A stretch of DNA of 64,000 nt from Tractidigestivibacter montrealensis (lineage in GTDB: Bacteria > Actinomycetota > Coriobacteriia > Coriobacteriales > Atopobiaceae), in assembly GCF_024741235.1 (NCBI RefSeq), contig NZ_JANSKA010000001.1, forward strand, positions 124,001 through 188,000, in the 5' to 3' direction. The notes under the pieces were generated by a model that made no database searches, had not been told where the DNA came from, and saw only the letters and a list, made by a program, of their open reading frames with translations. Both the position numbers and the translations under genes were made by a program. Positions 1 to 64,000 of this stretch are shown here, in pieces; position 1 is the first letter of the stretch, and the number at the start of each line of letters is the position of its first letter.

Positions 1-950
1 GTGCCATCGTCGTCGACGTGATAGCTGGGAGTGATGTTGCCGGTCGCAATCGTGTGCAACATGGTGGCCATGCAGATGACCGTCGTGGCCTTGCGGGAGA
101 GCACGCGAATCTGGTGCTGGGACTCGTACACGTCCGCGATGGTCTCGGGCAGCGGGCCGTCATCGCGAATCGACCCAGCTAGCAGGAACGGGACGTTCTT
201 CTTCACGCACGCGTACATGATGCCGTCGTGCAGGTCATAGTCATCAACAAACTGCGCGATCGATCCGGACCGCCGCACGCGGTTGATGGTATCCAAGTGG
301 TTGTAGTGACCGTTTGGCATGCTCTGCTGCGTGCGAATGTCCTGGCCAAGCGCGGTGTGGAACATGGCGCCCTCGAGGTCCTGCGTGGCAAGGGCGTTGC
401 CACCGGAGAGCGCGTCCACGTAGCCCTCCTCAACCAGCCGCTGCATGGCATGACGAGAATCCGCGTCAAACGCAAACGCCGGGCCCATCACCCACTCGAC
501 AAACCCGTGGTCGCGCTCGTATTTCAGCAGCTCGATGAGGTCGTCGTAGTCGCGCGTGTAGGCGGTTTCGCGGCTGCGGCCCTGACGGAACGAGAACTTC
601 TCGCCATTGGACGCGGCAGGGTCCGCAAAGCCGTCCGTGTGGACGTAGATTCCGTCAGAGCCGTCCTCGCTTCTTCCCAGGGCGACAAGGTCTCCCTGCT
701 TGAGGTGACGGCCGGTGACCACATGGAGGGTGCCGTCGTCTCTCAGAACGATGCAGGCATCCATGCGAGAAGAGGACGCCAGCTTCCATTTGCCATCAAT
801 CTTGAAATATTCAGGGTACATTGAAGTGCTGTGGAAGCCCTCTGGTATCACGCCGTTCTGCTCGACGGTCCCCCACCTCACGTTGGGCGCGTCGTCCAAG
901 CCAAGCGCTGAGAAATCTGGGTGGTGATAGGCAGGCAGCTGGAACGCCAT
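1..950 (-). CDS. LOR/SDH-region protein (TIGR00300-like), 3' end outside window
   Basis: Reading leftwards from an ATG at 948-950 (preceded by GAGGGGAG) an open frame runs off the window edge, giving 316 visible residues. It contains GNALATQDLEGAMF, NGHYNHLDTINRVR and AGSIRDDGPLPE, which match the conserved region of the lysine-oxoglutarate reductase/saccharopine dehydrogenase-like family (TIGR00300: archaeal-type ornithine cyclodeaminase, and the arginine dihydrolase part of AgrE/ArgZ). Members act on arginine or ornithine; which reaction applies here cannot be told, because the C-terminal Rossmann half lies beyond position 1. It is divergent from the DUF1905 gene with a 237-bp shared promoter region in which no clear site was seen. 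Family assignment is fairly sure, substrate is not. Confidence 0.8.
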   Translation of the reverse strand, partial: MAFQLPAYHHPDFSALGLDDAPNVRWGTVEQNGVIPEGFHSTSMYPEYFKIDGKWKLASSSRMDACIVLRDDGTLHVVTGRHLKQGDLVALGRSEDGSDGIYVHTDGFADPAASNGEKFSFRQGRSRETAYTRDYDDLIELLKYERDHGFVEWVMGPAFAFDADSRHAMQRLVEEGYVDALSGGNALATQDLEGAMFHTALGQDIRTQQSMPNGHYNHLDTINRVRRSGSIAQFVDDYDLHDGIMYACVKKNVPFLLAGSIRDDGPLPETIADVYESQHQIRVLSRKATTVICMATMLHTIATGNITPSYHVDDDG

Positions 951-1187
951 GGTTGCTCCCCTCTCGTCGATGCGTTGGATATAGCACGCGCGGGCCTGAC
1001 GCATAGCAGCGCGTGCCGCATGGCAACAAACTTGACCCAGCGGGATATCACGACGAAAACATGGGACCCGCGAAAGCCGCCGCGCCGGCGATGGGCCGCA
1101 GGAACAGCGAGGAGCCGACGCACCGGCGCATGCGTATACTTCTCGCGGGGCAAAATACTACCCACAAGGCCGCCGAGAGGAGCAGGC

Positions 1188-1796
1188 GTGAAGACCTACA
1201 GCTTTAGCGCGCCAATCGAGAAGGTCGAGGGCATCGACGGCGCATTCGTGCGGGTGCCGCTCGACGTGCCGCGAGTGTTTGGCGCCGGGCGAATTAAGGT
1301 GCACGCAACTTTTGATGGCGCGCCCTACGACGGAAGCGTGGTTGCGTTCAAGCGCGATGACGGCGGGCGCGACTACGTGCTGGGCATTCGCAAGGACATC
1401 CGCGCTGCCATTGGCAAGGGGCCGGGCGAGAGCGTGGATGTCACGCTCGTCTGTGCGCAGGCGGACGGGCCGGCCAAGCGCTACGTTGACCTTCTCGCCG
1501 CCAAGGTAGAGCGCAAGGGTCGGAGCCGAGAGGAGCTGTACGCCGTGATCGAGTGGCTTCTCGGCTATGCGCCCGATGAGCTTGCCGACGAGCGCCTAGG
1601 GTCGGTGAGCTTTGCCTCCTGGCTTGACGAGGCGCCGGCATACAACCCCGCGGCGGCGCTGGTGGGCGGCAAGGTCTGCGGCATTGACGTAGCGGCGGTG
1701 GAGGATCCCACCATGCATCGGGTACGCGTGCTGGACAAGCTGGTGGACGAGCTGGCCAAGGGGCGTCCGCTCGAGAAGATCCTTCGCCACGCGTGA
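1188..1796 (+). CDS. DUF1905-DUF2200 fusion protein
   Basis: A 202-residue protein starting at GTG 1188 after GAGAGGAGCAGGC; the frame is open further upstream but without a credible ribosome site. Residues about 1-90 look like DUF1905 (a small beta-barrel domain; GSVVAFKRDDGGRDYVLGIRK), and residues about 105-202 match DUF2200 (AKVERKGRSREELYAVIEWL, ACC-terminal MHRVRVLDKLVDELAKG). DUF2200 proteins are normally free-standing proteins of about 110-120 residues, so this is a two-domain fusion. No catalytic residue or pathway is known to me for either part. Followed directly by a repeat/hairpin structure at 1798-1868. Confidence 0.7.
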   Translation: MKTYSFSAPIEKVEGIDGAFVRVPLDVPRVFGAGRIKVHATFDGAPYDGSVVAFKRDDGGRDYVLGIRKDIRAAIGKGPGESVDVTLVCAQADGPAKRYVDLLAAKVERKGRSREELYAVIEWLLGYAPDELADERLGSVSFASWLDEAPAYNPAAALVGGKVCGIDVAAVEDPTMHRVRVLDKLVDELAKGRPLEKILRHA

Positions 1797-1797
1797 T

Positions 1798-1868
1798 GGG
1801 ATTTTTCTCCCCGGTAACGGGATTCCATTACCCGGTAACGGGATTCCATTACCCGGTATAAAAATCCC
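1798..1868. repeat. 21-bp tandem repeat inside a hairpin-capable element
   Basis: Two exact tandem copies of a 21-bp unit (1810-1830 and 1831-1851, beginning CCCGGTAACGGGATTCC) plus a 7-bp third start, enclosed by GGGATTTTT at 1798-1806 and its exact complement AAAAATCCC at 1860-1868. Each unit itself holds CCCGGTAACGGG, a near palindrome. It begins 2 bp after the stop of the DUF1905-DUF2200 gene and ends just before the end of the convergent ArsC-like gene, so it probably acts as a bidirectional terminator. Confidence 0.75.
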
Positions 1869-1870
1869 GC

Positions 1871-2233
1871 CTAGAGGAGGCGCTCAGACCACTCGGCTTC
1901 CTTGAAGCCGACAAGCACGAAGTCCTCTCCCACAACCAGAGGCCGCTTGACCAGCATGCCGTTGGTGGCGAGAAGGTCGAAGGCGTCCGCGTCGCTCATC
2001 CCCGCATCCAGCTGAGCCTTCACGCCTAGCTGCCGGTAGAGCTGCCCGCTGGTGTTGAAGAAGCGCCGCACAGGAACCCCGGAGCGGGCCTGCCATTCCG
2101 CGAGCTCCGCCGCCGTGGGGTTCTCCTCCACGATATGACGGTCAGCGTATGCAACGCCATGCTCGTCCAGCCACTTCTTGGCGCGCTTACAGGTAGAGCA
2201 CTTGGGGTACTCGATGAAGAGCGGCTTGTTCAC
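1871..2233 (-). CDS. Spx/ArsC-family (arsenate reductase-like) protein
   Basis: A 120-residue thioredoxin-fold protein. GTG start at 2231-2233 chosen because GAGGAG lies 6-7 bp upstream; the longer frame runs into a palindromic repeat. Near the N-terminus it has YPKCSTCKRAKKWLDEHG (Cys12-x-x-Cys15), and later GMLVKRPLVV, the ArsC/YffB/Spx layout. The PKCSTC start with a CxxC is typical of the YffB/YusI-like ArsC-related proteins of Firmicutes and Actinobacteria rather than of proven arsenate reductases, and no ars genes are nearby. Likely a small redox or thiol-handling protein; the true substrate is unknown. Confidence 0.8.
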   Translation of the reverse strand: MNKPLFIEYPKCSTCKRAKKWLDEHGVAYADRHIVEENPTAAELAEWQARSGVPVRRFFNTSGQLYRQLGVKAQLDAGMSDADAFDLLATNGMLVKRPLVVGEDFVLVGFKEAEWSERLL

Positions 2234-2253
2234 GGTGTTCTCCTCGTGTTCGC

Positions 2254-2294
2254 ATGAGACAAAGGGACTGTCCCTTTGTCTCACTTTGTCTCAT
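2254..2294. repeat. Dispersed 31-bp palindrome, copy 1 (with extra half arm)
   Basis: ATGAGACAAAGGGAC, one central T, then GTCCCTTTGTCTCA, followed by a second TTTGTCTCAT half arm. The same palindrome recurs at 11661, 59497 and 60166. Here the outer TCAT supplies the TGA stop of the JetD-like gene (stop at 2291-2293) and the element sits immediately upstream of the ArsC-like gene, so it may end the upstream transcript. Confidence 0.9.
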
Positions 2295-3790
2295 AGGTCG
2301 CGGCGGGTGAGGATCTCCTGCGGGATCAGGCGGCAGCCCTCCACAACGCTGCGCGCATAGGCGGCAGCCTCCTCGGTAAGGCCCTCGCACATGAGCGACA
2401 TGTCCGGCATGCCAAGGTTCACCTGGCAGGTCTGCTCGTTGTCAGCAGGATCCGGGTAGCGGTCCTGAGCCTTGTCAATCATGAGCTGGTAGGCGGGGGT
2501 GAAGGGCGCAAAGGGGTAGCGCTCGCCCAAAACGTCACGCAGACGCACCATGATGTCGATGCCCGCTCGGTCGATGTCGCCCCAGTAGAGGACCTCAACG
2601 GAGTCCGCGCCCAGCGTGTCAAGAAGCAGCGCCAGGCGGTTATGCTCGAGGATGGGCGTGCCCCCGCCCAGCACCACGGCATGGATTCGCTCGCCCAGGA
2701 TGGTTGTGCGACCCTCCTCGTACATGAGGTCGTGCACGTCAAGCCAGGGATCGAGGTTCTCGGTCACCAACACGCGCATGTGCTTCCTACGACGCGGCGC
2801 GTGGTAGAGAAGGTCAGGCTTGGGCATAGGTCGGTGGCGGATGACGTCCTCCATGCCCATCGCGCGCAGGAGCTTGTGGCCGTCGGACCCGTACTCAAAG
2901 AACTTCTCGTCGCCACCCATCTGGTAGGCAAGCTGACGACGCGTAATGTCACCGGGAAGCGCACCGTTTACCAGGGCGTCATTGATAGCCGTGAGCTGGC
3001 GCTCGAAGAGCGTGTACGCGCCGGGGTGGCTGAGCAGCCAACCGTTCATCCAGAAGCGCTGGTCAAGCTCGAGGATCTTGGCACGGACCTCGGTCTCGGC
3101 GGGGCCGCCGCGGCGAACGTAGGGAACCTCGGAGAGCTGCGTGGGATGAGAGGGACTGCCCTTCCCCACCCGACGCAGACGCCCGCGCTGGGTGCGCGGG
3201 GCCGAGGAGCGACCGGGCTTCTCCGCGCGCGCGGGGGGTGCGGGCTGCGCGGGGGCTTCGGGCTGCGCGGGCGATTCGGGCTGCGCGGGGGATGCGGGCT
3301 GTGCGGGCGATTCGGGCTGTGCGGGCGATTCGGGCTCTGGGGCATTGGCGGGCGCGGGAGCTGCCGCGGCAGCAGGCTCATTGGCTGTGGCGGCATCGTC
3401 CTCCGTGGGTGCCGCCTCGGGCGGCTCGGCCACCGCGGGGGCGGGCTCGCTCTCTGCCGACATACCCGTGGCGTCCGCGAGGCCCTCGTTCTTCTCGCCA
3501 GCGTCCTCTACCTGCGGCGGAACACGCAGGGTGTAGACGCCCTCCTGCCCCTCCACGGGGTCGAGCGCCTCGGCGAGAATGGCCGCGGTCAGCGCCACCT
3601 GAGCGCCCTTGCCATACTTGCCCACGATCCGCTGGATGTCCTCGTCGGTCACCACGTCGCCCCGCACGCGCACTAGAGAGCTCGCCACGGACGCGGCCTT
3701 GTTCTTCTGCGAGGGCTCCAGAACTTGGCAGAGAGCCTCCCTCAGATAATCAAGGTTCATACGTTCTGCGTCGGTAAGTTTTCGCGCCAT
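2291..3790 (-). CDS. Stand-alone JetD-like (DUF2220) Toprim protein with Pro/Ala linker
   Basis: A 499-residue protein with three parts. Residues 1-93 form a charged helical N-terminal domain; residues about 94-205 are a low-complexity Ala/Pro/Glu linker including a PAQPESP-type repeat (about 145-175); residues about 215-499 resemble the C-terminal DUF2220 domain of Wadjet JetD. The Toprim-like signature is visible: VLVTENLDPWLDV (Glu334), LYWGDIDRAGIDIMVRLR (Asp395 and Asp397), and a C-terminal LTEEAAAYARSVVEGCRLIPQEIL like the JetD tail. JetD is the topoisomerase VI-like nuclease subunit of the JetABCD plasmid-defence condensin. No JetA, JetB or JetC gene lies on either side, so a Wadjet role cannot be assumed; it may be a free nuclease. 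Start ATG at 3790 follows GGAACC-type weak ribosome site. Confidence 0.7.
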   Translation of the reverse strand: MARKLTDAERMNLDYLREALCQVLEPSQKNKAASVASSLVRVRGDVVTDEDIQRIVGKYGKGAQVALTAAILAEALDPVEGQEGVYTLRVPPQVEDAGEKNEGLADATGMSAESEPAPAVAEPPEAAPTEDDAATANEPAAAAAPAPANAPEPESPAQPESPAQPASPAQPESPAQPEAPAQPAPPARAEKPGRSSAPRTQRGRLRRVGKGSPSHPTQLSEVPYVRRGGPAETEVRAKILELDQRFWMNGWLLSHPGAYTLFERQLTAINDALVNGALPGDITRRQLAYQMGGDEKFFEYGSDGHKLLRAMGMEDVIRHRPMPKPDLLYHAPRRRKHMRVLVTENLDPWLDVHDLMYEEGRTTILGERIHAVVLGGGTPILEHNRLALLLDTLGADSVEVLYWGDIDRAGIDIMVRLRDVLGERYPFAPFTPAYQLMIDKAQDRYPDPADNEQTCQVNLGMPDMSLMCEGLTEEAAAYARSVVEGCRLIPQEILTRRDL

Positions 3791-4178
3791 GCCTGGTTCC
3801 TTTCATGCGGTCATGCAAGAAGGATACGGCAACGGCGAGGAAATCCCTGCATCGAAGCAGTCAATCTTGCATAACTACACGTGATATTACGCCTGCGTTG
3901 AATGGGATGAAGTGCACATCGAGAAGTACTTGCACGCGCGGAACGCGGAGCGTGGCGCACTGCCGCTCCGCGCTGCATCCGTTCTTACCGGCCCGTCGCG
4001 CCTCTCGGCAAAAACCTGCGGAAACGCAAAGGGAATCCCACGTACCGGTAACTAGCAAGGTGTCCTACTCTTATGCGGCAGGCTGTGGCAAGGCTGCGGC
4101 AGGCTGTGGCAAGACGCACCTGTTGCCAAAGCCACATCCCACGCTTGCGCACCCCGCGCCACCACCCTGCTTCAACAG
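3791..4178. other. Intergenic region with a 19-bp direct repeat
   Basis: No credible gene. The only structure seen is a 19-bp sequence, TGCGGCAGGCTGTGGCAAG, at 4074-4092 and again exactly at 4095-4113. The left part carries the promoter of the leftward JetD-like gene; the right part follows the stop of the leftward cysteine desulfurase. Confidence 0.6.
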
Positions 4179-5339
4179 CTAGCGTCTCTCCAGGAGCTCC
4201 TTCAGCGCGTCAAGCGCGTAGTCCACGTCATCCTGCGTGTTGAAGAAGCCAAACGAGAAGCGCACGGTGCCTGTGGGAAAGGTGCCAATGGTCTTGTGCG
4301 CGGAGGGCGCGCAGTGCAGCCCAACGCGCACGCTAATGTGATAGAGCTCGTCCAAGAGGGTTGCCACCTCGGCCTCATCACGCCCCGGCGTGGCGAGAGA
4401 AACCACGCCTACGCGCTTCTCGGCGTCATGGCGCCCACACACGCGCACGCGCCCCGCGCGCTCCAGCGGCTCCAAGCCCTCCAGGAACCGCTGCGTAAGG
4501 CCAAGCTCATGCGCAAGCACGGCACCCTTCCCCTGCGCGGCGTGCCATCCCAGCGCCGCATGCAGCCCCACGATACCCGGCAGGTTGGGCGTGCCTGCCT
4601 CAAGGCGGTCCGGCATGAAATTCGGGATGGTCTCCTTGTCGCTCACGGAGCCCGTACCCCCAACCACCAGCGGCTCGACACGATGCGCAAGCTCCTCCGT
4701 CAACGCCACGCCGCCAATGCCCTGCGGGCCGAGGAGCCCCTTGTGACCCGTGAACGCCACGGCATCAATGCCCATAGCCTCCATGTTTATGGGAAGCACG
4801 CCCGCGGTCTGCGCCGCGTCGAGAATGAACGCCAGCCCGTGCGCACGACAGAACTCCCCCACCTTGGCCGCAGGCATCACGGTGCCCGTCACGTTACTGG
4901 CGTGCAGCATGACAACGGCGCGCGTGTTTGGCTGCAGGCACCCCGCTAGCGCACCCACATCGAGCATGCCCGTCTCATCGCATGGGCAGCGCGTGAAGCT
5001 CACGCCACGCGACCCCAGCTGCACGAGGGGCCGCATGACCGCGTTGTGCTCCATGGACGAGACAATGACGTGGTCGCCCTCGTGGAGAAGCCCCTTGATG
5101 AGAAGGTTGAGCGACTCGGTCACGTTCCGAGTAAAAGCGATGTCGCGGGCGTCCGGCGCGCCAAAGAGCGCGGCGAGCGCCTCCCTGGTCTCCAGCACCA
5201 CACCCTCGATGTCAAACGCGCTGGCATACGAGCCTCGCCCCACGTTGGCGCCGCATGTGGTCATGAACTCGTACATGGCCTGGGGCACGCAGTCTGGTTT
5301 GGGGAACGTGGTGGCGGCGTTATCCAAATACGCGTTCAT
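4179..5339 (-). CDS. Cysteine desulfurase family protein (class V aminotransferase, TIGR01977-like)
   Basis: A 386-residue PLP enzyme. It has YLDNAATTFPKP at the N-terminus, MEHNA (His98), DAAQTAG (Asp174), the PLP lysine in TGHKGLLGPQG (Lys200), and near the C-terminus VGLHCAPSAHK with the presumed catalytic Cys, followed by GTVRFSFGFFNT. This layout fits the cysteine desulfurase subfamily that is commonly clustered with YedE, YedF/TusA and DUF3343 genes in anaerobes. It would release sulfur or selenium from cysteine or selenocysteine. It is divergent from yedE, sharing the 107-bp region 5340-5446, so the two sides are probably co-regulated. Confidence 0.88.
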   Translation of the reverse strand: MNAYLDNAATTFPKPDCVPQAMYEFMTTCGANVGRGSYASAFDIEGVVLETREALAALFGAPDARDIAFTRNVTESLNLLIKGLLHEGDHVIVSSMEHNAVMRPLVQLGSRGVSFTRCPCDETGMLDVGALAGCLQPNTRAVVMLHASNVTGTVMPAAKVGEFCRAHGLAFILDAAQTAGVLPINMEAMGIDAVAFTGHKGLLGPQGIGGVALTEELAHRVEPLVVGGTGSVSDKETIPNFMPDRLEAGTPNLPGIVGLHAALGWHAAQGKGAVLAHELGLTQRFLEGLEPLERAGRVRVCGRHDAEKRVGVVSLATPGRDEAEVATLLDELYHISVRVGLHCAPSAHKTIGTFPTGTVRFSFGFFNTQDDVDYALDALKELLERR

Positions 5340-5446
5340 CGGTCTACCAGTACCTTTCGCCTAATAACAAACAAATTTTCATGAGTCCAAACAATTATAT
5401 ATGAGTCCCCAGCCCCACACGGACGGTCAGGAAAGGAGTGTGCCAC
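5340..5446. promoter_or_regulatory. Divergent promoter region with direct repeat ATGAGTCC
   Basis: The AT-rich gap between the cysteine desulfurase and yedE holds ATGAGTCC at 5381-5388 and again at 5401-5408, 20 bp apart (two helical turns) and separated by AACAATTATAT. That spacing is what a dimeric regulator on one DNA face would use. No regulator gene is adjacent, so the assignment is inference. Confidence 0.4.
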
Positions 5447-6529
5447 ATGAACCTTAGCAAGAACGAGAAGGCAATGACGATCATTGCCGGCGTCATCATG
5501 GGCGTGATCGGCGCCTCGCTCGTGCTCTTTGGAAACCCCAAGAACATGGGCTTCTGCATCGCGTGCTTCCTGCGCGACACCGCCGGCGGCGTTGGGCTTC
5601 ACCGAGCCGAGGTGGTCCAGTACATCAGGCCCGAGATTATCGGCCTCATCTTTGGCAGCCTCTTCGCCGCGCTGGCCACCAAGGAGTTCTCGCCCCGCGG
5701 CGGCTCCGCGCCCATGACCCGCTTCGTGCTGGGCTTCTTCGCCATGATTGGCGCCCTCATGTTCCTGGGCTGCCCGTTCCGCATGATCTTGCGCATCGCC
5801 GGCGGCGACCTCAACGCCATCGTGGCCTTCGTGGGCTTTGTCTGCGGCATAGCCACCGGCGTGTTGTTCCTCAACCGCGGCTACTCGCTCAGCCGCACCC
5901 GTAAGGTCTCCAAGTCCGAGGGCAGCATCCTTCCCGTAATCGCCCTCGTCTTCCTGGTGCTTATCGTTGCTGCCCCCGCCTTCATTTTCTTTAGCGAGAA
6001 GGGCCCCGGCTCGATGCACGCGCCTCTCGCCATCTCGCTCATCGCCGGCATCATCGTGGGCGCGCTTGCCCAACGCACCCGCTTCTGCATGGTGGGCGGC
6101 ATCCGCGACATGATTCTCTTCCGCGAGAACCGCCTGCTCCTGGGCTTTGTGGCCGTGCTCGTCTCCGCGCTGGCGATGAACCTCATCTTCTCCGCCACCA
6201 CCGGCACCTCGTACTTCAACCTGGGCTTCGAGAACCAGCCCATCGCCCACAGCGACGGACTGTGGAACTTCCTGGGCCTCTATCTCACCGGCTTTGCCTG
6301 CGTGCTCCTGGGCGGCTGCCCACTGCGCCAGCTCATCCTCTCCGGCGAGGGCAACACCGATAGCGCCGTGACCATCCTCGGCCTCTTTGTTGGCGCCGCG
6401 TTCGCACACAACTTTGGCCTCGCCGCCAGTGGCGACGGCCCCACCGTCAACGGCATGATCGCCGTGGTGATTGGCATCGTCGTCGTTGCCGTGATTGCCT
6501 TCACCAACCTCAAGACCGCAAAGGAGTAG
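5447..6529 (+). CDS. yedE: YeeE/YedE family transporter (selenium or thiosulfate uptake)
   Basis: A 360-residue membrane protein with about ten hydrophobic segments arranged as two halves. ATG 5447 is used because AAAGGAG lies 8 bp upstream; the in-frame GTG at 5438 would overlap that site. Conserved cysteines of the YeeE/YedE family are present in both halves: FCIACFLRD and FLGCPFR in the first, RFCMVGGIRD and GGCPLRQ in the second. Family members include the thiosulfate channel TsuA and the putative selenium transporter YedE (TIGR04112). The downstream TusA-like gene (2 bp away) and DUF3343 gene, with a cysteine desulfurase divergent, fit either substrate; the DUF3343 partner tips the balance towards selenium handling. 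Confidence 0.88.
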   Translation: MNLSKNEKAMTIIAGVIMGVIGASLVLFGNPKNMGFCIACFLRDTAGGVGLHRAEVVQYIRPEIIGLIFGSLFAALATKEFSPRGGSAPMTRFVLGFFAMIGALMFLGCPFRMILRIAGGDLNAIVAFVGFVCGIATGVLFLNRGYSLSRTRKVSKSEGSILPVIALVFLVLIVAAPAFIFFSEKGPGSMHAPLAISLIAGIIVGALAQRTRFCMVGGIRDMILFRENRLLLGFVAVLVSALAMNLIFSATTGTSYFNLGFENQPIAHSDGLWNFLGLYLTGFACVLLGGCPLRQLILSGEGNTDSAVTILGLFVGAAFAHNFGLAASGDGPTVNGMIAVVIGIVVVAVIAFTNLKTAKE

Positions 6530-6531
6530 CC

Positions 6532-6741
6532 ATGAAGACTATCGACGCACAGGGGCTTTCGTGCCCGGAGCCGGTCGTGCTCACCAGAAACGCCGTGAAG
6601 GACAACCCTGAGGGCGTGGCCGTGCTGGTCGACGCCGTGGCCGCACGCGAGAACGTCACCAGGTTCGGCAAGAGCCAGGGCTACGACGTGGCCGTGGAGG
6701 ATACCGAAGATGGGTGGAAGCTCACCCTCACCAAGGCGTAG
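6532..6741 (+). CDS. TusA-like sulfur/selenium carrier
   Basis: A 69-residue SirA/TusA-fold protein beginning MKTIDAQGLSCPEPVV; Cys11 in the CPxP motif is the residue that carries persulfide (or selenopersulfide) in this family. It equals the first domain of YedF but lacks the second DsrE-like domain. Two bases separate it from the yedE stop, so it is translated from the same transcript and probably receives the imported or mobilised chalcogen, as TsuB does for TsuA. Confidence 0.88.
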   Translation: MKTIDAQGLSCPEPVVLTRNAVKDNPEGVAVLVDAVAARENVTRFGKSQGYDVAVEDTEDGWKLTLTKA

Positions 6742-6750
6742 GGCGATACC

Positions 6751-7011
6751 GTGGCCGACAAGAGCTACATCGCCCTCTTCTACTCGCACTTTGGCGCCAC
6801 GCGCTACGCCAAGCTGCTCACGAGCACCGGCTGGCAGAACCGCATGTCCCCCGTGCCGCGCTCGCTCAGCAGCAGCTGCGGCACCTGCGTGAGGTACGCA
6901 GGCCCTGCGCCCTGCCCCACGGCGAAGGTTCCCGAGGAGGTCGAGAAGATCGTGGAGGTGCACGAGGGCGAGGGCCCGCTCTACGCCACGGTCTACGAGT
7001 TCGAGGACTAG
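6751..7011 (+). CDS. DUF3343 (putative Se/S carrier) protein
   Basis: An 86-residue protein starting at GTG 6751, 9 bp after the TusA-like stop. It shows the DUF3343 pattern: an N-terminal YIALFYSHFGATRYAKLL and a cysteine pair in SSSCGTCVRY plus a further Cys in APCPTA. Family members are predicted small Se/S carriers found beside YedE, YedF and the TIGR01977 desulfurase in selenium-dependent molybdenum hydroxylase genomes. Last gene of the three-gene transcript, followed by a hairpin at 7048-7078. Confidence 0.8.
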   Translation: MADKSYIALFYSHFGATRYAKLLTSTGWQNRMSPVPRSLSSSCGTCVRYAGPAPCPTAKVPEEVEKIVEVHEGEGPLYATVYEFED

Positions 7012-7047
7012 CCACAAAGCGGCAGACAGCAGCAAGCGCTCACCAGA

Positions 7048-7078
7048 AGGGCCCGCCGGCACGAAGCCGACGGGCCCT
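7048..7078. terminator. Bidirectional terminator-like hairpin
   Basis: AGGGCCCGCCGGC (7048-7060) pairs with GCCGACGGGCCCT (7066-7078) with one G-T mismatch and a 5-nt loop. It lies between the ends of the convergent DUF3343 and phosphoketolase genes. No strong T-run follows on the plus strand. Confidence 0.7.
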
Positions 7079-7133
7079 AAAGCGTAGCTATGCGAGACGG
7101 ACGAGACATGCGAGACGAGCGCGCAGCAAGCGG

Positions 7134-9638
7134 CTACTCGTTGTCGCCGCCGGTGGCCTTGGTGGCGCTGATCGCCGCGGCGGTGTCCTTGGCGTCGTGC
7201 CACACCCAGTCGGTGAAGGCGGGGTGGTCGTAGCCGTTGTCGACGGCAAACTGGAAGGCGTCCTGGCGGAACTGCTCCCACTCGGCGATCTGGTCGGCCC
7301 ACCTCTCGGCGTCCAGGATGCGCAGCGCGTCGGCGGCAAGCGCCCAGCGGTCCATGTGGTTCAGGCGCAGCATGTCGTACGGCGTGGTCGTGGAGCCCTG
7401 CTCCTCGTAGCCGTGGACGTGGAAGTTGTCGTGGTTCGGGCGGTCCCAGATGAGGCGGCGGACCGTGCCGGGATAGGCGTGGAAGGCGAAGAGCACGGGC
7501 TTGTCGGCCGTAAAGAGCGCCTCGAACTGCTCGTCGGTGAGGGCCTCGTCGTTCTCGGAGGCGTTCTGGATCTTGAGCAGCTCGACCACGTTCACCAGGC
7601 GGCACTTCACGCCCAGCTTGTCGAGAAGCTCGAGCGCGGCCATGGTCTCCTGCGTGGGCACGTCGCCGCAGCAGCCGAGGACAATGTCGGGCTCCTCGCC
7701 GTCAGCGGTGGTGGACGCCCACTTCCACTCGGCGGCGCCGGCCGCGAGCTCCTCGCGGGCCTCGTCGAGCGTGACCCACGTGGGGGCGGGCTGCTTGCCG
7801 GCGAAGACCGCGTTCACGCAGTTGGTGGAGGTGTAGGCGCGCTCCGCCACGGCCAGCAGCAGGTTGGCGTCGGCCGGGTAGTAGATGTTCACCACGTGGT
7901 CGTTGTTGAAGCACTTGTTGAGAAGGACGTCGACAAAGCCGGGGTCCTGGTGCGAGAAGCCGTTGTGGTCCTGGCGCCAGACGTGGCTGGAGAGCAGCAT
8001 GTTGAGGCCGGAGATGGGCTTGCGCCAAGGGATCTCGCGCACGGTGGCCTCGAGCCACTTGCAGTGCTGGTTGACCATCGAGTCGACGATGTGCACGAAG
8101 GACTCGTAGCTCGACCACAGGCCGTGGCGGCCGGTGAGGATGTAGCCCTCGAGAAGGCCTTCGCACTGGTGCTCGGAGAGCTGCTCGATGACGTTGCCCA
8201 CGGGCGAGAGGTGCTCGTCGTTCGCGGGGTCGTCGTTGAGGTCGCCGTTGAACCACTGCTTGTCCGTCACCTGGTAGCTCGGCTGCAGGCGGTTGGACGC
8301 CGTCTCGTCGGGGCCAAAGATGCGGAACATGTCGCGGTTGTTGTTGATGAGCTCGGCCGTGTACTCGCCCAGCACGCGGGTGGCCTCCGTGGCGCCAAAG
8401 CCGTGGCCGCCGTTCTTGACGTCGACCTCGTACTTGGAGGTCTCGGGGAGCTTGAGGTCCTTCAGGAGCCTGCCACCGTTGGCGTTGGGGTTGGCGCCAA
8501 GGCGCAGCTCGCCCTCGGGCATGAACTCGGTGACCTCGGGACGGATGGCGCCCTTCTCGTCGAAGAGGCCCTCGGGCTCGTAGGACTCGAGCCAACCCTT
8601 GAGGACCTCGAAGTGGGCCTCGGTGTCGCGGGCGGACGCCAGGGGCACCTGGTGCGCACGCCAGGAACCCTCGGTCTTCTTGCCGTCGATCTCCTTGGGG
8701 CAGGTCCAGCCCTTGGGGGTGCGGAAGATGATCATCGGGTAGAACGGGCGGGACGCCTCGCCGGCGGCCGCACGGCGCTTGATGTCGCAGATCTCGTCGA
8801 AGACCTCCTCGAGGAGCGCGGCGAAGCGACGGTGGATGGAGGCGTGGTCCTCCTCGTCAAAGCCGGCGACGAAGTTGTACGGGTGGTAGCCCATGCCGCG
8901 GAAGAACTCGTCGCGCTCGCCGTCGGAGATGCGGGCGAGGATCGTGGGGTTGGCGATCTTGTAGCCGTTGAGGTGCAGGATCGGCAGGACGATGCCGTCG
9001 GTCAGCGGGTCCATGAACTTGTTCGTCTGCCAGCTGGTGGCAAGCGGGCCGGTCTCGGCCTCGCCGTCGCCCACCACGGCAACCGCGAGCATGCTGGGGT
9101 TGTCGAGAACCGCGCCGTACGCGTGGGAGAGCACGTAGCCAAGCTCGCCGCCCTCGTGGATGGAGCCGGGGGTCTCGGGCGCGTAGTGGCTGGGGATGCC
9201 GCCGGGGTAGGAGAACTGGCGGAAGAACTTCTGGAGGCCGGCCTCGTCGTTGGTGATGTCGGGACGAATCTCGCGGTAGGTGCCGTCGAGCAGGGACTGC
9301 GCGGTGCCGGCAGGTCCGCCGTGGCCGGGGCCCATGAGGAAGATGGCGTTCTGCTGGTGGTCGCGGATGAGGCGGTTCACGTGGCCAAAGAGGAAGTTGA
9401 CGCCGGGCGTGGTGCCCCAGTGGCCAACGAGGCGGTGCTTCACGTCCTCGCGGGTGAAGCCGTCGGGGCCGTCCTGGTTCTTGAAGTCCGCGCGCATGAG
9501 GGGGTTGGAGCGCAGGTAGATCTGGCCGACGGACAGGTAGTTGGCGGCACGCCAGTACTTGTCGACCCACGCGATCTCATCCTCGCTCACCGGGCCGTCG
9601 AGCTTCTTCCATGGGGTTCCCAACACAGGCTGAGCCAT
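7134..9638 (-). CDS. xfp: Xylulose-5-phosphate/fructose-6-phosphate phosphoketolase
   Basis: An 834-residue thiamine-diphosphate enzyme of normal family length (about 790-830). Hallmarks include [20 protein letters not shown] near the N-terminus, [42 protein letters not shown] for the Mg/ThDP site, and a C-terminal [17 protein letters not shown]. It splits xylulose 5-phosphate (and usually fructose 6-phosphate) with phosphate into acetyl phosphate plus glyceraldehyde 3-phosphate or erythrose 4-phosphate, giving ATP through acetate kinase. Single-gene transcript; a GTAAAACGTTTTAC palindrome 180 bp upstream and a LacI gene further upstream on the same strand suggest sugar-dependent control. Start ATG 9638 follows AGAGGAGAAAG. 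Confidence 0.97.
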
Positions 9639-9817
9639 TCTTTCTCCTCTCGCTGACGGGCCATGTGGCTCCGCCTCTTTGGTGAGCCGCTCGGCCGACG
9701 TTTGGCACGGGCTTTTCCGCCAGTGCCTGGCACACGGACCTCTCGGCTGCCGCTGCGCAGACCTTTCGGCTGCCGCTCACGAACTTGTCTCTACCACTCA
9801 CAGCTGCAGTGTAGTTG

Positions 9818-9831
9818 GTAAAACGTTTTAC
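9818..9831. promoter_or_regulatory. LacI-type operator palindrome upstream of xfp
   Basis: GTAAAACGTTTTAC is a perfect 14-bp palindrome with the central CG step typical of LacI/GalR-family and CRE operators. It lies between the leftward xfp gene and the LacI-family gene at 10487-11509, its likely reader. Confidence 0.65.
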
Positions 9832-9943
9832 TTAGACGAGAAGAACTCAGAAATCTTGACAGCGCCGCAAGTTCTGCACAATTGACGCCCAAAGCGTGGT
9901 TTGTACGACGCCGCTGCGAGAACTTCCCTTCCGGTGTAAATAT

Positions 9944-10122
9944 GGCGCCCGAGAAGCCCTTTCATATGTGATTGCTGCGATAACGCACGCTCTGGCGCCA
10001 TTCCGACGCCGGAGGAGCCCTTTTGTACGTAGTTGCTGCTGCAACGTATCCTCCGGCGCCATTCCGACACCTGAAGGGCTCTCTCATACGGAATCGCCGC
10101 GATAGCGTACCCTCCGGCGCGA
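9944..10122. repeat. Degenerate tandem repeat of about 61 bp
   Basis: Three successive units start with a GGCGCC-containing core (9944, 9994 and 10055) and a fourth start is seen at 10116; two full units are exactly 61 bp. Each unit reads roughly GGCGCCATTCCGAC, a purine-rich GAAGGGCTC/GAGGAGCCC block, an AT-rich CATAC/GTACG block, then GCTGCGATAACGC and CCTCCGGC. Units differ at many bases, so they are old. No gene is present here; short frames in the repeat are artefacts of its period. Confidence 0.6.
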
Positions 10123-10315
10123 CGCGTTCGCAGCTCAACCGAACCAGCCTACAGCCGGAGACCCGTCCGTCACCCTCTCCGACGAGTTTAAAAAGCCTTT
10201 CACGTTTCCGCAGTTGGCTCGAAACCGTATTAAGAAATGGAGCTAGACTCCACCGGGGAGGGCACGGAGACGCCGTGATTTCAGGTCCGTGCCAGGTCTC
10301 CAGCAACGCAACTTC

Positions 10316-10442
10316 CGGTTGGCGGCAGTTTTGGTTCAGTTCCTTATACGTCACTGCTGATGGAACAATTCGCTGACCTGCAGTTTATCAAACATCGAAC
10401 CGCCGGATACTTTAGGGTACCGAGAAAAACTGCCACCAACCG
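10316..10442. repeat. 127-bp inverted-end element, copy A
   Basis: Begins CGGTTGGCGGCAGTTTT (10316-10332) and ends with AAAACTGCCACCAACCG (10426-10442), imperfect 17-bp terminal inverted repeats with one mismatch. Same length as the copies at 52431 and 53809; interior CTGCAGGTCAGCGAATTG (read on the minus strand) matches CCGCAGGTCAGCGATTTG of copy B. No coding capacity. Sits just downstream of the LacI gene. Confidence 0.8.
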
Positions 10443-10486
10443 TCAATTCGTGCCAGAAGGCTGCGCGCCACCGTCGCTCGACGCCC

Positions 10487-11509
10487 TTACAGCGCCCGGA
10501 CGCTGTCCTTCTCGACCAGCCGCGGCGTGAGGATTCGCTCGACCGGCGCCGCCACATCGTCGTCCCTAGCATGCTCCCCCACCCTCGCAAGCATCATCTG
10601 CACCGCGACCTCAGAGATTGCGGGCGCGTTCTGCTCGATGGAGGTGAGCGCCGGCTCGAAGAGCGAGTCCGCCGCACTGTTGTCGTAGCTCACCACCGAG
10701 AGGTCCTCGGGCACGCGCAGCCCACGCTCGTACACGCGCTTGAGCAGCCCCAGCGCAATGTTGTCGCTGCTTGCAAACGCCGCCGTGGCGTCAGTGGCGA
10801 GAAGCCCCTCGGCCGCCTGCCAGGCGTCGGGAATGTAGTAGTCGCTCTCGAAGACCAGCCCGGGGTCAAACGCAATGCCGTGCTCGCCCAGGGCGCGGCG
10901 ATAGCCCGCAAGGCGCAGCCGACCAGTGTTGGAATCGGGATTGATGATACACGCCACGTGTTGGTGGCCGTGCCGCAGCAGGTGATCCGTGGCCAGGTAG
11001 CCGCCAAGCTCGTTGTCGTAGCGCACGCGGTCACAGCTTACTCCGTCAATAAAACGGTCAACCATCACGAGAGGAACGGGCAGCTGCGTGAGGTCGTCTA
11101 TCAGCTCCTTGTCGGTGGTGAACTCGTCCGAGACCACAAGGAAGATGCCATCCACGCCGCGGTTCACCAGCAGGCGGACCAGCTCCGCATCGCTCTCGGA
11201 AGAGCCCACGGAGTTGGTGATAAGGAGCAGGTAGCCCCTCTCGCGGCAGAGAACCTCGAGGTTGTTGGCAAGCGAGGCAAAGTAGCGGCTCTGGATGTTG
11301 GGCACGACCAGCCCAAACGAGTGCGACTGCTGCATCACAAGGCTGCGGGCAATCTGGTTGGGGATGTAGTGCTTGCGCCGCGCTACCTCCTTGATGCGGC
11401 GACGGTTCTCCTCGCTCACGCGGCACGGCCGGTTGTTGAGGACGAGAGACACCGAGGTGGGCGAGAGACCCACCTCGCGCGCTATGTCCTTGAGCGTGAC
11501 CTTTGCCAT
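10487..11509 (-). CDS. LacI-family transcriptional regulator
   Basis: A 340-residue repressor with the LacI helix-turn-helix at residues 4-23 (VTLKDIAREVGLSPTSVSLV), the hinge region around NQIARSLVMQQS, and a periplasmic-binding-protein-like effector domain (FGLVVPNIQSRYFASLANN, GVDGIFLV, GHQHVACI, ASSDNIALGLLKR). The hinge reads IARSLVM rather than the usual ARxLR. The effector sugar cannot be read from sequence. Next gene in the same direction is phosphoketolase, with the palindrome at 9818-9831 between, so control of xfp is a reasonable inference. Start ATG 11509. Confidence 0.93.
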   Translation of the reverse strand: MAKVTLKDIAREVGLSPTSVSLVLNNRPCRVSEENRRRIKEVARRKHYIPNQIARSLVMQQSHSFGLVVPNIQSRYFASLANNLEVLCRERGYLLLITNSVGSSESDAELVRLLVNRGVDGIFLVVSDEFTTDKELIDDLTQLPVPLVMVDRFIDGVSCDRVRYDNELGGYLATDHLLRHGHQHVACIINPDSNTGRLRLAGYRRALGEHGIAFDPGLVFESDYYIPDAWQAAEGLLATDATAAFASSDNIALGLLKRVYERGLRVPEDLSVVSYDNSAADSLFEPALTSIEQNAPAISEVAVQMMLARVGEHARDDDVAAPVERILTPRLVEKDSVRAL

Positions 11510-11586
11510 GCCGTCTCTCCGTTGTCTCGAGCGGGGTTCCGCAGGTTCCCTACCGAAGATAGCTCTCTCAACCGACTGGCGCGAGA

Positions 11587-11631
11587 CTAGCTCCCAATTT
11601 TGGGAGATAAGCTCGCAAATTTGGGAGCTAG
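11587..11631. promoter_or_regulatory. Inverted repeat CTAGCTCCCAA/TTGGGAGCTAG
   Basis: CTAGCTCCCAA at 11587-11597 and its exact complement at 11621-11631, with further internal TTTTGGGAG and CTCGCAAATT echoes. It lies about 80 bp upstream of the leftward LacI gene, so it may be an autoregulatory site or a hairpin ending antisense transcription. Confidence 0.5.
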
Positions 11632-11653
11632 CGCATCCCGCCGGCGCTCCACG

Positions 11654-11710
11654 CCCCGCGATGAGACAAAGGGACTGTCCCTTTGTCTCATCCTTTGTCT
11701 CATCGCGGGG
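11654..11710. repeat. Dispersed 31-bp palindrome, copy 2
   Basis: The ATGAGACAAAGGGAC-T-GTCCCTTTGTCTCAT palindrome at 11661-11691, followed by an extra CTTTGTCTCAT half arm and enclosed by CCCCGCG (11654-11660) and CGCGGGG (11704-11710), which extends the potential hairpin. It lies between divergent LacI and TPR-like genes, so here it is not at a gene end. Confidence 0.9.
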
Positions 11711-11753
11711 CTACACTGTTGCCTGCAGTAACCCGACGTCGTGCGGAGACCCC

Positions 11754-12404
11754 ATGGACTTCAACCCCATCACCATCGCGCTCATTGCCGCCGCAGCGGC
11801 ATACTTCATCGTCGAGCAGGTCATGCGCAGCACGCGCCTCAACAAGTTTGCGCTGCTCCTGCGCGACGGCCGCTGCGACGAGGCGCTCGAGCTTCTCGAC
11901 AAGCCCAGCTCCAAGTGGCTCTACCCGCCGTTCAACAGGGAGTATATGAAGCTCAACGCCTACCTCGTGAAGGATGACGTCGAGGGTGCGTCTCGACAGT
12001 TCGACGTCCTGCTCACCATGCGCTCGTCGAAGAACCAGCGCAGCGAGGTCGTGGTGAAGGCCTATCGCTTCTACATGGAGCACGAGCGCTACAAGGACGC
12101 AAAGCCGCTGCTCGAGGAGATCGAGAAGACGGCCGAGAAGCCCGTGGCCGAGGAGTCGCGCCTCATGTGGGAGATCTTTGCCGAGAACGACACAAGCCAC
12201 ATTCCCGAGATGGAGAAGCACTACGAGGAGGCAAAGGGGCCGCAGCAGCGCATGCGACTCGCGCTGCTCATTGCCACCCAGTACGAGAACGCCCACAACA
12301 AGACCAAGGTCACCGAGTGGCGCAGCAAGGCCAACGACGCCGCGGGCGAGCTGCAGGACATGGCACGCCGCGCGGCCAGCGGCAAGGGCGGCGAGAAGAA
12401 GTAG
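11754..12404 (+). CDS. Membrane-anchored TPR-like protein of unknown function
   Basis: A 216-residue protein starting at ATG 11754. One hydrophobic segment (about residues 5-25, ITIALIAAAAAYFIVEQVM) is followed by a cytoplasmic all-helical, charged domain with alternating short helices (ALELLDKPSSKWLYPPFNREYMKLNAYL, KAYRFYMEHERYKDAKPLLEEI) that looks like degenerate TPR repeats, and a basic GKGGEKK tail. No enzymatic motif. Such proteins usually serve as docking or assembly factors, but nothing in the context points to a partner. Confidence 0.65.
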   Translation: MDFNPITIALIAAAAAYFIVEQVMRSTRLNKFALLLRDGRCDEALELLDKPSSKWLYPPFNREYMKLNAYLVKDDVEGASRQFDVLLTMRSSKNQRSEVVVKAYRFYMEHERYKDAKPLLEEIEKTAEKPVAEESRLMWEIFAENDTSHIPEMEKHYEEAKGPQQRMRLALLIATQYENAHNKTKVTEWRSKANDAAGELQDMARRAASGKGGEKK

Positions 12405-12430
12405 GGGTGCCTGCGCGCGGAACCCTGCTC

Positions 12431-12516
12431 TCGTTCTTTAGCGGAAGCTGAGAAAAGCGATTCGCGCGACCTGGGCAAGCGTCGGTCTCAGTTCTCAATA
12501 AATCGCTAAAGAACGA
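12431..12516. repeat. 13-bp perfect inverted repeat upstream of the Phd/RelE pair
   Basis: TCGTTCTTTAGCG at 12431-12443 and CGCTAAAGAACGA at 12504-12516 are exact complements, with an inner AGCTGAG / CTCAG echo. The structure follows the TPR-like gene stop by 27 bp and may be its terminator, though the 60-nt loop is long for that. Confidence 0.6.
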
Positions 12517-12561
12517 AGGCATTGGGGGGCAGAAGGCCGCTACAGACTCCAATCGCTACAA

Positions 12562-12579
12562 TAGAAGAAATTTCTTCTA
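12562..12579. promoter_or_regulatory. 18-bp palindrome, probable Phd operator
   Basis: TAGAAGAAATTTCTTCTA is a perfect palindrome ending 19 bp before the antitoxin start codon. Phd/YefM antitoxins autoregulate by binding palindromes at this place. Confidence 0.7.
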
Positions 12580-12598
12580 GAGCGGGTAGGTGAGAGCT

Positions 12599-12871
12599 AT
12601 GCCACGAATCGTTCCCGTGAGCGACTTTCGCGCAGACATCAAGTCCGTCTCCCAGTTCACCGACGAGGGCGAGGTAGTTGTCCTCACCCAGAACGGGCGC
12701 CCCAAGTGGGCGATGGTTGACTACGACACCTGGAACGCCGCAGCAAGCGCGCAGGAGAGGTCGTTCTCGCAGGCAATTCGAGAGACCGAGCAGAGCGAGG
12801 CGACGGGTAACCTCACCCTCCTGAGCGCAAAGGAGGCGCGAGCCGCCCTCAAGGCGAGACGAACGTCGTGA
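12599..12871 (+). CDS. Phd/YefM-family antitoxin
   Basis: A 90-residue protein from ATG 12599 (AGGTGAG 6 bp upstream). The N-terminal half is a Phd/YefM DNA-binding domain: RIVPVSDFRADIKSVSQF, then EVVVLTQNGRPKWAMVDYDTW, where the Q/NGRP turn is typical. The C-terminal half is a charged helix that would wrap the toxin. It overlaps the toxin gene by 4 bp (GTGA), the usual coupling for type II pairs. Confidence 0.9.
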   Translation: MPRIVPVSDFRADIKSVSQFTDEGEVVVLTQNGRPKWAMVDYDTWNAAASAQERSFSQAIRETEQSEATGNLTLLSAKEARAALKARRTS

Positions 12872-13182
12872 AGCGCAGGGAATACCTGCTCACCGACGCG
12901 GCCGTGAAGGACCTCGGCAAACTCGAGGACTACGTACTTACCTATCAGGACGAGGCCTTCGTCGAGCGCCTTGAGGACGAGTTCTTCTCCGCCTTTGAGC
13001 GCCTGTTCCAAGAGGCGGAGCAGCACCCCATCTACCACTTTGAACCACCGCTGCCAGTGCTTCACGAGTACCGGTCTGTCAACGTCTACAACTTCAAGGT
13101 GTTCTACTACGTCGACGACGAGCACGTGGTCATCTATCGAATTAGGCACCTGCTCTCGGACTTCTCACGAGAGGCATGGTAG
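12868..13182 (+). CDS. RelE/ParE-family toxin
   Basis: A 104-residue protein from GTG 12868, within the antitoxin stop. It has the RelE/ParE pattern: an N-terminal strand and long helix (EYLLTDAAVKDLGKLEDYVLTYQ...), then HPIYHFEPPLPVLHEYRSVNVYNFKVFYYVDDEHVVIYRIRHLLSD with the conserved aromatic-Arg core and the RIRH near the end. Members either cleave mRNA on the ribosome (RelE) or poison gyrase (ParE); sequence alone does not decide. Confidence 0.88.
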   Translation: MKRREYLLTDAAVKDLGKLEDYVLTYQDEAFVERLEDEFFSAFERLFQEAEQHPIYHFEPPLPVLHEYRSVNVYNFKVFYYVDDEHVVIYRIRHLLSDFSREAW

Positions 13183-13199
13183 GCAACGCACCGCCTCTT

Positions 13200-13237
13200 G
13201 CGGCACCCCACCGGAACCGATGGGGTGCCGCGCTTTT
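13200..13237 (+). terminator. Intrinsic terminator after the toxin-antitoxin operon
   Basis: GCGGCACCCCA (13200-13210) pairs exactly with TGGGGTGCCGC (13221-13231), 10-nt loop, followed by GCTTTT. It lies 17 bp after the toxin stop and also faces the end of the leftward GH3 gene. Confidence 0.85.
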
Positions 13238-13271
13238 CGTCGCTTGCTGAGCTATGGCTGCTCAGACGTTC

Positions 13272-15713
13272 CTACAGCTGGATTGAGACGGTCTGGGGCT
13301 CGGTGAGCGGGGCGACCTTGGCGTAGGTCGTCACGCGGTCGTCGTCGATGACGCCCTTCCAGTCGAGGCCAAAGCCAAAGTCGTAGGCGTTGCCCGCCGA
13401 ATCGACATGGCACACCAGGTCGCGGGGCACGTCCTCGTCGTTCGCCTCGACGGTGTCCATGTCCGCGGGCTGCTGCAGGGGCAGGAGGCCACTCGGCTCG
13501 ACCTTGCCGCCAAGGATGTCGGCAAGCGGAAGGTCGGCAGCGCCAAAGTGCATCACGATGCCCTGGACCTTGTCCTCGAACTCGGAGAAGACCATTGGCG
13601 TGCTGGCGTTGATGACAACCACCACGGGCTTGCCGGCCATGAGCTCGACCGTGTCGAGGATGGAGTCAAGGTCGCTCTCGTTCTGGGCAGTCGTGGACTG
13701 ACCAAAGTACGCGCGGTTCTCCTGGCTGCCATCCGCGAGCTTGTCGCCCGCAATCGAGGTCTTGCGCACGTTTGCTCCGTCTGCCGTGTAGGTGCGGTAC
13801 TGAAGCGTCTTGGGCACGTAGGTGTAGGAGCCGTCGCCGTTGGGGATTGCGCCGTCGCCCGTGGCAGGCGAGTCGACAAAGACGATCGCGAAGTCGCAGT
13901 CCGCAACCTGGTCGGCAGTGAGACGCGTGAGGTCAGACTCCTGATAGGTGGGCTTCCCGTCCTGGTCAGCAGGGCCGGTGGGGTCGCCGATGGAGTCGCT
14001 CACGATGTCAAGGCAGTCCGCGACCTTGGTCGCATCGAGGGGGAGCTTCATCGTGGCACCCGTCGCCATGTTGCCCGTGGCACCGGCCGCCTGAGCAGGC
14101 GTGTACTTCACCGGCACGTAGACCTTGGGCTTCTGGGAGCGCTCGCAGATCACGTTGCCCTCGTTCTTGAGAAGGACGACGCACTTGTCGGCGGCATCGC
14201 GCGCAGTTGCGGCAAGCTCGTCACCCTCGAGCAGCTTGACCGCTGCCTTCGAGTCGGTGTAGGGGTTGTCGACCAGGCCGGGCTCGAAGTAGGTGACGAG
14301 GATGCGCCGCGCGGACTCGCGGATGCGCTCGTCTGCGCCGTCCTGCCCAAGCTCGCTCACGAGCATGTCGTAGGCCTCCTTGAGCGACTCGAGGTCAGAA
14401 CCGCCGCCAACCTGGTCGAGGCCGCAGTCGATGATCTTCTTGAAGCGCTCGGGCTTGGTGAGGCCAGCCACGCCCCAGGGGGTGGAGACAAAGCCGCCGG
14501 GGTCGTCCGTCACGCCCCAGTCCGAGCAGATCAGGCCGTCGTAGCCGCACTGGTCGCGCAGGATGCCGATCTTGAACTTTGAGAATGCCGAGCCGACCAG
14601 CTCGCCGTACTCCTCGTCCTTCGAGTACGCGATGGAGTACGACGTCATGACGCCGGAGGCCTGGCCCGTGGAGTCGTCCAGCTTGAGACCGCCGTCCAGG
14701 AAGTTCACGAGCGTCGCCTTGAAGTTGTCGCCGGGGTAGACGTTGAACTTGCCAAAGTCGCCGTGTGCCTCGCGGCCGGACTCGCCGGCGCCGTCACCCG
14801 GGAAATGCTTCATCTGGGTGCCGACGGACTCTGCTCCCCAACCGGTGTCCTTGCCGTCGACGTACGTGGACTGCAGGCCGTCGATGGTGGCACGCGTAAG
14901 GTCGCGCGAGAGCGCGGGGTCCTCGCCAAAGGCGCCGGTGATGCGGCTCCACCTGGGCTCGCCGCACATGTCGATCTGCGGCCCGAGCAGGCAGGTGACG
15001 CCCACGGCGCGGTAGCACTTGGAGATCTGGTCGGCGACGGACTTCGCAAGCTCGGGGTCGAAGCTCGCGGCCAGCGAGAGGTTCGTGGGGAACTTGCCGA
15101 AGTCGCGCGGGTTGGTCGAGAGGTTGAACGGGATGCTGTTGGGCTTGGCCTCGCAGTACGCCTGGCAGGCGTTGTTCCAGTCGGACTGCGACTTGCCGTC
15201 ACCCTGGGTGGCAAAGCTCAGCGCCGTGCGAACGCCCAGGTCAAACTGATTGCTCACGGCCATTTCGCCGCCGGCGGAGAGGTCCTTGGCCTCCTCGACC
15301 ATGACGGAGGAATGGAGCATGAGGGGGAGCTCGTCGTCGACCGAAAGCTCCTTCGCCCATGCGGCCGCGCGGTCCTGGGGGCTCTGGCGCCAGTCCTCAA
15401 AGAGGTCGAGCACGCCGTTGCCGTTGAGGTCCTTGAACGCATAGCCGTCGACCTGAATGATGCCCAGGCCTGACTCGGGGCTGTACGAGAGGGTCGCGCC
15501 GCCCTCCTGGGTGATCAGGTTGTAGCCGTCCTTCTCCTCCTCGCTCCACTTGGCCTTGGTACCGGAGGCGTCCGGCTTGATGGGGTACGAGTCTGCAGCC
15601 GGCAGCTTGCCGTCAGACGCCTCGCCAGAGGTCCCGCATGCCGCGAGCACCGTTGCCGAGGCCGCCGCCATGGCAGACGAAAGAATGAAGTTCCTCCTGG
15701 TAGTTGATGCCAT
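13272..15713 (-). CDS. Tat-exported GH3 family beta-glycosidase lipoprotein
   Basis: An 813-residue glycoside hydrolase family 3 protein. The N-terminus has a twin-arginine motif (TTRRNFILS) and a lipobox VLAAC with Cys26, so it should be folded in the cytoplasm, exported by Tat and lipid-anchored outside. The catalytic barrel carries KHFPGDG (302-308) and the nucleophile in CSDWGV (Asp398); an acidic loop DLNGNGVLDLFED (95-107) looks like a calcium-binding EF-loop seen in some GH3 enzymes. The GH3 C-terminal domain follows. Substrate unknown; neighbours favour plant glycosides. Divergent from the LytTR regulator, 214 bp away. Confidence 0.9.
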   Translation of the reverse strand: MASTTRRNFILSSAMAAASATVLAACGTSGEASDGKLPAADSYPIKPDASGTKAKWSEEEKDGYNLITQEGGATLSYSPESGLGIIQVDGYAFKDLNGNGVLDLFEDWRQSPQDRAAAWAKELSVDDELPLMLHSSVMVEEAKDLSAGGEMAVSNQFDLGVRTALSFATQGDGKSQSDWNNACQAYCEAKPNSIPFNLSTNPRDFGKFPTNLSLAASFDPELAKSVADQISKCYRAVGVTCLLGPQIDMCGEPRWSRITGAFGEDPALSRDLTRATIDGLQSTYVDGKDTGWGAESVGTQMKHFPGDGAGESGREAHGDFGKFNVYPGDNFKATLVNFLDGGLKLDDSTGQASGVMTSYSIAYSKDEEYGELVGSAFSKFKIGILRDQCGYDGLICSDWGVTDDPGGFVSTPWGVAGLTKPERFKKIIDCGLDQVGGGSDLESLKEAYDMLVSELGQDGADERIRESARRILVTYFEPGLVDNPYTDSKAAVKLLEGDELAATARDAADKCVVLLKNEGNVICERSQKPKVYVPVKYTPAQAAGATGNMATGATMKLPLDATKVADCLDIVSDSIGDPTGPADQDGKPTYQESDLTRLTADQVADCDFAIVFVDSPATGDGAIPNGDGSYTYVPKTLQYRTYTADGANVRKTSIAGDKLADGSQENRAYFGQSTTAQNESDLDSILDTVELMAGKPVVVVINASTPMVFSEFEDKVQGIVMHFGAADLPLADILGGKVEPSGLLPLQQPADMDTVEANDEDVPRDLVCHVDSAGNAYDFGFGLDWKGVIDDDRVTTYAKVAPLTEPQTVSIQL

Positions 15714-15927
15714 ATTCCCTCCTCGTGTGCGTGCGGGTCCCTCCCCGCAACCTTCCGAGGGTCATCCTCCCTCGCGTGGGACGGCACGTCTCGACCACGT
15801 CGCGACCAGTAGCCTTTTGGCTTCGAACGACACGGCGTTACTCGCCAGCGGCCACTTGTCGAGAAGGGCAGGCAGCCACTCTCGGCTCGTGTACCATCGG
15901 GTTTGTCGCACGTGAAGGGGGGCTTTG

Positions 15928-16647
15928 GTGTATCAGGTGCTGCTTCTTGAGGACTCGCCGGCTGCCGCGCAGTCGCTTCTCGCCCATGTGAGGCGCTACT
16001 CGCGCGAGCATGACGTGGAGCTTGCCGTTACCTGGCGGGACTCCGCCCGCTCGCTGGTGGAGCTTTCCGAGAAGGCCGACCTCATCCTCATGGACATCGA
16101 GATGCCCGGCCTTGACGGCATGGAGGCGGCGACGCTCATGCGAACCTTCGATGCCACCACCCCCATCATCTTTGTAACCAACCTCGCCCAATTCGCAGTT
16201 CGCGGCTACGAGGTCGACGCGCTGGACTTCATGGTGAAGCCCGTGAGCTACGGGGCGTTCTGCATGCGCATGGACAAGGCGCTTCGCGTGATGGAGAGAA
16301 ACGCCTCGCGCTCGCTGGTGCTCAAGACCCAGGGCGGCATCACCGTGGTGAGGGTCTCGGAGATTGCCTACATCGACTCGCACGGCCATGACCTGCAGTT
16401 CCATCTAACCGACGGGCAGACGGCGGTCGAGCGGGGAACGCTCGCCTCGGTGGAGGAGAGGTTGCCCGCGATGCAGTTCGTGCGCGTCTCGAAGGGGACC
16501 ATCGTCAACATGGTGCAGATCAAGCGGTACAGGTCATCGGAGGTCGTGCTTCTCGACGGGACCACCTTCGCAGTAGGCCGCACCATGCGCACGTCTGTGG
16601 TCGAGAAGGTCAACGCGTTCTTTGGCACCCTGGGAGGGGCCAGATGA
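15928..16647 (+). CDS. LytTR-family response regulator
   Basis: A 239-residue regulator. GTG 15928 is chosen because the GGGGGG ribosome site is 5 bp upstream, too close for the TTG three bases earlier. Receiver domain with LLLEDS and the phospho-acceptor in LILMDIEMPGLDGMEAA (Asp56), VTNLAQFAVRGYEVDALDFMVKPV, then a LytTR DNA-binding domain (about 140-235: VSEIAYIDSHGHDLQFHLTDG, FVRVSKGTIVNMVQI). AgrA-like regulators bind paired imperfect direct repeats. Its stop overlaps the sensor start by ATGA. Confidence 0.95.
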   Translation: MYQVLLLEDSPAAAQSLLAHVRRYSREHDVELAVTWRDSARSLVELSEKADLILMDIEMPGLDGMEAATLMRTFDATTPIIFVTNLAQFAVRGYEVDALDFMVKPVSYGAFCMRMDKALRVMERNASRSLVLKTQGGITVVRVSEIAYIDSHGHDLQFHLTDGQTAVERGTLASVEERLPAMQFVRVSKGTIVNMVQIKRYRSSEVVLLDGTTFAVGRTMRTSVVEKVNAFFGTLGGAR

Positions 16648-17948
16648 GCGGTATGACCGGGGCGGCAGGGGCAGCAGGCGTGATCGGGCCGCTCTGGCTT
16701 CTGCTGCAAATCGAGATCCCCGTCTTCCTTCTGGCAGACGCACTGCCAACGCGCAAGGTTCCCCTCCCCCTGCGCGTACTTGTCGTAGCCGCGCTTCTCT
16801 CGCCCGTCGCCCTGCACCTCATTGCGTCCTGGGGAGACGGGACGGTTGACGTTGCAGGCTACCTCCTCACCTTTGCCTCGCTCCTTTTGCTCTCGGCGGC
16901 TTCGGTGTGGGCGGTCTTCTCGACGTCTGTCTGGACTGCCTTCTTCTGCTCCTCTGCCGGCTACACCGCACAGGGGTTCGCCACCGGCGTTCAGGGGGTC
17001 CTCCGAGGCACGGCGCGGCTGACGCAGATCGAATCGCTCGCCGCGATTCCCGACGACCTGGTTCTTCTCGTCACGTACATTGGCTTCTACCTGCTGTTTG
17101 TTCGAAAAGTGCGCAGGAGTCGCCTCGAGCTTGTGGCAGACGGGCGCATGCTCCCCGCCTTTGGGATGTGCATCCTTGCGGTGATCGGGCTGGACGTCCT
17201 GCTCAAGCAGCTTGAGTCCCAAGGGCTTGCGCCCTCGACCATCCTTGCGCTTCGCTGCGTCCACCTGGCCTTTTGCGCCTTTCTCCTCGGCTTTGAGTAC
17301 CGCTCGCTGGTTGGGTCCCGCCTGGAGACCGAGGCGACGGTCGACCGGCACATCCTCGAGGAGCGGAGCCGGCAGTACGAGGAGAGCAGGCTCTCCATCG
17401 AGGCCGTCAACCGGCGCATGCACGACATTGTCCGCAGCACCACCGAGGACGCCCGCCAGATGGGCGCGCTCGACAACCCCCAGGTGAATGACCTGCTCGT
17501 CCAGATGGTGAGCGAGGTCAACCACTACGACGCCATCATCCGCACGGGAAACGAGGCGCTGGACACCGTGCTCACCGAGAAGAGCCTCGTCTGCGAGTCG
17601 AACGGGATGAGCCTCTCGCCCATCGCGGATGGCGAGGCGCTGGCGTTCCTGAGACCGGCCGAGATATACGTGCTGGTCGGCGGGGTGCTTGACCTTGTGA
17701 TCGACCAGGTTCGGCACGTTGGAGACCCCTCGCAGCGCGACATCTCGTTCATCGTGAGGCGACGCGGGGACATGGTCACGATTTCGGCGCAGGGCTACGA
17801 GGCGGAGCAGAGCGAGGACGAGAGACGCGTCACGCGCCGCGAGTTGGACCGCCTTGCCAGGCGCGTGGTCGACGCGCACCGTGGGTCGGTCAGCTCCAGC
17901 ACGGAGGGGGACACCAGGCTCATCGTCGTCTCGATGCCAATCGACTAG
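16644..17948 (+). CDS. AgrC-like sensor histidine kinase with degenerate ATP-binding domain
   Basis: A 434-residue membrane sensor, translationally coupled to the LytTR regulator. About six membrane segments fill residues 10-220, followed by a coiled coil and NRRMHDIVRS, whose His260 is where AgrC-type kinases are phosphorylated. The C-terminal part should be a GHKL ATPase, but its N-box reads GVLDLVIDQV where LLDNAIEA-like sequence is expected, and no DNG/NxxxG glycine boxes are visible. It may therefore have lost kinase activity or be a phosphatase-only or scaffold partner. The ligand is unknown; no agrD-like peptide gene was seen. Confidence 0.82.
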   Translation: MSGMTGAAGAAGVIGPLWLLLQIEIPVFLLADALPTRKVPLPLRVLVVAALLSPVALHLIASWGDGTVDVAGYLLTFASLLLLSAASVWAVFSTSVWTAFFCSSAGYTAQGFATGVQGVLRGTARLTQIESLAAIPDDLVLLVTYIGFYLLFVRKVRRSRLELVADGRMLPAFGMCILAVIGLDVLLKQLESQGLAPSTILALRCVHLAFCAFLLGFEYRSLVGSRLETEATVDRHILEERSRQYEESRLSIEAVNRRMHDIVRSTTEDARQMGALDNPQVNDLLVQMVSEVNHYDAIIRTGNEALDTVLTEKSLVCESNGMSLSPIADGEALAFLRPAEIYVLVGGVLDLVIDQVRHVGDPSQRDISFIVRRRGDMVTISAQGYEAEQSEDERRVTRRELDRLARRVVDAHRGSVSSSTEGDTRLIVVSMPID

Positions 17949-17992
17949 GCCACCGCCTGGCTCTCCGCCCGCACCCCCGGGCGCCCACGACC

Positions 17993-18805
17993 CTAGAGCA
18001 TCGCCGGGTTGAGCGTCACGCCAAAGTCGTGCGCAATGGCGCGCAGGTCGTCATCGGTGATGGTCTGCCTCACGCCGCCGCAGGAGAGAACGCGCACGTA
18101 GACGTCAGCGCTCTTCTCGATGGTATGCGCAAGCCCAAACGCGGTGTCGAAGTCCGGTCCGCTCACGAAGAGCCCGTGCATGGCCCAGATTGCGGCCTGG
18201 TAGGTCTCCATCTTCTTGCTCGTGGCACGCGCAATGTCAACGCCACCGGGGACCATCCACGGCACCACTCCCACGCCCTCGGGGAAGACCACCGGGCACT
18301 CCGTGGCGCTCTGCCAGAGCGCGCGCGTAAAGTCGCGGTCGGTGAGCGGCAGCACGTAGGTGAGCGCAATCACGTTGGTGGCGTGGCAGTGGTAGATCAC
18401 GCGGTTGGCGCCGTCGGTCACGCGCTTGCGCACGCTGTGGTTCATGAGGTGCGTGGGGAACTCGCTCGTGGGGACGCTGCCAGAAAGGCCCCATACCACG
18501 CGCCAGCGCTCGCCCTTCTCGTCCAACTCGCAGATGCCAATGTTTGCCTCGGGGTCAAGCGCCACGTTTCTCAGGTACTTGCCCGAGCCCGTCGCCACAA
18601 AGTACTCCCCCGCCAGGTTTGGCAGGGCAACGCCGATCTCGTGCCACTCGCGCGGCTCGCCAAAGAACGGACGCGCGGCCTCCACGTCCCTCTCGCTCAG
18701 ACGGTACGTAAGGTTCCCGCCGTTGCGCTCGTGCCAGCCCTGCAGCCAGCCGTCGTTGCACATGCGAACAAAGCCCTGCACAAAGTCCAGATCAACCATT
18801 GCCAT
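17993..18805 (-). CDS. rhaD: L-rhamnulose-1-phosphate aldolase
   Basis: A 270-residue class II aldolase of the same length as E. coli RhaD (274). Catalytic glutamate in TSEFPTHL (Glu115) and the zinc ligands His139 and His141 in YHCHATN and His210 in AMHGLF align with E117, H141, H143 and H212 of the E. coli enzyme; NGGNLTYRL and ATGSGKYLRN form the phosphate-binding region. It splits rhamnulose 1-phosphate into dihydroxyacetone phosphate and L-lactaldehyde. Last gene of rhaB-rhaA-rhaD, 27 bp after rhaA, with its own ribosome site (GAAGGGAAG). Confidence 0.97.
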   Translation of the reverse strand: MAMVDLDFVQGFVRMCNDGWLQGWHERNGGNLTYRLSERDVEAARPFFGEPREWHEIGVALPNLAGEYFVATGSGKYLRNVALDPEANIGICELDEKGERWRVVWGLSGSVPTSEFPTHLMNHSVRKRVTDGANRVIYHCHATNVIALTYVLPLTDRDFTRALWQSATECPVVFPEGVGVVPWMVPGGVDIARATSKKMETYQAAIWAMHGLFVSGPDFDTAFGLAHTIEKSADVYVRVLSCGGVRQTITDDDLRAIAHDFGVTLNPAML

Positions 18806-18832
18806 GAGTGTTGCTTCCCTTCTCGCCTGCGC

Positions 18833-20104
18833 TTATGCGCGAGTGCTTAGAACGTCGTCCTCGTACGACTTGACCTTGTCCCACAGCTCGCCCTCGAGCG
18901 GCACGCCCTCGCGGCGGCAGTACTCGTCCCACACGTCGCCAAAGGGCATGCACTTGAACTGCTCGAGCACCAGCATCTTGCGCGAGTCCTGGAACGTGTT
19001 CTGCAGCTCCTTGAGCTGGTCCGTGGGCTGGAGCAGCTGGAAGAGCAGGGCCTTCTCCATGGAACGCATGCCGCACGCCCACGCGCCAATACGGTTGATG
19101 GCTGCGTCGAAGAAGTCCATGCCAATCATCGACTTCTCCCAAGCACCCGGCACGCGCACGATCTCGCCGGCAAGCTCGCGCAGGTCGTCGTTGAAGAGGG
19201 TCACGTGGTCCGAGTCCCAGTGCATGGGGCGCGTCACGTGTAGCGGCAGGTGGTCAAAGAAGAGCGCCAGCGCGGAGAGCTTGTCTGCCACGTTCTCCAT
19301 GGGGTTGAAGTGGCCGGTGTCGAGAAGCACGCAGGCGCTCCCGCCGTGGCGCGCAGCCCAGCCCTCGTAGAGCTCCTGGTCGCCCACCGTGAAGCCCTCG
19401 ACGCCCAGGCCAAAGACCTTCTGCTCGAAGGCGTCCACCACGTGCGGCGCGGGCTCGGCATAGATGCGGTCAAGCGCATCCACCAGGTTCTTGCGCAGGC
19501 CATAGCGGTCGGTTGGGGTATCCTTCAGGCCGTCGGGGATCCAGAAGTTGAGAAGGACCTCGTCGTCTAGCTCCTCGCCGATCCTCTCGGCAATCTGGCG
19601 GCAGCAGATGCCATGGCGGATCCAGAACTCGCGGGTCTCCGCATCCGGGGAGCTCACCGTAAGGCCGTGGTTCACGCGCGGGTGCGAGAAGAACGTGGGG
19701 TTGAAGTCGATGCCAAAGCCCTGCTCGCGCGCCCACTCGACCCAGGGACGGTAGTCTTCGTAGGTGAGCTGGTCGCGGTCGTGCCAGGGGTTCTCGTCCG
19801 AGAAGACCGCGTAGCTTGCGTGCAGGTTCACGCGCTTGGCGCCGGGGATGAGGCTTGCGGCGTAGGCGAAGTCCGCCGTGAGCTCCTCGAAGTTGCGGGC
19901 GCGGCCTGGATAGTTGCCCGTGGTCATGATGCCGCCCGAGGCGGGGTTATCGCCCTGGTCAAAGCCCTGCACGTCATCGCCCTGCCAGCAGTGCATGGAG
20001 ATTGGCTTTGCCGCCAGGCGTGCGAGAATGGCCTCGGTGTCAATGCCGTAGGCTGCATAGCGCGCGCGTGCCGCCTCGTAGGCGGTGATACCTGCGTCAC
20101 TCAT
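18833..20104 (-). CDS. rhaA: L-rhamnose isomerase
   Basis: A 423-residue isomerase. The ATG at 20104 is preceded by AAGGAGG, and the short N-terminal extension of the open frame has no ribosome site. Recognised by MHCWQGDDVQGF, GGIMTTGNYPGRARN, NLHASYAV, and the metal-site segments FGIDFNPTFFSHP, LLDTGHFNP and MHWDSDHV. It converts L-rhamnose to L-rhamnulose with Mn2+. It overlaps the end of rhaB by 8 bp. Confidence 0.97.
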   Translation of the reverse strand: MSDAGITAYEAARARYAAYGIDTEAILARLAAKPISMHCWQGDDVQGFDQGDNPASGGIMTTGNYPGRARNFEELTADFAYAASLIPGAKRVNLHASYAVFSDENPWHDRDQLTYEDYRPWVEWAREQGFGIDFNPTFFSHPRVNHGLTVSSPDAETREFWIRHGICCRQIAERIGEELDDEVLLNFWIPDGLKDTPTDRYGLRKNLVDALDRIYAEPAPHVVDAFEQKVFGLGVEGFTVGDQELYEGWAARHGGSACVLLDTGHFNPMENVADKLSALALFFDHLPLHVTRPMHWDSDHVTLFNDDLRELAGEIVRVPGAWEKSMIGMDFFDAAINRIGAWACGMRSMEKALLFQLLQPTDQLKELQNTFQDSRKMLVLEQFKCMPFGDVWDEYCRREGVPLEGELWDKVKSYEDDVLSTRA

Positions 20105-21533
20105 GGGGTAGTACCTCCTTGATGTCAAAGCTGCTTGCTATGGCCGCGCGGGCGGACGCGAGGTCCTCAAGCTCGCCCGCGTGGATCATCTGCACGATGA
20201 GGTTGCCAAGAGCCGTGCCCTCGGTGGGACCGGCATAGACCGGAAGGTTGCAGGCGTTGGCCGTGGCCTGGTTGAGGTAGGCATTAGCGGAGCCCCCGCC
20301 AACAATGTTCACGCTGGTAAACGAGGTATCGGTAAGCCCTTCCATCTGGTGCACGGTGCGCGCGTAGTCTGCGGCCAGGGAATCGTAGACCACGCACGCA
20401 ACCTCGCCCGTCGTGGCGGGCACAGGCTGGCCGGCGTCCGAGCATGCGGCGCGGACCTCGGCCACCATCGAGCGCGGCGAGAGGAAGCGCGTGTCCTCCG
20501 CGTCCACAAGCGCGCGGAAGCCCTGCCTGTGGGCGAATTCGGCGGCAGAGACAAGCTCGCCCCAGCTAGGAAGGGTGCCGTCCGGGCGCGCGGACTCGTG
20601 CCGCACGCACTGGATCATCCAGAGGCCCATGATGTTCTTGAGGTAGCGGTATCGTGCCTGGTAGCCACCCTCGTTTGTGAAGTTTGCGGCCGCGCTTGAG
20701 GGTGTGGTCACGGGCGCTGCAAGCTCCGTGCCCAGAAGGCTCCAGGTGCCGGAGCTGAGAAAGGCCGCATGGTCATCTCGCGTGGGAACGGCCAGGAAGG
20801 CCGAGCCGGTGTCGTGCGTGGCGGGAAGCACCACCTCGGCGTCAAAGCCCACGCGGCGCGCGACATCGGGACGCAGGTGGCCCAGCGAGCAGCCCGGCAT
20901 GCGGACGGGCAGGAAGATGTCTGCAGGAAGGCCCAGGCGGCCGAGAAGCTCGCGGTCCCAGTCGCGCGACGTGGCCCCCACCAGCGCGGTTGTGGACGCG
21001 TTGGTGTACTCGTTGGCCTTCTCGCCACAGAGCAGGAAGTTGAGGTAGTCGGGCACCATGAGGAAGGCGTGGGCGGCGGCAAGCTGCTCGAGGTGCTCGC
21101 GCTTGAGGGCGCAGAGCTGGTAGGCCGTGTTGAACGGCTGGTACTGTATGCCCGTGCGCGCGTAGTGCTCCTGGAAGGTAAGGGCGCCCGTGCGCTCGAG
21201 TTCCTCGCGAACGCCCTGGGTGCGCGCGTCACGGTAGCCCACGGCATCGCCAAGGCGACGGTCCTGGGCATCGAGCAGGACAAAGTCCACGCCCCAGGTG
21301 TCGATACCTACCGTGGTGGGTGTGAGGCCCTGCTCGTGCGCGGCAGTGAGACCGTGAAGGACGCTCTCCCACAGGGCGTCGATGTCCCAGCACAGATGGC
21401 CATTGCGGCGGAGGAGGCCGTTCTCGAAGCGATGGACCTCGGTGAGGCGCAGGCGGCCCTGCTCGTCCAGCTCGCCCACGATGGCGCGGCCGCTCGACGC
21501 TCCGATGTCTATTGCAAGATGGCGCGAAGCCAT
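20097..21533 (-). CDS. rhaB: Rhamnulokinase
   Basis: A 478-residue FGGY-family kinase. It starts ASRHLAIDIGASSGRAIVG (phosphate 1 loop) and shows GIDTWGVDFVLLD, HDTGSAFLAVP, a FLSSGTWSLLGTE segment and the C-terminal NIVGGGSANAYLNQATANA, as in RhaB. It phosphorylates L-rhamnulose at O1. First gene of the leftward rhaB-rhaA-rhaD operon and divergent from the GPH symporter at 21825. Confidence 0.96.
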   Translation of the reverse strand: MASRHLAIDIGASSGRAIVGELDEQGRLRLTEVHRFENGLLRRNGHLCWDIDALWESVLHGLTAAHEQGLTPTTVGIDTWGVDFVLLDAQDRRLGDAVGYRDARTQGVREELERTGALTFQEHYARTGIQYQPFNTAYQLCALKREHLEQLAAAHAFLMVPDYLNFLLCGEKANEYTNASTTALVGATSRDWDRELLGRLGLPADIFLPVRMPGCSLGHLRPDVARRVGFDAEVVLPATHDTGSAFLAVPTRDDHAAFLSSGTWSLLGTELAAPVTTPSSAAANFTNEGGYQARYRYLKNIMGLWMIQCVRHESARPDGTLPSWGELVSAAEFAHRQGFRALVDAEDTRFLSPRSMVAEVRAACSDAGQPVPATTGEVACVVYDSLAADYARTVHQMEGLTDTSFTSVNIVGGGSANAYLNQATANACNLPVYAGPTEGTALGNLIVQMIHAGELEDLASARAAIASSFDIKEVLPHE

Positions 21534-21824
21534 GGTGCCTCCCTGAATGTTGGTCTAGCCCCCTGTTGGCGTCTACAATACCTGCCTGTTCCCGGCTTCC
21601 AAGCAGGAATTTGGTAATTCATCCCAAAATTTCGCTAAACGTTGGTAATTGTTTTCTAATCGGCATGAGGCTCCTCTCCAGAAAACCTGTCACCGCGAGA
21701 ACCCGACCGTCTGCAAATCGTTTTCACGTTTACCTAGAATCTTGTTAACATATCCCATAACAAGTATCTGTCGAATTCGTCATCATTGTTGGACCTCAGG
21801 ACCGCAGCCTGACAGGGGGATCAC
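21534..21824. promoter_or_regulatory. Divergent regulatory region between rhaB and the symporter
   Basis: A 291-bp AT-rich gap. TTGGTAATT occurs at about 21611 and 21641, and TAAACGTTGGTAATTG / AAATCGTTTTCACGTTTA are loosely palindromic and resemble LacI or CRE operators, but none is a perfect dyad. No rhamnose regulator is adjacent. Likely holds both promoters. Confidence 0.4.
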
Positions 21825-23330
21825 ATGACCGAGAAAGCAACAGCTCCGCAGAAGAGCAAGGGGCTCTGGGAAAGCCCATTTACCAGCTCGCTTGCAAAGC
21901 GTGACCGCGTCACGCCGCCCGAGGTGATCTTTGGCTACTTCCTTGGCCCCTTTGGCGGACTTCTCGCCTCTGGCATCTTCACAAGCCAGCTGCAGAACTA
22001 CTTCACAGACGTCTTGCGCCTTGATCTCTCGTTCCTCACGGCGCTGCAGCTTGTCTCGACGGTTCTTATCGTCATTGCAAACCTCATGGTGGGCCAGCTC
22101 ATCGAGCGCACGCACTGCCTTGCCGGCAAGGCCCGCCCGTGGATTCTGCTCTCGGCCCTCACGCTTGCTGTGTCCACAGTCCTCATGTTCTTTGTGCCGT
22201 TTGAGGGCATGGCGCGCATGGTGTGGATCGCCATCGCCTTCAACCTGTACTACTCGGTGGCCTACCCCATCTACAACACCGCCAACTCGACCCTTGTCGC
22301 CGTCTCAACGCGCGATACCGAGAAGCGCGGGACCATGGCCTCCTTCACCAACATCGCTGGCTTTGGCGTCATGGGCGCCGGCACCATGGTCTTCCCCATC
22401 CTGGTCTCGTTCTTCCTGAAGGAGGACCAGAACCTCTGGCTTCTTGCGATGGGTGCCATTGCCCTCTTCACCCTCATTACCGTCTACCTGCAGTTTCGCT
22501 TCACGCGCGAGCGCATTACCGAGGAGGTAAGCGCCTCGCAGACCGAGGGCGAGCAGAAGGAAGCGCCGTCCCTCGCGCGCCAGCTGTCCTCTGTCGCACA
22601 CGAGCCCATGTGGTGGATCATCATTGTTGCCTACCTGCTCTACCAGTTCAGCGGCGCCTTCAAGAACGGCTCAATGGTGTACTTCTGCAAGTGGGTCCTA
22701 GACAACAGCTACTTTGGCACTGCGGAGGCCTGGGGAGCGTCGCAGTCGCTGCTCAGCATTATGGGCGCGCTTCCCATGGCGGCGGCCATCCTCTTTGTGA
22801 TCCCGCTGTGCAACAAGTTTGGCAAGCAGCGCGTGTGCATCGTGGGCATGATCGTGGGCGTGATTGGCGGCATCATCGCCGGGCTTGGTGGGAGCAGCAT
22901 TGTGCCCGTCGCCGCAGGCGTTGCCATCAAGTGCCTTGGGTCCGCGCCGCTTGGCTACATGATCCTTGCCATGCTCGCCGACGTAATCGACCACATCGAG
23001 TACAAGAACCACATCCGCACCGACGGCCTCACCATGTCGATCTACAGCTGCATTGCCGTGGCCGCCACGCCCATCTGCAACGCGATCTTCTCGGGTATCC
23101 TTGCTGGCGTTGGCTACGACCAGGCCGCCGACGTCGCGCTGGGCGTTGCGGCACAGACCGCCGCGGCGCAGACGGCAATCGCCGGCTGCTACATCTGGGT
23201 GGAAACCGTTGCCTTTGCCATCTGCGGAGTTCTGCTCCTGTTCTTCACGGTCGAGAAGAACCTCCCGGCAGAGCAGGCAGCCCTCAAGGAGCGCAACGAG
23301 GGCGCGGCGCCCGAGGCAGAGCGCGCGTAG
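21825..23330 (+). CDS. GPH-family sugar:cation symporter
   Basis: A 501-residue, 12-segment transporter of the glycoside-pentoside-hexuronide family within the major facilitator superfamily. Family features: GYFLGPFGGLLASG in the first segment, VGQLIERTHCLAGKARPWILLSA (the cytoplasmic loop R-x-G-K-x-R-P-W), YNTANSTLVAVSTRDTEKRG, and a late LADVIDHIEYKNHIRTDG. Its place next to rhaBAD and the GH78/GH2 operon suggests uptake of rhamnose, rhamnosides or the freed disaccharide. Followed by a hairpin terminator. Confidence 0.9.
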   Translation: MTEKATAPQKSKGLWESPFTSSLAKRDRVTPPEVIFGYFLGPFGGLLASGIFTSQLQNYFTDVLRLDLSFLTALQLVSTVLIVIANLMVGQLIERTHCLAGKARPWILLSALTLAVSTVLMFFVPFEGMARMVWIAIAFNLYYSVAYPIYNTANSTLVAVSTRDTEKRGTMASFTNIAGFGVMGAGTMVFPILVSFFLKEDQNLWLLAMGAIALFTLITVYLQFRFTRERITEEVSASQTEGEQKEAPSLARQLSSVAHEPMWWIIIVAYLLYQFSGAFKNGSMVYFCKWVLDNSYFGTAEAWGASQSLLSIMGALPMAAAILFVIPLCNKFGKQRVCIVGMIVGVIGGIIAGLGGSSIVPVAAGVAIKCLGSAPLGYMILAMLADVIDHIEYKNHIRTDGLTMSIYSCIAVAATPICNAIFSGILAGVGYDQAADVALGVAAQTAAAQTAIAGCYIWVETVAFAICGVLLLFFTVEKNLPAEQAALKERNEGAAPEAERA

Positions 23331-23391
23331 GCCCCGCAGGCGGCAGCCAAGCCGCCCATCTGCCACCTGAACAAGCCCCTCCCTTCCCCGT

Positions 23392-23425
23392 CCCCTCCGG
23401 TGAGCGATTGCCGGAGGGGATTTCT
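23392..23425 (+). terminator. Intrinsic terminator after the symporter
   Basis: CCCCTCCGG (23392-23400) pairs with CCGGAGGGG (23411-23419), 10-nt loop, followed by ATTTCTT. Confidence 0.8.
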
Positions 23426-23475
23426 TGCACCAAGGGGAGGTCGCGCGCAAAGAGCCCGCAGTGCGAGCAAGCAAG

Positions 23476-23553
23476 TGGGGCTGCCGGGCATATTTCCGAC
23501 AGAATGGACACTCCAAGGTGTGCAATCTGTCCGAAAACGGCCCGGCAGCCCCA
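23476..23553. repeat. 78-bp cruciform-capable inverted repeat
   Basis: TGGGGCTGCCGGGC (23476-23489) and GCCCGGCAGCCCCA (23540-23553) are exact complements. Inside, TTCCGACAG and CTGTCCGAA pair with one mismatch, so most of the element can fold. It lies in the gap between two convergent genes and could end the leftward GH2 transcript, or be a decayed insertion. Confidence 0.75.
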
Positions 23554-23578
23554 GCAACAAGATGGCCTCGCCCGCAAA

Positions 23579-26074
23579 TTACACGACAGGCAGCTCCAAC
23601 GACGCCGAAAGCGTGCCATCAGTAACGGAGAGGCGCACGCAGCCCGACCCCGGGGCCGGGCGCACCACCGCAAGCGCCTCGCCAAAGTAGGTCTGGGTCT
23701 CCCCCGTAACAAAGCTTCCCTCGTTAAAGGGCGAGGCACACCCAAAGCCGAGAAGATCGCCACCTTCAACCGAAGCCGTGAGCACGCCCCTCGTTAGTGG
23801 CCGGGTCTCGCCATTCGCCCCGGTATAACGCACGCGCACAAATGCCAGCCTGCCGGCGCCAACACCCGCGGCCTCCTCAGGCGCACCATCATGCCAGACG
23901 TCGCGCCGCACAAACCCGCCCGGCACGCCGGCATACTCCACCTCGGTACGAAGCTCCGTTGAATCGTCTGCGCTCCTCAGCGAGCGCCTGCCCAGCTCGC
24001 GACCGTCCTCGTCATAGGCAACGGCCTCAAGCGTCCCCGGCTCGTAGCGGCAGGACATGCGAGCCACGCAAGAACCCTTGAGGAGCCTCCGCCCCACCTC
24101 GCGCCCGTTAAGGAGCAGCGCCACCGCGTGCGCACGCGCGTATACCTCGACGTTGGCAGCTCTCCCCTCGCAGCCGTCCCAGCTCCACGACTCGATGGCA
24201 TTCGACATCTTCCAGGCGCTCGGCGAATGCCGCTCCCCAGTGTGGTTAACGGGGCAAACGGCCAGGTAAGGGCCTGCCTCCCCGGCAAGCGCAACGCGCG
24301 TGTAGAGGGCCTCGCCCAACGGCTTGCCCGTAAGGTCCACACGCCCGGATCCCGCCGTAAGCCATCCAAACCCGCTCTCGCGCGGGGCGTAGTCCTTGTA
24401 CTCCCAGGCGCCAACGCCAGTCTCGCCCAGGTAGTCCATGCCAGCCCAGACAAAGTCGCCAATAAGCCGCGGCTCCTTCTCAGCCAGCTCGGCAAAGCGT
24501 TGCGCATCGGAGCAGAAAGTCTCGCTCCCCAGGATAAGCCGATGCTGGTACACGCGAAGGTCATGCCTGTAGCGGTCGATGCCGTAGTTGTAGCCCGCGA
24601 TGTCCATCTGCGCAAAGGCATCCCGCGTGACGCGGTCGCATGCGGGCAGCGCAGCGCCCTTCTTCATGAATCCCGCGCCGAGAAGCCCGGCCAGCCTGTT
24701 GTAGAACTCGCTTCCTACCGCGCGGTGTGGCGAGGCGCCCTGATGCGCCGCCTGCTCGGCCTCGCGACGCGCCTTCTCGTCTGAGTACTGTCCCAGCCCG
24801 AGCGAGCTCAGCAGGTTAAAGAAGATGTTGACGCCGCAGGTAACGGGTCGCGTGGGATCCAGGGAATGCAGGTGCTCGACCATCTGGCGGGTGAGAAGAA
24901 CGCCGCGCTCCTGGGCAGTCTCGGCAACCTCGTTGCCAATCGAGTAGAGCACGACGCTGGGATGGTTGCGGTCCTTCTCGACCATGTCGGCAAGGTCGCG
25001 GCGCCACCACGCATCGAAGTACTCAACGTAGTCGTGGAGCGTCTTGTGGATGTACCAATGGTCCACGTACTCGTCCATGACCAGCACGCCCAGGTGATCG
25101 CAGGCGTCGAGCAATGCCTTCGAGCAGGGGTTATGGGCAGAGCGTACGGCGTTGTAGCCCTGCTCGCGCATGAGCAGGACCTTGCGCCACTCCGCGTCGG
25201 CAAAGGCGCAGGCACCCAGCACGCCATTGTCGTGGTGGATGCAGGCGCCGCGAAGCACGATGCGGTCGCCGTTGAGAAGAAGCCCGTCATCACCCCACTC
25301 GAGGGTGCGGATGCCAAAGAGCGTCTCGCCGTGGTCGACGGCATCGCCCCCTGCCGCAAGGTCAACGCGGCAAAGGTAGAGGTCCGGATGGTCCGGCGAC
25401 CAGGTGCGGGGCTGCGGCACCTCGAGCACCGCCGACCCAGAGCCGTCTGCGCCCAGCTCAACGTGACCGGTTGCCACTGGCTCCTGGGAACCCTCGGGGA
25501 GCAGCTCGACCGTTGCCAGCCCGGAACCGCTTGCCTCAAGCGAAACCTCGACGCGGGCGCTGCTGCCGTCCAGAGAGAGCGTCCGTGCGGCAATGCCGCT
25601 TGGCAGCAGGTGAACCGGCTCCCCCACCCACAGCGTGACGGGACGATAGATTCCGGCCCCGGAGTACCAGCGGCTGTTTGGCTGGTCGGAGTTCTTTGCA
25701 ACAACGCGCAGCTCGCAGGGCCTTCCAGGCTCCACGAGCCCAGCAAGGTCAACGTAGAAGTTCGTGTAGCCGTACGGCCGCTCGGCAACAAGCTTGCCGT
25801 CAATCCACACCTGGGCAAGGTGGTAGACGCCCTCGAACTCGAGGAGAAGGGACTTGCCTTCAAGCTCCTCGGACGGGGTCCAGGTCTTGACGTACTCGTA
25901 GTCGCGCCCCTCAAACCAGCCGCTGTTCTGGGCCGAGACAGCCTGGGGACTACGCGTCTCGCCAATCATCGCGTCGTGGGGAAGCGCAACCGCCTTGAAC
26001 GGCGCATCCTTCTCGCCGTCAAGGGCAATGCGCCTGAACTGCCATCCCTCGTTGAACGAAAGGCTCCTCATCAT
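23579..26074 (-). CDS. GH2 family beta-galactosidase/glycosidase
   Basis: An 831-residue glycoside hydrolase family 2 enzyme with no signal peptide. The first ATG of an ATGATG pair (26074) overlaps the GH78 stop as ATGA. Domain order: sugar-binding jelly roll (FNEGWQFRRI..., SRWYSGAGIYRPVTLWV), immunoglobulin-like domain, TIM barrel (LRGACIHHDNGVLGA, NAVRSAHNPCS, the acid/base in YSIGNEVAET, the likely nucleophile in LILGSETFC), then C-terminal DUF4982-like and Ig domains. The HHDNGVLGA and GVGAWEYKD segments are typical of bacterial beta-galactosidases of the DUF4982 type. Acts in the cytoplasm, presumably on the glycan left by the coupled rhamnosidase. Confidence 0.9.
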   Translation of the reverse strand: MMRSLSFNEGWQFRRIALDGEKDAPFKAVALPHDAMIGETRSPQAVSAQNSGWFEGRDYEYVKTWTPSEELEGKSLLLEFEGVYHLAQVWIDGKLVAERPYGYTNFYVDLAGLVEPGRPCELRVVAKNSDQPNSRWYSGAGIYRPVTLWVGEPVHLLPSGIAARTLSLDGSSARVEVSLEASGSGLATVELLPEGSQEPVATGHVELGADGSGSAVLEVPQPRTWSPDHPDLYLCRVDLAAGGDAVDHGETLFGIRTLEWGDDGLLLNGDRIVLRGACIHHDNGVLGACAFADAEWRKVLLMREQGYNAVRSAHNPCSKALLDACDHLGVLVMDEYVDHWYIHKTLHDYVEYFDAWWRRDLADMVEKDRNHPSVVLYSIGNEVAETAQERGVLLTRQMVEHLHSLDPTRPVTCGVNIFFNLLSSLGLGQYSDEKARREAEQAAHQGASPHRAVGSEFYNRLAGLLGAGFMKKGAALPACDRVTRDAFAQMDIAGYNYGIDRYRHDLRVYQHRLILGSETFCSDAQRFAELAEKEPRLIGDFVWAGMDYLGETGVGAWEYKDYAPRESGFGWLTAGSGRVDLTGKPLGEALYTRVALAGEAGPYLAVCPVNHTGERHSPSAWKMSNAIESWSWDGCEGRAANVEVYARAHAVALLLNGREVGRRLLKGSCVARMSCRYEPGTLEAVAYDEDGRELGRRSLRSADDSTELRTEVEYAGVPGGFVRRDVWHDGAPEEAAGVGAGRLAFVRVRYTGANGETRPLTRGVLTASVEGGDLLGFGCASPFNEGSFVTGETQTYFGEALAVVRPAPGSGCVRLSVTDGTLSASLELPVV

Positions 26075-28626
26075 GCACCTTCCACTTCGCATGCAAACGA
26101 GTACGAGCCGCACCCTACCTCGTGCGTGCTCCCGTCGGGCAGCACGACCTCGCAGATGGTACCCAGGGGCACCACGACCTCTAGTGAGAAGGACGTGCCA
26201 TCAAGCTTCCAACTACTTGCCAGCCGGCCGTAGGGCGTCTCAACCGCGCCGTGGGCAGAGCGCAGGTCTCCCCCAACAAGCGGCTGCACGCGTGACCTGT
26301 GATACCCCGGCTCAAGAGGCTCTAGGCCTGCCACGCGACGGTAGAGAAAGTCTCCCACTGCGCCGCTTGCGTAGTGGTTGTACGAGATCATGATGTCCGT
26401 GCCGTCGTCGCCGATGGGGCAGTTGCCGTTCTCGTCCAGGCCATCCCAACGCTCCCAGATGGTCGTTGCACCATGCACCACCTCGTAGAGCCACGAGGGG
26501 CAGGACGTGCACTCGAGCATCCGGTAAGCAGCATCCTTCTCGCCGTTATCCGCAAGGGCAAAGAGGATGTACGGCGTGCCAGGAAAACCCGTCCCAATGC
26601 GGTAGCCGCCCTGCTCAACCAGCTGAGACAGACGCTCCACTGCCGCGTGAAGCTCGTCTCCCTCGAGCATGCCAAACTGGATGGGGAGGACATAGGCAGT
26701 CTGGAACTCCTGCTTGAGCCTGCCATGACCGTCGGTGAAAACGTTGCGGTACGCCCTGGAGACGCACTTGCTCAGGCTGCCGTACTTCTCGGCAGCGTCC
26801 TTCTCGTCAAGGATCTTTGCAATGCGGGCCACGAGAGCGCTTGTGTGCTGGAGGCTTGCCGTTGCCGTCCACTTGCTGCGAGCCTGCCACTGGCCCATCT
26901 TGGGCACGTCGGGAGCAACCCAGTCGCCAAAGTGAAGCACGGCCGGCGTGTGCCAGATGTAGCGATGGTCGCCAACGCCAAATCCCGCCCAGAAGCGACA
27001 GGCGTCAACGTAACGCTTCATGGTGTCGAAGTTCTCGCGGAGAACCTCAACGTCGCCTTCGGCCTGGTAGAGCGCCCACGGCACCAGGACGCAGGCGTCT
27101 CCCCAGAAGTCCACCGCCATGGGCGGTATGGTTGTGGGAAAGCCAAAGCCCTGTGCCGGCACCGTTACGGGAATGCCGCCCGTGCGGTACTGCTCGGAGC
27201 GCAGGTCGCGCAGCCATTTGCGCAGGAAGCGGCCCATATCAAAGTTGTAGCAGGCAGTTGGGGCAAAGACGGCAATGTCACCCGTCCAGCCCATACGCTC
27301 GTCTCGCTGCGGGCAGTCGGTGGGGATGTCCATGAGGTTAGACTTTGAGCTCCACACGATGTTTTGCTGCAGGCGGTTGAGGCACTCATCAGAGCAGCCA
27401 AACTCGCCGGTGGTGCGAAGGTCCGAGTAGAGCGCGTGGGCGCAAATCTTGATGTCTCCCTCGTCGACGCCACTCACCGCAACGTAGCGAAATCCCATGT
27501 AGGTGAGGTGCGGCGAGAACTCCTGGCGCCCTTCTCGGCACACGTAGGTGAGGGTTGCCTTGGCCGTGCGCAGGAAGTCAGTGTTGAGCGTGCCGTCTGG
27601 CTTCAAGATCTCTGCATGGCGCACCGTGATGGTTTGGCCCTCGTGCCCGTCAACCGCAAGGTCCACGACGCCGGCAAAGTTCTGCCCAAAGTCATAGACC
27701 AGCTCGTCGCCCACCTTTGTGCAGTTCACGGGGCGCATGACCTCATGGGCGCGCACGGGGGCGCCATCCTCGGCGACAAGCACGGGGCTCACGCGCAGGG
27801 CCTCGCGCACAGCAGGGCGCCAGGTGACGTTGCCCAGGCTCACACGGGCATCGTACGTCTCGCCATCGTAGAAGCAGGCCATGCGGCAGGGTCCATCCTC
27901 GGTGACCTGCCAGTCCTCGCCAGTACCCAGGGTCTGCGTTGTGCCATCCGCATACTCCACGCGCACCTCAAGGAGTAGGGCTTGCCTGTCTGCGGTGACC
28001 CTATTCTTGCGCGTGTAGGAGAAGGGCCCCACAGCCCAGCCGCCGGCAACGGTCACTACCAGCTCGTTTGAGGAGCCAAGCTGGTCCGTCACGTCATAGG
28101 TCTGGTACTGCAGCGTCGAGCCGTACGAGGTGAAGCCGGGCGCAAAGTAGCGCTCCTCCATCCGCTGGCCATTGAGCGAGATGTCGTAGATGCCCAAGGC
28201 CGTGGCATAGACGCGAGCGCGACGCACCTCGCCGCCAAGCGTGAAGCTATGCCTGAAGACCATGGGCACAGGCGCCACGCCTTTCTCGCCAAAGTGGTAA
28301 GCGGCGTCGCTGATCCACTCTGCCTCCCACGGGCCTCCGAGAAGCCCCGTCTCAAACTTAAGCGTTCCCTCGGCGGACTCGCCGGCGTCATCCGTTGCAC
28401 AAATACGTGCCTGGTAGACAGTGCATGGCGAGAGGGGCGCGCCATCGTAGCGCACCGCCACCTGGTCTGTGCCTCGCCATGTCCAGCCGTTGACCTCAAG
28501 CACGACCTCCCGCAGGCTCGCGCCCTGCCGGTCGCTCTCGAAGGCAAAGGAGAAGCGAGGGCGTGCCTCGTCTGTCACGCAACCGGTCTCAAGGCCCTCG
28601 CAGGCAAAACGCCGTAGCTTCAGCAT
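26071..28626 (-). CDS. GH78 alpha-L-rhamnosidase (first copy)
   Basis: An 851-residue cytoplasmic enzyme. ATG 28626 follows GGGGGA 6 bp upstream. It has the GH78 domain series: N-terminal Ig-like domain (FACEGLETGCVTDEARPRFSF), jelly-roll carbohydrate-binding region (GPWEAEWISD, YFAPGFTSYGSTLQYQTYDVT), and the six-hairpin barrel with DIPTDCPQRDERMGWTGD, ending with HGATTIWERWDG, NHYASGAVGDFLYR and a C-terminal beta sandwich. It removes terminal alpha-L-rhamnose from plant glycosides. Coupled by 4-bp overlap to the GH2 gene. Compared with the copy at 41797 it is of the same family but clearly divergent, so not a recent duplication. Confidence 0.94.
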   Translation of the reverse strand: MLKLRRFACEGLETGCVTDEARPRFSFAFESDRQGASLREVVLEVNGWTWRGTDQVAVRYDGAPLSPCTVYQARICATDDAGESAEGTLKFETGLLGGPWEAEWISDAAYHFGEKGVAPVPMVFRHSFTLGGEVRRARVYATALGIYDISLNGQRMEERYFAPGFTSYGSTLQYQTYDVTDQLGSSNELVVTVAGGWAVGPFSYTRKNRVTADRQALLLEVRVEYADGTTQTLGTGEDWQVTEDGPCRMACFYDGETYDARVSLGNVTWRPAVREALRVSPVLVAEDGAPVRAHEVMRPVNCTKVGDELVYDFGQNFAGVVDLAVDGHEGQTITVRHAEILKPDGTLNTDFLRTAKATLTYVCREGRQEFSPHLTYMGFRYVAVSGVDEGDIKICAHALYSDLRTTGEFGCSDECLNRLQQNIVWSSKSNLMDIPTDCPQRDERMGWTGDIAVFAPTACYNFDMGRFLRKWLRDLRSEQYRTGGIPVTVPAQGFGFPTTIPPMAVDFWGDACVLVPWALYQAEGDVEVLRENFDTMKRYVDACRFWAGFGVGDHRYIWHTPAVLHFGDWVAPDVPKMGQWQARSKWTATASLQHTSALVARIAKILDEKDAAEKYGSLSKCVSRAYRNVFTDGHGRLKQEFQTAYVLPIQFGMLEGDELHAAVERLSQLVEQGGYRIGTGFPGTPYILFALADNGEKDAAYRMLECTSCPSWLYEVVHGATTIWERWDGLDENGNCPIGDDGTDIMISYNHYASGAVGDFLYRRVAGLEPLEPGYHRSRVQPLVGGDLRSAHGAVETPYGRLASSWKLDGTSFSLEVVVPLGTICEVVLPDGSTHEVGCGSYSFACEVEGA

Positions 28627-28648
28627 GCAATCCCCCACTTCAAAGAAA

Positions 28649-28678
28649 GGCGGGCACGGGACGCATCCCCTGCCCGCC
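28649..28678 (-). terminator. Terminator of the permuted-GH3 operon
   Basis: On the minus strand GGCGGGCA and TGCCCGCC (28671-28678 and 28649-28656) pair, with GGGG/CCCG continuing the stem, followed by TTTCTTTG. It lies 47 bp past the stop of the 4-TM protein and just before the GH78 start. Confidence 0.75.
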
Positions 28679-28725
28679 CAGTACGGTCAATTCTCGCCGA
28701 CGTGCGCCCGCCGGCCAAGGTCTGG

Positions 28726-29178
28726 CTACTTTGCGCTCTTGCCGTGGCCCAGGAAGGCGGCAATCACGGAGAAGAGCCAGGTCACCAGCGAGATGACGAT
28801 AACCGCAACGGCCTGGGTGGCCGCCTCGTGCGCCTCGACGTTACCCAGCTCGAGGTTCGAGCCAAGGACCTGCGCCAGGGACTCGACGCGGGCGGAGATG
28901 AACATCACGCCGGCAACCGCAAGGCAGCAGGGCACGGCAACGCGCAGCACGTCAGAGACAATGGCCAGGGCATAGCCCTCCTTGCCACGGCCAAGGGCAA
29001 GGACGATGACCTCCGCCGCAATGGCAACAACGAGCAGGGCAGCGATGACCGGATTGAGGTCGACGTAGTACGCGCGGGTCGCGTTCATCACGTAGAGCAC
29101 GAACGTCACGATGCTCAGCAGGCAGACAATGGCGTAGAAGACGCCGGCTGCCCCCATGGACTTCTTGGCAGATCCCAT
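28726..29178 (-). CDS. Small four-segment membrane protein coupled to the permuted GH3
   Basis: A 150-residue protein with four predicted membrane helices (about residues 10-31, 42-62, 76-97 and 123-143) and a basic C-terminus (GHGKSAK). Its ATG shares one base with the TAA stop of the upstream GH3 gene (TAATG), so translation is coupled. No family is recognised. The upstream GH3 ends in its own membrane helix, so the two may form a membrane complex that holds the enzyme at the cell surface. Confidence 0.7.
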   Translation of the reverse strand: MGSAKKSMGAAGVFYAIVCLLSIVTFVLYVMNATRAYYVDLNPVIAALLVVAIAAEVIVLALGRGKEGYALAIVSDVLRVAVPCCLAVAGVMFISARVESLAQVLGSNLELGNVEAHEAATQAVAVIVISLVTWLFSVIAAFLGHGKSAK

Positions 29179-32100
29179 TACTTCTCCTCCTTGGCTTCCG
29201 TGGCGTCATGCGCACCCTTGACGGCATCGCGGACGTAGAGCGCACCAAACACTGCGGCAAGTCCGTAGCCGGCCACCGTGGCGCCGTTGAGCGCCATCTC
29301 CCACCAGGGCGTCACTCGCACGGTCTTGATGTTCTGCGCAGCGCTCTGGGCAAATGCGTAGAGCTGGTACTTCATGTTCTGGCGGGCATACTCGACGAGC
29401 GTCGCGTCGCTGGCGATGAGGTCGTGGGTCATGTACGGCCAGCTCTCCTGGACATCGGTGAGGGTCTCGTCGGTCGAGAAGTCGGCCATCATCGTGACGC
29501 CGCCGTAGATGCACGTCTCCGGGCGGAAATAGCCGGGGTTGTTCACCATGTCGGTCGACATGAGGCCCTTGAATCCCCACTCGCCTCGCAAGATGTTGCG
29601 GAGAAGCCCCCAGGAGCCGTTGACGGGAGTTGCGCCGACCCTGCCGAAGGCGGTCATGATGCCGAGGGCGCCAGCGTCCTCGAAGGAGGCGCGGAAAGCG
29701 CGGAGCTCGCCCTCGCGGGCCTTCTGCTCGGTCATGTACGGGGCAACGCCGGCGCGCTTGGTCTCCTGGTCGTTGAAGGCAAAGTGCTTGGGGCCGATGA
29801 TGATGCCGTACTCGAGCGCGCCCTCGACCGTACGCGCGGACATGAGGCTCGAGAGCACCGGATCCTCGGAGTAGTACTCGAAGTTACGGCCGTTGTAGGG
29901 GCAGCGGTGCAGGTTCGCCGCAGCACCCCACAGGAGGTAGTTGCCGCTCCAGAGGCCGTCATTGCCGAGAAGCTCGCCCCAGCTCTTGGCGATGTCCTCG
30001 CTGAAGGTGCTAGCGATGGTCGTCTCGTTAGCCATGGTGTTGAGCACGTAGTTGGCGTTGACGTCGTCGGCGTGCAGGCCGCGGCCGGCGAGCGTGGTGC
30101 CAAAGCCGTTGGGGCCGTCGTTCTGGTAGACCACGGGGTTCTCGATCTCGGGGATAACGTCGGACTGGCTGCCGCCCTTGATGATCTTCGCGAAGAGCGT
30201 GTCCACGGGGATCTCGTCGACGAGCTTATCCCACTGGGCGTCGTCGATGTTGTCGTCGCCCGCAAGGCTGGAGAGCGTGAGGCCAGCGGGTGCGCCGTTG
30301 ACGTCCGCGACCTCGCCGTTCTTCGTAATCTGGTACTCCTCGCAGCAGAGGTTCCTGACCCATTCCTCCTGTTTGCCTCCGCCAATGGTGAGGTCGTCGT
30401 AGGTGCGCGGGAAGGTGCCGTTCCAGTCGCTTCTCGAGAGAGGTGTTGCGTAGCCGGGCTGGTAGTAGTTCACGTCGGCATCTGCGAGCTGGTTCTCAAT
30501 CTCGGTGCCGTTCTTGGACTTGGCGAGCGTCGACTCATCGACCGTGCCCTCGGAGCCGATGGGCTTGATGCTCACCAGGGAGGCGTCTCCCGTGGCCCCG
30601 TTGCCCTGCGCCGCCAGGACGTTGTTCACGGCATCGTGGGCATCCTCAGCAAGCACGAAGCAGTAGTCGCCGCCATCGAGGATCCAGCCGCCCTTGCCGC
30701 CCTTGGCGGAGGAGTCCCAGCTTGCCATGTCGTAGAGGTCGGCGGTGATGGTGAGCTGCTGGTCGTCGCCAGGCTTGAGATCGTCGGTCTTGGCAACGCC
30801 AATCAGCTGGATGGCGGACTTCTCGACGCCAGCCTTCTTGTCGTAGTCGGTGTAAGGGACAGAGACGTAGAGCTGGGCCACGTGCTTGCCGGCAACGGAG
30901 CCGGTGTTGGTGACGGTGACCTTAGCGGTGACGGTCTTCTCGTCCGCGTTAATCTGGACGTCGTCGAGCGTCTGCTGGAAGGTGGTGTAGGAGAGGCCGT
31001 AGCCAAACGGGTAGACGACCTCGTCGTCGTAGTTCCACGACGACGCGCCGTTGGAGGCGCCGGCCGCTCCGGTTGCGTTGCCGGAACCCGTGACGGAGTC
31101 GTAGTAGCGGGTCTCGTAGTACTTGTAGCCCGTGTAGATGCCCTCCGCCTCAATGACGTAGTAGGCCGAGGCGGTGCTGTTCTCGCCGCCGAGGAAACCG
31201 CCCGCGATGTCGGTGCCCATGGCACCCATGAGGGAGTCTGGCCAGGTGACCATGCTCGTATCGGCGACCTTGATCGAGCCAAAGTTCTGGGAGCTGGGCG
31301 CCATGGCGGTGTCCACCGCATACGTGTCCGCCAGGCAGCCAGAGGGGCTCACGGTGCCGTTGAGGATATCCGCGATTCCCAGCGTACCGTAGGCGCCCGG
31401 GAAGCCGATGTTCAGGATCGCCGCGATCTTGGGGTCATCCTTGAGGTCGCCAAGCTCCATGGTCGAGCCGCTGTTGACCATCACGATGACCTTGTCGAAG
31501 TTCTCCTCGGCAAGCTGGATGAGCGCGCGCTCGTTGGTGCAGATGCCCAGCGGGTTCTTTGTCCCGTATGTCTCGGCGTCGATGCCGGCAGCACCGGGGT
31601 AGTAGTCGCTGCCCTCGGAGCCGGGACGAGAGATCACCACGATTGCCGCGTCACCGTACTCGGCGAAGCTGCTGGCAAAGTCCTCGCTCGCCCCGCCCTC
31701 GCTCACATAGGTGTCAAAGGAGGGCTCGTTGGGCACGTACGGGGTCGCGAACCCGGCAGGACGATACTTGTAGGCAACCGACTGCATCCAGGGCGTGGGG
31801 TTTACCGCCGTGGTGTCCTCAACGGCGCCCAGGGTCTCGTAGATGCTGGTCATGGTTGGGTTGATATCGAAGCCGCCCTGCTCAAGCGCCGAGACAAGGT
31901 CGACGGCGTCCTCCGTGGTGATCGAAGAGCCCATCTTGCCACCCAGGAAGGGATACATCGAGCCCATGCCCAGGAGCGTGACCTTGGCCCCCTTGGCAAG
32001 CGGCAGGGCCTGGCCCTCGTTCTTCATGAGGACGGTGCCCTCCTGACCAACGCGACGGCCAAGGTCCTCGTGGGCCTTCACGAGGTCGTCCGTCGAAGCG

Positions 32101-32276
32101 ATGCTCGGCGTGAACTTGTCGTCTGCAGTCTGCTCGGTACTCGTCGTACCCAGCGCAGAGTCGATGGTCCCTCTCCAGGAATCAGCGACGCCATGTGCGC
32201 CCGTCAGCCCGAGGCCGGCAGACAGCGCAAGGGCAACAGCACCGCGGCGCGTGACCTGCTTCTGTTCTATCCCCAT
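29178..32276 (-). CDS. GH3 glycosidase with permuted domain order and C-terminal membrane helix
   Basis: A 1032-residue protein from ATG 32276 (GGAGGGAG upstream). The N-terminus has a Tat-like VTRRGAVALALSAG signal. The GH3 domains occur in the order C-terminal domain (about 60-400), fibronectin-like FnIII domain (about 430-520), then the catalytic barrel (about 660-960), the reverse of the usual order; this permuted layout is known from some rumen and gut GH3 enzymes. Catalytic features: GRNFEYYSEDPVL, KHFAFNDQETKR and the nucleophile in GLMSTDMVNN (Asp909). A hydrophobic helix lies at about 995-1016. Probably anchored outside the membrane. Coupled to the 4-TM gene; an RpiR regulator lies upstream. 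Confidence 0.88.
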   Translation of the reverse strand: MGIEQKQVTRRGAVALALSAGLGLTGAHGVADSWRGTIDSALGTTSTEQTADDKFTPSIASTDDLVKAHEDLGRRVGQEGTVLMKNEGQALPLAKGAKVTLLGMGSMYPFLGGKMGSSITTEDAVDLVSALEQGGFDINPTMTSIYETLGAVEDTTAVNPTPWMQSVAYKYRPAGFATPYVPNEPSFDTYVSEGGASEDFASSFAEYGDAAIVVISRPGSEGSDYYPGAAGIDAETYGTKNPLGICTNERALIQLAEENFDKVIVMVNSGSTMELGDLKDDPKIAAILNIGFPGAYGTLGIADILNGTVSPSGCLADTYAVDTAMAPSSQNFGSIKVADTSMVTWPDSLMGAMGTDIAGGFLGGENSTASAYYVIEAEGIYTGYKYYETRYYDSVTGSGNATGAAGASNGASSWNYDDEVVYPFGYGLSYTTFQQTLDDVQINADEKTVTAKVTVTNTGSVAGKHVAQLYVSVPYTDYDKKAGVEKSAIQLIGVAKTDDLKPGDDQQLTITADLYDMASWDSSAKGGKGGWILDGGDYCFVLAEDAHDAVNNVLAAQGNGATGDASLVSIKPIGSEGTVDESTLAKSKNGTEIENQLADADVNYYQPGYATPLSRSDWNGTFPRTYDDLTIGGGKQEEWVRNLCCEEYQITKNGEVADVNGAPAGLTLSSLAGDDNIDDAQWDKLVDEIPVDTLFAKIIKGGSQSDVIPEIENPVVYQNDGPNGFGTTLAGRGLHADDVNANYVLNTMANETTIASTFSEDIAKSWGELLGNDGLWSGNYLLWGAAANLHRCPYNGRNFEYYSEDPVLSSLMSARTVEGALEYGIIIGPKHFAFNDQETKRAGVAPYMTEQKAREGELRAFRASFEDAGALGIMTAFGRVGATPVNGSWGLLRNILRGEWGFKGLMSTDMVNNPGYFRPETCIYGGVTMMADFSTDETLTDVQESWPYMTHDLIASDATLVEYARQNMKYQLYAFAQSAAQNIKTVRVTPWWEMALNGATVAGYGLAAVFGALYVRDAVKGAHDATEAKEEK

Positions 32277-32409
32277 CCGATTGCTCCCTCCAACTGCGTG
32301 ATTGCCGGCCGCAAGCCATCCGCCGCTTGCGCGGCCCATCCATGCGGCCAGTCTCTGCGGCACTCATGCCGTTTTCGTAAAAAAGCATGCCATATTTGCT
32401 AGATTTTCT

Positions 32410-32422
32410 GAAAATGATTTTC
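32410..32422. promoter_or_regulatory. Palindrome GAAAATGATTTTC upstream of the permuted GH3
   Basis: A 13-bp palindrome (GAAAAT-G-ATTTTC) 134 bp upstream of the GH3 start, in an otherwise AT-rich promoter patch. RpiR-family regulators often bind GAAA...TTTC dyads, and an RpiR gene follows at 32626. Confidence 0.55.
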
Positions 32423-32625
32423 CGTCAGTGGTACCGCGAGCGTCTGTGAGCGCAATGTCTCACCGATTGGCGTTATCTCCGTTGCATGGAAATGGGCGGG
32501 GTTCCCCTGTGGGAAGCGCCGCCCGATGGTGAGGGAAATCCCACGTGGCCGGCTTTTCTCGCCGGCGTTGCTGCTCGTCAGCGTTGCTGCCTGTCGGCGC
32601 TCTCGCTCGCTGGCCTTCCTTCTCG

Positions 32626-33495
32626 CTAGCCTTCCTTCTCGCTTGCAATGGTGCGGTTGAAGAGCTCGAGGTTGTACTCGTTGGCGTCGCGCGAGCTGTG
32701 GAAAAGGAGCAGCAGGAGCGATTCCAGCACGTAGTTGATCGAGTTGTGGGAGAAGTCGAAGTCGTTCACGAGCAGGTGGTCGCGCGAGACCACCTTAAGG
32801 ACAACGTCCGCGCGCTCGGCGAGGGGCGATTCCTCGTTGCGCGTGATCACGATGGTTGAGACGCCGCGGTCGATTGCGTTGTTCATGACCTTGCGCAGAC
32901 GGTCCGAGCGGCCGGAGTTGGAAATCACTACCAGGCAATCCTCCGGCTGCATGAGCGATGCGGTGATCATGGCGCCGTCGCTCGTGGAGGGAGAGATGGC
33001 GTTGACGCCTGCCTGCGAGAACTTGATGGCAGCGCTCTGCGCGATGGGCAGGGAGCTGCCCACGCCAACAAACATGGCAATGCGAGCAGAGGAGAGGATG
33101 CCCACGGCCTTGGTGACGCTTTCCTCGCTCAGCGCGGCAAACGTGCTTCTCAGCTCCTCGACCTTCGTCTCGAGCACGTAGTCGAGCGAGCCCTGGACGT
33201 CGGCAAGGCCAATGCCGCGTGAGTCGTCAAACGAGCGCTCCTTGCTCGCGGTCTCCTCGCGCGCGAGGGCGTAGCGCATGTCCGCGAAGCTTGCGTAACC
33301 CAGCGAGCGGACGAAGCGCGAGACGGTTGTGTTGGAGATGCCCGACAGACGGGCTATCTCTACCGCCGAAAGCGACGAGACGGTCCCCTTGTGGTTGAGG
33401 ATGAAGTCCGCAACTGCCTTCTCGGCATCCGAAAGGCCCTCGTAGCGCTGGAGAATTGCGTCGACGACCCCTCCGTGGGTCTCGCTTCCTGTCAT
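32626..33495 (-). CDS. RpiR/MurR-family regulator with SIS domain
   Basis: A 289-residue regulator. The N-terminal RpiR helix-turn-helix (LSDAEKAVADFILNHKGTVSSL..., IARLSGISNTTVSRFVRSLGY) precedes a SIS sugar-phosphate-binding domain (about 125-260: ARIAMFVGVGSSLPIAQSAAIK, DCLVVISNSGRSDRLRKV). Effectors in this family are sugar phosphates or amino sugar phosphates. It lies upstream of, and in the same direction as, the permuted GH3 operon, its most likely target. The 349-bp gap to that gene holds the 32410 palindrome and, at 32610-32640, a short CCTTCCTTCTCGCT direct repeat. Confidence 0.93.
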   Translation of the reverse strand: MTGSETHGGVVDAILQRYEGLSDAEKAVADFILNHKGTVSSLSAVEIARLSGISNTTVSRFVRSLGYASFADMRYALAREETASKERSFDDSRGIGLADVQGSLDYVLETKVEELRSTFAALSEESVTKAVGILSSARIAMFVGVGSSLPIAQSAAIKFSQAGVNAISPSTSDGAMITASLMQPEDCLVVISNSGRSDRLRKVMNNAIDRGVSTIVITRNEESPLAERADVVLKVVSRDHLLVNDFDFSHNSINYVLESLLLLLFHSSRDANEYNLELFNRTIASEKEG

Positions 33496-33613
33496 GGCAT
33501 CCCCTCTCTGGATAGGTCTCTAGGGTAGCACCGAGAGTTCCAGAAACGTCGCCGCGGGGCGCGTCCTTCTCGCGCTATCCTGAGTCCGCAGTAACTGCAG
33601 CGAGAGGAGCCGC

Positions 33614-34249
33614 ATGGACAAGGGCCGCATGGAGGCGTTCAGCGATGGCGTGATTGCCATCATCATCACCATCATGGTGCTTGGCATAACCGCGCCGGAG
33701 GGAGACAGGCTGGCCGACCTGCTGGGGTTGCTTCCGGCGATTGCCGCATATGCAGTGAGCTTCATTGGCGTGGGGACGTACTGGAACAACCACCATCACC
33801 TGCTCAAGCTTGTGAACCGCGTGAGCGGGCGGATGCTCTGGTCGAACCTCGCATTCCTCTTTGTGCTCTCGTTCTTCCCCCTTGCCACCGACTGGATGCA
33901 GAAGACCGGGTTCGCGGCACTGCCCACCACCTGCTACGTTGTTGTGAACATGCTGGTGTCGCTCACATACATGAACCTCGAGCGCGTCATTCGCCGCGAC
34001 CTGAGCCAGTCCTGCCCGCCCAACCCTGCCAATGAGAGGGAGGCAGAGCGCCGTGCGATGGTGGAAAAGCGGTCGCTGCTCAAAGAGCGTCTCACTCTAG
34101 GGCTTGAGGTAGTTGGACTGGTCATTGCCCTGGTTTTGCCCAGCTCCCACCTTGCGCTTGTGGCGCTGGTCATCGCGTTTCTGCTGTGGATAGTCCCCGA
34201 CCTGCGCATTGTTCGGTTGCTCGACTTCCTCGCGGAGGAGGAGGGGTAG
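33614..34249 (+). CDS. TMEM175-family (DUF1211) potassium channel-like protein
   Basis: A 211-residue integral membrane protein with about six hydrophobic segments. The family signature R-x-x-x-FSDGV lies at the start (GRMEAFSDGVIAIIITIMVL), followed by GVGTYWNNHHHLLKLVNRV and WSNLAFLFVLSFFPLATDW. Bacterial TMEM175 proteins form tetrameric K+-selective channels without the usual selectivity filter. Own gene, divergent from rpiR; downstream lies a 250-bp repeat element. Confidence 0.9.
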   Translation: MDKGRMEAFSDGVIAIIITIMVLGITAPEGDRLADLLGLLPAIAAYAVSFIGVGTYWNNHHHLLKLVNRVSGRMLWSNLAFLFVLSFFPLATDWMQKTGFAALPTTCYVVVNMLVSLTYMNLERVIRRDLSQSCPPNPANEREAERRAMVEKRSLLKERLTLGLEVVGLVIALVLPSSHLALVALVIAFLLWIVPDLRIVRLLDFLAEEEG

Positions 34250-34326
34250 CGCGGCTGGCGTTTGCAGTCTCGGAGGTCTAGCTCTGGCTTCGCAGGCCTC
34301 TCGCCGGCCCAATCTCAATGACTTTG
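34250..34326. other. Short gap before the 250-bp element
   Basis: The stretch from the TMEM175 stop to 34326 has no gene or clear site. With 34577-34639 it flanks the inverted-end element at 34327-34576. Confidence 0.5.
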
Positions 34327-34576
34327 TGCACAAAAACGCTCTATCGGACGGCTTTCTCGTAGTCGCTGCATAAAAATGCTCTATCGGACGGCTGCCATCT
34401 GCGTTTGTCATCAAATGTCAAATTACTGTTCCATAATTTTGCATATTTCAAATATAATATGCACTCTAGTCAATACTTAATTAGAACCTTGATGTCAGCG
34501 AGCTCGAAGCGCCGTCCGATAGGGCGTTTTCATGCAGCAACATAGAAATCTCCGTTCGATAGCCCGATTTTGTGCA
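34327..34576. repeat. 250-bp MITE-like element with 66-bp inverted ends
   Basis: Two 26-bp units with core CTATCGGACGGC (34327-34352 and 34367-34392, 40 bp apart) are mirrored by two inverted units (34511-34536 and 34551-34576, also 40 bp apart). Read inwards, the left 66 bp and the complement of the right 66 bp align over their whole length with about a dozen differences, both starting TGCACAAAA and ending CTATCGGACGGC. The core (about 34403-34490) is strikingly AT-rich against the GC-rich surroundings. No transposase frame. This is the form of a non-autonomous transposable element. Confidence 0.75.
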
Positions 34577-34639
34577 GTAAGGCAGCCCCGAGTCATCCCC
34601 CAGAGCCAGTCAAAGCGAGATGGGGATGCGTCCCCTACC

Positions 34640-35017
34640 CTACTCGTCCATACCGGGTCGGCGCCGAAGACGCTTCACTGCCCCACGACGCCCTTTCTCG
34701 TCAAGACGGCGACGCACGGACGCCCTCGTGGGCTTAGTCGCATGGCGCTTCTTTGGCCTGCGCGAACGCCGCAGCAGCTCGGCGTGGATCTTCTCCAGGC
34801 AGCACTCGCGGTTCTGGAGCTGGCTACGAGATTCCCTGCTCACAACGGTGATGCCGGTGGGCACGTGGCGCATGCGCACGGCAGAGTCTGTCGTGTTGAC
34901 GCCCTGACCACCCGGACCGGTGGCACGAAACGCCTCAGCCTCGCACTGGCGTGCTAGCTCCGTCAAGCATAGCCGCGCAAAGCGGGCGTAATCCTGGTAT
35001 GTGAGTCTCTTCTCCAT
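34640..35017 (-). CDS. ArfB-like peptide release factor (RF-1 domain)
   Basis: A 125-residue protein with the GGQ loop of class I release factors ([20 protein letters not shown]) and a basic C-terminal tail ([26 protein letters not shown]) like ArfB/YaeJ, which inserts into the empty mRNA channel. No codon-recognition domains are present. It would hydrolyse peptidyl-tRNA on stalled ribosomes. The GQGVNTTDS variant replaces the usual GQHVNKxxS. Single gene. Confidence 0.85.
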
Positions 35018-35065
35018 GCGCCAACCTTACGCCAAGGCGCGCCATGCGTCGAGGGGGCAGCGCGA

Positions 35066-35479
35066 CTAGCGTGTATCAGAACTCGTGAGCACATCTCCAT
35101 ATCGAGCAATCAAGCCCTGCTCAACGCGCTGGAATTCCGGGATATACGCATCAACCACAGCATGTACCAGCAGCAACGCGCTGCTCTCATCATAGACATG
35201 CGCAGTGTTGTTTCGATCTCTCAACATCTCAAGCCACAACGTCTCATCCATGAAATCAAAGTACTGATAGGCGGCCTTGATGATGTCGCGAGGAGACCCC
35301 GAAGCTGAGACTGGATCGCCTTCGTACGCAAGAAGAGCCTTGAAGAGCTTCCACCCAAGCTCAAACTGAATGAAGAACTTATCGATAATGCCGCCCTGAA
35401 CGAAGGGGTTGGAAATGTCCTAGCTGGGCGCCTGTCCAAGCGCGGCAAGGACATTGTGATAGTTATCAAACCTTCTCAT
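35066..35479 (-). pseudogene. HI0074-type nucleotidyltransferase partner interrupted by an amber codon
   Basis: A 138-codon frame from ATG 35479, overlapping the MNT gene by 14 bp. It reads MRRFDNYHNVLAALGQAPS, then TAG at 35420-35422, then continues in frame with GIIDKFFIQFELGWKLFKALL, SPRDIIKAAYQYFDF and MLRDRNNTAHVYDESSA. The latter motifs (FE..W..L+, RN...HxYD) are those of the HEPN-fold substrate-binding partner (HI0074) of minimal nucleotidyltransferases. The family's N-terminal region continues across the TAG, so the stop truncates a once intact gene. A downstream in-frame start could still give a shortened protein. Confidence 0.75.
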
Positions 35480-35771
35480 ACAGCACCCTCCCATCCCGCC
35501 TGATCTCGCCACGCAAATCTGCGGGGAGGTCATCATCAAGATTGACGACGTCCAACTTCAAGAGACACCACAGCTCATTTTGAAGCCGGTCGCACAGCCC
35601 CGCAAAGTCGGAGCATCCTTCGACGGCGAGGTCTATGTCACTCTTCGGACGATTAGTCCCCCGAGCCCTCGAGCCGAACAAAATCACTCGTTGGGCGCCT
35701 GACTCACGCGAGAACTGCACTACCTGTGCGTAAACATCCTCTATGGGTACTCGCCCTGTCCCTGAAGTCAT
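35466..35771 (-). CDS. Minimal nucleotidyltransferase (MNT, MntA-like antitoxin)
   Basis: A 101-residue pol-beta-fold nucleotidyltransferase with the motif GSRARG (33-38) and the metal ligands in SDIDLAV (44-50), plus KLDVVNLDD for the third acidic residue. In MNT/HEPN systems MNT adenylylates the HEPN toxin partner. The paired gene here (35066-35479) is interrupted, so this copy may have no functional partner. Confidence 0.88.
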   Translation of the reverse strand: MTSGTGRVPIEDVYAQVVQFSRESGAQRVILFGSRARGTNRPKSDIDLAVEGCSDFAGLCDRLQNELWCLLKLDVVNLDDDLPADLRGEIRRDGRVLYEKV

Positions 35772-36022
35772 GCTGCCTCCGGACTCGTAGTGGCTCTCTT
35801 AGTACAGTATCCCACGACCTGGCGTGATTATCGAAGGACCCAGAGAACGGTCTTTCAGGGATCTTGAGCCATGTGCCTCTGTTATGTTGGGTGCCAAAGC
35901 AAGGCAAGCGCGCCGACCCGCTGGATAGAATCCCCCTAACCGCAGGCTAACCCCACAAGACGAAGAACGTGCCACAGCCGGCTCACACCTTGGCGCGACG
36001 CGGTTCGAGATTGGGGGACATC

Positions 36023-37237
36023 ATGGCAACCTCTCACGGCAACGCAACTACCAGCACCATCACGCGCAGGTCCTTTATAGCCGGCTCGGGAGGCGCTCTC
36101 GGAGCCATTGCGCTCGCGGGCTGCTCCACCGGCACGTCTTTGGATACGACGGCAAGCGAGACAAGCGCTTCCGCAACCAGCGCCACGTCGGAGGCCCTGG
36201 GCACCAACCCCGCGGACCTCTCCTCCGTCACCATAGACCCCGCCGCGTGGAGTTACGACGAGACGAACGACATCTACTACCAGATCGGCGTCCAGTACTG
36301 CGCGACGCCAGCCGCCACAGACTACGAGACCATGGGCATCTACGTCCCCGGCGCGTACTTCTCGGCAACCTCAAACGGTGACGGCACCTATACCTGCACG
36401 GTAAACTCATCCGCCGCTGTGGGCAACTTCACCGCGGCGACGGCTCCCGTGGTCATCCCCGTGAACACGGCCGGCTACTCGGCCCAAGCCGCGCCCACCC
36501 AATACAGCGCAGACGGCCTCACGGACTACCCAGAGGCCGGGCTCGTCTACGCCTAACCCGGGTGCCGAGGTCGCAGCAACGGCACCAACTCGGACGGCAC
36601 GAGCTTCGCCGGCGGCGCGCCCTGGGGCGTCACCGACCTCAAGGCCGCCGTGCGCTACCTGCGCTACAACGCCTCCGCCATCCCCGGCGGCGCCGAGCGC
36701 GTCTTCACGTTTGGCCACTCTGGCGGCGGCGCCCAGAGCGCCCTCATGGGCGCGACCGGCGACTCCGCCCTCTACGCGCCGTACCTCTCGTCCATTGGCG
36801 CACTGTTCACGGACGCCTCCGGCAGCGCGATAAGCGACGCCGTCACCGGCTCCATGTGCTGGTGCCCCATCACCTCACTCGACATCGCAAACGAGGCCTA
36901 CGAGTGGATGATGGGTCAGTTTGCAACCACCGGCACCCGCGCGGAAGGCACGTGGACAAAGCTCTTCTCGGGCGACCTTGCCGAGAAGTTCGCCGCCTAC
37001 GTCAACGACCTTGGACTCGTTAACGAGAATGGCTCCACATTGGTGCTCCAGGAGGGTGGCGAAGGAGCCTACACCTCGGGCAGCTACTACGACGCCGTGG
37101 TGGACGCCATCGAGACCTCGCTCAACAACTTCCTGGCAGACACTGAGTTTCCGTACACGCCCAGCACATACGCCATCGAGCCAAGCAGAAGCTCGGCCTC
37201 CCCCTCGGCAATCGAGGTCGACTCCCCCGCCGTGTAG
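36023..37237 (+). pseudogene. Broken tannase (subtype B-like) esterase, Tat lipoprotein
   Basis: From ATG 36023 (GGGGG upstream) the protein has a Tat motif (TRRSFIAGS) and lipobox LAGC (Cys34). An in-frame TAA at 36554-36556 interrupts it; translation in the same frame then resumes at PGCRGRSNG, GGAPWGVTDLKAAVRYLRYNA, the serine nucleophile in FGHSGGGAQSAL, CWCPITSLDIANEAYEWM. These match bacterial subtype B tannases, which cleave gallate esters. Family consensus NPGARGR would be restored at the lesion by removing one T and adding one C, suggesting paired indels. The 3' end is also lost: the last about 25 codons are antisense of a truncated DUF6179 gene. Length is well short of a full tannase. 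Confidence 0.7.
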
Positions 37238-37341
37238 AGCCAGACCAGGCGGGAGAAAACCTGCGCAGCCCCGCGGCGCGCGCGGTCAAGGTCACCGCCG
37301 CTGACATCAGCGCCATTGGTCTCCGCAATCTCCCTGCTCAC
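37087..37341 (-). pseudogene. Truncated DUF6179-like gene
   Basis: GTG 37341 (GGAGGAGG upstream) overlaps the DUF6323 stop as GTGA. The N-terminal reading RARRGAAQVFSRLVWLYT followed by AGESTSIAEGEAELLLGSMAYVLGVYG resembles the start of DUF6179 (a YT.GESSS...A..LL.SI.Y pattern). After about 37155 the frame is antisense of the tannase gene, ending at 37087 after 84 residues, whereas DUF6179 proteins are several hundred residues. So only the 5' end survives. Confidence 0.5.
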
Positions 37342-37805
37342 CAGTCCTCCTCCGTGCGCCACGGGCTATGCTCCCACGCGTCCTCCACGCCCAGCTCCCC
37401 GGGCCCGCAGACGTCTGCGGCGGAAAGGCCGAACAGCGCGTCCACATCTCCCTGCGCCGAGTCGAACGCCTCGCGCAGCGCCTCCGCCACGCGCGCGTCC
37501 GCCACGCCCATGGGAACCTGGTCGCGCAGCTCGTAGAAGGCATCCTGGATTTCCCCCAGCTGCTCGGCCAGACGGCCCCGCTCAAGGTAGGGAGAGTCCG
37601 CAAATGCCTCGACGAGCACCGAGAGCACGCCTCCGCCCAGCTCGACGCGCTCCAGCGAGCCCAGTGCCGCGCGTCGCCGCTGGTCAAGGGCTTGCAGGTC
37701 CTTCTCGTCCAGCAAAAGCCCCGCCCGCGCAAGGTCCGTCTGCGCCGCAGGCGAGAGTCCCGCGCCCGTGCCGCCGAGAAACGCCAGCATGTCCTCGCGT
37801 GCCAC
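37338..37805 (-). CDS. DUF6323-like protein
   Basis: A 155-residue acidic, mostly helical protein. The stretch ALGSLERVELGGGVLSVLVEAFADSPYL followed by LAEQLGEIQDAFYELRDQ and VADARVAEALREAFDSAQGDVDALF fits DUF6323 (RVEFG.GIL..L...F.DSPY...), which is usually encoded next to DUF6179, as here. Function unknown. Start may be GTG 37805, TTG 37808 or ATG 37790; GTG is chosen for spacing to the G-run. Possibly still expressed although its partner is truncated. Confidence 0.55.
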   Translation of the reverse strand: MAREDMLAFLGGTGAGLSPAAQTDLARAGLLLDEKDLQALDQRRRAALGSLERVELGGGVLSVLVEAFADSPYLERGRLAEQLGEIQDAFYELRDQVPMGVADARVAEALREAFDSAQGDVDALFGLSAADVCGPGELGVEDAWEHSPWRTEEDW

Positions 37806-37808
37806 CAA

Positions 37809-38133
37809 CCCGCCCCCCCTCTGTTGCCTGGCTCGATTCTGCCCTATGGAGATTCTGATTTGCAGACTTGAGTTTGGATCGCCAATGAGCCGGGAGCCAC
37901 CCCCTGCAGCACGTGATAATCGACTCCGCAGGTTCCAAGCGTTGGAACCCGCCCAGAATGGTTTCTACTCTGGGTTCTGAGTTCCAGGTCGGAGGCTGAG
38001 CCGTGAAACACGCTGGGCTTCCGTTCCGAGGATGCGTTAGCACAGCCGGAGGGTTTTGTACGGCCGGGGGGCACAGCAACCCGAGATTGGCATACTTTTA
38101 CGGTTGGTGGCAGTTCACGCCAACACGGCACTC
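37809..38133. other. Intergenic region with small palindromes and a solo element end
   Basis: No gene. GGTTCCAA-GCG-TTGGAACC (37931-37949) is a short dyad, and CCAGAA...TTCTGAG repeats follow it. At 38101-38116 lies CGGTTGGTGGCAGTTC, preceded by TGGCATACTTTTA; this matches the left end and outer flank of the 127-bp element family, but no right end is present, so it is a decayed or solo terminus. Confidence 0.55.
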
Positions 38134-38652
38134 CTACGCCCTTCTGGCCACGCTCTCTACGTGCTGAAGCTCGAAGCGCCAGCGCTGCGTTGCCTCCGGG
38201 TACTTCTCGCGATCGACGGGCGAGAGGAACATCGCCTTCGGCCGCACCCAGAGCGAACCGTCCCCGTAGAGCTTGCGGTAGACCACGACCTCCTCGCCGG
38301 TCTCAGAGTCATGTGCAACGTCCTCCACGAGGTAGGAGTCGCCTTTGAAGTGGCGGTAGATTCCGTGGATGACGAGGGGATTCTCGACGGCGGGCTCAGT
38401 CGCAGGCACGGGCTCCGACGGTGCCGGCGCCGCAGCCTCCACAGCAGCCCTCGTCTCAAGCGCCTGCTCAAGGCACTCCTTCACGCGACCCTTGCACTTG
38501 CCGCACTTGGTAGTCGCGCCGGTCATGCGCTTGACGTCTGCCATGCTCGTTGCGCCGGCGTCCACCGCCGCCTCAACGTCTTCCCTGGTAACGTGCTTGC
38601 AGCCGCAGACAACATCCTTCTTGCCGCCCTTGCCACCATGCTTCTTGCCCAT
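38134..38652 (-). CDS. BFD-like [2Fe-2S] domain fused to DUF1653
   Basis: A 172-residue protein from ATG 38652 (AGGGGCGAC upstream). Residues 13-65 match a bacterioferritin-associated-ferredoxin-like fold: VCGCKHVTREDVEAAVDAGA, TSMADVKRMTGATTKCGKC, with Cys16, Cys18, Cys50 and Cys53 as cluster ligands. After an Ala/Pro linker (about 66-95), residues about 97-165 are DUF1653: GIYRHFKGDSYLVEDVAHDSETGEEVVVYRKLYG and WVRPKAMF. DUF1653 is normally a free small protein of unknown role. The fusion suggests an iron-sulfur sensing or electron-transfer attachment to it. Confidence 0.8.
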   Translation of the reverse strand: MGKKHGGKGGKKDVVCGCKHVTREDVEAAVDAGATSMADVKRMTGATTKCGKCKGRVKECLEQALETRAAVEAAAPAPSEPVPATEPAVENPLVIHGIYRHFKGDSYLVEDVAHDSETGEEVVVYRKLYGDGSLWVRPKAMFLSPVDREKYPEATQRWRFELQHVESVARRA

Positions 38653-38777
38653 GTCGCCCCTAACGTCGCAAACAAATCCTCGGCTCCATTCTGCATCACT
38701 CTGCAGGCAGGATGTGTCATCGCAAAGGCAACTGACACTACAATGGGCACGCACACCCTCGAAACCTGGGAGAAAGC

Positions 38778-39428
38778 ATGGACAAGCCGCTCGGGCCCGC
38801 GCACATCAAGGCAGCGCTCTTCGACTTTGACGGCACGCTCGCAGACACCGAGCGTTTTGGCATCGAGCTGGACGAGGAGGCCTACGCCTACTACGGCATC
38901 ACGCCAACGGAGGCCGAGAAGGCATCGCTCTCGGGCACAGATGGTTTGGAGTCAATTCCAGCGCTCTTCCATGCACACGGCCTTGGGGTAAGCGCCGAGG
39001 AGTTCTTCGCGCACCGCCGCCCAAGCGACGTCATCTACCAAGAGCTACCCATAAAGGCCTCGCCGGGCGCTCGGGAGGTCATGCGCCGTCTACGCGCTGC
39101 CGGCGCACGCATCGCCGTTGTCTCGACCACGCGGCACGCACTTGTGGAGACCGTCCTCGGGCGCATTGGCCTTGCCGACCTCGTGGACGTCGTGATTGGC
39201 GGGGACGACGTCGAGCACCACAAGCCCAACCCGGAGCCCTACGCCCGCGCTCTCGAGAAGCTCGCCACGACCCCCGCGGAGGCCGTGGCGTTTGAGGACT
39301 CACCTTCCGGCGTAGCATCGGCGCAGGCAGCCGGCGTCTACACGTTTGGATTCACGGGCTCCTGCGTGCCGCAGGAGCTGCCGGCGGCAGACGAGCGTTT
39401 CCACTCTTTCGAGGAGCTTGCCAAGTAG
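38778..39428 (+). CDS. HAD-superfamily phosphatase (beta-phosphoglucomutase-like)
   Basis: A 216-residue HAD hydrolase. Motif I is FDFDGTLADTE (Asp16, Asp18), motif II VVSTTR, motif III lysine in HHKPNPEPY, motif IV EDSPSGVASAQAAG. The helical cap at residues 30-90 is subclass IA. Resembles PGM-B/Gph sugar-phosphate phosphatases; the substrate is unknown. It ends 11 bp from the end of the convergent GH3 gene. Confidence 0.9.
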   Translation: MDKPLGPAHIKAALFDFDGTLADTERFGIELDEEAYAYYGITPTEAEKASLSGTDGLESIPALFHAHGLGVSAEEFFAHRRPSDVIYQELPIKASPGAREVMRRLRAAGARIAVVSTTRHALVETVLGRIGLADLVDVVIGGDDVEHHKPNPEPYARALEKLATTPAEAVAFEDSPSGVASAQAAGVYTFGFTGSCVPQELPAADERFHSFEELAK

Positions 39429-39439
39429 CACAGCCTGGG

Positions 39440-41794
39440 CTAGCCCCTGTGCCACGGCGCGCGGCCGTTTGCCAGGTTGAGAAGCGCGTGCGCAACGCCC
39501 TCGGGCATGGCGCCACCGGAGCAGTTCACCAGCCCAAACAGCGCGCAGCCGGCACTCGACGCGATGGACATGCGGCACTGCGGGTCTGTTGGGTCGTCGT
39601 ACTGGCGCTCGACCGCACCCCTAATCTGGTTTGCCACAAAGCGGCAGGTACCGGAGGTCTCCGCCATCTCGAGCAGCGAGTCCGTCTCGTCGTACGTGCC
39701 CTTGGTGTGATGTGCCTCCGGCGGGATTGCCCTGCCGAGAAGCACGCGAAAGTCCGCCTCCGTGGGCTTGCCCTTGGGCGAGCGATACCAGGTCCCTGCG
39801 TACTTGCCCGGCGCCGCGATGCCCTTGCCCGCAATGTCCAGCGCACCACGCAGCCGCACGTCCTCCACCGAGGACCCAACAAGCACCTGGTAGATGCCGC
39901 CAACAACCTTCCAGCCGTTGTCCCACACAGAGAGGCTCTTCTCGTCAAGCGGCACGCCCACGCGGCGGGTCTCGCCGGGGGCAAGCTCCACGCGCGCAAA
40001 GCCAGCAAGCTGCACGCGCGGGTGCGGAAGGCCGCCCTCGGGCGCGGCAACGTAGACCTGCGCCACCTCGGCCCCCACCACCTGCCCCGCATTGGTTATG
40101 TCGAAGCTCACCGTCCGGCTGGCGGCATCCACCGCGAGCCGGTCGTAGGAGAAGCTCGTGTACGAGAGCCCCTGCCCAAAGCAGTGCGCCACGGGCACGC
40201 CCGCGGTCCGGTAGTACCGGTATCCCACAAAGACGCCCTCGCGGTACTGGGACTGGCGGTGCGGCTTGCCCCAGCACTCCGCACACGGCGCGTCCTCCGC
40301 GCGCAGCGGCCAGGTCTCCGGCAGCTTGCCCGACGGGTTCACCCCGCCCTCCAGCACGTCGACCGTGGCCTCGGCACCGGCCTCGCCGCCAAGGCCCGCG
40401 TAGAGAACCGCGGCAACGTCGGCCTCCCAGGGCAGCTCGACGGGGCTTCCGCACTGAAGCACCACCACGGTACGCGGGTTTGCAGCAGCCACGGCGGCTA
40501 CCAGGCGGTTCATGCCCTCGGGCAGGCGCATGTCCTCGCGGTCGTAGCCCTCGGACTCGATGGTCTCGGGCAGGCCGACCACCACGACGGCGACCTCCGC
40601 GTCACGGGCAACGCGCGCTGCCTCATCTATCAGCGCGTCATTCGTCTCGCCGGTGCGCGCGTCGTAGCCAGCGGCGTACGTCCAGCCAGGGCGCAGTTCG
40701 CGCATGGTAGCCACCTGGCGAGCGTTGATGTGGCTCGAGCCGCCACCCTGGTAGCGGGGCTTCTCGGCCATCTGTCCAATGAGCGCCACACGGGCACCTG
40801 CTGCAAGCGGAAGCGTTCCATCGTTGGCCAGAAGCACGTGGCCCTCGGCGGCAACGCGCCGCGCCACCTCGCGGTTTGCCGCCACGTCCACGGCGGCTTC
40901 GTCCGCGCTGCCGGCGTGCGCGATGGCAAGGGCCGCCAGCCGGCGGGCGCTCTCGCGCACGCGCTCCTCGTGCAGCGTGCCAGCCTCCAGCGCGGCCGCC
41001 GCCTGCCTCTGCAGGTGCTTGCCGCCGCCAGGCATGGCCAGGTCGCAGCCGGCCTCGTAGGCGGCGCCGCGGTCGTGCATGCCACCCCAGTCCGTCACCA
41101 CCACGCCGTCAAAGCCCCACTCGTCGCGCAGGATCTCGCGCAGGAGGTGGCGGTTGTCGCTGCAGTAGATGCCATTGAGCATCACGTAGGCGCTCATCAC
41201 CATCTGCGGCTTGGCATCGCGAACCACCATCTCGAAGGCGCGCAGGTAGATCTCGCGCAGGGTGCGCTCGTCCACAAGGCTGTCGTTGCTAAAGCGCTTG
41301 TACTCCTGCGAGTTCACGGCAAAGTGCTTGACGCACGAGCCCGCGCCGGTGGACTGCACCCCGCGCACGTGGCTCGTGGCAAGCGTGCCCGCAAGCAGGG
41401 GGTCTTCCGAGAAGTACTCGAAGTTGCGTCCGCAGAGCGGGCTCCGCTTGATGTTGAGCCCCGGCCCCAGCACCACGCCCACGCCCATCGAGCGCGCCTC
41501 TCGCCCAATGGCCGCGCCCATCTGCTCCACCAGATCCGAATCCCACGTGGCGGCGGCCGTCGCCAGCGCGGGGAAGCACGTGGCGGGCTCCGATATGACC
41601 ATGCCCTTGGCGTCGGTCCCAGGCTTCTGGTAGCGAAGCCCCGAGGGGCCGTCGCTCACGGTGAGCGCCGGGAGGCCGGCCTCCGGGTACGACTTCGTGC
41701 GCCAGAAGTCCGCACCAACGCCCAGGTCAAGCAGCTGGTCTCGGCTCAGGCTTGCCACGGCCTTCTCGGCTGCGCTTGAGTACTCGGAATCCAT
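39440..41794 (-). CDS. GH3 beta-glucosidase (cytoplasmic)
   Basis: A 784-residue glycoside hydrolase family 3 enzyme from ATG 41794, with AGGAGGA upstream and only 2 bp after the GH78 stop. Usual order: catalytic barrel first (LTVSDGPSGLRYQ, GRNFEYFSEDP, KHFAVNSQEYKR at 156-167, nucleophile in VVTDWGGMHD, Asp235), then the alpha/beta sandwich and a FnIII-like domain (VPVAHCFGQGLSYTSFSYD, QVVGAEVAQVYVA). No signal peptide. Third gene of the symporter-GH78-GH3 operon: it would remove glucose exposed after rhamnose is cut, as needed for rutinosides. Confidence 0.94.
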   Translation of the reverse strand: MDSEYSSAAEKAVASLSRDQLLDLGVGADFWRTKSYPEAGLPALTVSDGPSGLRYQKPGTDAKGMVISEPATCFPALATAAATWDSDLVEQMGAAIGREARSMGVGVVLGPGLNIKRSPLCGRNFEYFSEDPLLAGTLATSHVRGVQSTGAGSCVKHFAVNSQEYKRFSNDSLVDERTLREIYLRAFEMVVRDAKPQMVMSAYVMLNGIYCSDNRHLLREILRDEWGFDGVVVTDWGGMHDRGAAYEAGCDLAMPGGGKHLQRQAAAALEAGTLHEERVRESARRLAALAIAHAGSADEAAVDVAANREVARRVAAEGHVLLANDGTLPLAAGARVALIGQMAEKPRYQGGGSSHINARQVATMRELRPGWTYAAGYDARTGETNDALIDEAARVARDAEVAVVVVGLPETIESEGYDREDMRLPEGMNRLVAAVAAANPRTVVVLQCGSPVELPWEADVAAVLYAGLGGEAGAEATVDVLEGGVNPSGKLPETWPLRAEDAPCAECWGKPHRQSQYREGVFVGYRYYRTAGVPVAHCFGQGLSYTSFSYDRLAVDAASRTVSFDITNAGQVVGAEVAQVYVAAPEGGLPHPRVQLAGFARVELAPGETRRVGVPLDEKSLSVWDNGWKVVGGIYQVLVGSSVEDVRLRGALDIAGKGIAAPGKYAGTWYRSPKGKPTEADFRVLLGRAIPPEAHHTKGTYDETDSLLEMAETSGTCRFVANQIRGAVERQYDDPTDPQCRMSIASSAGCALFGLVNCSGGAMPEGVAHALLNLANGRAPWHRG

Positions 41795-41796
41795 CG

Positions 41797-44466
41797 CTAG
41801 TCCTCCTGACTGCGGATCGTGCATGAAAACTCGTGCGTGCCGGCGGCCACCTCGTAGCGCGAGCCGTCCGGCAGCACCACCGTAGCGCTTGCGTTGGAAG
41901 GCACTGTGACCGAGAAGCGCCAGCCACCATCAGTGCGGACCCAGCCGCTCTCCACGCGCCCGCAGGAGCTCTGGTAGGCAGCACGAGCGTGCGAGAAGTG
42001 CCCACCAGGCCTGGGCGCCACCGTGAAGTGCCGCTCGCCGTCCGGCTCGATGCCGCACATCACGCGGAAGAGCCACGCGCATACGGCACCCTTGGAGTAG
42101 TGGTTGAGCGACGCGATGCCGCCCTGCGCCTGAGTGCCCTCCCACGACTCCCACACGGTGGTCGCCCCCATCTTGGGCATGAAGAGCCAGCCCGGCATCT
42201 GCTCGTTCTCGAGCAGGCGATATGCCGCGTCCAGGTCGTACGAGGCAAGCACGTCCATGATAAGCGGCGTGGAGAGAAAGCCCGTGCCCAGACGCCAGCC
42301 GTAGTTCTCGCATGCGCGCACCAGGCGCTCCCGCGCGAAGTCCGTCTGGCTCTCGTCGAGCAGACCAAAGACGAGCGGCCGCACGAGGCGAGCCTGCCTG
42401 TCGGTGTCGAGCGTGTACTCAGGAAGCTGGCTCAGCTCCTGGTAGGCGCGGCGGCAGCCCTCGGAGTAGGCGCGATAGCGCTCCTCGTCCTCCGCGCGGC
42501 CAAGCTCCGCAGCAATCTGGGCCATGCAGCCCAGCACGTAGGCAGTGTAGGCCGTAGCCACCTCGGGGTGCGGCGCCACGGTGTCCTTCCAGTCCATCTT
42601 GTGGACGTCCTCGGGCTCGGCCCACTCGCCGTAGCTCTGGCCCATGTTCACCAGATAGCGGCGGTTCTCGCGCGAGAGCCGCACGCGCGGCGCAAAGGGG
42701 CCGGTCTTGCCGCAGCGCGCCACCATGAACTCCGCATAGCGACGCATGCCGTCATAGAACTCCGAGAGCACCGACGCGTCGCCGTAGTGCTTCCAGTAGC
42801 GATATGGGATGAGAATGCCCGCGTCGGCCCAACCCACCGAGCCATCCAGGAAGCGCATGTAGGAGTCCACACCGCCGGCGGGCGCAACCTGCGGCAGCTT
42901 TCCGTCACGCTTCTGCCAGTCGAAGAGGTCGTGCAGCCACTTGCGTTCGAACGTTCGGCAGTCAAAGAGGTACGAGAAGGTCTCGAAGAAGATCTGCGCG
43001 TCACCCGACCAGCCGTGGCGCTCGCGCGTGGGGCAGTCGGTGGGCACGTCGAGCGAGTTGCCCTTCGTCGACCACACGGTGGCGTCGAAGAAGCGGTTGA
43101 GCAGCTCGTTGGAGCTCTCGAAGCTCCCAGTCTGCGCCATGTCGGAGTAGAGCGCTATGGCCGTGAGAGAGCCAGCCCCCAGCTGGGCGTCCGTCTCGAC
43201 CTCCACGTAGCGAAAGCCAAAGACGCAGAACGTGGTGCGGTAGTGGTTATGCCCCTCGCGGCACACGTACTCCACCTGCTGGAGCGGCGTGGCAAAGCCC
43301 TCGCGCGTGCACTGGATGTTCTTGAGCGTGAGGTTGCCGTTCTCGTCCAGCATCTCTCCGCAGCGGAGAAGGACATGCTGCCCCCCGTGGGCATCAAAGT
43401 CCAGCTCCACCCAACCGGCAATGTTCTGGCCCAGGTCATAGAGGAGCCTGCCGTTTGGGGTCTTCCCCGGCGCTGGCGAGAAGCGCTCGTGCATCGTGAC
43501 CGGCACGTTGTTCGAGGCCGTGGGGACCACGTCGTGGTGCGTCGCGCGGGCGTGGCCGGAGTAGCTTGGCATGCGCGTGGCATCGACGATCTCGCCGTCC
43601 TTGTTGTCGGCAAAGAGGATGGGACCGTCGTTCGACCACTGCCAGTCCGGGCCGGTCTCCACGCTCTCCACGATGCCATCGGCATAGGTAAGCTCGAGCT
43701 GCGCCAGGAGCTTGGTCTGGGTGCCGTACTGGTTGAGCAGCCCCCACGCGCCGCATGAGCCCCGGTACCAGCCGTCGGCAAGCTGCACCGTAAGCTCATG
43801 TCCGCCGGCCGCAAGCGCCTCGGTCACGTCGTAGGCCTGGTATTGGACGCGTTTGCGGTAGTCCGTGTGGCCAGGCGCCATGCAGAAGCCGCCGACCTTC
43901 TCGCCATCAATGCGCGCCTCGTAGAGGCCGCAGGCCGTGATGTAGAGGCGTGCGCGCACCAGGCCGGCCGCAACATCAAAGGCGCGACGGAAGCAGTCCG
44001 CGGGATAGCGGCCCTCGAGGATGGGCTCGGTCACCACCTGGTCTGGCTGGGCGGGATGCATGGCAGCAATCATCTGCTTGAAGTTGCCCAGGGCGCCCAC
44101 GCGCTGGGTAGGCACGTCGTAGTCACCGCTGATCCAGCGGGCAGACCAGTCATCGGGCGAGAGAAGCCCCACCTCGATGCCTGCGGGCTCAGACCATGCA
44201 CCCGCCACGCCCTTCTCGTCCCAGACGCGCACGCGCCAGGTGACGTGCTGGCGGCTTGCAAGCGGCTCGCCCGGCCAGTCAAGCTGCATGGACGCCGACT
44301 CCTCGCGGCCCGTGTCCCAGAGGGTCGCGCCGTTCTCATCCTCGCAGACCACCTGGCAGGCGCTCTGGGAGATGCCGTCCTCGTCGACCCAGGCCAGGTG
44401 TGGGCAGGCGACGCCCAACCCCAGCGGGTTGGTGAGGCTCTCGGCGGTAAGGTTGGTCGCACGCAT
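41797..44466 (-). CDS. GH78 alpha-L-rhamnosidase (second copy)
   Basis: An 889-residue GH78 enzyme without signal peptide. Ig-like N-terminus (LTNPLGLGVACPHLAWV), jelly-roll domain (DDWSARWISGDYD, FCMAPGHTDYRKRVQYQAYDVT), barrel with the catalytic stretch DVPTDCPTRERHGWSGDAQIF, later KMGATTVWESWEG and NHYSKGAVCAWLFR. Compared with the 26071 copy the catalytic motif reads CPTRERHGWSGD rather than CPQRDERMGWTGD, so the two belong to different GH78 clades and probably prefer different rhamnosides. Two bases separate it from each neighbour, so the three genes form one transcript. Confidence 0.95.
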   Translation of the reverse strand: MRATNLTAESLTNPLGLGVACPHLAWVDEDGISQSACQVVCEDENGATLWDTGREESASMQLDWPGEPLASRQHVTWRVRVWDEKGVAGAWSEPAGIEVGLLSPDDWSARWISGDYDVPTQRVGALGNFKQMIAAMHPAQPDQVVTEPILEGRYPADCFRRAFDVAAGLVRARLYITACGLYEARIDGEKVGGFCMAPGHTDYRKRVQYQAYDVTEALAAGGHELTVQLADGWYRGSCGAWGLLNQYGTQTKLLAQLELTYADGIVESVETGPDWQWSNDGPILFADNKDGEIVDATRMPSYSGHARATHHDVVPTASNNVPVTMHERFSPAPGKTPNGRLLYDLGQNIAGWVELDFDAHGGQHVLLRCGEMLDENGNLTLKNIQCTREGFATPLQQVEYVCREGHNHYRTTFCVFGFRYVEVETDAQLGAGSLTAIALYSDMAQTGSFESSNELLNRFFDATVWSTKGNSLDVPTDCPTRERHGWSGDAQIFFETFSYLFDCRTFERKWLHDLFDWQKRDGKLPQVAPAGGVDSYMRFLDGSVGWADAGILIPYRYWKHYGDASVLSEFYDGMRRYAEFMVARCGKTGPFAPRVRLSRENRRYLVNMGQSYGEWAEPEDVHKMDWKDTVAPHPEVATAYTAYVLGCMAQIAAELGRAEDEERYRAYSEGCRRAYQELSQLPEYTLDTDRQARLVRPLVFGLLDESQTDFARERLVRACENYGWRLGTGFLSTPLIMDVLASYDLDAAYRLLENEQMPGWLFMPKMGATTVWESWEGTQAQGGIASLNHYSKGAVCAWLFRVMCGIEPDGERHFTVAPRPGGHFSHARAAYQSSCGRVESGWVRTDGGWRFSVTVPSNASATVVLPDGSRYEVAAGTHEFSCTIRSQED

Positions 44467-44468
44467 GG

Positions 44469-45962
44469 CTAGGCCTCCTCGGTGGTTGCGGGCTTCTCGT
44501 CAGCGGCACCCTGGTGGCGCGCCTTGATCTCTTCCTGCTCCTGCTTGATGGTCTTCTCCACGTTGAGGCGAGAGAGCAGGACCACGATCACCGCAGAGGT
44601 GATGATGTCGAGCACCAGGAAGAAGAAGATGAAGACGCCCTTGGTGGCGTCACTCTGCGCGGCAGCCACGGTCACGCCATCCACGACCGAGGGCGGCACG
44701 TAGCCCGTCATGCCCAGCATGAGGTTGAAGATGCCATTGGCGAGACCCACGCAGACGGTCTGGATGATGGAGTACACGGCGCTGGAGAGGCCGTCGCAAC
44801 GGAAGCCAAAGCGCCACTCGCAGTGGTCCAGCACGTCGGCGAAGAGTGCCATGAAGACGTATGCCGCGGGCAGGCACCCCACGTTCTTGATGAACTGCCC
44901 GGCGAGAACCACCGGCATGTTGGTGGGAAAGAGGGCACAGATGGCCGAGCCCACTGCCACGATCACAAAGCCCCAGAGCGTGGTGTTTCGAAGCCCCGCC
45001 CGCTTGGCGATGGGCCACACTGCAAAGATGCCCAGGCCCATGGGGATGCCGCCAATCACGTTGACCAACGTGAGCGTGATGCCGTCGTTGTAGGAACCCA
45101 GCACGTAGTTGCAGTAATAGAGCAGCGACAGGTTCTTGAAGTTGCTCGAGAGCGTGTAGATGAAGAGGTAGAGCATCAGGATGACCCAGTAGCGGTCAGT
45201 GAGCACGGTGCGAATCTGCTCGCGGAAGGGCATGGGATCCTCGGCGGCTTGCTCGCCCTGCTCCTCCGTCACGCGCTCGCGGGTGAAGTAGTACTCCATA
45301 AGGATGAGCGGAAGCGCGACGGCTCCAAGAATCCAGCCCATCACGGCCCATGCCTCGCGGCTTGCGCCAATCACGGGCAGTACGAACATGGGGAAGAGCA
45401 TCGCGATGATGATGCCCGTGGCCATGGTCATGGCTATGTTGTTCATGACCGAGAGGCTGCCGCGGGCCTCGGAGTCTCGCGTGGAGAGCGGCACCATGAG
45501 GTTGTGCGCCATGGTGTAGAACGAGTTCGCGCAGAGGTAGAAGAGGTTGTAGCTCACCACAACCCAGATGACCTCGGGAACAAGGCCCAGCTGGGGCACC
45601 GTGAAGCAGAGCACCGTGGTCACAAGGAAGATGGGTGCCGAGATGAGCAGGTACGGGCGCGCCTTGCCCTGGCGCGTGTGCGTGCGCTCGATGAGCTTGC
45701 CCACCCAGAGGTTGACCACGGCGTTGGCAACCTTCGAGATGATGGGAAAGACGAGAAGGAAGAGACCGCCCCAGAGCAGGGTGAGGCCAAGGACGTCGGT
45801 GTAGAAGACGTTGAGGTAGCTGGCCAGCACCGCGTTTACCAGTGCTGGGCCAACGGGCCCCACCAGGTAGCCGAGGATCTTCTCGGCAGGGCGCACCTCC
45901 TCGGACTTCACCCGAGAGTCAAAGACTGGCTTGTTGATGAACGACAGCCGAGAATCTGCCAT
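44469..45962 (-). CDS. GPH-family sugar symporter (rhamnoside operon)
   Basis: A 497-residue, 12-segment transporter from ATG 45962 (AAGGGAAAC upstream). GPH family signatures: AEKILGYLVGPVGPALVNAVL, VGKLIERTHTRQGKARPYLLISAP, TMAHNLMVPLSTRDSEARG, and ALFADVLDHCEWRFGFRCDG. First gene of the operon with GH78 and GH3, so it most likely imports rhamnosylated glycosides by cation symport. Related to, but not a near copy of, the symporter at 21825. Confidence 0.92.
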   Translation of the reverse strand: MADSRLSFINKPVFDSRVKSEEVRPAEKILGYLVGPVGPALVNAVLASYLNVFYTDVLGLTLLWGGLFLLVFPIISKVANAVVNLWVGKLIERTHTRQGKARPYLLISAPIFLVTTVLCFTVPQLGLVPEVIWVVVSYNLFYLCANSFYTMAHNLMVPLSTRDSEARGSLSVMNNIAMTMATGIIIAMLFPMFVLPVIGASREAWAVMGWILGAVALPLILMEYYFTRERVTEEQGEQAAEDPMPFREQIRTVLTDRYWVILMLYLFIYTLSSNFKNLSLLYYCNYVLGSYNDGITLTLVNVIGGIPMGLGIFAVWPIAKRAGLRNTTLWGFVIVAVGSAICALFPTNMPVVLAGQFIKNVGCLPAAYVFMALFADVLDHCEWRFGFRCDGLSSAVYSIIQTVCVGLANGIFNLMLGMTGYVPPSVVDGVTVAAAQSDATKGVFIFFFLVLDIITSAVIVVLLSRLNVEKTIKQEQEEIKARHQGAADEKPATTEEA

Positions 45963-46151
45963 GCCGTTTCCCTTCCCGCGCGTGGCCTTGTGGGCCCGCA
46001 TTCCTGTTGTGCGTACTGTATGGGGTAGGCGTAGGTGAGTTCTTACGTATTTGTCGTTTAATTGTCGTTGTTGTACAGACACCGCTAAGCGGCGTTATTT
46101 TGGCCGTCAGCGGCAGAGCAAGTAACTGGCAGCTGGCCTTTTGATGATAAT

Positions 46152-46169
46152 ATAGAACATACGTTCTAT
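46152..46169. promoter_or_regulatory. Dyad ATAGAAC-N4-GTTCTAT upstream of hicA
   Basis: Arms ATAGAAC (46152-46158) and GTTCTAT (46163-46169) are exact complements. It overlaps the region just upstream of the -35 box, a normal place for a HicB operator. Confidence 0.65.
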
Positions 46170-46176
46170 ATATTGC

Positions 46177-46204
46177 TTGACATTAATTGTCAACTGTTTA
46201 TAGT
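46177..46204 (+). promoter_or_regulatory. hicAB promoter
   Basis: TTGACA (46177-46182) and TATAGT (46199-46204) with a 16-bp spacer form a good sigma-70-type promoter 16 bp before the hicA ATG. The -35 box is also one arm of a second dyad, TTGACA/TGTCAA (46177-46193), so a repressor there would block polymerase. Confidence 0.7.
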
Positions 46205-46219
46205 TATGAGGTGAACGGT

Positions 46220-46408
46220 ATGCCCAAGGAGCGCGAAGTTCGCAACGTACTCAGTCGGCTTCGCCGCGAAGGATGGACGGAAGTTCCAGGACGCGGGAGC
46301 CACATTGTCTTTCGCAAGCGTGGTCAGATGCTCGTCGTTCCCACATCAAAGCACGAGATACCCATTGGGACATACCGCAACATCGCAAAGACTGCCGGAT
46401 GGCTGTAA
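46220..46408 (+). CDS. hicA: HicA-family mRNA interferase toxin
   Basis: A 62-residue double-stranded-RNA-binding-fold toxin from ATG 46220 (GAGGTG upstream). It has the HicA pattern: REVRNVLSRLRREGWTEVPGRGSHIVFRKRGQ with the catalytic His in GSHIVF, and the C-terminal VPTSKHEIPIGTYRNIAKTAG. HicA cleaves mRNA. Followed 9 bp later by hicB. Confidence 0.93.
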   Translation: MPKEREVRNVLSRLRREGWTEVPGRGSHIVFRKRGQMLVVPTSKHEIPIGTYRNIAKTAGWL

Positions 46409-46417
46409 GGAGGCAAC

Positions 46418-46879
46418 ATGGCCAAGTTCATCTATGGGGTACTTCTCACGCGGGACGAAGAAGGCGGATGGGACGTCACCGTTCCCGACCTCCCCGGATG
46501 CTTCACCTATGGCGAGAGCCGCATGGAAGCCCTTGCGCAAGCGGGAGACGCCATGCGCACGTATGTGGCGGCTCTTCTCGCACAAGGAGAGCAGCCCCCC
46601 GCACCCACAAACACCCCGTGCCCGGAGGATTCGGAGTCTGTCTACGTCTTTTTCGAGACCAGCGCAGGTTACGTGCTTCCCGGGCCGCATGTTTCCGCAG
46701 CAGAGGCCGCACGTCAGTTGGGGGTAAGCCCCGGTAGAATAACGAGAATGATTGACTCGGGAGTCCTTGATGGCTATCGAGTTGGTCGGCACACCTACGT
46801 CACCTGCGAAAGCATTGACCGCAGAAAGGAGGAGGGCGCCCGCGCGGGACGCCCTCCCAAGCGACGGGCCATGGGGTGA
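46418..46879 (+). CDS. hicB: HicB-family antitoxin with helix-turn-helix tail
   Basis: A 153-residue antitoxin. Residues 1-65 form the HicB RNase-H-like domain (YGVLLTRDEEGGWDVTVPDLPGCFTYGESRMEA). Residues about 95-140 hold a MerR/excisionase-like helix-turn-helix (VSAAEAARQLGVSPGRITRMIDSGVLDGYRVGRHTYV), a less common DNA-binding tail in place of the ribbon-helix-helix or HTH-3 type. It neutralises HicA and probably represses at the dyads upstream of hicA. Confidence 0.92.
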   Translation: MAKFIYGVLLTRDEEGGWDVTVPDLPGCFTYGESRMEALAQAGDAMRTYVAALLAQGEQPPAPTNTPCPEDSESVYVFFETSAGYVLPGPHVSAAEAARQLGVSPGRITRMIDSGVLDGYRVGRHTYVTCESIDRRKEEGARAGRPPKRRAMG

Positions 46880-46916
46880 GTGAGGCATACCAGGCCCCTG
46901 TGGCCCAGCGTGCCGC

Positions 46917-48467
46917 CTAGCACTCCTTGGGATACTCGCGCATCTCGTCTGGCGAGTGGAGCGGGTTCCATACCTGTGCGAAGAAGGGGTCCACCTTCGC
47001 GCGGGCACCGTAGTTCCAGCTCTTGGCCTCGCAGACGGAACACCAGTGCCCTCCCTCCAGCACCAGGCGCGGACTCGCCTCGAACTCGTGGCCAAAGGCG
47101 CACCTAAAGCGGAGCTTGCCGCGCCAGTCGCCAGTGCGCATCTGCGTGGAGAGCAGCTTGCCGCCGCGGAACTCCGCGGCGCCGCGCACGTCCTCGAGCG
47201 AGAGCTCCTCCTCGGGCTTGGACTCGTCGTAGCCGTGGTCGATGTGCACCACGTGCTCCCAGTCGGTGAACTCGGGCATGTCGCTCACCTTCCCGGGCAG
47301 TGCCTCCCACGCCGCACGGCTCCCCCAGTAGGCATCGATTCTGTCATCCATGCCTGCCTGGATGAAGTGGCGTGTGCCGTGCTCGGCATCGAGAAGTGCG
47401 TCGAACGTTGACTCCTTGATGATTGATCCCATGAGGCGCTGGCCGCCGGGGATGCGGCAAAGGAAGCGAGCAAAGCCAATTGCCGCCGGCCCCATGGCCT
47501 TGAGGTACTCGTCGTAGAAGTACTGCATGGAGTCGCCCCTAAAGTGGAGGTAGTTCTCCAGCTTGTCAGAGTCCAGGTAGTACTGGCCGTGAAAGTTGCG
47601 AGTGGCAACGAACTTGTTGTCCACCACAGGGTCGAGGCTCGTGAAGCCAAGCTCGCCGTAGAGCTTGCGGTACATGCCGATGGTGCTCACGCGACACGGC
47701 TCGCCGCCGCCGATGTTGTATATGTGGCACCAGAACGAGGGGTCAAGCGTGCCCGCCGCGTCGTACTCCGCAAGATGCGCCATCGCACGACCGGAGTCCC
47801 TGTCCGAGCAGTACTCGAGCACGTTGAAGAGGCAGTTGTGAAACTGGATGGCGTCTCGTATCTGCACCATGGCGGGGCCGATTATGCCCGTCTGCCTGAG
47901 GCTAGCCCAGCGCGCCAGCCCGGACTCAATCACGTACCGCTCGGCAGCCACCTTTGATACGGCGTAATAGTCGAACACGCTGGGCTTTATGGGGTCCCCC
48001 ACGCGCCCCCAGTGTATGGGCGGCATGCGGTCGCCCGTCTCGGCGACCGTTCCAATGTAGACAAAGGCAGTGGTCTCATCCTGCCCCAGCTCGTGGATCG
48101 CGTCCACCAGGCGCTTGGTGCCGCCAAAGTTTACGTGCATTGCCTTCTCGGGGTAGTAGTCCGCCGCAGGCGAGACAAACGCCGCGATGTGGAGCACCAG
48201 GCTGGTGCTGAGAAGGCAGCGGCGCACGGCGTCGTTGTCGTCGAGGTCGCCCCACACCACCTCGAGGCCCGGCGTGCCCTCGAAGGGCGCCATCTCGGCA
48301 CGGTTCTTCTCGGAGTCTCGCACGAGAACTACCAGGTCGAACTTGTCACCCACGTCTGGGAGCATCTGCTTGAGCGACGCCATGCCCATGCCGCCCGAGG
48401 CACCGGTCATGAAGACGCGCGGCCTCCCTACCGAGGCCGCCCTGTTCTTCTCGCCTGCCTGTACCAT
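46917..48467 (-). CDS. Extended SDR (NAD-dependent epimerase-like) with C-terminal zinc ribbon
   Basis: A 516-residue protein. Residues about 16-330 are an extended short-chain dehydrogenase: VFMTGASGGMGMASL for NAD(P) binding, VLHIAAFVSPAADYYP, and the active site DYYAVSKVAAERYV (YxxxK). Residues about 440-500 form a metal-binding-looking module, RFRCAFGHEFEASPRLVLEGGHWCSVCEAKSW cut into C...H and CxxC ligands. Extended SDRs are about 300-350 residues, so some 170 residues are extra. Substrate unknown. Second gene of a two-gene operon, 2 bp after the first. Confidence 0.75.
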   Translation of the reverse strand: MVQAGEKNRAASVGRPRVFMTGASGGMGMASLKQMLPDVGDKFDLVVLVRDSEKNRAEMAPFEGTPGLEVVWGDLDDNDAVRRCLLSTSLVLHIAAFVSPAADYYPEKAMHVNFGGTKRLVDAIHELGQDETTAFVYIGTVAETGDRMPPIHWGRVGDPIKPSVFDYYAVSKVAAERYVIESGLARWASLRQTGIIGPAMVQIRDAIQFHNCLFNVLEYCSDRDSGRAMAHLAEYDAAGTLDPSFWCHIYNIGGGEPCRVSTIGMYRKLYGELGFTSLDPVVDNKFVATRNFHGQYYLDSDKLENYLHFRGDSMQYFYDEYLKAMGPAAIGFARFLCRIPGGQRLMGSIIKESTFDALLDAEHGTRHFIQAGMDDRIDAYWGSRAAWEALPGKVSDMPEFTDWEHVVHIDHGYDESKPEEELSLEDVRGAAEFRGGKLLSTQMRTGDWRGKLRFRCAFGHEFEASPRLVLEGGHWCSVCEAKSWNYGARAKVDPFFAQVWNPLHSPDEMREYPKEC

Positions 48468-48469
48468 CG

Positions 48470-49483
48470 CTACTCTCCCCTCATCGAGATGACGTCGGCC
48501 TTCTTGTCCGCAACAGCAAGCGAGAGGCGGATGGAGTCCCCAATCGCCGCGTCGATGTCGTCGTCGGTCACGCCGAGGGGCTCGGCGCCCAGGGACTTGT
48601 CGATGAAGAGCTCCGACGTTTGCAGATATGCATAGCGCACCATGTCAAGCCCACCATCGATGCCGCGCTTCTTCTGGTCGCGGCGGAGGTTCCAGCCGCC
48701 GATGGCGTACATCCACTTGGGGATGGTGCGGATGGGCTTGTCGGGGCAGCCCATGTGCTTGTGGACGATGCGCAGCATCTGCTCCCAGGTCATGTTCCAC
48801 CAGCCGATGGGATAGCAGTTGCCACCGCGGTTCCTCTCCACGGCGCCCGCGATTGCCTGCCCAACCTGGCGCACCGTGACCATGGCAGTGCCGCCGCGCG
48901 TCCACATGGTGGCGCCCTTCATGCCGCGGATGCTCTCCACGAGGAAGACCCACACGGGCTTGCGGCCGGGCTGGGTGCCAAAGATGTAGGGAAGCTCCAG
49001 CACGGCGACGTCAAAGTCCGGGCCTGCCACGTCCATGGCGGCGTTCTCCTGGTCGATGCGGCTGCGGATGTAGGGATGCCAGCGGGTGAACTGCATCTCG
49101 GGGTGCTTCTTGGCAAAGTAGGCAAAGTAGCTGCCGCAGATAACCACGTGCTTGACTCCGCACTCCTTGGCGAGCGGAAGCAGGCGGCGGATGGGGTCGA
49201 TGTTGAACTTCTTGTACAGGTCGTAGATGGGGGCTGGCCCCTCCACGCGCTCGTCGACACCCGCTGCGAAGACGAAGGCGTCGCAGCCTCGGAGGTGGGC
49301 GCGCATCTCGTCGTCGGTCATCTCAAGATAGTTGCCAAACTCAATCTTCATCTCGGGCGGAAGCGTTGCCCCTTTGGGCACCGGAGGCAGCGCGAGAGCC
49401 GTCACTTCGTGGCCGCGGGCGATGAGCTCGCGGGCCGCCTCGCTTCCCAGAAGTCCCGTACCGCCAATCATGAACACCTTCAT
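48470..49483 (-). CDS. NAD-dependent epimerase/dehydratase-like protein
   Basis: A 337-residue atypical or extended SDR: MKVFMIGGTGLLGSEAARELIARG (nucleotide binding), CDAFVFAAGVDERVEG, VVICGSYFAYFAKKHP, ELPYIFGTQPGRKP. The usual YxxxK reads poorly: HPYIRSRIDQEN occupies the place, so Tyr is followed three residues later by Arg rather than Lys. It may bind nucleotide without classical dehydrogenase chemistry. First gene of the operon; divergent from the AraC regulator by 154 bp. Confidence 0.8.
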   Translation of the reverse strand: MKVFMIGGTGLLGSEAARELIARGHEVTALALPPVPKGATLPPEMKIEFGNYLEMTDDEMRAHLRGCDAFVFAAGVDERVEGPAPIYDLYKKFNIDPIRRLLPLAKECGVKHVVICGSYFAYFAKKHPEMQFTRWHPYIRSRIDQENAAMDVAGPDFDVAVLELPYIFGTQPGRKPVWVFLVESIRGMKGATMWTRGGTAMVTVRQVGQAIAGAVERNRGGNCYPIGWWNMTWEQMLRIVHKHMGCPDKPIRTIPKWMYAIGGWNLRRDQKKRGIDGGLDMVRYAYLQTSELFIDKSLGAEPLGVTDDDIDAAIGDSIRLSLAVADKKADVISMRGE

Positions 49484-49637
49484 GGTGCCCCCTCTTTCGT
49501 TGCGCCTGGACAGAGTGTTCGAGCATGGCAGCAGACTAGAGGAGGCGCACGGTCTATACTGTCGTTGTTGTTCTCGCTTTGATGCTTTTGTCCTCTACTG
49601 AGAACCCTACAGATTCCGCACGCCGAAGGGACACCAC

Positions 49638-50828
49638 ATGATGGACCTTGATGGCCTTGACTACCTTGCCACTTCCCTTGCGAGCATCGCAGTGGTACCC
49701 GTGCACGTCTACCAAGGCGAGAAGCTCGTCTCGGCCCACATTCCGGTGCGGCTGCCGGCAGACCCGCTTGCCCTTTGCGAGCAGGACGCCCTCGCGCTGG
49801 CGAGCCCCGTTGGCTATCTGTCTGTGGGCGACAGCCTCTACGTGGGCGTCGTTTGCGCGGGAGACACGCGTCTGGTGGTTGGCCCTATCCCCGAGGCACC
49901 GCTGCCGGCGGCACAGGTCACCCAGATGGCAGCGCAGCTTGGGGTGTCTCCGGCCGACCTCCCACAGTTCCAGGAGGGCATATGCTCGCTCACGCCGTTG
50001 CCACTGCTTACCACCGTGCAGGTACTCTGCGCCGTCGCATTTGCTGCGACGGGCGAGAAAGTCGAGCTTGACCGCGTGCTTGTTCACGACGACGCACAGC
50101 GAACCATCGGATCCAACCTCGTCAACGAGGAGTTTCACGCCGCGGAGTTTCCCGAGGAGAAGTCCCTGGGCAACTCGTCCCTCAAGGTCGAGCAGGTGCT
50201 CTGCGACCTTGTGCGCCAAGGCCGGCCCGACGAGCTGCGCGCGTACTTCTCGGCGTTGCCGTCCTTCAGGGCAGGCGTGCTCTCGCCCAACCTGCTACGC
50301 AACGCGAAGGACACCTTTGTGACAAGCGTGACTGTGGTTTCTCGCGCGGCAATTGCCGGCGGGATGAATGCGGACGAGGCCTTCTCCCTTAGCGACTCTT
50401 ATATCAATCGTTGCGAGCTTGCAAGCGACACGCAGCAGGTAAGCGAGCTGGGCTACCACATGGCGGTAGAATACGCCGAGCGCGTGGGGCATCTGCGCCT
50501 TGGCGAGGACCCGTCCCAGCTGGTGCTTGGCGTGACCAACTACGTGCGCAGTCACATCTTTGAGCCCATCCGCACCGAGGACGTTGCGCAGGCGCTCTTT
50601 GTGAGCCGCGGGTTTCTCTCGTCTCGCTTCAAGCGGGAGACCGGTATGGGACTTGCGGACTACATTCGCCGCGAGAAGGTCGCCGAGGCAAAGTCCCTGC
50701 TGAGAAACACCGAGCAATCCATTCTCGACATAAGCACGTACCTCGGGTTCTGCTCGCAGAGCCACTTCAATGCCGTCTTCAAGCGCGAGACGGGCATGAC
50801 CCCGCGCGAGTGGCGGCTACAGGAGTAG
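49638..50828 (+). CDS. AraC-family transcriptional regulator
   Basis: A 396-residue regulator. The C-terminal about 100 residues hold two helix-turn-helix motifs of the AraC family (IRTEDVAQALFVSRGFLSSRFKRETGMGLADYIRREKV, ILDISTYLGFCSQSHFNAVFKRETGMTPREWR in separate segments). The long N-terminal sensor part has no recognised domain; it resembles the effector halves of large gut-bacterial AraC regulators. It stands divergent from the two SDR genes and probably controls them. Confidence 0.93.
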   Translation: MMDLDGLDYLATSLASIAVVPVHVYQGEKLVSAHIPVRLPADPLALCEQDALALASPVGYLSVGDSLYVGVVCAGDTRLVVGPIPEAPLPAAQVTQMAAQLGVSPADLPQFQEGICSLTPLPLLTTVQVLCAVAFAATGEKVELDRVLVHDDAQRTIGSNLVNEEFHAAEFPEEKSLGNSSLKVEQVLCDLVRQGRPDELRAYFSALPSFRAGVLSPNLLRNAKDTFVTSVTVVSRAAIAGGMNADEAFSLSDSYINRCELASDTQQVSELGYHMAVEYAERVGHLRLGEDPSQLVLGVTNYVRSHIFEPIRTEDVAQALFVSRGFLSSRFKRETGMGLADYIRREKVAEAKSLLRNTEQSILDISTYLGFCSQSHFNAVFKRETGMTPREWRLQE

Positions 50829-50983
50829 GGCGACTGCGGTAGGACGACAACGGTAGGGCGACGGCTGGCCTCCCTGGCGCCAACTTTGCGAGGCCTTTTC
50901 CTATTGCGAGCCATGGAGCGGCTCCTACGCTCGCTCACCTATAATGGCGTGACGAAGCCAGCAGCCACAGCGAAAGGGCCCAG

Positions 50984-52348
50984 ATGGATATCACGCCGCA
51001 GGAAGTATCCGAGACGCTTGCCATGGTCACGGAGCAGAACCTTGACCTCCGAACGATCACCATGGGCATCTCGCTTGCAGGCTGCGCCGATGAGGACATG
51101 GGCCGCATGTGCGACAAGATCTACGACCGCATCACGCACCAGGCGGAGCATCTGGTCTCCGTTGCCGACGACCTTGCTGCCGAGTACGGCATTCCCATCG
51201 CGAACAAGCGCGTCTCGGTGACGCCGGTGGCACAGGTGGCAGCGTGCTGCGCAGACGAGGACCTCTCCCCCATTGCGCACGCCATGGACCGCGCCGCGCA
51301 GACGCTGGGCATCGACTTCATGGGCGGCTTCTCCGCGCTGGTGCAGAAGGGCATCGGCAACGCCGACCGTCGCCTCATCAACTCGGTGCCCGAGGCGCTC
51401 GCCACCACGGAGCGCGTGTGCTCCTCACTGAACATCGCATCTACCAGGGCCGGCATCAACATGGATGCCGTGCTTCTCTCGGCACAGACCATTCTCGAGT
51501 GCGCGCGCCGCACCACCGACATCGACTGCTACGGCGCGGCGAAGTTTGTCGTCTTTGCCAACATGGTGGAGGACTCGCCGTTCATGGCCGGCGCCGTGCA
51601 CGGGGTCGGCGAGGCCGACGCCGTAATAAACGTTGGCGTCTCTGGCCCCGGCGTGATGGCCGCCGCGCTTGAGCAGCTGCCCGACGACGCCAACCTCATG
51701 GAGGTGGCCGAGGCCATCAAGAAGACGGCGTTCAAGATCACGCGTGCCGGCGAGCTCATGAGCCGCGAGGCATCGCGCCGCCTGGGCGTCGAGAAGGGCA
51801 TCGTCGACCTGTCGCTGGCGCCCACCCCCGCCGCCGGCGACTCCGTAGCCAAGATCCTAGAGATCATCGGCGTGGGAGAGTGCGGCGGCCCCGGCACCAC
51901 CTGCGCGCTCGCCCTTCTCAACGACTGCGTCAAAAAGGGCGGCGTCATGGCCAGCTCCAGCGTGGGCGGGCTCTCGGGCGCCTTCATCCCCGTCTCCGAG
52001 GACGCTGGCATGATCCGCGCCGCCGAGGACGGGTCTCTCTCGATCGAGAAGCTCGAGGCCATGACCAGCGTGTGCTCCGTGGGCCTCGACATGATCGCCA
52101 TTCCCGGCGACACGCCCGTGGAGGCAATTGCCGGCATCATCGCCGACGAGATGGCCATCGGCGTGATAAACACCAAGACCACGGCGGTGCGCCTGATTCC
52201 GGCGATTGGCCACAAGGAGGGCGACATGCTGGAGTTTGGCGGCCTCTTTGGCAGCGCGCCGGTCATGAGCGTGAACCGCTTCGCCGGAAACGTGCTGGCA
52301 CATCGCGGCGGTCGCTTCCCCGCCCCGCTCAACAGCCTTAAGAACTAG
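50984..52348 (+). CDS. PFL/UPF0210 (DUF711) family protein
   Basis: A 454-residue protein with the UPF0210 pattern: [87 protein letters not shown], and [12 protein letters not shown]-type C-terminus ([25 protein letters not shown]). The family is often found with a small ACT-domain protein (UPF0237); no such gene lies immediately upstream here. Its biochemical role is not established. GGG ribosome site 7 bp before ATG 50984. Confidence 0.93.
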
Positions 52349-52430
52349 GGACGAGGTCATCATAGGGCTCACGGAAGATGTGTCTCCTGCGTCATTCTTG
52401 TCAGATGCTCCCTCTGTTGGCACGTTTTTA

Positions 52431-52557
52431 CGGTTGGTGGCAGTTTTACGGAGATCCCCTGAGTATCGGGCGGCTCGTGTTCCGGGAAACCGCAGGTCAG
52501 CGATTTGCGGCTTCACCGGTCTCACATAAAGGGTTTTCCGAAAACTGCCACGAACCG
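52431..52557. repeat. 127-bp inverted-end element, copy B
   Basis: Starts CGGTTGGTGGCAGTTTT (52431-52447) and ends AAAACTGCCACGAACCG (52541-52557), one mismatch between ends. Similarity with the inverted copy C continues beyond the ends: TGGCACGTTTTTA on the left and TCATTTC on the right. Interior CCGCAGGTCAGCGATTTGCG and CTCACATAA are shared with copy C. Confidence 0.85.
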
Positions 52558-52598
52558 TCATTTCTCGCAACAGGTTCTTGATTAATTGTCTGCAGCAC

Positions 52599-53564
52599 TC
52601 AAAAAAGGATGCGGTGCGGGTCGTTGAAAAATTCATAGAGGTCACGTCGGGCACCGAGTTGCACATCCGTAAGGCCCCGCTCCCGAAGGCCAAACCGCTT
52701 GTTGAGCATCCACATAAAGTTCTGGAAGTACTCGAAAGAGCTGAGCTGCCCTGGCGTAGCCGACATCGTTTTTACACCCGAGACCTCCAGGATGTTTCTG
52801 CGCTTCTGCGTGTGATCCAGTCGGTAGCGCCCCGTGTGATACTGTTCGCTATCGTATTCCACATCGCCACGCGCACTGGGGATATACACGTCGCAGTAGA
52901 AACTATCGGTACCCGCGAACTCCCACAGGTGCTCGGGAACCTTGACCTCTTGGTTCGCGACAATGTGACGAATCCCCCTCCCACCTTCCGACTTGGGAAG
53001 GACAAGGGCACTGCAGAGCATGATTTCTCTAGGTGACGCCGTGCGCTCAACGACATAACGCAGCGCCCGGCGCGCCTGCTTTGCGCCATAGGCTCCTGGG
53101 GCTTGATCAAGAAAACCGGCGATCGACTCAGGTGTTGTGAGCGCGTCACGCTGACCTGTGTACCCGTGGCCAGAGTCGCCTATAGAAAAGAGGCCGCACA
53201 GGTAGTCGCCGATTTCGACGACCTCTCGCAAAGACCTTCCTGCTGCCATCTGTAGAAATGTGAACTCGGGAGAACTCACGAGATTGGAACCAGAGAGTTC
53301 ATAGAACGATCCTGGTGGTAGCACACCGCTCCAGCGGTGTGCTACCAGGCATCGTTGATTTCGCACCGAATCTGAATCGCAAACCAAAACGTGTAGCGGT
53401 CGTTTCTCGGAATAGTCAAAGGACAGTGCATCAAGGCGCACGTCACGCATGTTGGCACTTGAAAACGAGAGACTCTGGCAGGGGCTCACAGATGGGACCG
53501 CCTCGTTAGAGATCTTGGTCAACCAATATCTCAAAGCCGATTCATGACACAGAACTACACTCAT
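52599..53564 (-). CDS. AbiEi/DUF559-like protein with endonuclease fold, boxed by inverted elements
   Basis: A 321-residue protein read from ATG 53564 (an ATG at 53576 is also possible). The N-terminal part (VVLCHESALRYWL, later HRWSGVLPPGSFYELSG) resembles AbiEi-type antitoxin/regulators. The C-terminal part has a Vsr/DUF559-like nuclease pattern: FYCDVYIPSARGDVEYDSEQYH, then LDHTQKRRNILEVSGV, i.e. D, EYD-x-E-x-H, and D-x-x-xRR. In gut actinobacteria such proteins are numerous and scattered. It lies alone between 127-bp repeats at 52431-52557 and 53809-53935 in opposite orientation. An exact 15-bp-arm hairpin lies inside the gene. Confidence 0.65.
   Translation of the reverse strand: MSVVLCHESALRYWLTKISNEAVPSVSPCQSLSFSSANMRDVRLDALSFDYSEKRPLHVLVCDSDSVRNQRCLVAHRWSGVLPPGSFYELSGSNLVSSPEFTFLQMAAGRSLREVVEIGDYLCGLFSIGDSGHGYTGQRDALTTPESIAGFLDQAPGAYGAKQARRALRYVVERTASPREIMLCSALVLPKSEGGRGIRHIVANQEVKVPEHLWEFAGTDSFYCDVYIPSARGDVEYDSEQYHTGRYRLDHTQKRRNILEVSGVKTMSATPGQLSSFEYFQNFMWMLNKRFGLRERGLTDVQLGARRDLYEFFNDPHRILF
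53316..53347. repeat. Perfect 15-bp-arm hairpin within the DUF559-like gene
   Basis: TGGTAGCACACCGCT (53316-53330), CC, AGCGGTGTGCTACCA (53333-53347): an exact inverted repeat with a 2-nt centre inside coding sequence, at the region encoding LVAHRWSGVL. Confidence 0.85.
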
Positions 53565-53808
53565 CTCAATCCCCATCCACGTTTGTTGGCTGAGAATAGC
53601 GCGCGGAGGACAGGCACGTTCTTGAGCCGCTTGCACGAAACTGACACCGCAGCTAGAGGTAGAGAAATGTCGTGATGAACGTATGAACGCGCAGGTAGAC
53701 CTACGCATAAGGCGGAATAGGAATATCGACAGAAAACCGTCAGCTTCTAAGGCAGCACCCACGAAGGCCCTTGCGCTTAGGTTCTTGAGCAGTCATTGCA
53801 AGAAATGA
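53565..53808. other. Gap between the DUF559-like gene and copy C
   Basis: No gene or clear site. The 5' flank of the leftward gene and its promoter must lie here. GC content is visibly lower than in neighbouring housekeeping genes. Confidence 0.4.
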
Positions 53809-53935
53809 CGGTTGGTGGCAGTAATCGGAAAACACCTTATGTGAGACAGCCAGAGTCGCAAATCGTTGACCTGCGGTTCCGCGGAACCAGAGCCGTCCAA
53901 TACTCGGGGACACCCCGAAAAACTGCCACCAACCG
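53809..53935. repeat. 127-bp inverted-end element, copy C (inverted relative to B)
   Basis: Starts CGGTTGGTGGCAGT (53809-53822) and ends AAAACTGCCACCAACCG (53919-53935). Its reverse complement matches copy B along its length (CCGCAGGTCAACGATTTGCG, CTCACATAA) at roughly three bases in four. Outer flanks GAAATGA (left) and TAAAAACGTGCCA (right) are the complements of B's flanks. Confidence 0.85.
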
Positions 53936-53975
53936 TAAAAACGTGCCATCAAGCGCGCACAACGCACCTGGAGCG

Positions 53976-54911
53976 CTATCCCAGGAAGCGAACCTCGGGC
54001 TCGAGACGCACGCCAAACTGGCGCTCGACCTCGTCCTGGACGTGCGCGATAACCGCGCGAACGTCTGCTGCCGTGGCTCCGCCCACGTTGACCACAAATC
54101 CAGCGTGCTTCTTCGAGACAGCAGCGCCACCCACCTGGTAGCCGCGCAGACCAGCATCGGTCACGAGCTTGCCAACAAAGTAGCCCTCAGGACGCTTGAA
54201 CGTCGAGCCGGCACTGGGCAGCTCGAGCGGCTGCTTCTCCTCGCGCCTGCGCGTGAGCTCGTCCATGGTCTCGCGAATCTTCTCGGGGTCGCCACGGTCA
54301 AGGTTGAAGGTCGTCGAGAGAACCACCATGCCCTCGTCCGCAATCCGGCTGTGACGGTAGCCCAGGTCAAGCTCGTCAACGGGAATGGTCTCCTCGTGGC
54401 CATCCTGGTGCAGCACGTGTACGTTCTTGAGGACGTCTGCCATGCAGCCGCCGTACGCGCCCGCGTTCATGAAGCAGGCCCCGCCAATGGAACCGGGAAT
54501 GCCACACGCAAACTCAAGGCCAGAAAGCCCCAGCTCGCATGCCATCTCGGAGGCCTCACGCAGGGTCACACCCGCCTGGCACCACATCTCGTCGTCATCG
54601 ACGCTCACGCCAACGAGGCCGTCAGCCACGGCAACAATCACGCCGCGGTACCCCTCGTCCGCAACCAGAAGGTCCGAGCCGCGGCCCAGCACGAAGTAAG
54701 GCACTCCCTCCTGCTTGCAGGCATCGATAACGTCATGGACCTCGTCAAAGTCCTCGGGAATCACAAAGAGGTCGGCCGGACCGCCAATCTCGAACGACGT
54801 GTGCTCGCTCATCGGCTCGTTCACAAGGACGTTGTCCTCGCCAACAATCGAGCGAAGCTTCCAGGCGAGCGATTGCAAGTGGTCGTCGCCGGTAGTGCCA
54901 CTTTCGGACAT
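53976..54911 (-). CDS. murB: UDP-N-acetylenolpyruvoylglucosamine reductase
   Basis: A 311-residue flavoenzyme from ATG 54911 (AGGAG upstream). FAD-binding and active-site segments: EHTSFEIGGPADLFV, PYFVLGRGSDLLVADEGYRG, GLSGLEFACGIPGSIGGACFMNAGAYG, the serine in LPSAGSTFKRPEG, and the C-terminal VSKKHAGFVVNVGGATAADVRAVIAHV. Type II MurB. It reduces UDP-GlcNAc-enolpyruvate to UDP-MurNAc in peptidoglycan synthesis. Divergent from the HPP-like gene. Confidence 0.97.
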   Translation of the reverse strand: MSESGTTGDDHLQSLAWKLRSIVGEDNVLVNEPMSEHTSFEIGGPADLFVIPEDFDEVHDVIDACKQEGVPYFVLGRGSDLLVADEGYRGVIVAVADGLVGVSVDDDEMWCQAGVTLREASEMACELGLSGLEFACGIPGSIGGACFMNAGAYGGCMADVLKNVHVLHQDGHEETIPVDELDLGYRHSRIADEGMVVLSTTFNLDRGDPEKIRETMDELTRRREEKQPLELPSAGSTFKRPEGYFVGKLVTDAGLRGYQVGGAAVSKKHAGFVVNVGGATAADVRAVIAHVQDEVERQFGVRLEPEVRFLG

Positions 54912-55057
54912 CTTGCTCCTCAGTTTGGGTTTTGCACGCTGCATACACGCGCTTGGCTCTTGAGTATAGCAAGGTAGACTACGATGTTGGATGTTGTGCG
55001 CGGGCCTTCACCCTGCGCTTACACTCCCGACACCACAAACACGGAAGGCCGTTCCGC

Positions 55058-56035
55058 ATGTCATTCCAAAAGCGCTGGCTGCCCATCTTCCTGGCTGGAA
55101 TCTTCGTCGTTGCCATGGTGGGTGCCTCGGTGCTCATCGGCTCGCCCGAGGTCCTCTTCCCCGAGATGACCGCCATCCTCTGCGGCGCGTGGATCCAGCC
55201 CAAGCAGGCCTGGAACGTCAACCGTCCTCGCATGCTCGCACTTATGACCACCGGTGCCGTCTTTGGCCTGGTTATGAACCTTGCCTTCCCCGACATTCCG
55301 CTGCCTGTCCGCGCGGTCATCGGCTACGCCTTCTGCGCCCTGTGCATGAACATTGCCGGTGCCGACATGACCCCCATGCTCTCGGCGGCGATCCTTCCCA
55401 TGCTCCTGGGGACCGACTCCTGGATCTACCCCGTGGCCGTCTTCGTGCTGGTGGTCCTCGTCGAGCTGGGCCAGGTTGCCCTCGAGCGCGTGGGCCTGCG
55501 TGAGACAATCGACTACCATCCCTTCCGTCTCCCCGCCGAGCAGGCACTCGCCAATTGGGCCCGTCGCCTGGGGGTGTTTGCGCTTTTCGCGGTGCCCGCC
55601 TATGCCACCGGCAACCTCTTCCTCGCAGTTCCGCCGCTGCTCGTAGCCTACACCGAGCTCACCCGCCCCGACTTCACGCTGCGCCTGCGCCCCTGGCACG
55701 CCTGGGCGGTGCTTGCCATCGCAGGCGTCATAGGCACGCTGGCGAGAGACGCCGTGATCACTTTTGGCCTGCCCAGCCCGCTCGTGGCGGCATTTGCGTT
55801 CGTGGGGCTGGTGCTCGCCTGGAACGGCCTGCGCACCTGGATGCCGCCTGCGGGCGCCGTGGTGCTTCTCGCCTTCCTGGTGCCCTGGTCAAACCCGTGG
55901 CTCTACGCTGTGGAGGTCGCGCTGGGTGCCGCGGTGTGGGTGTGCGCCGCGCTCGCCCTCTTCCCGGGAATCCGTCCCACATTTTCCGACAAGGAATCCG
56001 TCTCCTACGTCCCCAAGGAGAACGCCCGGGCATAG
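55058..56035 (+). CDS. HPP-like multi-spanning membrane protein
   Basis: A 325-residue protein from ATG 55058 (GGAAGG upstream) with about nine or ten hydrophobic segments, in two similar-looking halves (EMTAILCGAWIQPKQAWNVNR then AMLSAA-type segments; LVAYTELTRPDF... then VIGTLARDAVI). This pattern, with a conserved PxM/W-x-P-K region near the first helices, is like HPP-family (nitrite transporter NrtP/NIT-like) membrane proteins. Substrate unknown. It ends 52 bp before the FMN riboswitch. Confidence 0.55.
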   Translation: MSFQKRWLPIFLAGIFVVAMVGASVLIGSPEVLFPEMTAILCGAWIQPKQAWNVNRPRMLALMTTGAVFGLVMNLAFPDIPLPVRAVIGYAFCALCMNIAGADMTPMLSAAILPMLLGTDSWIYPVAVFVLVVLVELGQVALERVGLRETIDYHPFRLPAEQALANWARRLGVFALFAVPAYATGNLFLAVPPLLVAYTELTRPDFTLRLRPWHAWAVLAIAGVIGTLARDAVITFGLPSPLVAAFAFVGLVLAWNGLRTWMPPAGAVVLLAFLVPWSNPWLYAVEVALGAAVWVCAALALFPGIRPTFSDKESVSYVPKENARA

Positions 56036-56087
56036 CCACGAGGCCAAATGTCGCTTGCATGCTCCTTCTCACGTGCTATAGTTCCTC

Positions 56088-56222
56088 TGACAGTTTCAGG
56101 GCGGGGTGAGATTCCCCACTGGTGGTGACGCGCAGGCGCGCGAAGTCCGCGACCCGCTAAAAAGGCGGCTGACCTGGTGAGATTCCAGGACCAACGGTTA
56201 CAGTCCGGATGGAAGAAACGGA
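56088..56222 (+). promoter_or_regulatory. FMN riboswitch (RFN element)
   Basis: The highly conserved RFN sequence is present in order: TTCAGGGCGGGGTGAGATTC, CCCACTGGTGGT, a variable stem, AGTCCGCGACCCGC, GGCTGACCTGGTGAGATTCC, GGACCAACGGTTACAGTCCG and GATGGAAGAAACGG, with the P1 arms at each end. It senses flavin mononucleotide and lies 10 bp before the ribU start, so it should shut off riboflavin uptake when FMN is plentiful. The short distance to the ATG suggests control of translation initiation. Confidence 0.97.
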
Positions 56223-56231
56223 GAAGTCATT

Positions 56232-56843
56232 ATGGCACCCACTTCATCACGCAACGCAAGCCACTCCACGCATGCAGCCTCGGGCTGGGACACCCGGCGC
56301 ATCGCGGTAACCGCGCTTCTCTGCGCCATGGCCGCCATCTGCACGCTGCTGCTTGAGTTTCCCATCCTGCCCGGCGTCACCTGGCTCAAGTACGACCCCT
56401 CGGGCATCGTCGCCCTCATCGCCGGCTTTGCGTTTGGCCCGGCAATCGGCGCCGTGGTCTCTGTGATCCCGTACCTGGTGCACATCGCCACAACCAGCGG
56501 CGTCTACGGCATGGTTATGGCAATCCTCGCTACGCTCGCGCTGGTCATGCCCGCGTCTCTCATCTACCGCAAGCAGCGCACCATGCGCGGCGCCATCATC
56601 GGGCTGGTCACGGGTGGCATCGTGTGCCTCGCGGCCTGCATCGTGGGCAACCTCATCGTGACGCCCTTCTACACCGGCATGCCCGTCGACGCCGTGGTCG
56701 CCCTCATCGTGCCGGCGCTGCTGCCCTTCAACCTCATCAAGATTGTCATCAACTGCGTCGTGTTTGTCCTCATCATGAGGCCCGCCTTCAAGGCAATGGG
56801 TATCGAGGTTCCCGGCGCGAACAACGCAGGAGACGCCCGCTAG
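56232..56843 (+). CDS. ribU: Riboflavin ECF transporter S component
   Basis: A 203-residue protein with six hydrophobic segments, typical of RibU: VTALLCAMAAICTLLLEFPILPGVTWLKYDPSGIVALIAGF, where the LKYDPSG element is the riboflavin-binding hallmark, then GPAIGAVVSVIPYLVH and a late NLIKIVINCVVF. An N-terminal polar extension of about 18 residues precedes the first helix. It directly follows the FMN riboswitch and directly precedes the ECF ATPase gene. Confidence 0.95.
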   Translation: MAPTSSRNASHSTHAASGWDTRRIAVTALLCAMAAICTLLLEFPILPGVTWLKYDPSGIVALIAGFAFGPAIGAVVSVIPYLVHIATTSGVYGMVMAILATLALVMPASLIYRKQRTMRGAIIGLVTGGIVCLAACIVGNLIVTPFYTGMPVDAVVALIVPALLPFNLIKIVINCVVFVLIMRPAFKAMGIEVPGANNAGDAR

Positions 56844-58703
56844 ATGGCGCAGCCAGCCTCAACCTCAGCCGCCAGCGCAAACGCGAGCGAGACGCCCATC
56901 GTCTCGCTCGCGCACGTGACGCTTTCCTATGGAGATTTGCGGGCACTCGACAACGTCTCTCTCGACGTGCGCCAGGGAGAGCACCTCTGTGTCCTGGGTG
57001 CCAACGGCTCCGGCAAGTCAACGCTGGCCTCGGTTATCTGTGGGCTTCTCGCCCCGGACGCTGGCGAGGTCACGCTTGTGGGCGAGAAGGTCTTCGCAAG
57101 CGGTGCCGCGGACTTTGACGCCTACCGCCGCGCACGCCGGAAGCTGGGGCTGGTCTTCCAGAACCCGGAGGACCAGATCGTGACCAGCGTGGTCGAGGAG
57201 GACGTGGCCTTTGGCCCCGAGAACCTGGGCCTTCCGCCCGAGAGGATCGAGCACCTGGTCCGCCGGGAACTGCACCGCGTTGCCATGGAGCGCTACGCAA
57301 AGGCGGACCCGATGCGACTCTCCGGCGGCCAGCGCCAGCGCGTGACCATCGCAGGCGCGCTTGCCATGGAGCCCCGCGTGCTGGTGCTCGACGAGCCCTC
57401 GTCCTCGCTCGACGTGCGCGGGCGACGCTCGGTCATGAAGGTCGTAGAGAAGCTCCGTGGCGTGGGCTGCACCGTGGTCCACGTGACGCACTTCATGGAC
57501 GAGGCCCTGGGCGCTGACCGCGTGGTGGTGCTCGACCACGGCCACGTTGCCTTGGCAGGAACGCCGCAGGAGGTCTTCTCGCACGTAGAGGAGGTACGCG
57601 GCCTGGGCCTAGAGGAGCCCTTCGCCGGACAGCTCTCCTCGCAGCTGCGCGAGCGCGGGCTGGACGTCTCCTGGACCTGCGACGAGGACGCGCTTCTCGC
57701 CGAGCTGGCGAGAAGAACGCGCGGCCACCGCGCTGGGCGTGTAGCCTCTGCACCAGGCGATGCGCCTCACGCCGGCGGAGCACCCGTGGTGCGCGCAGAG
57801 GACGTGCGCTTCTCGTACGAGCAGTCCCGCCGCCGGCGCCGCGCTGACGCCGCGCCCGCAGCCCTTGACGGCGTGACGATTGACGTGCCACATGGCGCGC
57901 ACGTTGCGCTGGTGGGGCAGACGGGCTCGGGCAAGTCCACGCTGCTGCGTCTCATTGCGGCACTCGAGGTACCTGACCAGGGTCGCATTGAGGTGGATGG
58001 CATCCCCACGGCAGACCGTCGCGACCGGCGTCGGCTCCATGGCCGCGTGGGCTACGTGATGCAGCGCCCGGAGCGCCAGCTCTTTGCGGAGACCGTAGCG
58101 CAGGATGTGGCCTACGGCCCCTCCAACCTGGGGCTTTCTCCCAGCGAGGTGGACCAGCGCGTGAGGTGCGCGCTCGACCTGGTGGGTCTTGCGGACAAGG
58201 ACGACGCCTCGCCGTTCCAGCTCTCCGGCGGGCAGCAGCGCCTCTGCGCGCTTGCCGGCATCCTGGCCATGGAGCCGGACCTTCTCGTCCTGGACGAGCC
58301 CACCGCCGGCCTTGACCCCCGAGGCCGCCGCAAGCTGCGACGCATCCTCGATGGCCTCAACGCCGCCGGCACCACGCTTGTGGAGGTCACGCACGCCATG
58401 GAGGACGCCGCGCGGGCAGACCTCGTGGCGGTGCTCGACGGCGGGCGCGTGGTGCTCACGGACACGTCAGCCCAAGTCTTCTCGGTAGACAATGCCGAGA
58501 AGCTCCACAACATGGGGCTGGGCATCCCCCATCCGCTCGCCTTTGCGCGGGCGCTGGAAGATGCCGGCTGCCCGCCACTGGGAGACCCGCTCACCAACGA
58601 GACCCTGGCAGACGCCATCGTCCGCGCGGCCGGCGCGGCCGACAAGCCCAGCGCTCCTAGCGCGGCCGGTACGTCCGCGACCGCCGACGAAAGGGGCGAG
58701 TAG
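56844..58703 (+). CDS. Fused double ECF transporter ATPase (EcfA1-EcfA2)
   Basis: A 619-residue protein with two complete ABC domains in one chain. Domain 1: Walker A GANGSGKST (52-60), Q-loop FQNPEDQIVTSVVEEDVAFGPENLG, signature LSGGQRQR, Walker B VLVLDEPSSSLD. Domain 2: GQTGSGKST, QRPERQLFAETVAQDVAYGPSNLG, LSGGQQRLCALAG, LLVLDEPTAGLD. In most bacteria the two ATPases are separate genes. The start codon touches the ribU stop (TAGATG). A flexible Ala/Ser-rich tail of about 20 residues ends the chain. Confidence 0.96.
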   Translation: MAQPASTSAASANASETPIVSLAHVTLSYGDLRALDNVSLDVRQGEHLCVLGANGSGKSTLASVICGLLAPDAGEVTLVGEKVFASGAADFDAYRRARRKLGLVFQNPEDQIVTSVVEEDVAFGPENLGLPPERIEHLVRRELHRVAMERYAKADPMRLSGGQRQRVTIAGALAMEPRVLVLDEPSSSLDVRGRRSVMKVVEKLRGVGCTVVHVTHFMDEALGADRVVVLDHGHVALAGTPQEVFSHVEEVRGLGLEEPFAGQLSSQLRERGLDVSWTCDEDALLAELARRTRGHRAGRVASAPGDAPHAGGAPVVRAEDVRFSYEQSRRRRRADAAPAALDGVTIDVPHGAHVALVGQTGSGKSTLLRLIAALEVPDQGRIEVDGIPTADRRDRRRLHGRVGYVMQRPERQLFAETVAQDVAYGPSNLGLSPSEVDQRVRCALDLVGLADKDDASPFQLSGGQQRLCALAGILAMEPDLLVLDEPTAGLDPRGRRKLRRILDGLNAAGTTLVEVTHAMEDAARADLVAVLDGGRVVLTDTSAQVFSVDNAEKLHNMGLGIPHPLAFARALEDAGCPPLGDPLTNETLADAIVRAAGAADKPSAPSAAGTSATADERGE

Positions 58704-58705
58704 CC

Positions 58706-59500
58706 ATGGCGCTTCGCATCTCCGTGGGCCAGTACTACGCTGCGGACTCCCCCATCCACCGGCTTGACCCCCGCACCAAGGCGGCCTGCGCCCTGGCGCT
58801 CATGGTCGCCACGTTCTTCGTTCACTCGCCGCTTGGGCTGGCAGCGCTTGCGGCGTGCGTGCTCGCGCTGCTTCTTGCGGCGCGCGTCCCGGCAGGCGAG
58901 GTCCTTTCATCGGTGCGTGGCGTGCTCTGGGTGCTTCTCTTCCTTGCGGTCTTCAACCTGCTGCTCATTCGCGATGGCAGCGTGCTTCTCGCCGCGGGAC
59001 CCATCACGATAACCACGGGCGGCACGTGGTCGGCGGTGCTCTATCCGGTGCGCGTGTTTGCCGCCATCGTGGTGGGCGCACTGCTCCTGCTCACCACCAC
59101 GCCCACCGAGCTGGGCGACGCCTTTGACGCCGCCTGCTCGCCGCTCACCAGGCTGGGCCTTCCCGGCCACGAGCTTGCCATGGTCTTCTCGCTCATGCTG
59201 CGCTTCATCCCCACGCTGGCAAACGACGCCTCGGCAATCATGGATGCGCAGGTCGCACGCGGTGGCGAGGTGGCACGCGGCAGCCTGGGCCGGCGCCTTC
59301 GCGCGGTTGGTTCGGTGCTTGTGGCGCTCATGGCAAGCTCGATGCACCATGCCGACGACCTCGCGCGCGCCCTCGACGCGCGCTGCTACGAGAGCGGCGG
59401 CACGCGTTCGCACTGGCATCCGCTGCACTTTGGCGCGCGCGATGTCACGGCATTTGCGGCCACGGCAGCCATGGTCTCCCTCCTCGTCGCGCTAGGATGA
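58706..59500 (+). CDS. ecfT: ECF transporter transmembrane (T) component
   Basis: A 264-residue protein with about five or six membrane segments and the EcfT features SPIHRLDPRTKAACAL at the start and the coupling helices with Ala-Arg-Gly motifs (IMDAQVARGGEV, ARALDARCYESGGTR). It completes the ribU-ecfAA-ecfT energy-coupling module; it may serve other S components too. Its TGA stop (59498-59500) lies inside the 31-bp palindrome. Confidence 0.94.
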   Translation: MALRISVGQYYAADSPIHRLDPRTKAACALALMVATFFVHSPLGLAALAACVLALLLAARVPAGEVLSSVRGVLWVLLFLAVFNLLLIRDGSVLLAAGPITITTGGTWSAVLYPVRVFAAIVVGALLLLTTTPTELGDAFDAACSPLTRLGLPGHELAMVFSLMLRFIPTLANDASAIMDAQVARGGEVARGSLGRRLRAVGSVLVALMASSMHHADDLARALDARCYESGGTRSHWHPLHFGARDVTAFAATAAMVSLLVALG

Positions 59501-59527
59501 GACAAAGGGACAGTCCCTTTGTCTCAT
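59497..59527. repeat. Dispersed 31-bp palindrome, copy 3 (shared stop codons)
   Basis: ATGAGACAAAGGGAC-A-GTCCCTTTGTCTCAT, perfect over both 15-bp arms. The left ATGA supplies the stop of ecfT and the right TCAT supplies, on the other strand, the stop of the flavodoxin-like gene (59524-59526). So a single symmetric element ends both convergent genes. Confidence 0.95.
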
Positions 59528-60147
59528 CGAATGAAGTTCATCCAGGAGCCACCCTCGACCTCGGGCGCAGGCACACCGGCAGCGCGGCCCGCCTCGATAC
59601 TCTTGAGCAGCCACGCCATGTTGCGCCCCAGGTTGCGCATGGTCTTCAAACCCTCGATGTCCAGCGCGGCCTCGCCGGTCTTGGCACCGTAGACCATGTT
59701 CCAGTACGACGAGCCCACGGTGATCATGTTGGCGATGCCAAAGTACTTGTTCATCACGTCAAACGACGCGGTGCAGCCACCGCGGCGCGCCACGGTCACG
59801 CAGGCGCCCGGCTTGAAGGCAAACTGGCCGCTCTCGCTGTAGAAGACGCGGTCGAGGAAGGACAGCATGCGACCGGCGGGGTGCGCGTAGTAGACGGGCG
59901 TACCAAAGACAAAGCCATCCGCTAGGGCGGCCTTCTCGACAAACTCGTTCACGCCGTCATCATTAAAGATGCAATGACCCAGCTTGGAGCACTTGCCGCA
60001 GCTTATGCAGTCACGTGTGGGTGTGAGGGGCAGGTGGTAGACCTCGGTATCTATGCCCTGCTCGGAAAGCGTGTTTGCCACCTCCGCCAGCGCGATGCCG
60101 GTGTTTCCCTTGGGGCTCGCGCCCCCGTTGAGCATTAGGACCTTCAT
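59524..60147 (-). CDS. Flavodoxin-fold NAD(P)H-dependent FMN reductase-like protein
   Basis: A 207-residue protein from ATG 60147 (GAGAGGGAACG upstream). The FMN-binding N-terminus reads VLMLNGGASPKGNTGIALAEV, followed by a cysteine pair region DCISCGKCSKLGHC and GFVFGTPVYYAHPAGRMLSFLDR. The CISCGKC element resembles a ferredoxin-like site found in iron-sulfur flavoproteins, so it may carry a [4Fe-4S] cluster as well as FMN. Bracketed by two copies of the 31-bp palindrome. Confidence 0.88.
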   Translation of the reverse strand: MKVLMLNGGASPKGNTGIALAEVANTLSEQGIDTEVYHLPLTPTRDCISCGKCSKLGHCIFNDDGVNEFVEKAALADGFVFGTPVYYAHPAGRMLSFLDRVFYSESGQFAFKPGACVTVARRGGCTASFDVMNKYFGIANMITVGSSYWNMVYGAKTGEAALDIEGLKTMRNLGRNMAWLLKSIEAGRAAGVPAPEVEGGSWMNFIR

Positions 60148-60160
60148 GTGCGTTCCCTCT

Positions 60161-60201
60161 CTCGGATGAGACAAAGGGACTGTCCCTTTGTCTCATCCGA
60201 G
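60161..60201. repeat. Dispersed 31-bp palindrome, copy 4
   Basis: The 31-bp palindrome at 60166-60196, extended by CTCGG (60161-60165) and CCGAG (60197-60201). It lies in the gap between the divergent flavodoxin-like and yfbR genes, 19 bp from one start and 28 bp from the other, so it cannot be acting as a gene-end terminator for either. Confidence 0.93.
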
Positions 60202-60228
60202 CGTACCATTCTGGGAGGAGGGATTGCC

Positions 60229-60831
60229 ATGACTGAACAGTCCACGTTCTTCGCTATCGTCTCGAGGATGAAGTACATCGAGCGCTGGGCACTCATGCGC
60301 AGCGCTCGCCCGGAGAACCTCTCCGAGCACTCGCTCGAGGTTGCTGCCATCGCGCACGGCCTGGCAACCCTGGGCAACGTCCGCCACGGACGCCACCTTG
60401 ACGCCGAGAAGGCCGCGCTTATCGGCCTCTTCCACGACACAACAGAGATTGTGACCGGTGACATGCCCACGCCCGTGAAGTACGCCAACCGTGGCATCCG
60501 CGACGCCTACAAGGACGTGGAGAGAAGCGCCGAGGACACGCTGCTTGACACGCTGCCGGAAGACCTGCGCCCCACCTACAAGGCGATCTTTCGCGGCGAC
60601 CCCGCGGACGAGGACGACGTCTACCTGCGCCGCCTGGTGAAGGCGGCCGACAAGATTTCCGCCCTCATCAAGTGCGTCGACGAGGCGCAGTCCGGAAACG
60701 TCGAGTTCAAGACCGCCGAGGAGGGTATCCGCGCCAAGGTAGACGAGATGGCCGCGCAAATGCCCGAGGTCGCGGATTTTGTGGCGGAGTTTCTCCCCAG
60801 CTACGGCAAGACGCTCGACCAGCTGCTCTAG
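60229..60831 (+). CDS. yfbR: 5'-deoxynucleotidase YfbR (HD domain)
   Basis: A 200-residue HD-domain phosphohydrolase from ATG 60229 (GGGAGGAGG upstream). Metal site: SEHSLEVAAIAHG (His), LFHDTTEIVTGDMPTPVKY (the HD pair plus the Glu and the substrate-specificity region), and late DKISALIKC. Same length as E. coli YfbR (199). It dephosphorylates deoxyribonucleoside 5'-monophosphates in nucleotide salvage, which fits the convergent adenine deaminase. Confidence 0.95.
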   Translation: MTEQSTFFAIVSRMKYIERWALMRSARPENLSEHSLEVAAIAHGLATLGNVRHGRHLDAEKAALIGLFHDTTEIVTGDMPTPVKYANRGIRDAYKDVERSAEDTLLDTLPEDLRPTYKAIFRGDPADEDDVYLRRLVKAADKISALIKCVDEAQSGNVEFKTAEEGIRAKVDEMAAQMPEVADFVAEFLPSYGKTLDQLL

Positions 60832-60857
60832 GCGCGCAACGCAACGGTAGCGGCTAT

Positions 60858-60893
60858 GGCCGCGCGGACCGGGACATCCCGGCGCGCGCGGCC
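60858..60893. terminator. Terminator-like hairpin between yfbR and ade
   Basis: GGCCGCGCG (60858-60866) pairs with CGCGCGGCC near 60885-60893, enclosing CCGGGACATCCCGG, which pairs on itself. On the plus strand it is followed by TTCT. It serves two convergent genes. Confidence 0.75.
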
Positions 60894-60901
60894 TTCTCGC
60901 C

Positions 60902-62728
60902 CTACTCCACAACCACTGGCACAAACTGGTACGTGTGGCAGTCCACGTAGCCTCGATTGGTGAGCCGCAGGTCAGGGATGCAGGCAAGCGAGAGAAGCGC
61001 CATGGTCATAAACGGCGAGGGCATGGTGCAGCCCATCTTTGCCCAGGCCGCCTCGGCGCCACGGACCTCGGCGGCGACCTCCTCCACGCTCTTGGGGCTC
61101 ATGAGGCCCAGGATCGGCAGCTTCACCTGGCCGAGCACCTTGCCGTCCTCAACGGCTACCTCGCCGCCACCGCAGTCCACAAGGAGACTTGCCGCCAGGG
61201 CCATGTCCTCATCGTTGTCGCCAATGACCAGCAGGTTGTGGGCATCGTGGGCCACGGTCTGCGCAAGCGCACCATGGATGCCAAAGCCCTTGGCAAAGCC
61301 GTAGGCAAACGAGCCCGTGTTGTGGTGGCGCTCGAAGACAAAGGCCTTAAGGATGTCGTCTGCGGGCGATCCCTCCAGGCAGCCGTCGACCACGGGCACC
61401 TCGAGGTGCTCCTCCTTGGTGATGGTGGAGCCGGCGCTCGAGGTCATCACGCGCACCAGCGCGCGGTCACCCGCGATGGGCGAGCCGTCCGCATGAACGG
61501 CGGGAATGCGGAAGATCTCGGGCTTGATGTCCGCCCCCACGTGCATAGAGTTGAACATGAAGTTGGGCCAGGGATAGGACTCTGGCGAGAAGAGCGCCGC
61601 GCCGTCTTGGGCAACAAGCTCACCGTCGATGAAGGTGTGCGTCACGCGGAAGTCCTTGAGATCCTCGAGAATCACGAGGTCAGCGCACTTGCCCGGCGTG
61701 ACGGAGCCCAGGTCGCGCGACATGCCAAAGCAGTCTGCCACGTTGATCGTGACCATCTGGATGGCCGAGACGGGATCGATGCCATAGCCCACAGCCTTGC
61801 GCAGGATGCGATCGATGTGGCCCTCGGAGACCAGGGTCTCGGGGTGGTTGTCATCAGAGACGAGGTTCACGTGGCGCGTATCGATGTTGTTCTCGGTGAT
61901 AACGTGCGCCAGCTCCTCGAGGTTCTGCCAGGCGGAGCCCTCGCGCAGCTGCGCATACTGGCCCAGGCGGAGCTTGGCGAGCGCCTCTTCGCGCGTGATG
62001 GACTCGTGGCAGCAGGAGATACCGGAGGCGATGTAGGCGTTGAGCTGGCGGTCCGTGTCCGGCACGGTGAAGTGGCCGGTCAGGGTCTTGTCGGCCTTGA
62101 GGGTCTCGTCCATCTCGGAGAGCGGACCCTCGTCGCAGGAAAGGACGCCTGGGTCGTTCATCATCTCGCCAAGACCCACCACGGCGTCCCAGCCCATGGT
62201 CTCGCGAATGTCCTTGGCATCAATCTTGGAACCGGTGTCCTCGAAGCCCGGCACCGCGGGCACGCACGAGCCCGGCGTGACCATGCACTTGAGCGGCACG
62301 CGCTCGGAGTCGCGGATGAGCTCCTTCAACGCGGGCAGGCCAGCGACGTTCATGGCCTCGTGCGGGTCCCAGTAGATGCCGGTTGTGCCGTGCGGCACCA
62401 CGGCGCGGGCGTACTCGGAGGGGCCCACCATGGCAGACTCAACATGGATGTGGCCATCCATGAAGCCCGGCGCCACGTAGCGGCCAGCGGCATCGATAAC
62501 GGTGGTCTTCTCGCCAATGCAGTGCTCGGCCGTGTGGCCACCAATGCCCAGGTACGCAACGCGCCCTGCGGCAACGGCGATGTCTGCGTCCTCAAGGACC
62601 TCGTGCGTGGTGACGCTTACCAGCCGGGCGTGACGAATGACGAGGTCAGCGGGCTCCTGTCCCTGCGCCACGCGGATGAGCGTACGGTTGCATTCCCACA
62701 GTGGACTCTTGCAGAAGCGATTGAGCAT
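60902..62728 (-). CDS. ade: Adenine deaminase
   Basis: A 608-residue amidohydrolase. Metal-binding motif YVAPGFMDGHIHVESAMVGPSEYARAVVPHGTTGIYWDPHE in segments (HxH and the second PHG), then GLGEMMNDPGVL, GHFTVPDTD, NLVSDDNHPETL, and the family's C-terminal HHNTGSFAYGFAKGFGIHGALAQTVAHDAHNLLVIGD. Length and motifs fit AdeC. It converts adenine to hypoxanthine with Fe/Mn. Start ATG 62728 follows GAGAGGGG. Confidence 0.95.
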   Translation of the reverse strand: MLNRFCKSPLWECNRTLIRVAQGQEPADLVIRHARLVSVTTHEVLEDADIAVAAGRVAYLGIGGHTAEHCIGEKTTVIDAAGRYVAPGFMDGHIHVESAMVGPSEYARAVVPHGTTGIYWDPHEAMNVAGLPALKELIRDSERVPLKCMVTPGSCVPAVPGFEDTGSKIDAKDIRETMGWDAVVGLGEMMNDPGVLSCDEGPLSEMDETLKADKTLTGHFTVPDTDRQLNAYIASGISCCHESITREEALAKLRLGQYAQLREGSAWQNLEELAHVITENNIDTRHVNLVSDDNHPETLVSEGHIDRILRKAVGYGIDPVSAIQMVTINVADCFGMSRDLGSVTPGKCADLVILEDLKDFRVTHTFIDGELVAQDGAALFSPESYPWPNFMFNSMHVGADIKPEIFRIPAVHADGSPIAGDRALVRVMTSSAGSTITKEEHLEVPVVDGCLEGSPADDILKAFVFERHHNTGSFAYGFAKGFGIHGALAQTVAHDAHNLLVIGDNDEDMALAASLLVDCGGGEVAVEDGKVLGQVKLPILGLMSPKSVEEVAAEVRGAEAAWAKMGCTMPSPFMTMALLSLACIPDLRLTNRGYVDCHTYQFVPVVVE

Positions 62729-62940
62729 GACAGCCCCTCTCGACGCCCGACTTTTAAATTGTCAAAACGTTACCAGCCCTGTGTTGCGGTGCAGCAACAA
62801 TTCTGCGAGCGGTACGCAAAGGTTTGCTCGGTGTGCAGGCTGTTCGCGCGCAAGGTCGCAGACCGAACGCCGGAATCGCTAACCAATCGAAATCTGCAAA
62901 ATCTTGCCGGACCGCAGGCAATCACGGACTCGTCCAGGGC

Positions 62941-63621
62941 CTAGCGAGAGGAGAGAAGCCCCTTGACCTGGGAGGGGAGCTGGGACGCCACCTCCCGCGC
63001 GACGCCACCCACGTTCTGCACGACCTCCTGCGCGGTGATGGCAGTGTCTCCCAGGGCGTCCGCAATCCCACCGAGGTCGATGCCCGTATCGGTGCCGGAA
63101 CTGGTGCCTTCGGTGCTGCCGGAGCCGTTAGTTCCCGTGGTCGTGGGCGTAGTAGTGCCCGTCGTGGTGCCCATCGTCGTGGTGCTTGACGTAGCGCCGC
63201 TGGAGGCGCCGGCGGCAACGCTCGAAACGGCATCGCTCACGCAGCTTGACACCACCGCAAAGACGAAGAGAGCCACCAGCGCCCCCACCAGCACAAGCGT
63301 GATTCGCTTGAGGTTGGGGCCGCGGTGAGCACCGCGCCCATCGCCGCCGGCGGCGCCACCGTAGCCATAGCCGTAGTAGCTCGTCTGCGAGGGCGAGGGA
63401 ACGGCGTTGCGCACGGGCTCCGGGGCACGCCGGGGAGCCGCAGTCGTGCGGGAGGCCACGGGCGGCGCGTACACCGTGGCGTCGGGGTTCTCGCCGGGAC
63501 GGGCGTACACCGTGGCGTCGGGGTCACCCGCGACCCTTGCGCCACCACCCATCAGTTGCGTCGCATCGTTCTCGACCCCGGAACCACCGCCTATCAGGCG
63601 TGTCTCGTCACTCTCGTCCAT
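62941..63621 (-). CDS. Membrane protein with repeated ATVYA motif and Thr-rich exterior
   Basis: A 226-residue protein from ATG 63621 (GGAGGG upstream). Residues 1-80: repeated short acidic blocks (DETRLIGGG, DATQLMGGG, then DPDATVYARPGENPDATVYAPP), resembling serine/threonine-kinase phosphorylation and FHA-binding sites. One membrane helix at about residues 107-130, then a Thr/Ser/Gly-rich stretch (about 135-175) and an amphipathic C-terminal helix pair (ALGDTAITAQEVVQNVGGVAREVASQL). No enzymatic motif; a signalling or surface-scaffold role is a guess. Confidence 0.65.
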   Translation of the reverse strand: MDESDETRLIGGGSGVENDATQLMGGGARVAGDPDATVYARPGENPDATVYAPPVASRTTAAPRRAPEPVRNAVPSPSQTSYYGYGYGGAAGGDGRGAHRGPNLKRITLVLVGALVALFVFAVVSSCVSDAVSSVAAGASSGATSSTTTMGTTTGTTTPTTTGTNGSGSTEGTSSGTDTGIDLGGIADALGDTAITAQEVVQNVGGVAREVASQLPSQVKGLLSSR

Positions 63622-63672
63622 GCTGCCCTCCCCTCTTAGAATCCAGCTCAGCTCCAAGCCCAAACGGCTGCC

Positions 63673-64000
63673 CTACTCCAGGCCGTCGACGGCAGGCGCC
63701 TCGCCCTCCCACGTGGTGAGACAGGCGTCAAGGCCGCGCTCGACAGCCTCGCGATCCATGTGACGGCCAATAACGCAGAGTCGAACCATGCGGTCGCCCA
63801 CCTTGGAATCCCAGTCGCGGCGCAGCTCGGGGACCTCCTCCATGTTGCGCTTGAGCTCGTCTTCAGGCATGAGCGCCGCCCACTGGCCGTTCTCGGTGAG
63901 CGTGAACTGCTGGCCGGCCTGCTCAAACACGTAGCACATGTCGGGGTCGTTGTTGACCCACATGAGGCCCTTGACGCGGATCACGGACTCGGGCCAGTTG
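63673..64000 (-). CDS. CobW-like GTPase/metallochaperone, C-terminal part
   Basis: The 3' end of a gene that begins beyond the window. The visible 108 residues start NWPESVIRVKGLMWVNNDPDM and continue CYVFEQAGQQFTLTENGQWAA, then RRDWDSKVGDRMVRLCVIGRHMDREA with a short tail. This is the CobW C-terminal domain (PF07683-type) of G3E GTPases, which place zinc, cobalt or other metals. The GTPase half is not in the window, so metal and partner cannot be read. Confidence 0.8.
   Translation of the reverse strand, partial: NWPESVIRVKGLMWVNNDPDMCYVFEQAGQQFTLTENGQWAALMPEDELKRNMEEVPELRRDWDSKVGDRMVRLCVIGRHMDREAVERGLDACLTTWEGEAPAVDGLE

Follow-up and report, generated by a model that had tools for sequence, protein, structure and literature searches.

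Described RAYT/REPIN systems combine a DNA-processing gene with its own palindromes: the gene lies beside them at fixed places, and non-autonomous copies are dispersed and can persist without it (PMC8049555, PMC8266576). We analyzed a 64,000-nucleotide stretch of the Tractidigestivibacter montrealensis genome (contig NZ_JANSKA010000001.1, positions 124,001 to 188,000; termed the window), in which a gene for a predicted Vsr/DUF559-type nuclease is boxed by two inverted copies of a palindromic element. As in RAYT/REPIN, genes of this family adjoin their cognate palindromes (68/108 genes vs. 14/203 controls, and on both sides in the case of the window gene), gene-free copies are dispersed, copies survive where the cognate gene was not found, and the element ends are gene-specific. 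Unlike RAYT/REPIN, the protein is of the predicted Vsr/DUF559 type and not a HUH Y1 transposase, the elements (97–185 bp, 10th–90th percentile) are of fixed length and conserved in their interior, and the same genomes also contain a true RAYT that has its own, separate REP.

The predicted catalytic domain also shows weak profile and fold similarity to Vsr-like (EDxHD) homing endonucleases, e.g., I-Bth0305I. Unlike these, the gene is associated with no intron or intein, its partner is a population of palindromes, and its product has an additional N-terminal part of ~200 residues. The elements resemble MITEs in being short, dispersed, non-coding and TIR-bounded, but differ from them in showing no obvious target duplication at the inspected flanks, in a constant length despite high divergence, and in being tied to one protein family. 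No earlier description of a link between such nucleases and palindromes was found in the open-access literature, nor was any link of the DUF559 and REase_MTES_1575 Pfam families to palindromic elements.

The boxed gene and its palindromes

The features of the locus, with related sites elsewhere in the window, are as follows.

52430–52558, plus strand: element B, 129 bp, with 18-bp TIRs ACGGTTGGTGGCAGTTTT / ACGGTTCGTGGCAGTTTT
52599–53564, minus strand: gene of the predicted Vsr/DUF559-type nuclease family, 321 aa (325 aa from an alternative ATG at 53576)
52692–52904, minus strand: predicted C-terminal nuclease core, residues ~221–291 of the 321-aa form, bearing the invariant pair D225/E236 and the nearly invariant pair H243/R255
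53808–53936, minus strand: element C, 129 bp, an inverted copy of B, 81% identical
10315–10443, minus strand: element A, 129 bp, a solo copy at a distance of 42 kb and without an adjoining family gene
38100–38117, plus strand: lone TIR end, an 18-bp TIR match

Elements B and C each measure 129 bp from TIR to TIR, the 18-bp TIR being ACGGTTGGTGGCAGTTTT. Their similarity, and an imperfect inverted repeat, extend beyond the TIRs (B, ~52415–52570; C, ~53796–53951), such that inverted arms of 156 nt at 52415–52570 and 53796–53951 are 83% complementary and separated by 1225 nt. An earlier note on this DNA had described two equal-length inverted copies that match into their flanks; the orientation, equal length and flank similarity were borne out, but the copies are 129 rather than 127 bp long. 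With up to three mismatches, the TIR has seven matches in the window compared to 0.02 expected from shuffles. The window genome holds ~9–11 copies, each clearly bounded copy being 129 bp, and this length is constant even though identity among the seven best copies is only 61–81%. At a place comparable to the lone TIR end (about 37.7–38.1 kb), a congeneric genome (G003) has a full 129-bp element, and the lone TIR is apparently the remnant of a deleted one. The interior gave no Rfam match at E ≤ 1, and RNAalifold on 33 copies returned the TIR stem only, with a covariation term of 0.03 and no covarying interior helices, and a structured RNA was rejected on these grounds. A coding fragment was likewise rejected, as one frame is open by eye in a small number of copies but interrupted by stops in others. 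The window also contains an 18-bp tandem repeat in five copies (3214–3339), which would encode a 6-residue repeat if in a coding frame.

Between B and C lies one credible gene, on the minus strand, and no transposase, as the earlier note had observed. The gene ends at 52599, and element B begins 41 bp past the stop; the neighbors are a DUF711 gene and murB, and no partner methylase or toxin adjoins the window gene. An alignment of 87 homologues shows four invariant residues (S177, E180, D225 and E236) and two nearly invariant ones (H243 and R255). At E ≤ 0.1, PF04480 (DUF559) was matched by 35 of the 87 members and PF18741 (REase_MTES_1575) by 44, with at least one member (L033) exceeding the gathering score. 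These family matches support the “DUF559-like” label given by the earlier note, although the window protein itself falls below detection in Pfam and has no fitting NCBIfam or PADLOC family. Its other label, AbiEi, was not supported: no AbiEi model was found in Pfam, NCBIfam and PADLOC scans of the 87 members, and with DUF711 and murB as neighbors there is no adjacent AbiEii nucleotidyltransferase. PF01797 (HUH Y1 transposase) matched none of the 87.

The best PDB chains by profile, all weak (E 0.012–0.3), were 3hrl, 3r3p and PvuRts1I, with one common segment aligned; the segment bearing D225 and E236 aligns with the catalytic segments of 3hrl and PvuRts1I. Of these, 3hrl is an endonuclease-like protein and 3r3p the catalytic domain of I-Bth0305I. 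An AlphaFold2 model built with 87 diverse homologues reached a pLDDT of 93.6 and a pTM of 0.92 and was the model used; an alignment of 10 sequences had given a pLDDT of 37.7. By Foldseek, viral DUF559, Vsr and homing proteins were matched at E of about 1e-4, while no PDB entry was matched at E ≤ 0.001 and whole-fold similarities were weak. The N-terminal ~200 residues had no confident match. The window protein is predicted to possess a Vsr/DUF559-type nuclease domain, of the PD-(D/E)XK superfamily, with an invariant Asp and Glu.

Association of gene family and element across Coriobacteriia

Homologues were collected from eight congeneric genomes, other Atopobiaceae and a class-wide sample of 119 genomes. 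Family members occur in 51 of the 119 (49/53 in the same order vs. 2/66 outside it, by table count) and reach 17 per genome. A TIR-bounded element was scored as present at a threshold of ≥13, with all shuffled sequences (0/108) below 11, and the set of 203 control genes had been cleared of loci picked for holding elements. By this measure the downstream association given above has a Fisher p of about 2e-26, and within the window's own clade it extends to 20 of 22 genes. The elements lie at a median of 38 bp past the stop and have a median length of 132 bp. Most family members have the element downstream only, while some clades have it on both sides. The link between gene and repeat, which the earlier note had suspected and thought possibly undescribed, is real, general and statistically strong.

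TIR sequence varies by gene subfamily, and several element interiors have common short motifs (GAGTA; TACCTGC or its complement). The window genome itself carries four family genes, each with its own downstream TIR element:

C4: ACGG TIR element, downstream of a family gene
C5: AAAATCGACATTGACGG TIR element, downstream of a family gene
C10: CCGTTGCATAAAAAGCCTCTATCGG TIR element, downstream of a family gene
C10: AAAAGTGAACACG TIR element, downstream of a weak, distant family member

A dispersed element at about 34319–34584 of the window, with doubled TIRs GCACAAAAACGCTCTATCGGACGG / GCATAAAAATGCTCTATCGGACGG, matches the one that accompanies the family gene at G000:C10:101725 and by this match is assigned to the third of these pairs (CCGTTGCATAAAAAGCCTCTATCGG type). 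In the downstream elements of loci L088, L090 and L091, the TIR recurs inside in both orientations, giving three or four binding-site-like copies per element. TIR similarity rose with protein identity, from 8.2/20 below 35% through 13.2 at 70–90% to 18.2 above 90%, protein pairs under ~35% identity showing no more than background similarity; restricted to 12 non-redundant core members, the correlation was not significant (p 0.14). Such a trend could be expected if specificity turns over fast, and common descent would give the same trend. Because element type tracks gene subfamily, the gene is more likely to be a partner of the repeat than its cargo.

Dispersed copies and the locus in relatives

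Counted on both strands with up to two mismatches, ACGG TIRs numbered 16 in the window genome (G000), 2 in G002, 27 in G003, 21 in G004, 13 in G005 and 68 in G006, with none in G001 and G007; a reversed-pattern control gave 0–2 per genome. G006, the richest genome, contains ~34 ACGG elements. All 33 aligned copies are 129 bp long, with 90+ bp of conserved interior between the TIRs. Many ACGG elements form doublets in (−,+) order, spaced by about 91 or 102 bp. These were noted at L116, L117, L120, L127 and L133 in G006, L014 in the window genome, L151 in G004 and L152 in G005; the two spacings differ by close to one helical turn. In a single such case, without exact junctions, a G006 doublet is an extra segment, the same flanks lying 19–57 bp apart in six relatives.

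The gap between murB and the DUF711 gene was compared in the eight congeneric genomes (G000–G007). A gene of the window type boxed by ACGG elements is present in G000, G003 and G004; one ACGG element without a gene in G006; another member of the broad family, boxed by another palindrome (AACCTCACACGTGATRTTTCT...), in G001, G005 and G007; and a AACCTCACACGTGATRTTTCT-type palindrome alone in G002. This distribution does not track murB similarity. The earlier note had expected that its idea would fail if relatives kept the gene without repeats, or repeats without cargo and empty sites; neither pattern was cleanly seen, as both close orthologues (G003 and G004) keep the gene with both repeats and one relative (G006) has a solo repeat. 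G005 and G006 both hold many ACGG elements and no close cognate gene was found in them. Gene loss is the likely reason and, in G006, is suggested because a solo element remains at the murB/DUF711 locus.

The boxing copies are identical over 129/129 positions inside G003 and likewise inside G004, compared to 77% identity between the two genomes and 81% between the copies of the window genome; the left copy of G004 is of the window's right-copy type (98%). The simplest reading would be repeated conversion between inverted copies, with a tract of identity that stops at, or near, the boundaries of the element. Judged from these identities, the boxing pair has been homogenized in two of three genomes, i.e., by concerted evolution, and the repeat-mediated recombination that the earlier note had offered as one option is visible in this form in relatives.

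A second family, of 140 bp and found beside the C5 paralogue, comprises 39 distinct copies in seven genomes with several TIR types; interiors are mostly 80–93% identical to the query copy. The two arms of an element co-vary, with 892 of 1092 matches compared to 799 for shuffled arms, and none of 5000 shuffles reached the observed value. TIRs of the GACATTGACGG type are present in G000, G004 and G007, where the resident gene bears it, and in G005; G003 has a single partial match, and G001, G002 and G006 lack the type.

No target duplication was obvious by eye at the inspected flanks, which lack exact insertion junctions. The L247 site was rejected as a case of insertion, since G002 lacks the element together with ~110 bp and several relatives keep both, as expected of a deletion. 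An insert in G005 (L260) has no family gene; its contents are a further palindrome and a gene of another, apparently regulatory, kind. A AGAATAGCTCC...TTAAGAAA...GGAGCTATTCT palindrome family fills gaps that hold ACGG elements in relatives (L159 in G002, L161 and L260 in G005, L147 in G004). It is as if such intergenic gaps were hotspots for several element families. A further ~75-bp palindrome of another type (GGGGCTGCCGGGC...GCCCGGCAGCCCC) lies between two genes at about 23470–23560 of the window.

A proposed nuclease-based counterpart of RAYT/REPIN and its alternatives

On balance we lean toward regarding gene and palindromes as one RAYT/REPIN-like system (a REPtron) in which a Vsr/DUF559-type endonuclease would take the place of the HUH Y1 transposase. 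In the proposed mechanism, the Vsr-like protein would recognize the TIRs, and perhaps also the conserved interior, of its cognate element, bind there and cut or nick the DNA; repair of the break from another copy could then make elements spread, flip and homogenize. The nuclease gene would mostly stay at fixed loci, and element populations would outlive its loss. The homogenized boxing pair and the co-variation of arms fit such a cut-and-repair model. Several findings count against a RAYT/REPIN-like system: about a third of family genes have no strong downstream element by score, and ACGG elements are numerous in G005 and G006, where no close cognate gene was found. To these may be added that the one clear case of an extra segment (the G006 doublet) lacks exact junctions while the L247 site proved to be a deletion, that the protein–TIR correlation could stem from common descent and is not significant among the 12 core members, and that whole-fold PDB similarity is weak.

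Inverted repeats of such length can make hairpins or act as operators. The palindromes may accordingly be cis-regulatory (an operator, bidirectional terminator or mRNA-stability element), with the protein binding TIRs to control its own expression and the dispersed copies representing a regulon or by-products of recombination. The tight position of the element, a median of 38 bp past the stop, speaks for this reading; we nonetheless consider it unlikely, given that distant solo copies retain the 90+ bp interior and exact length, that the interior has no covarying structure, that the 34 copies of G006 are accompanied by no close cognate gene, and that upstream copies occur in only part of the family.

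Slightly less likely again is a homing-type selfish cassette, whose nuclease would cut an empty or unrelated allele of the spacer so that gene and element are copied into the same site of relatives, the palindromes supplying homology or acting as ends. Consistent with homing are the weak resemblance to I-Bth0305I and to homing proteins of viruses, and a murB/DUF711 spacer that holds alternative family cassettes by species without following murB similarity. Against this, the majority of element copies lie at many scattered sites without a gene, and the C5-locus paralogue has a fixed place in six relatives, as vertical descent predicts.

A passive cargo boxed by miniature transposon ends and moved by a transposase encoded elsewhere, close to the composite unit put forward in the earlier note, would account for dispersed, TIR-bounded elements without genes of their own. 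The sole transposase type compared was Y1_Tnp. Ten of 11 Y1_Tnp loci in these genomes hold REPs of the GAGACAAAGGGACWGTCCCTTTGTCTC type, five of them on both gene sides, and the ACGG element is found at none of the 11; Y1_Tnp is missing from G006, the genome with the most ACGG elements. The Y1_Tnp RAYT was therefore rejected as mobilizer of ACGG elements. The same REP type is present in the window:

2256–2282, 11663–11689, 59499–59525 and 60168–60194: GAGACAAAGGGACWGTCCCTTTGTCTC palindromes, the REP type flanking genuine Y1_Tnp genes of the genus

Because this REP also flanks the genuine Y1_Tnp (RAYT) genes of the genus, a classical REPtron coexists with the nuclease-linked system in these genomes. 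A composite unit of two repeats and a trans-acting transposase is further disfavored by the one-sided element at most family genes, by the absence of obvious target duplication at inspected flanks, and by the association of many unrelated TIR families with a single protein family, and we judge it improbable. Still more improbable is a defense or addiction nuclease with palindromes as recognition or protection sites, to which weak matches of 9/87 members to the PADLOC methyl-directed REase model, member numbers reaching 17 in a genome and a rapid turnover of TIRs lend something, but the window protein matches no PADLOC family, its gene adjoins no partner methylase or toxin, and elements are retained in genomes in which no close cognate gene was found.

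Returning to the RAYT/REPIN-like system, we suggest tentatively, as a proposition a little short of evenly balanced, that Coriobacteriia possess a second class of REP system that evolved independently and is convergent with RAYT/REPIN. Its families of Vsr/DUF559-like endonucleases, as many as ~17 to a genome, would each maintain and diversify their own palindromes. If true, this would provide the first partner and a testable function for a large nuclease-type family of gut Coriobacteriia, and would mean that domesticated nuclease-plus-palindrome systems evolved more than once. It would also offer many natural protein/TIR pairs for studying DNA recognition by such proteins, and would explain a considerable share of the palindromic DNA interspersed through these genomes.
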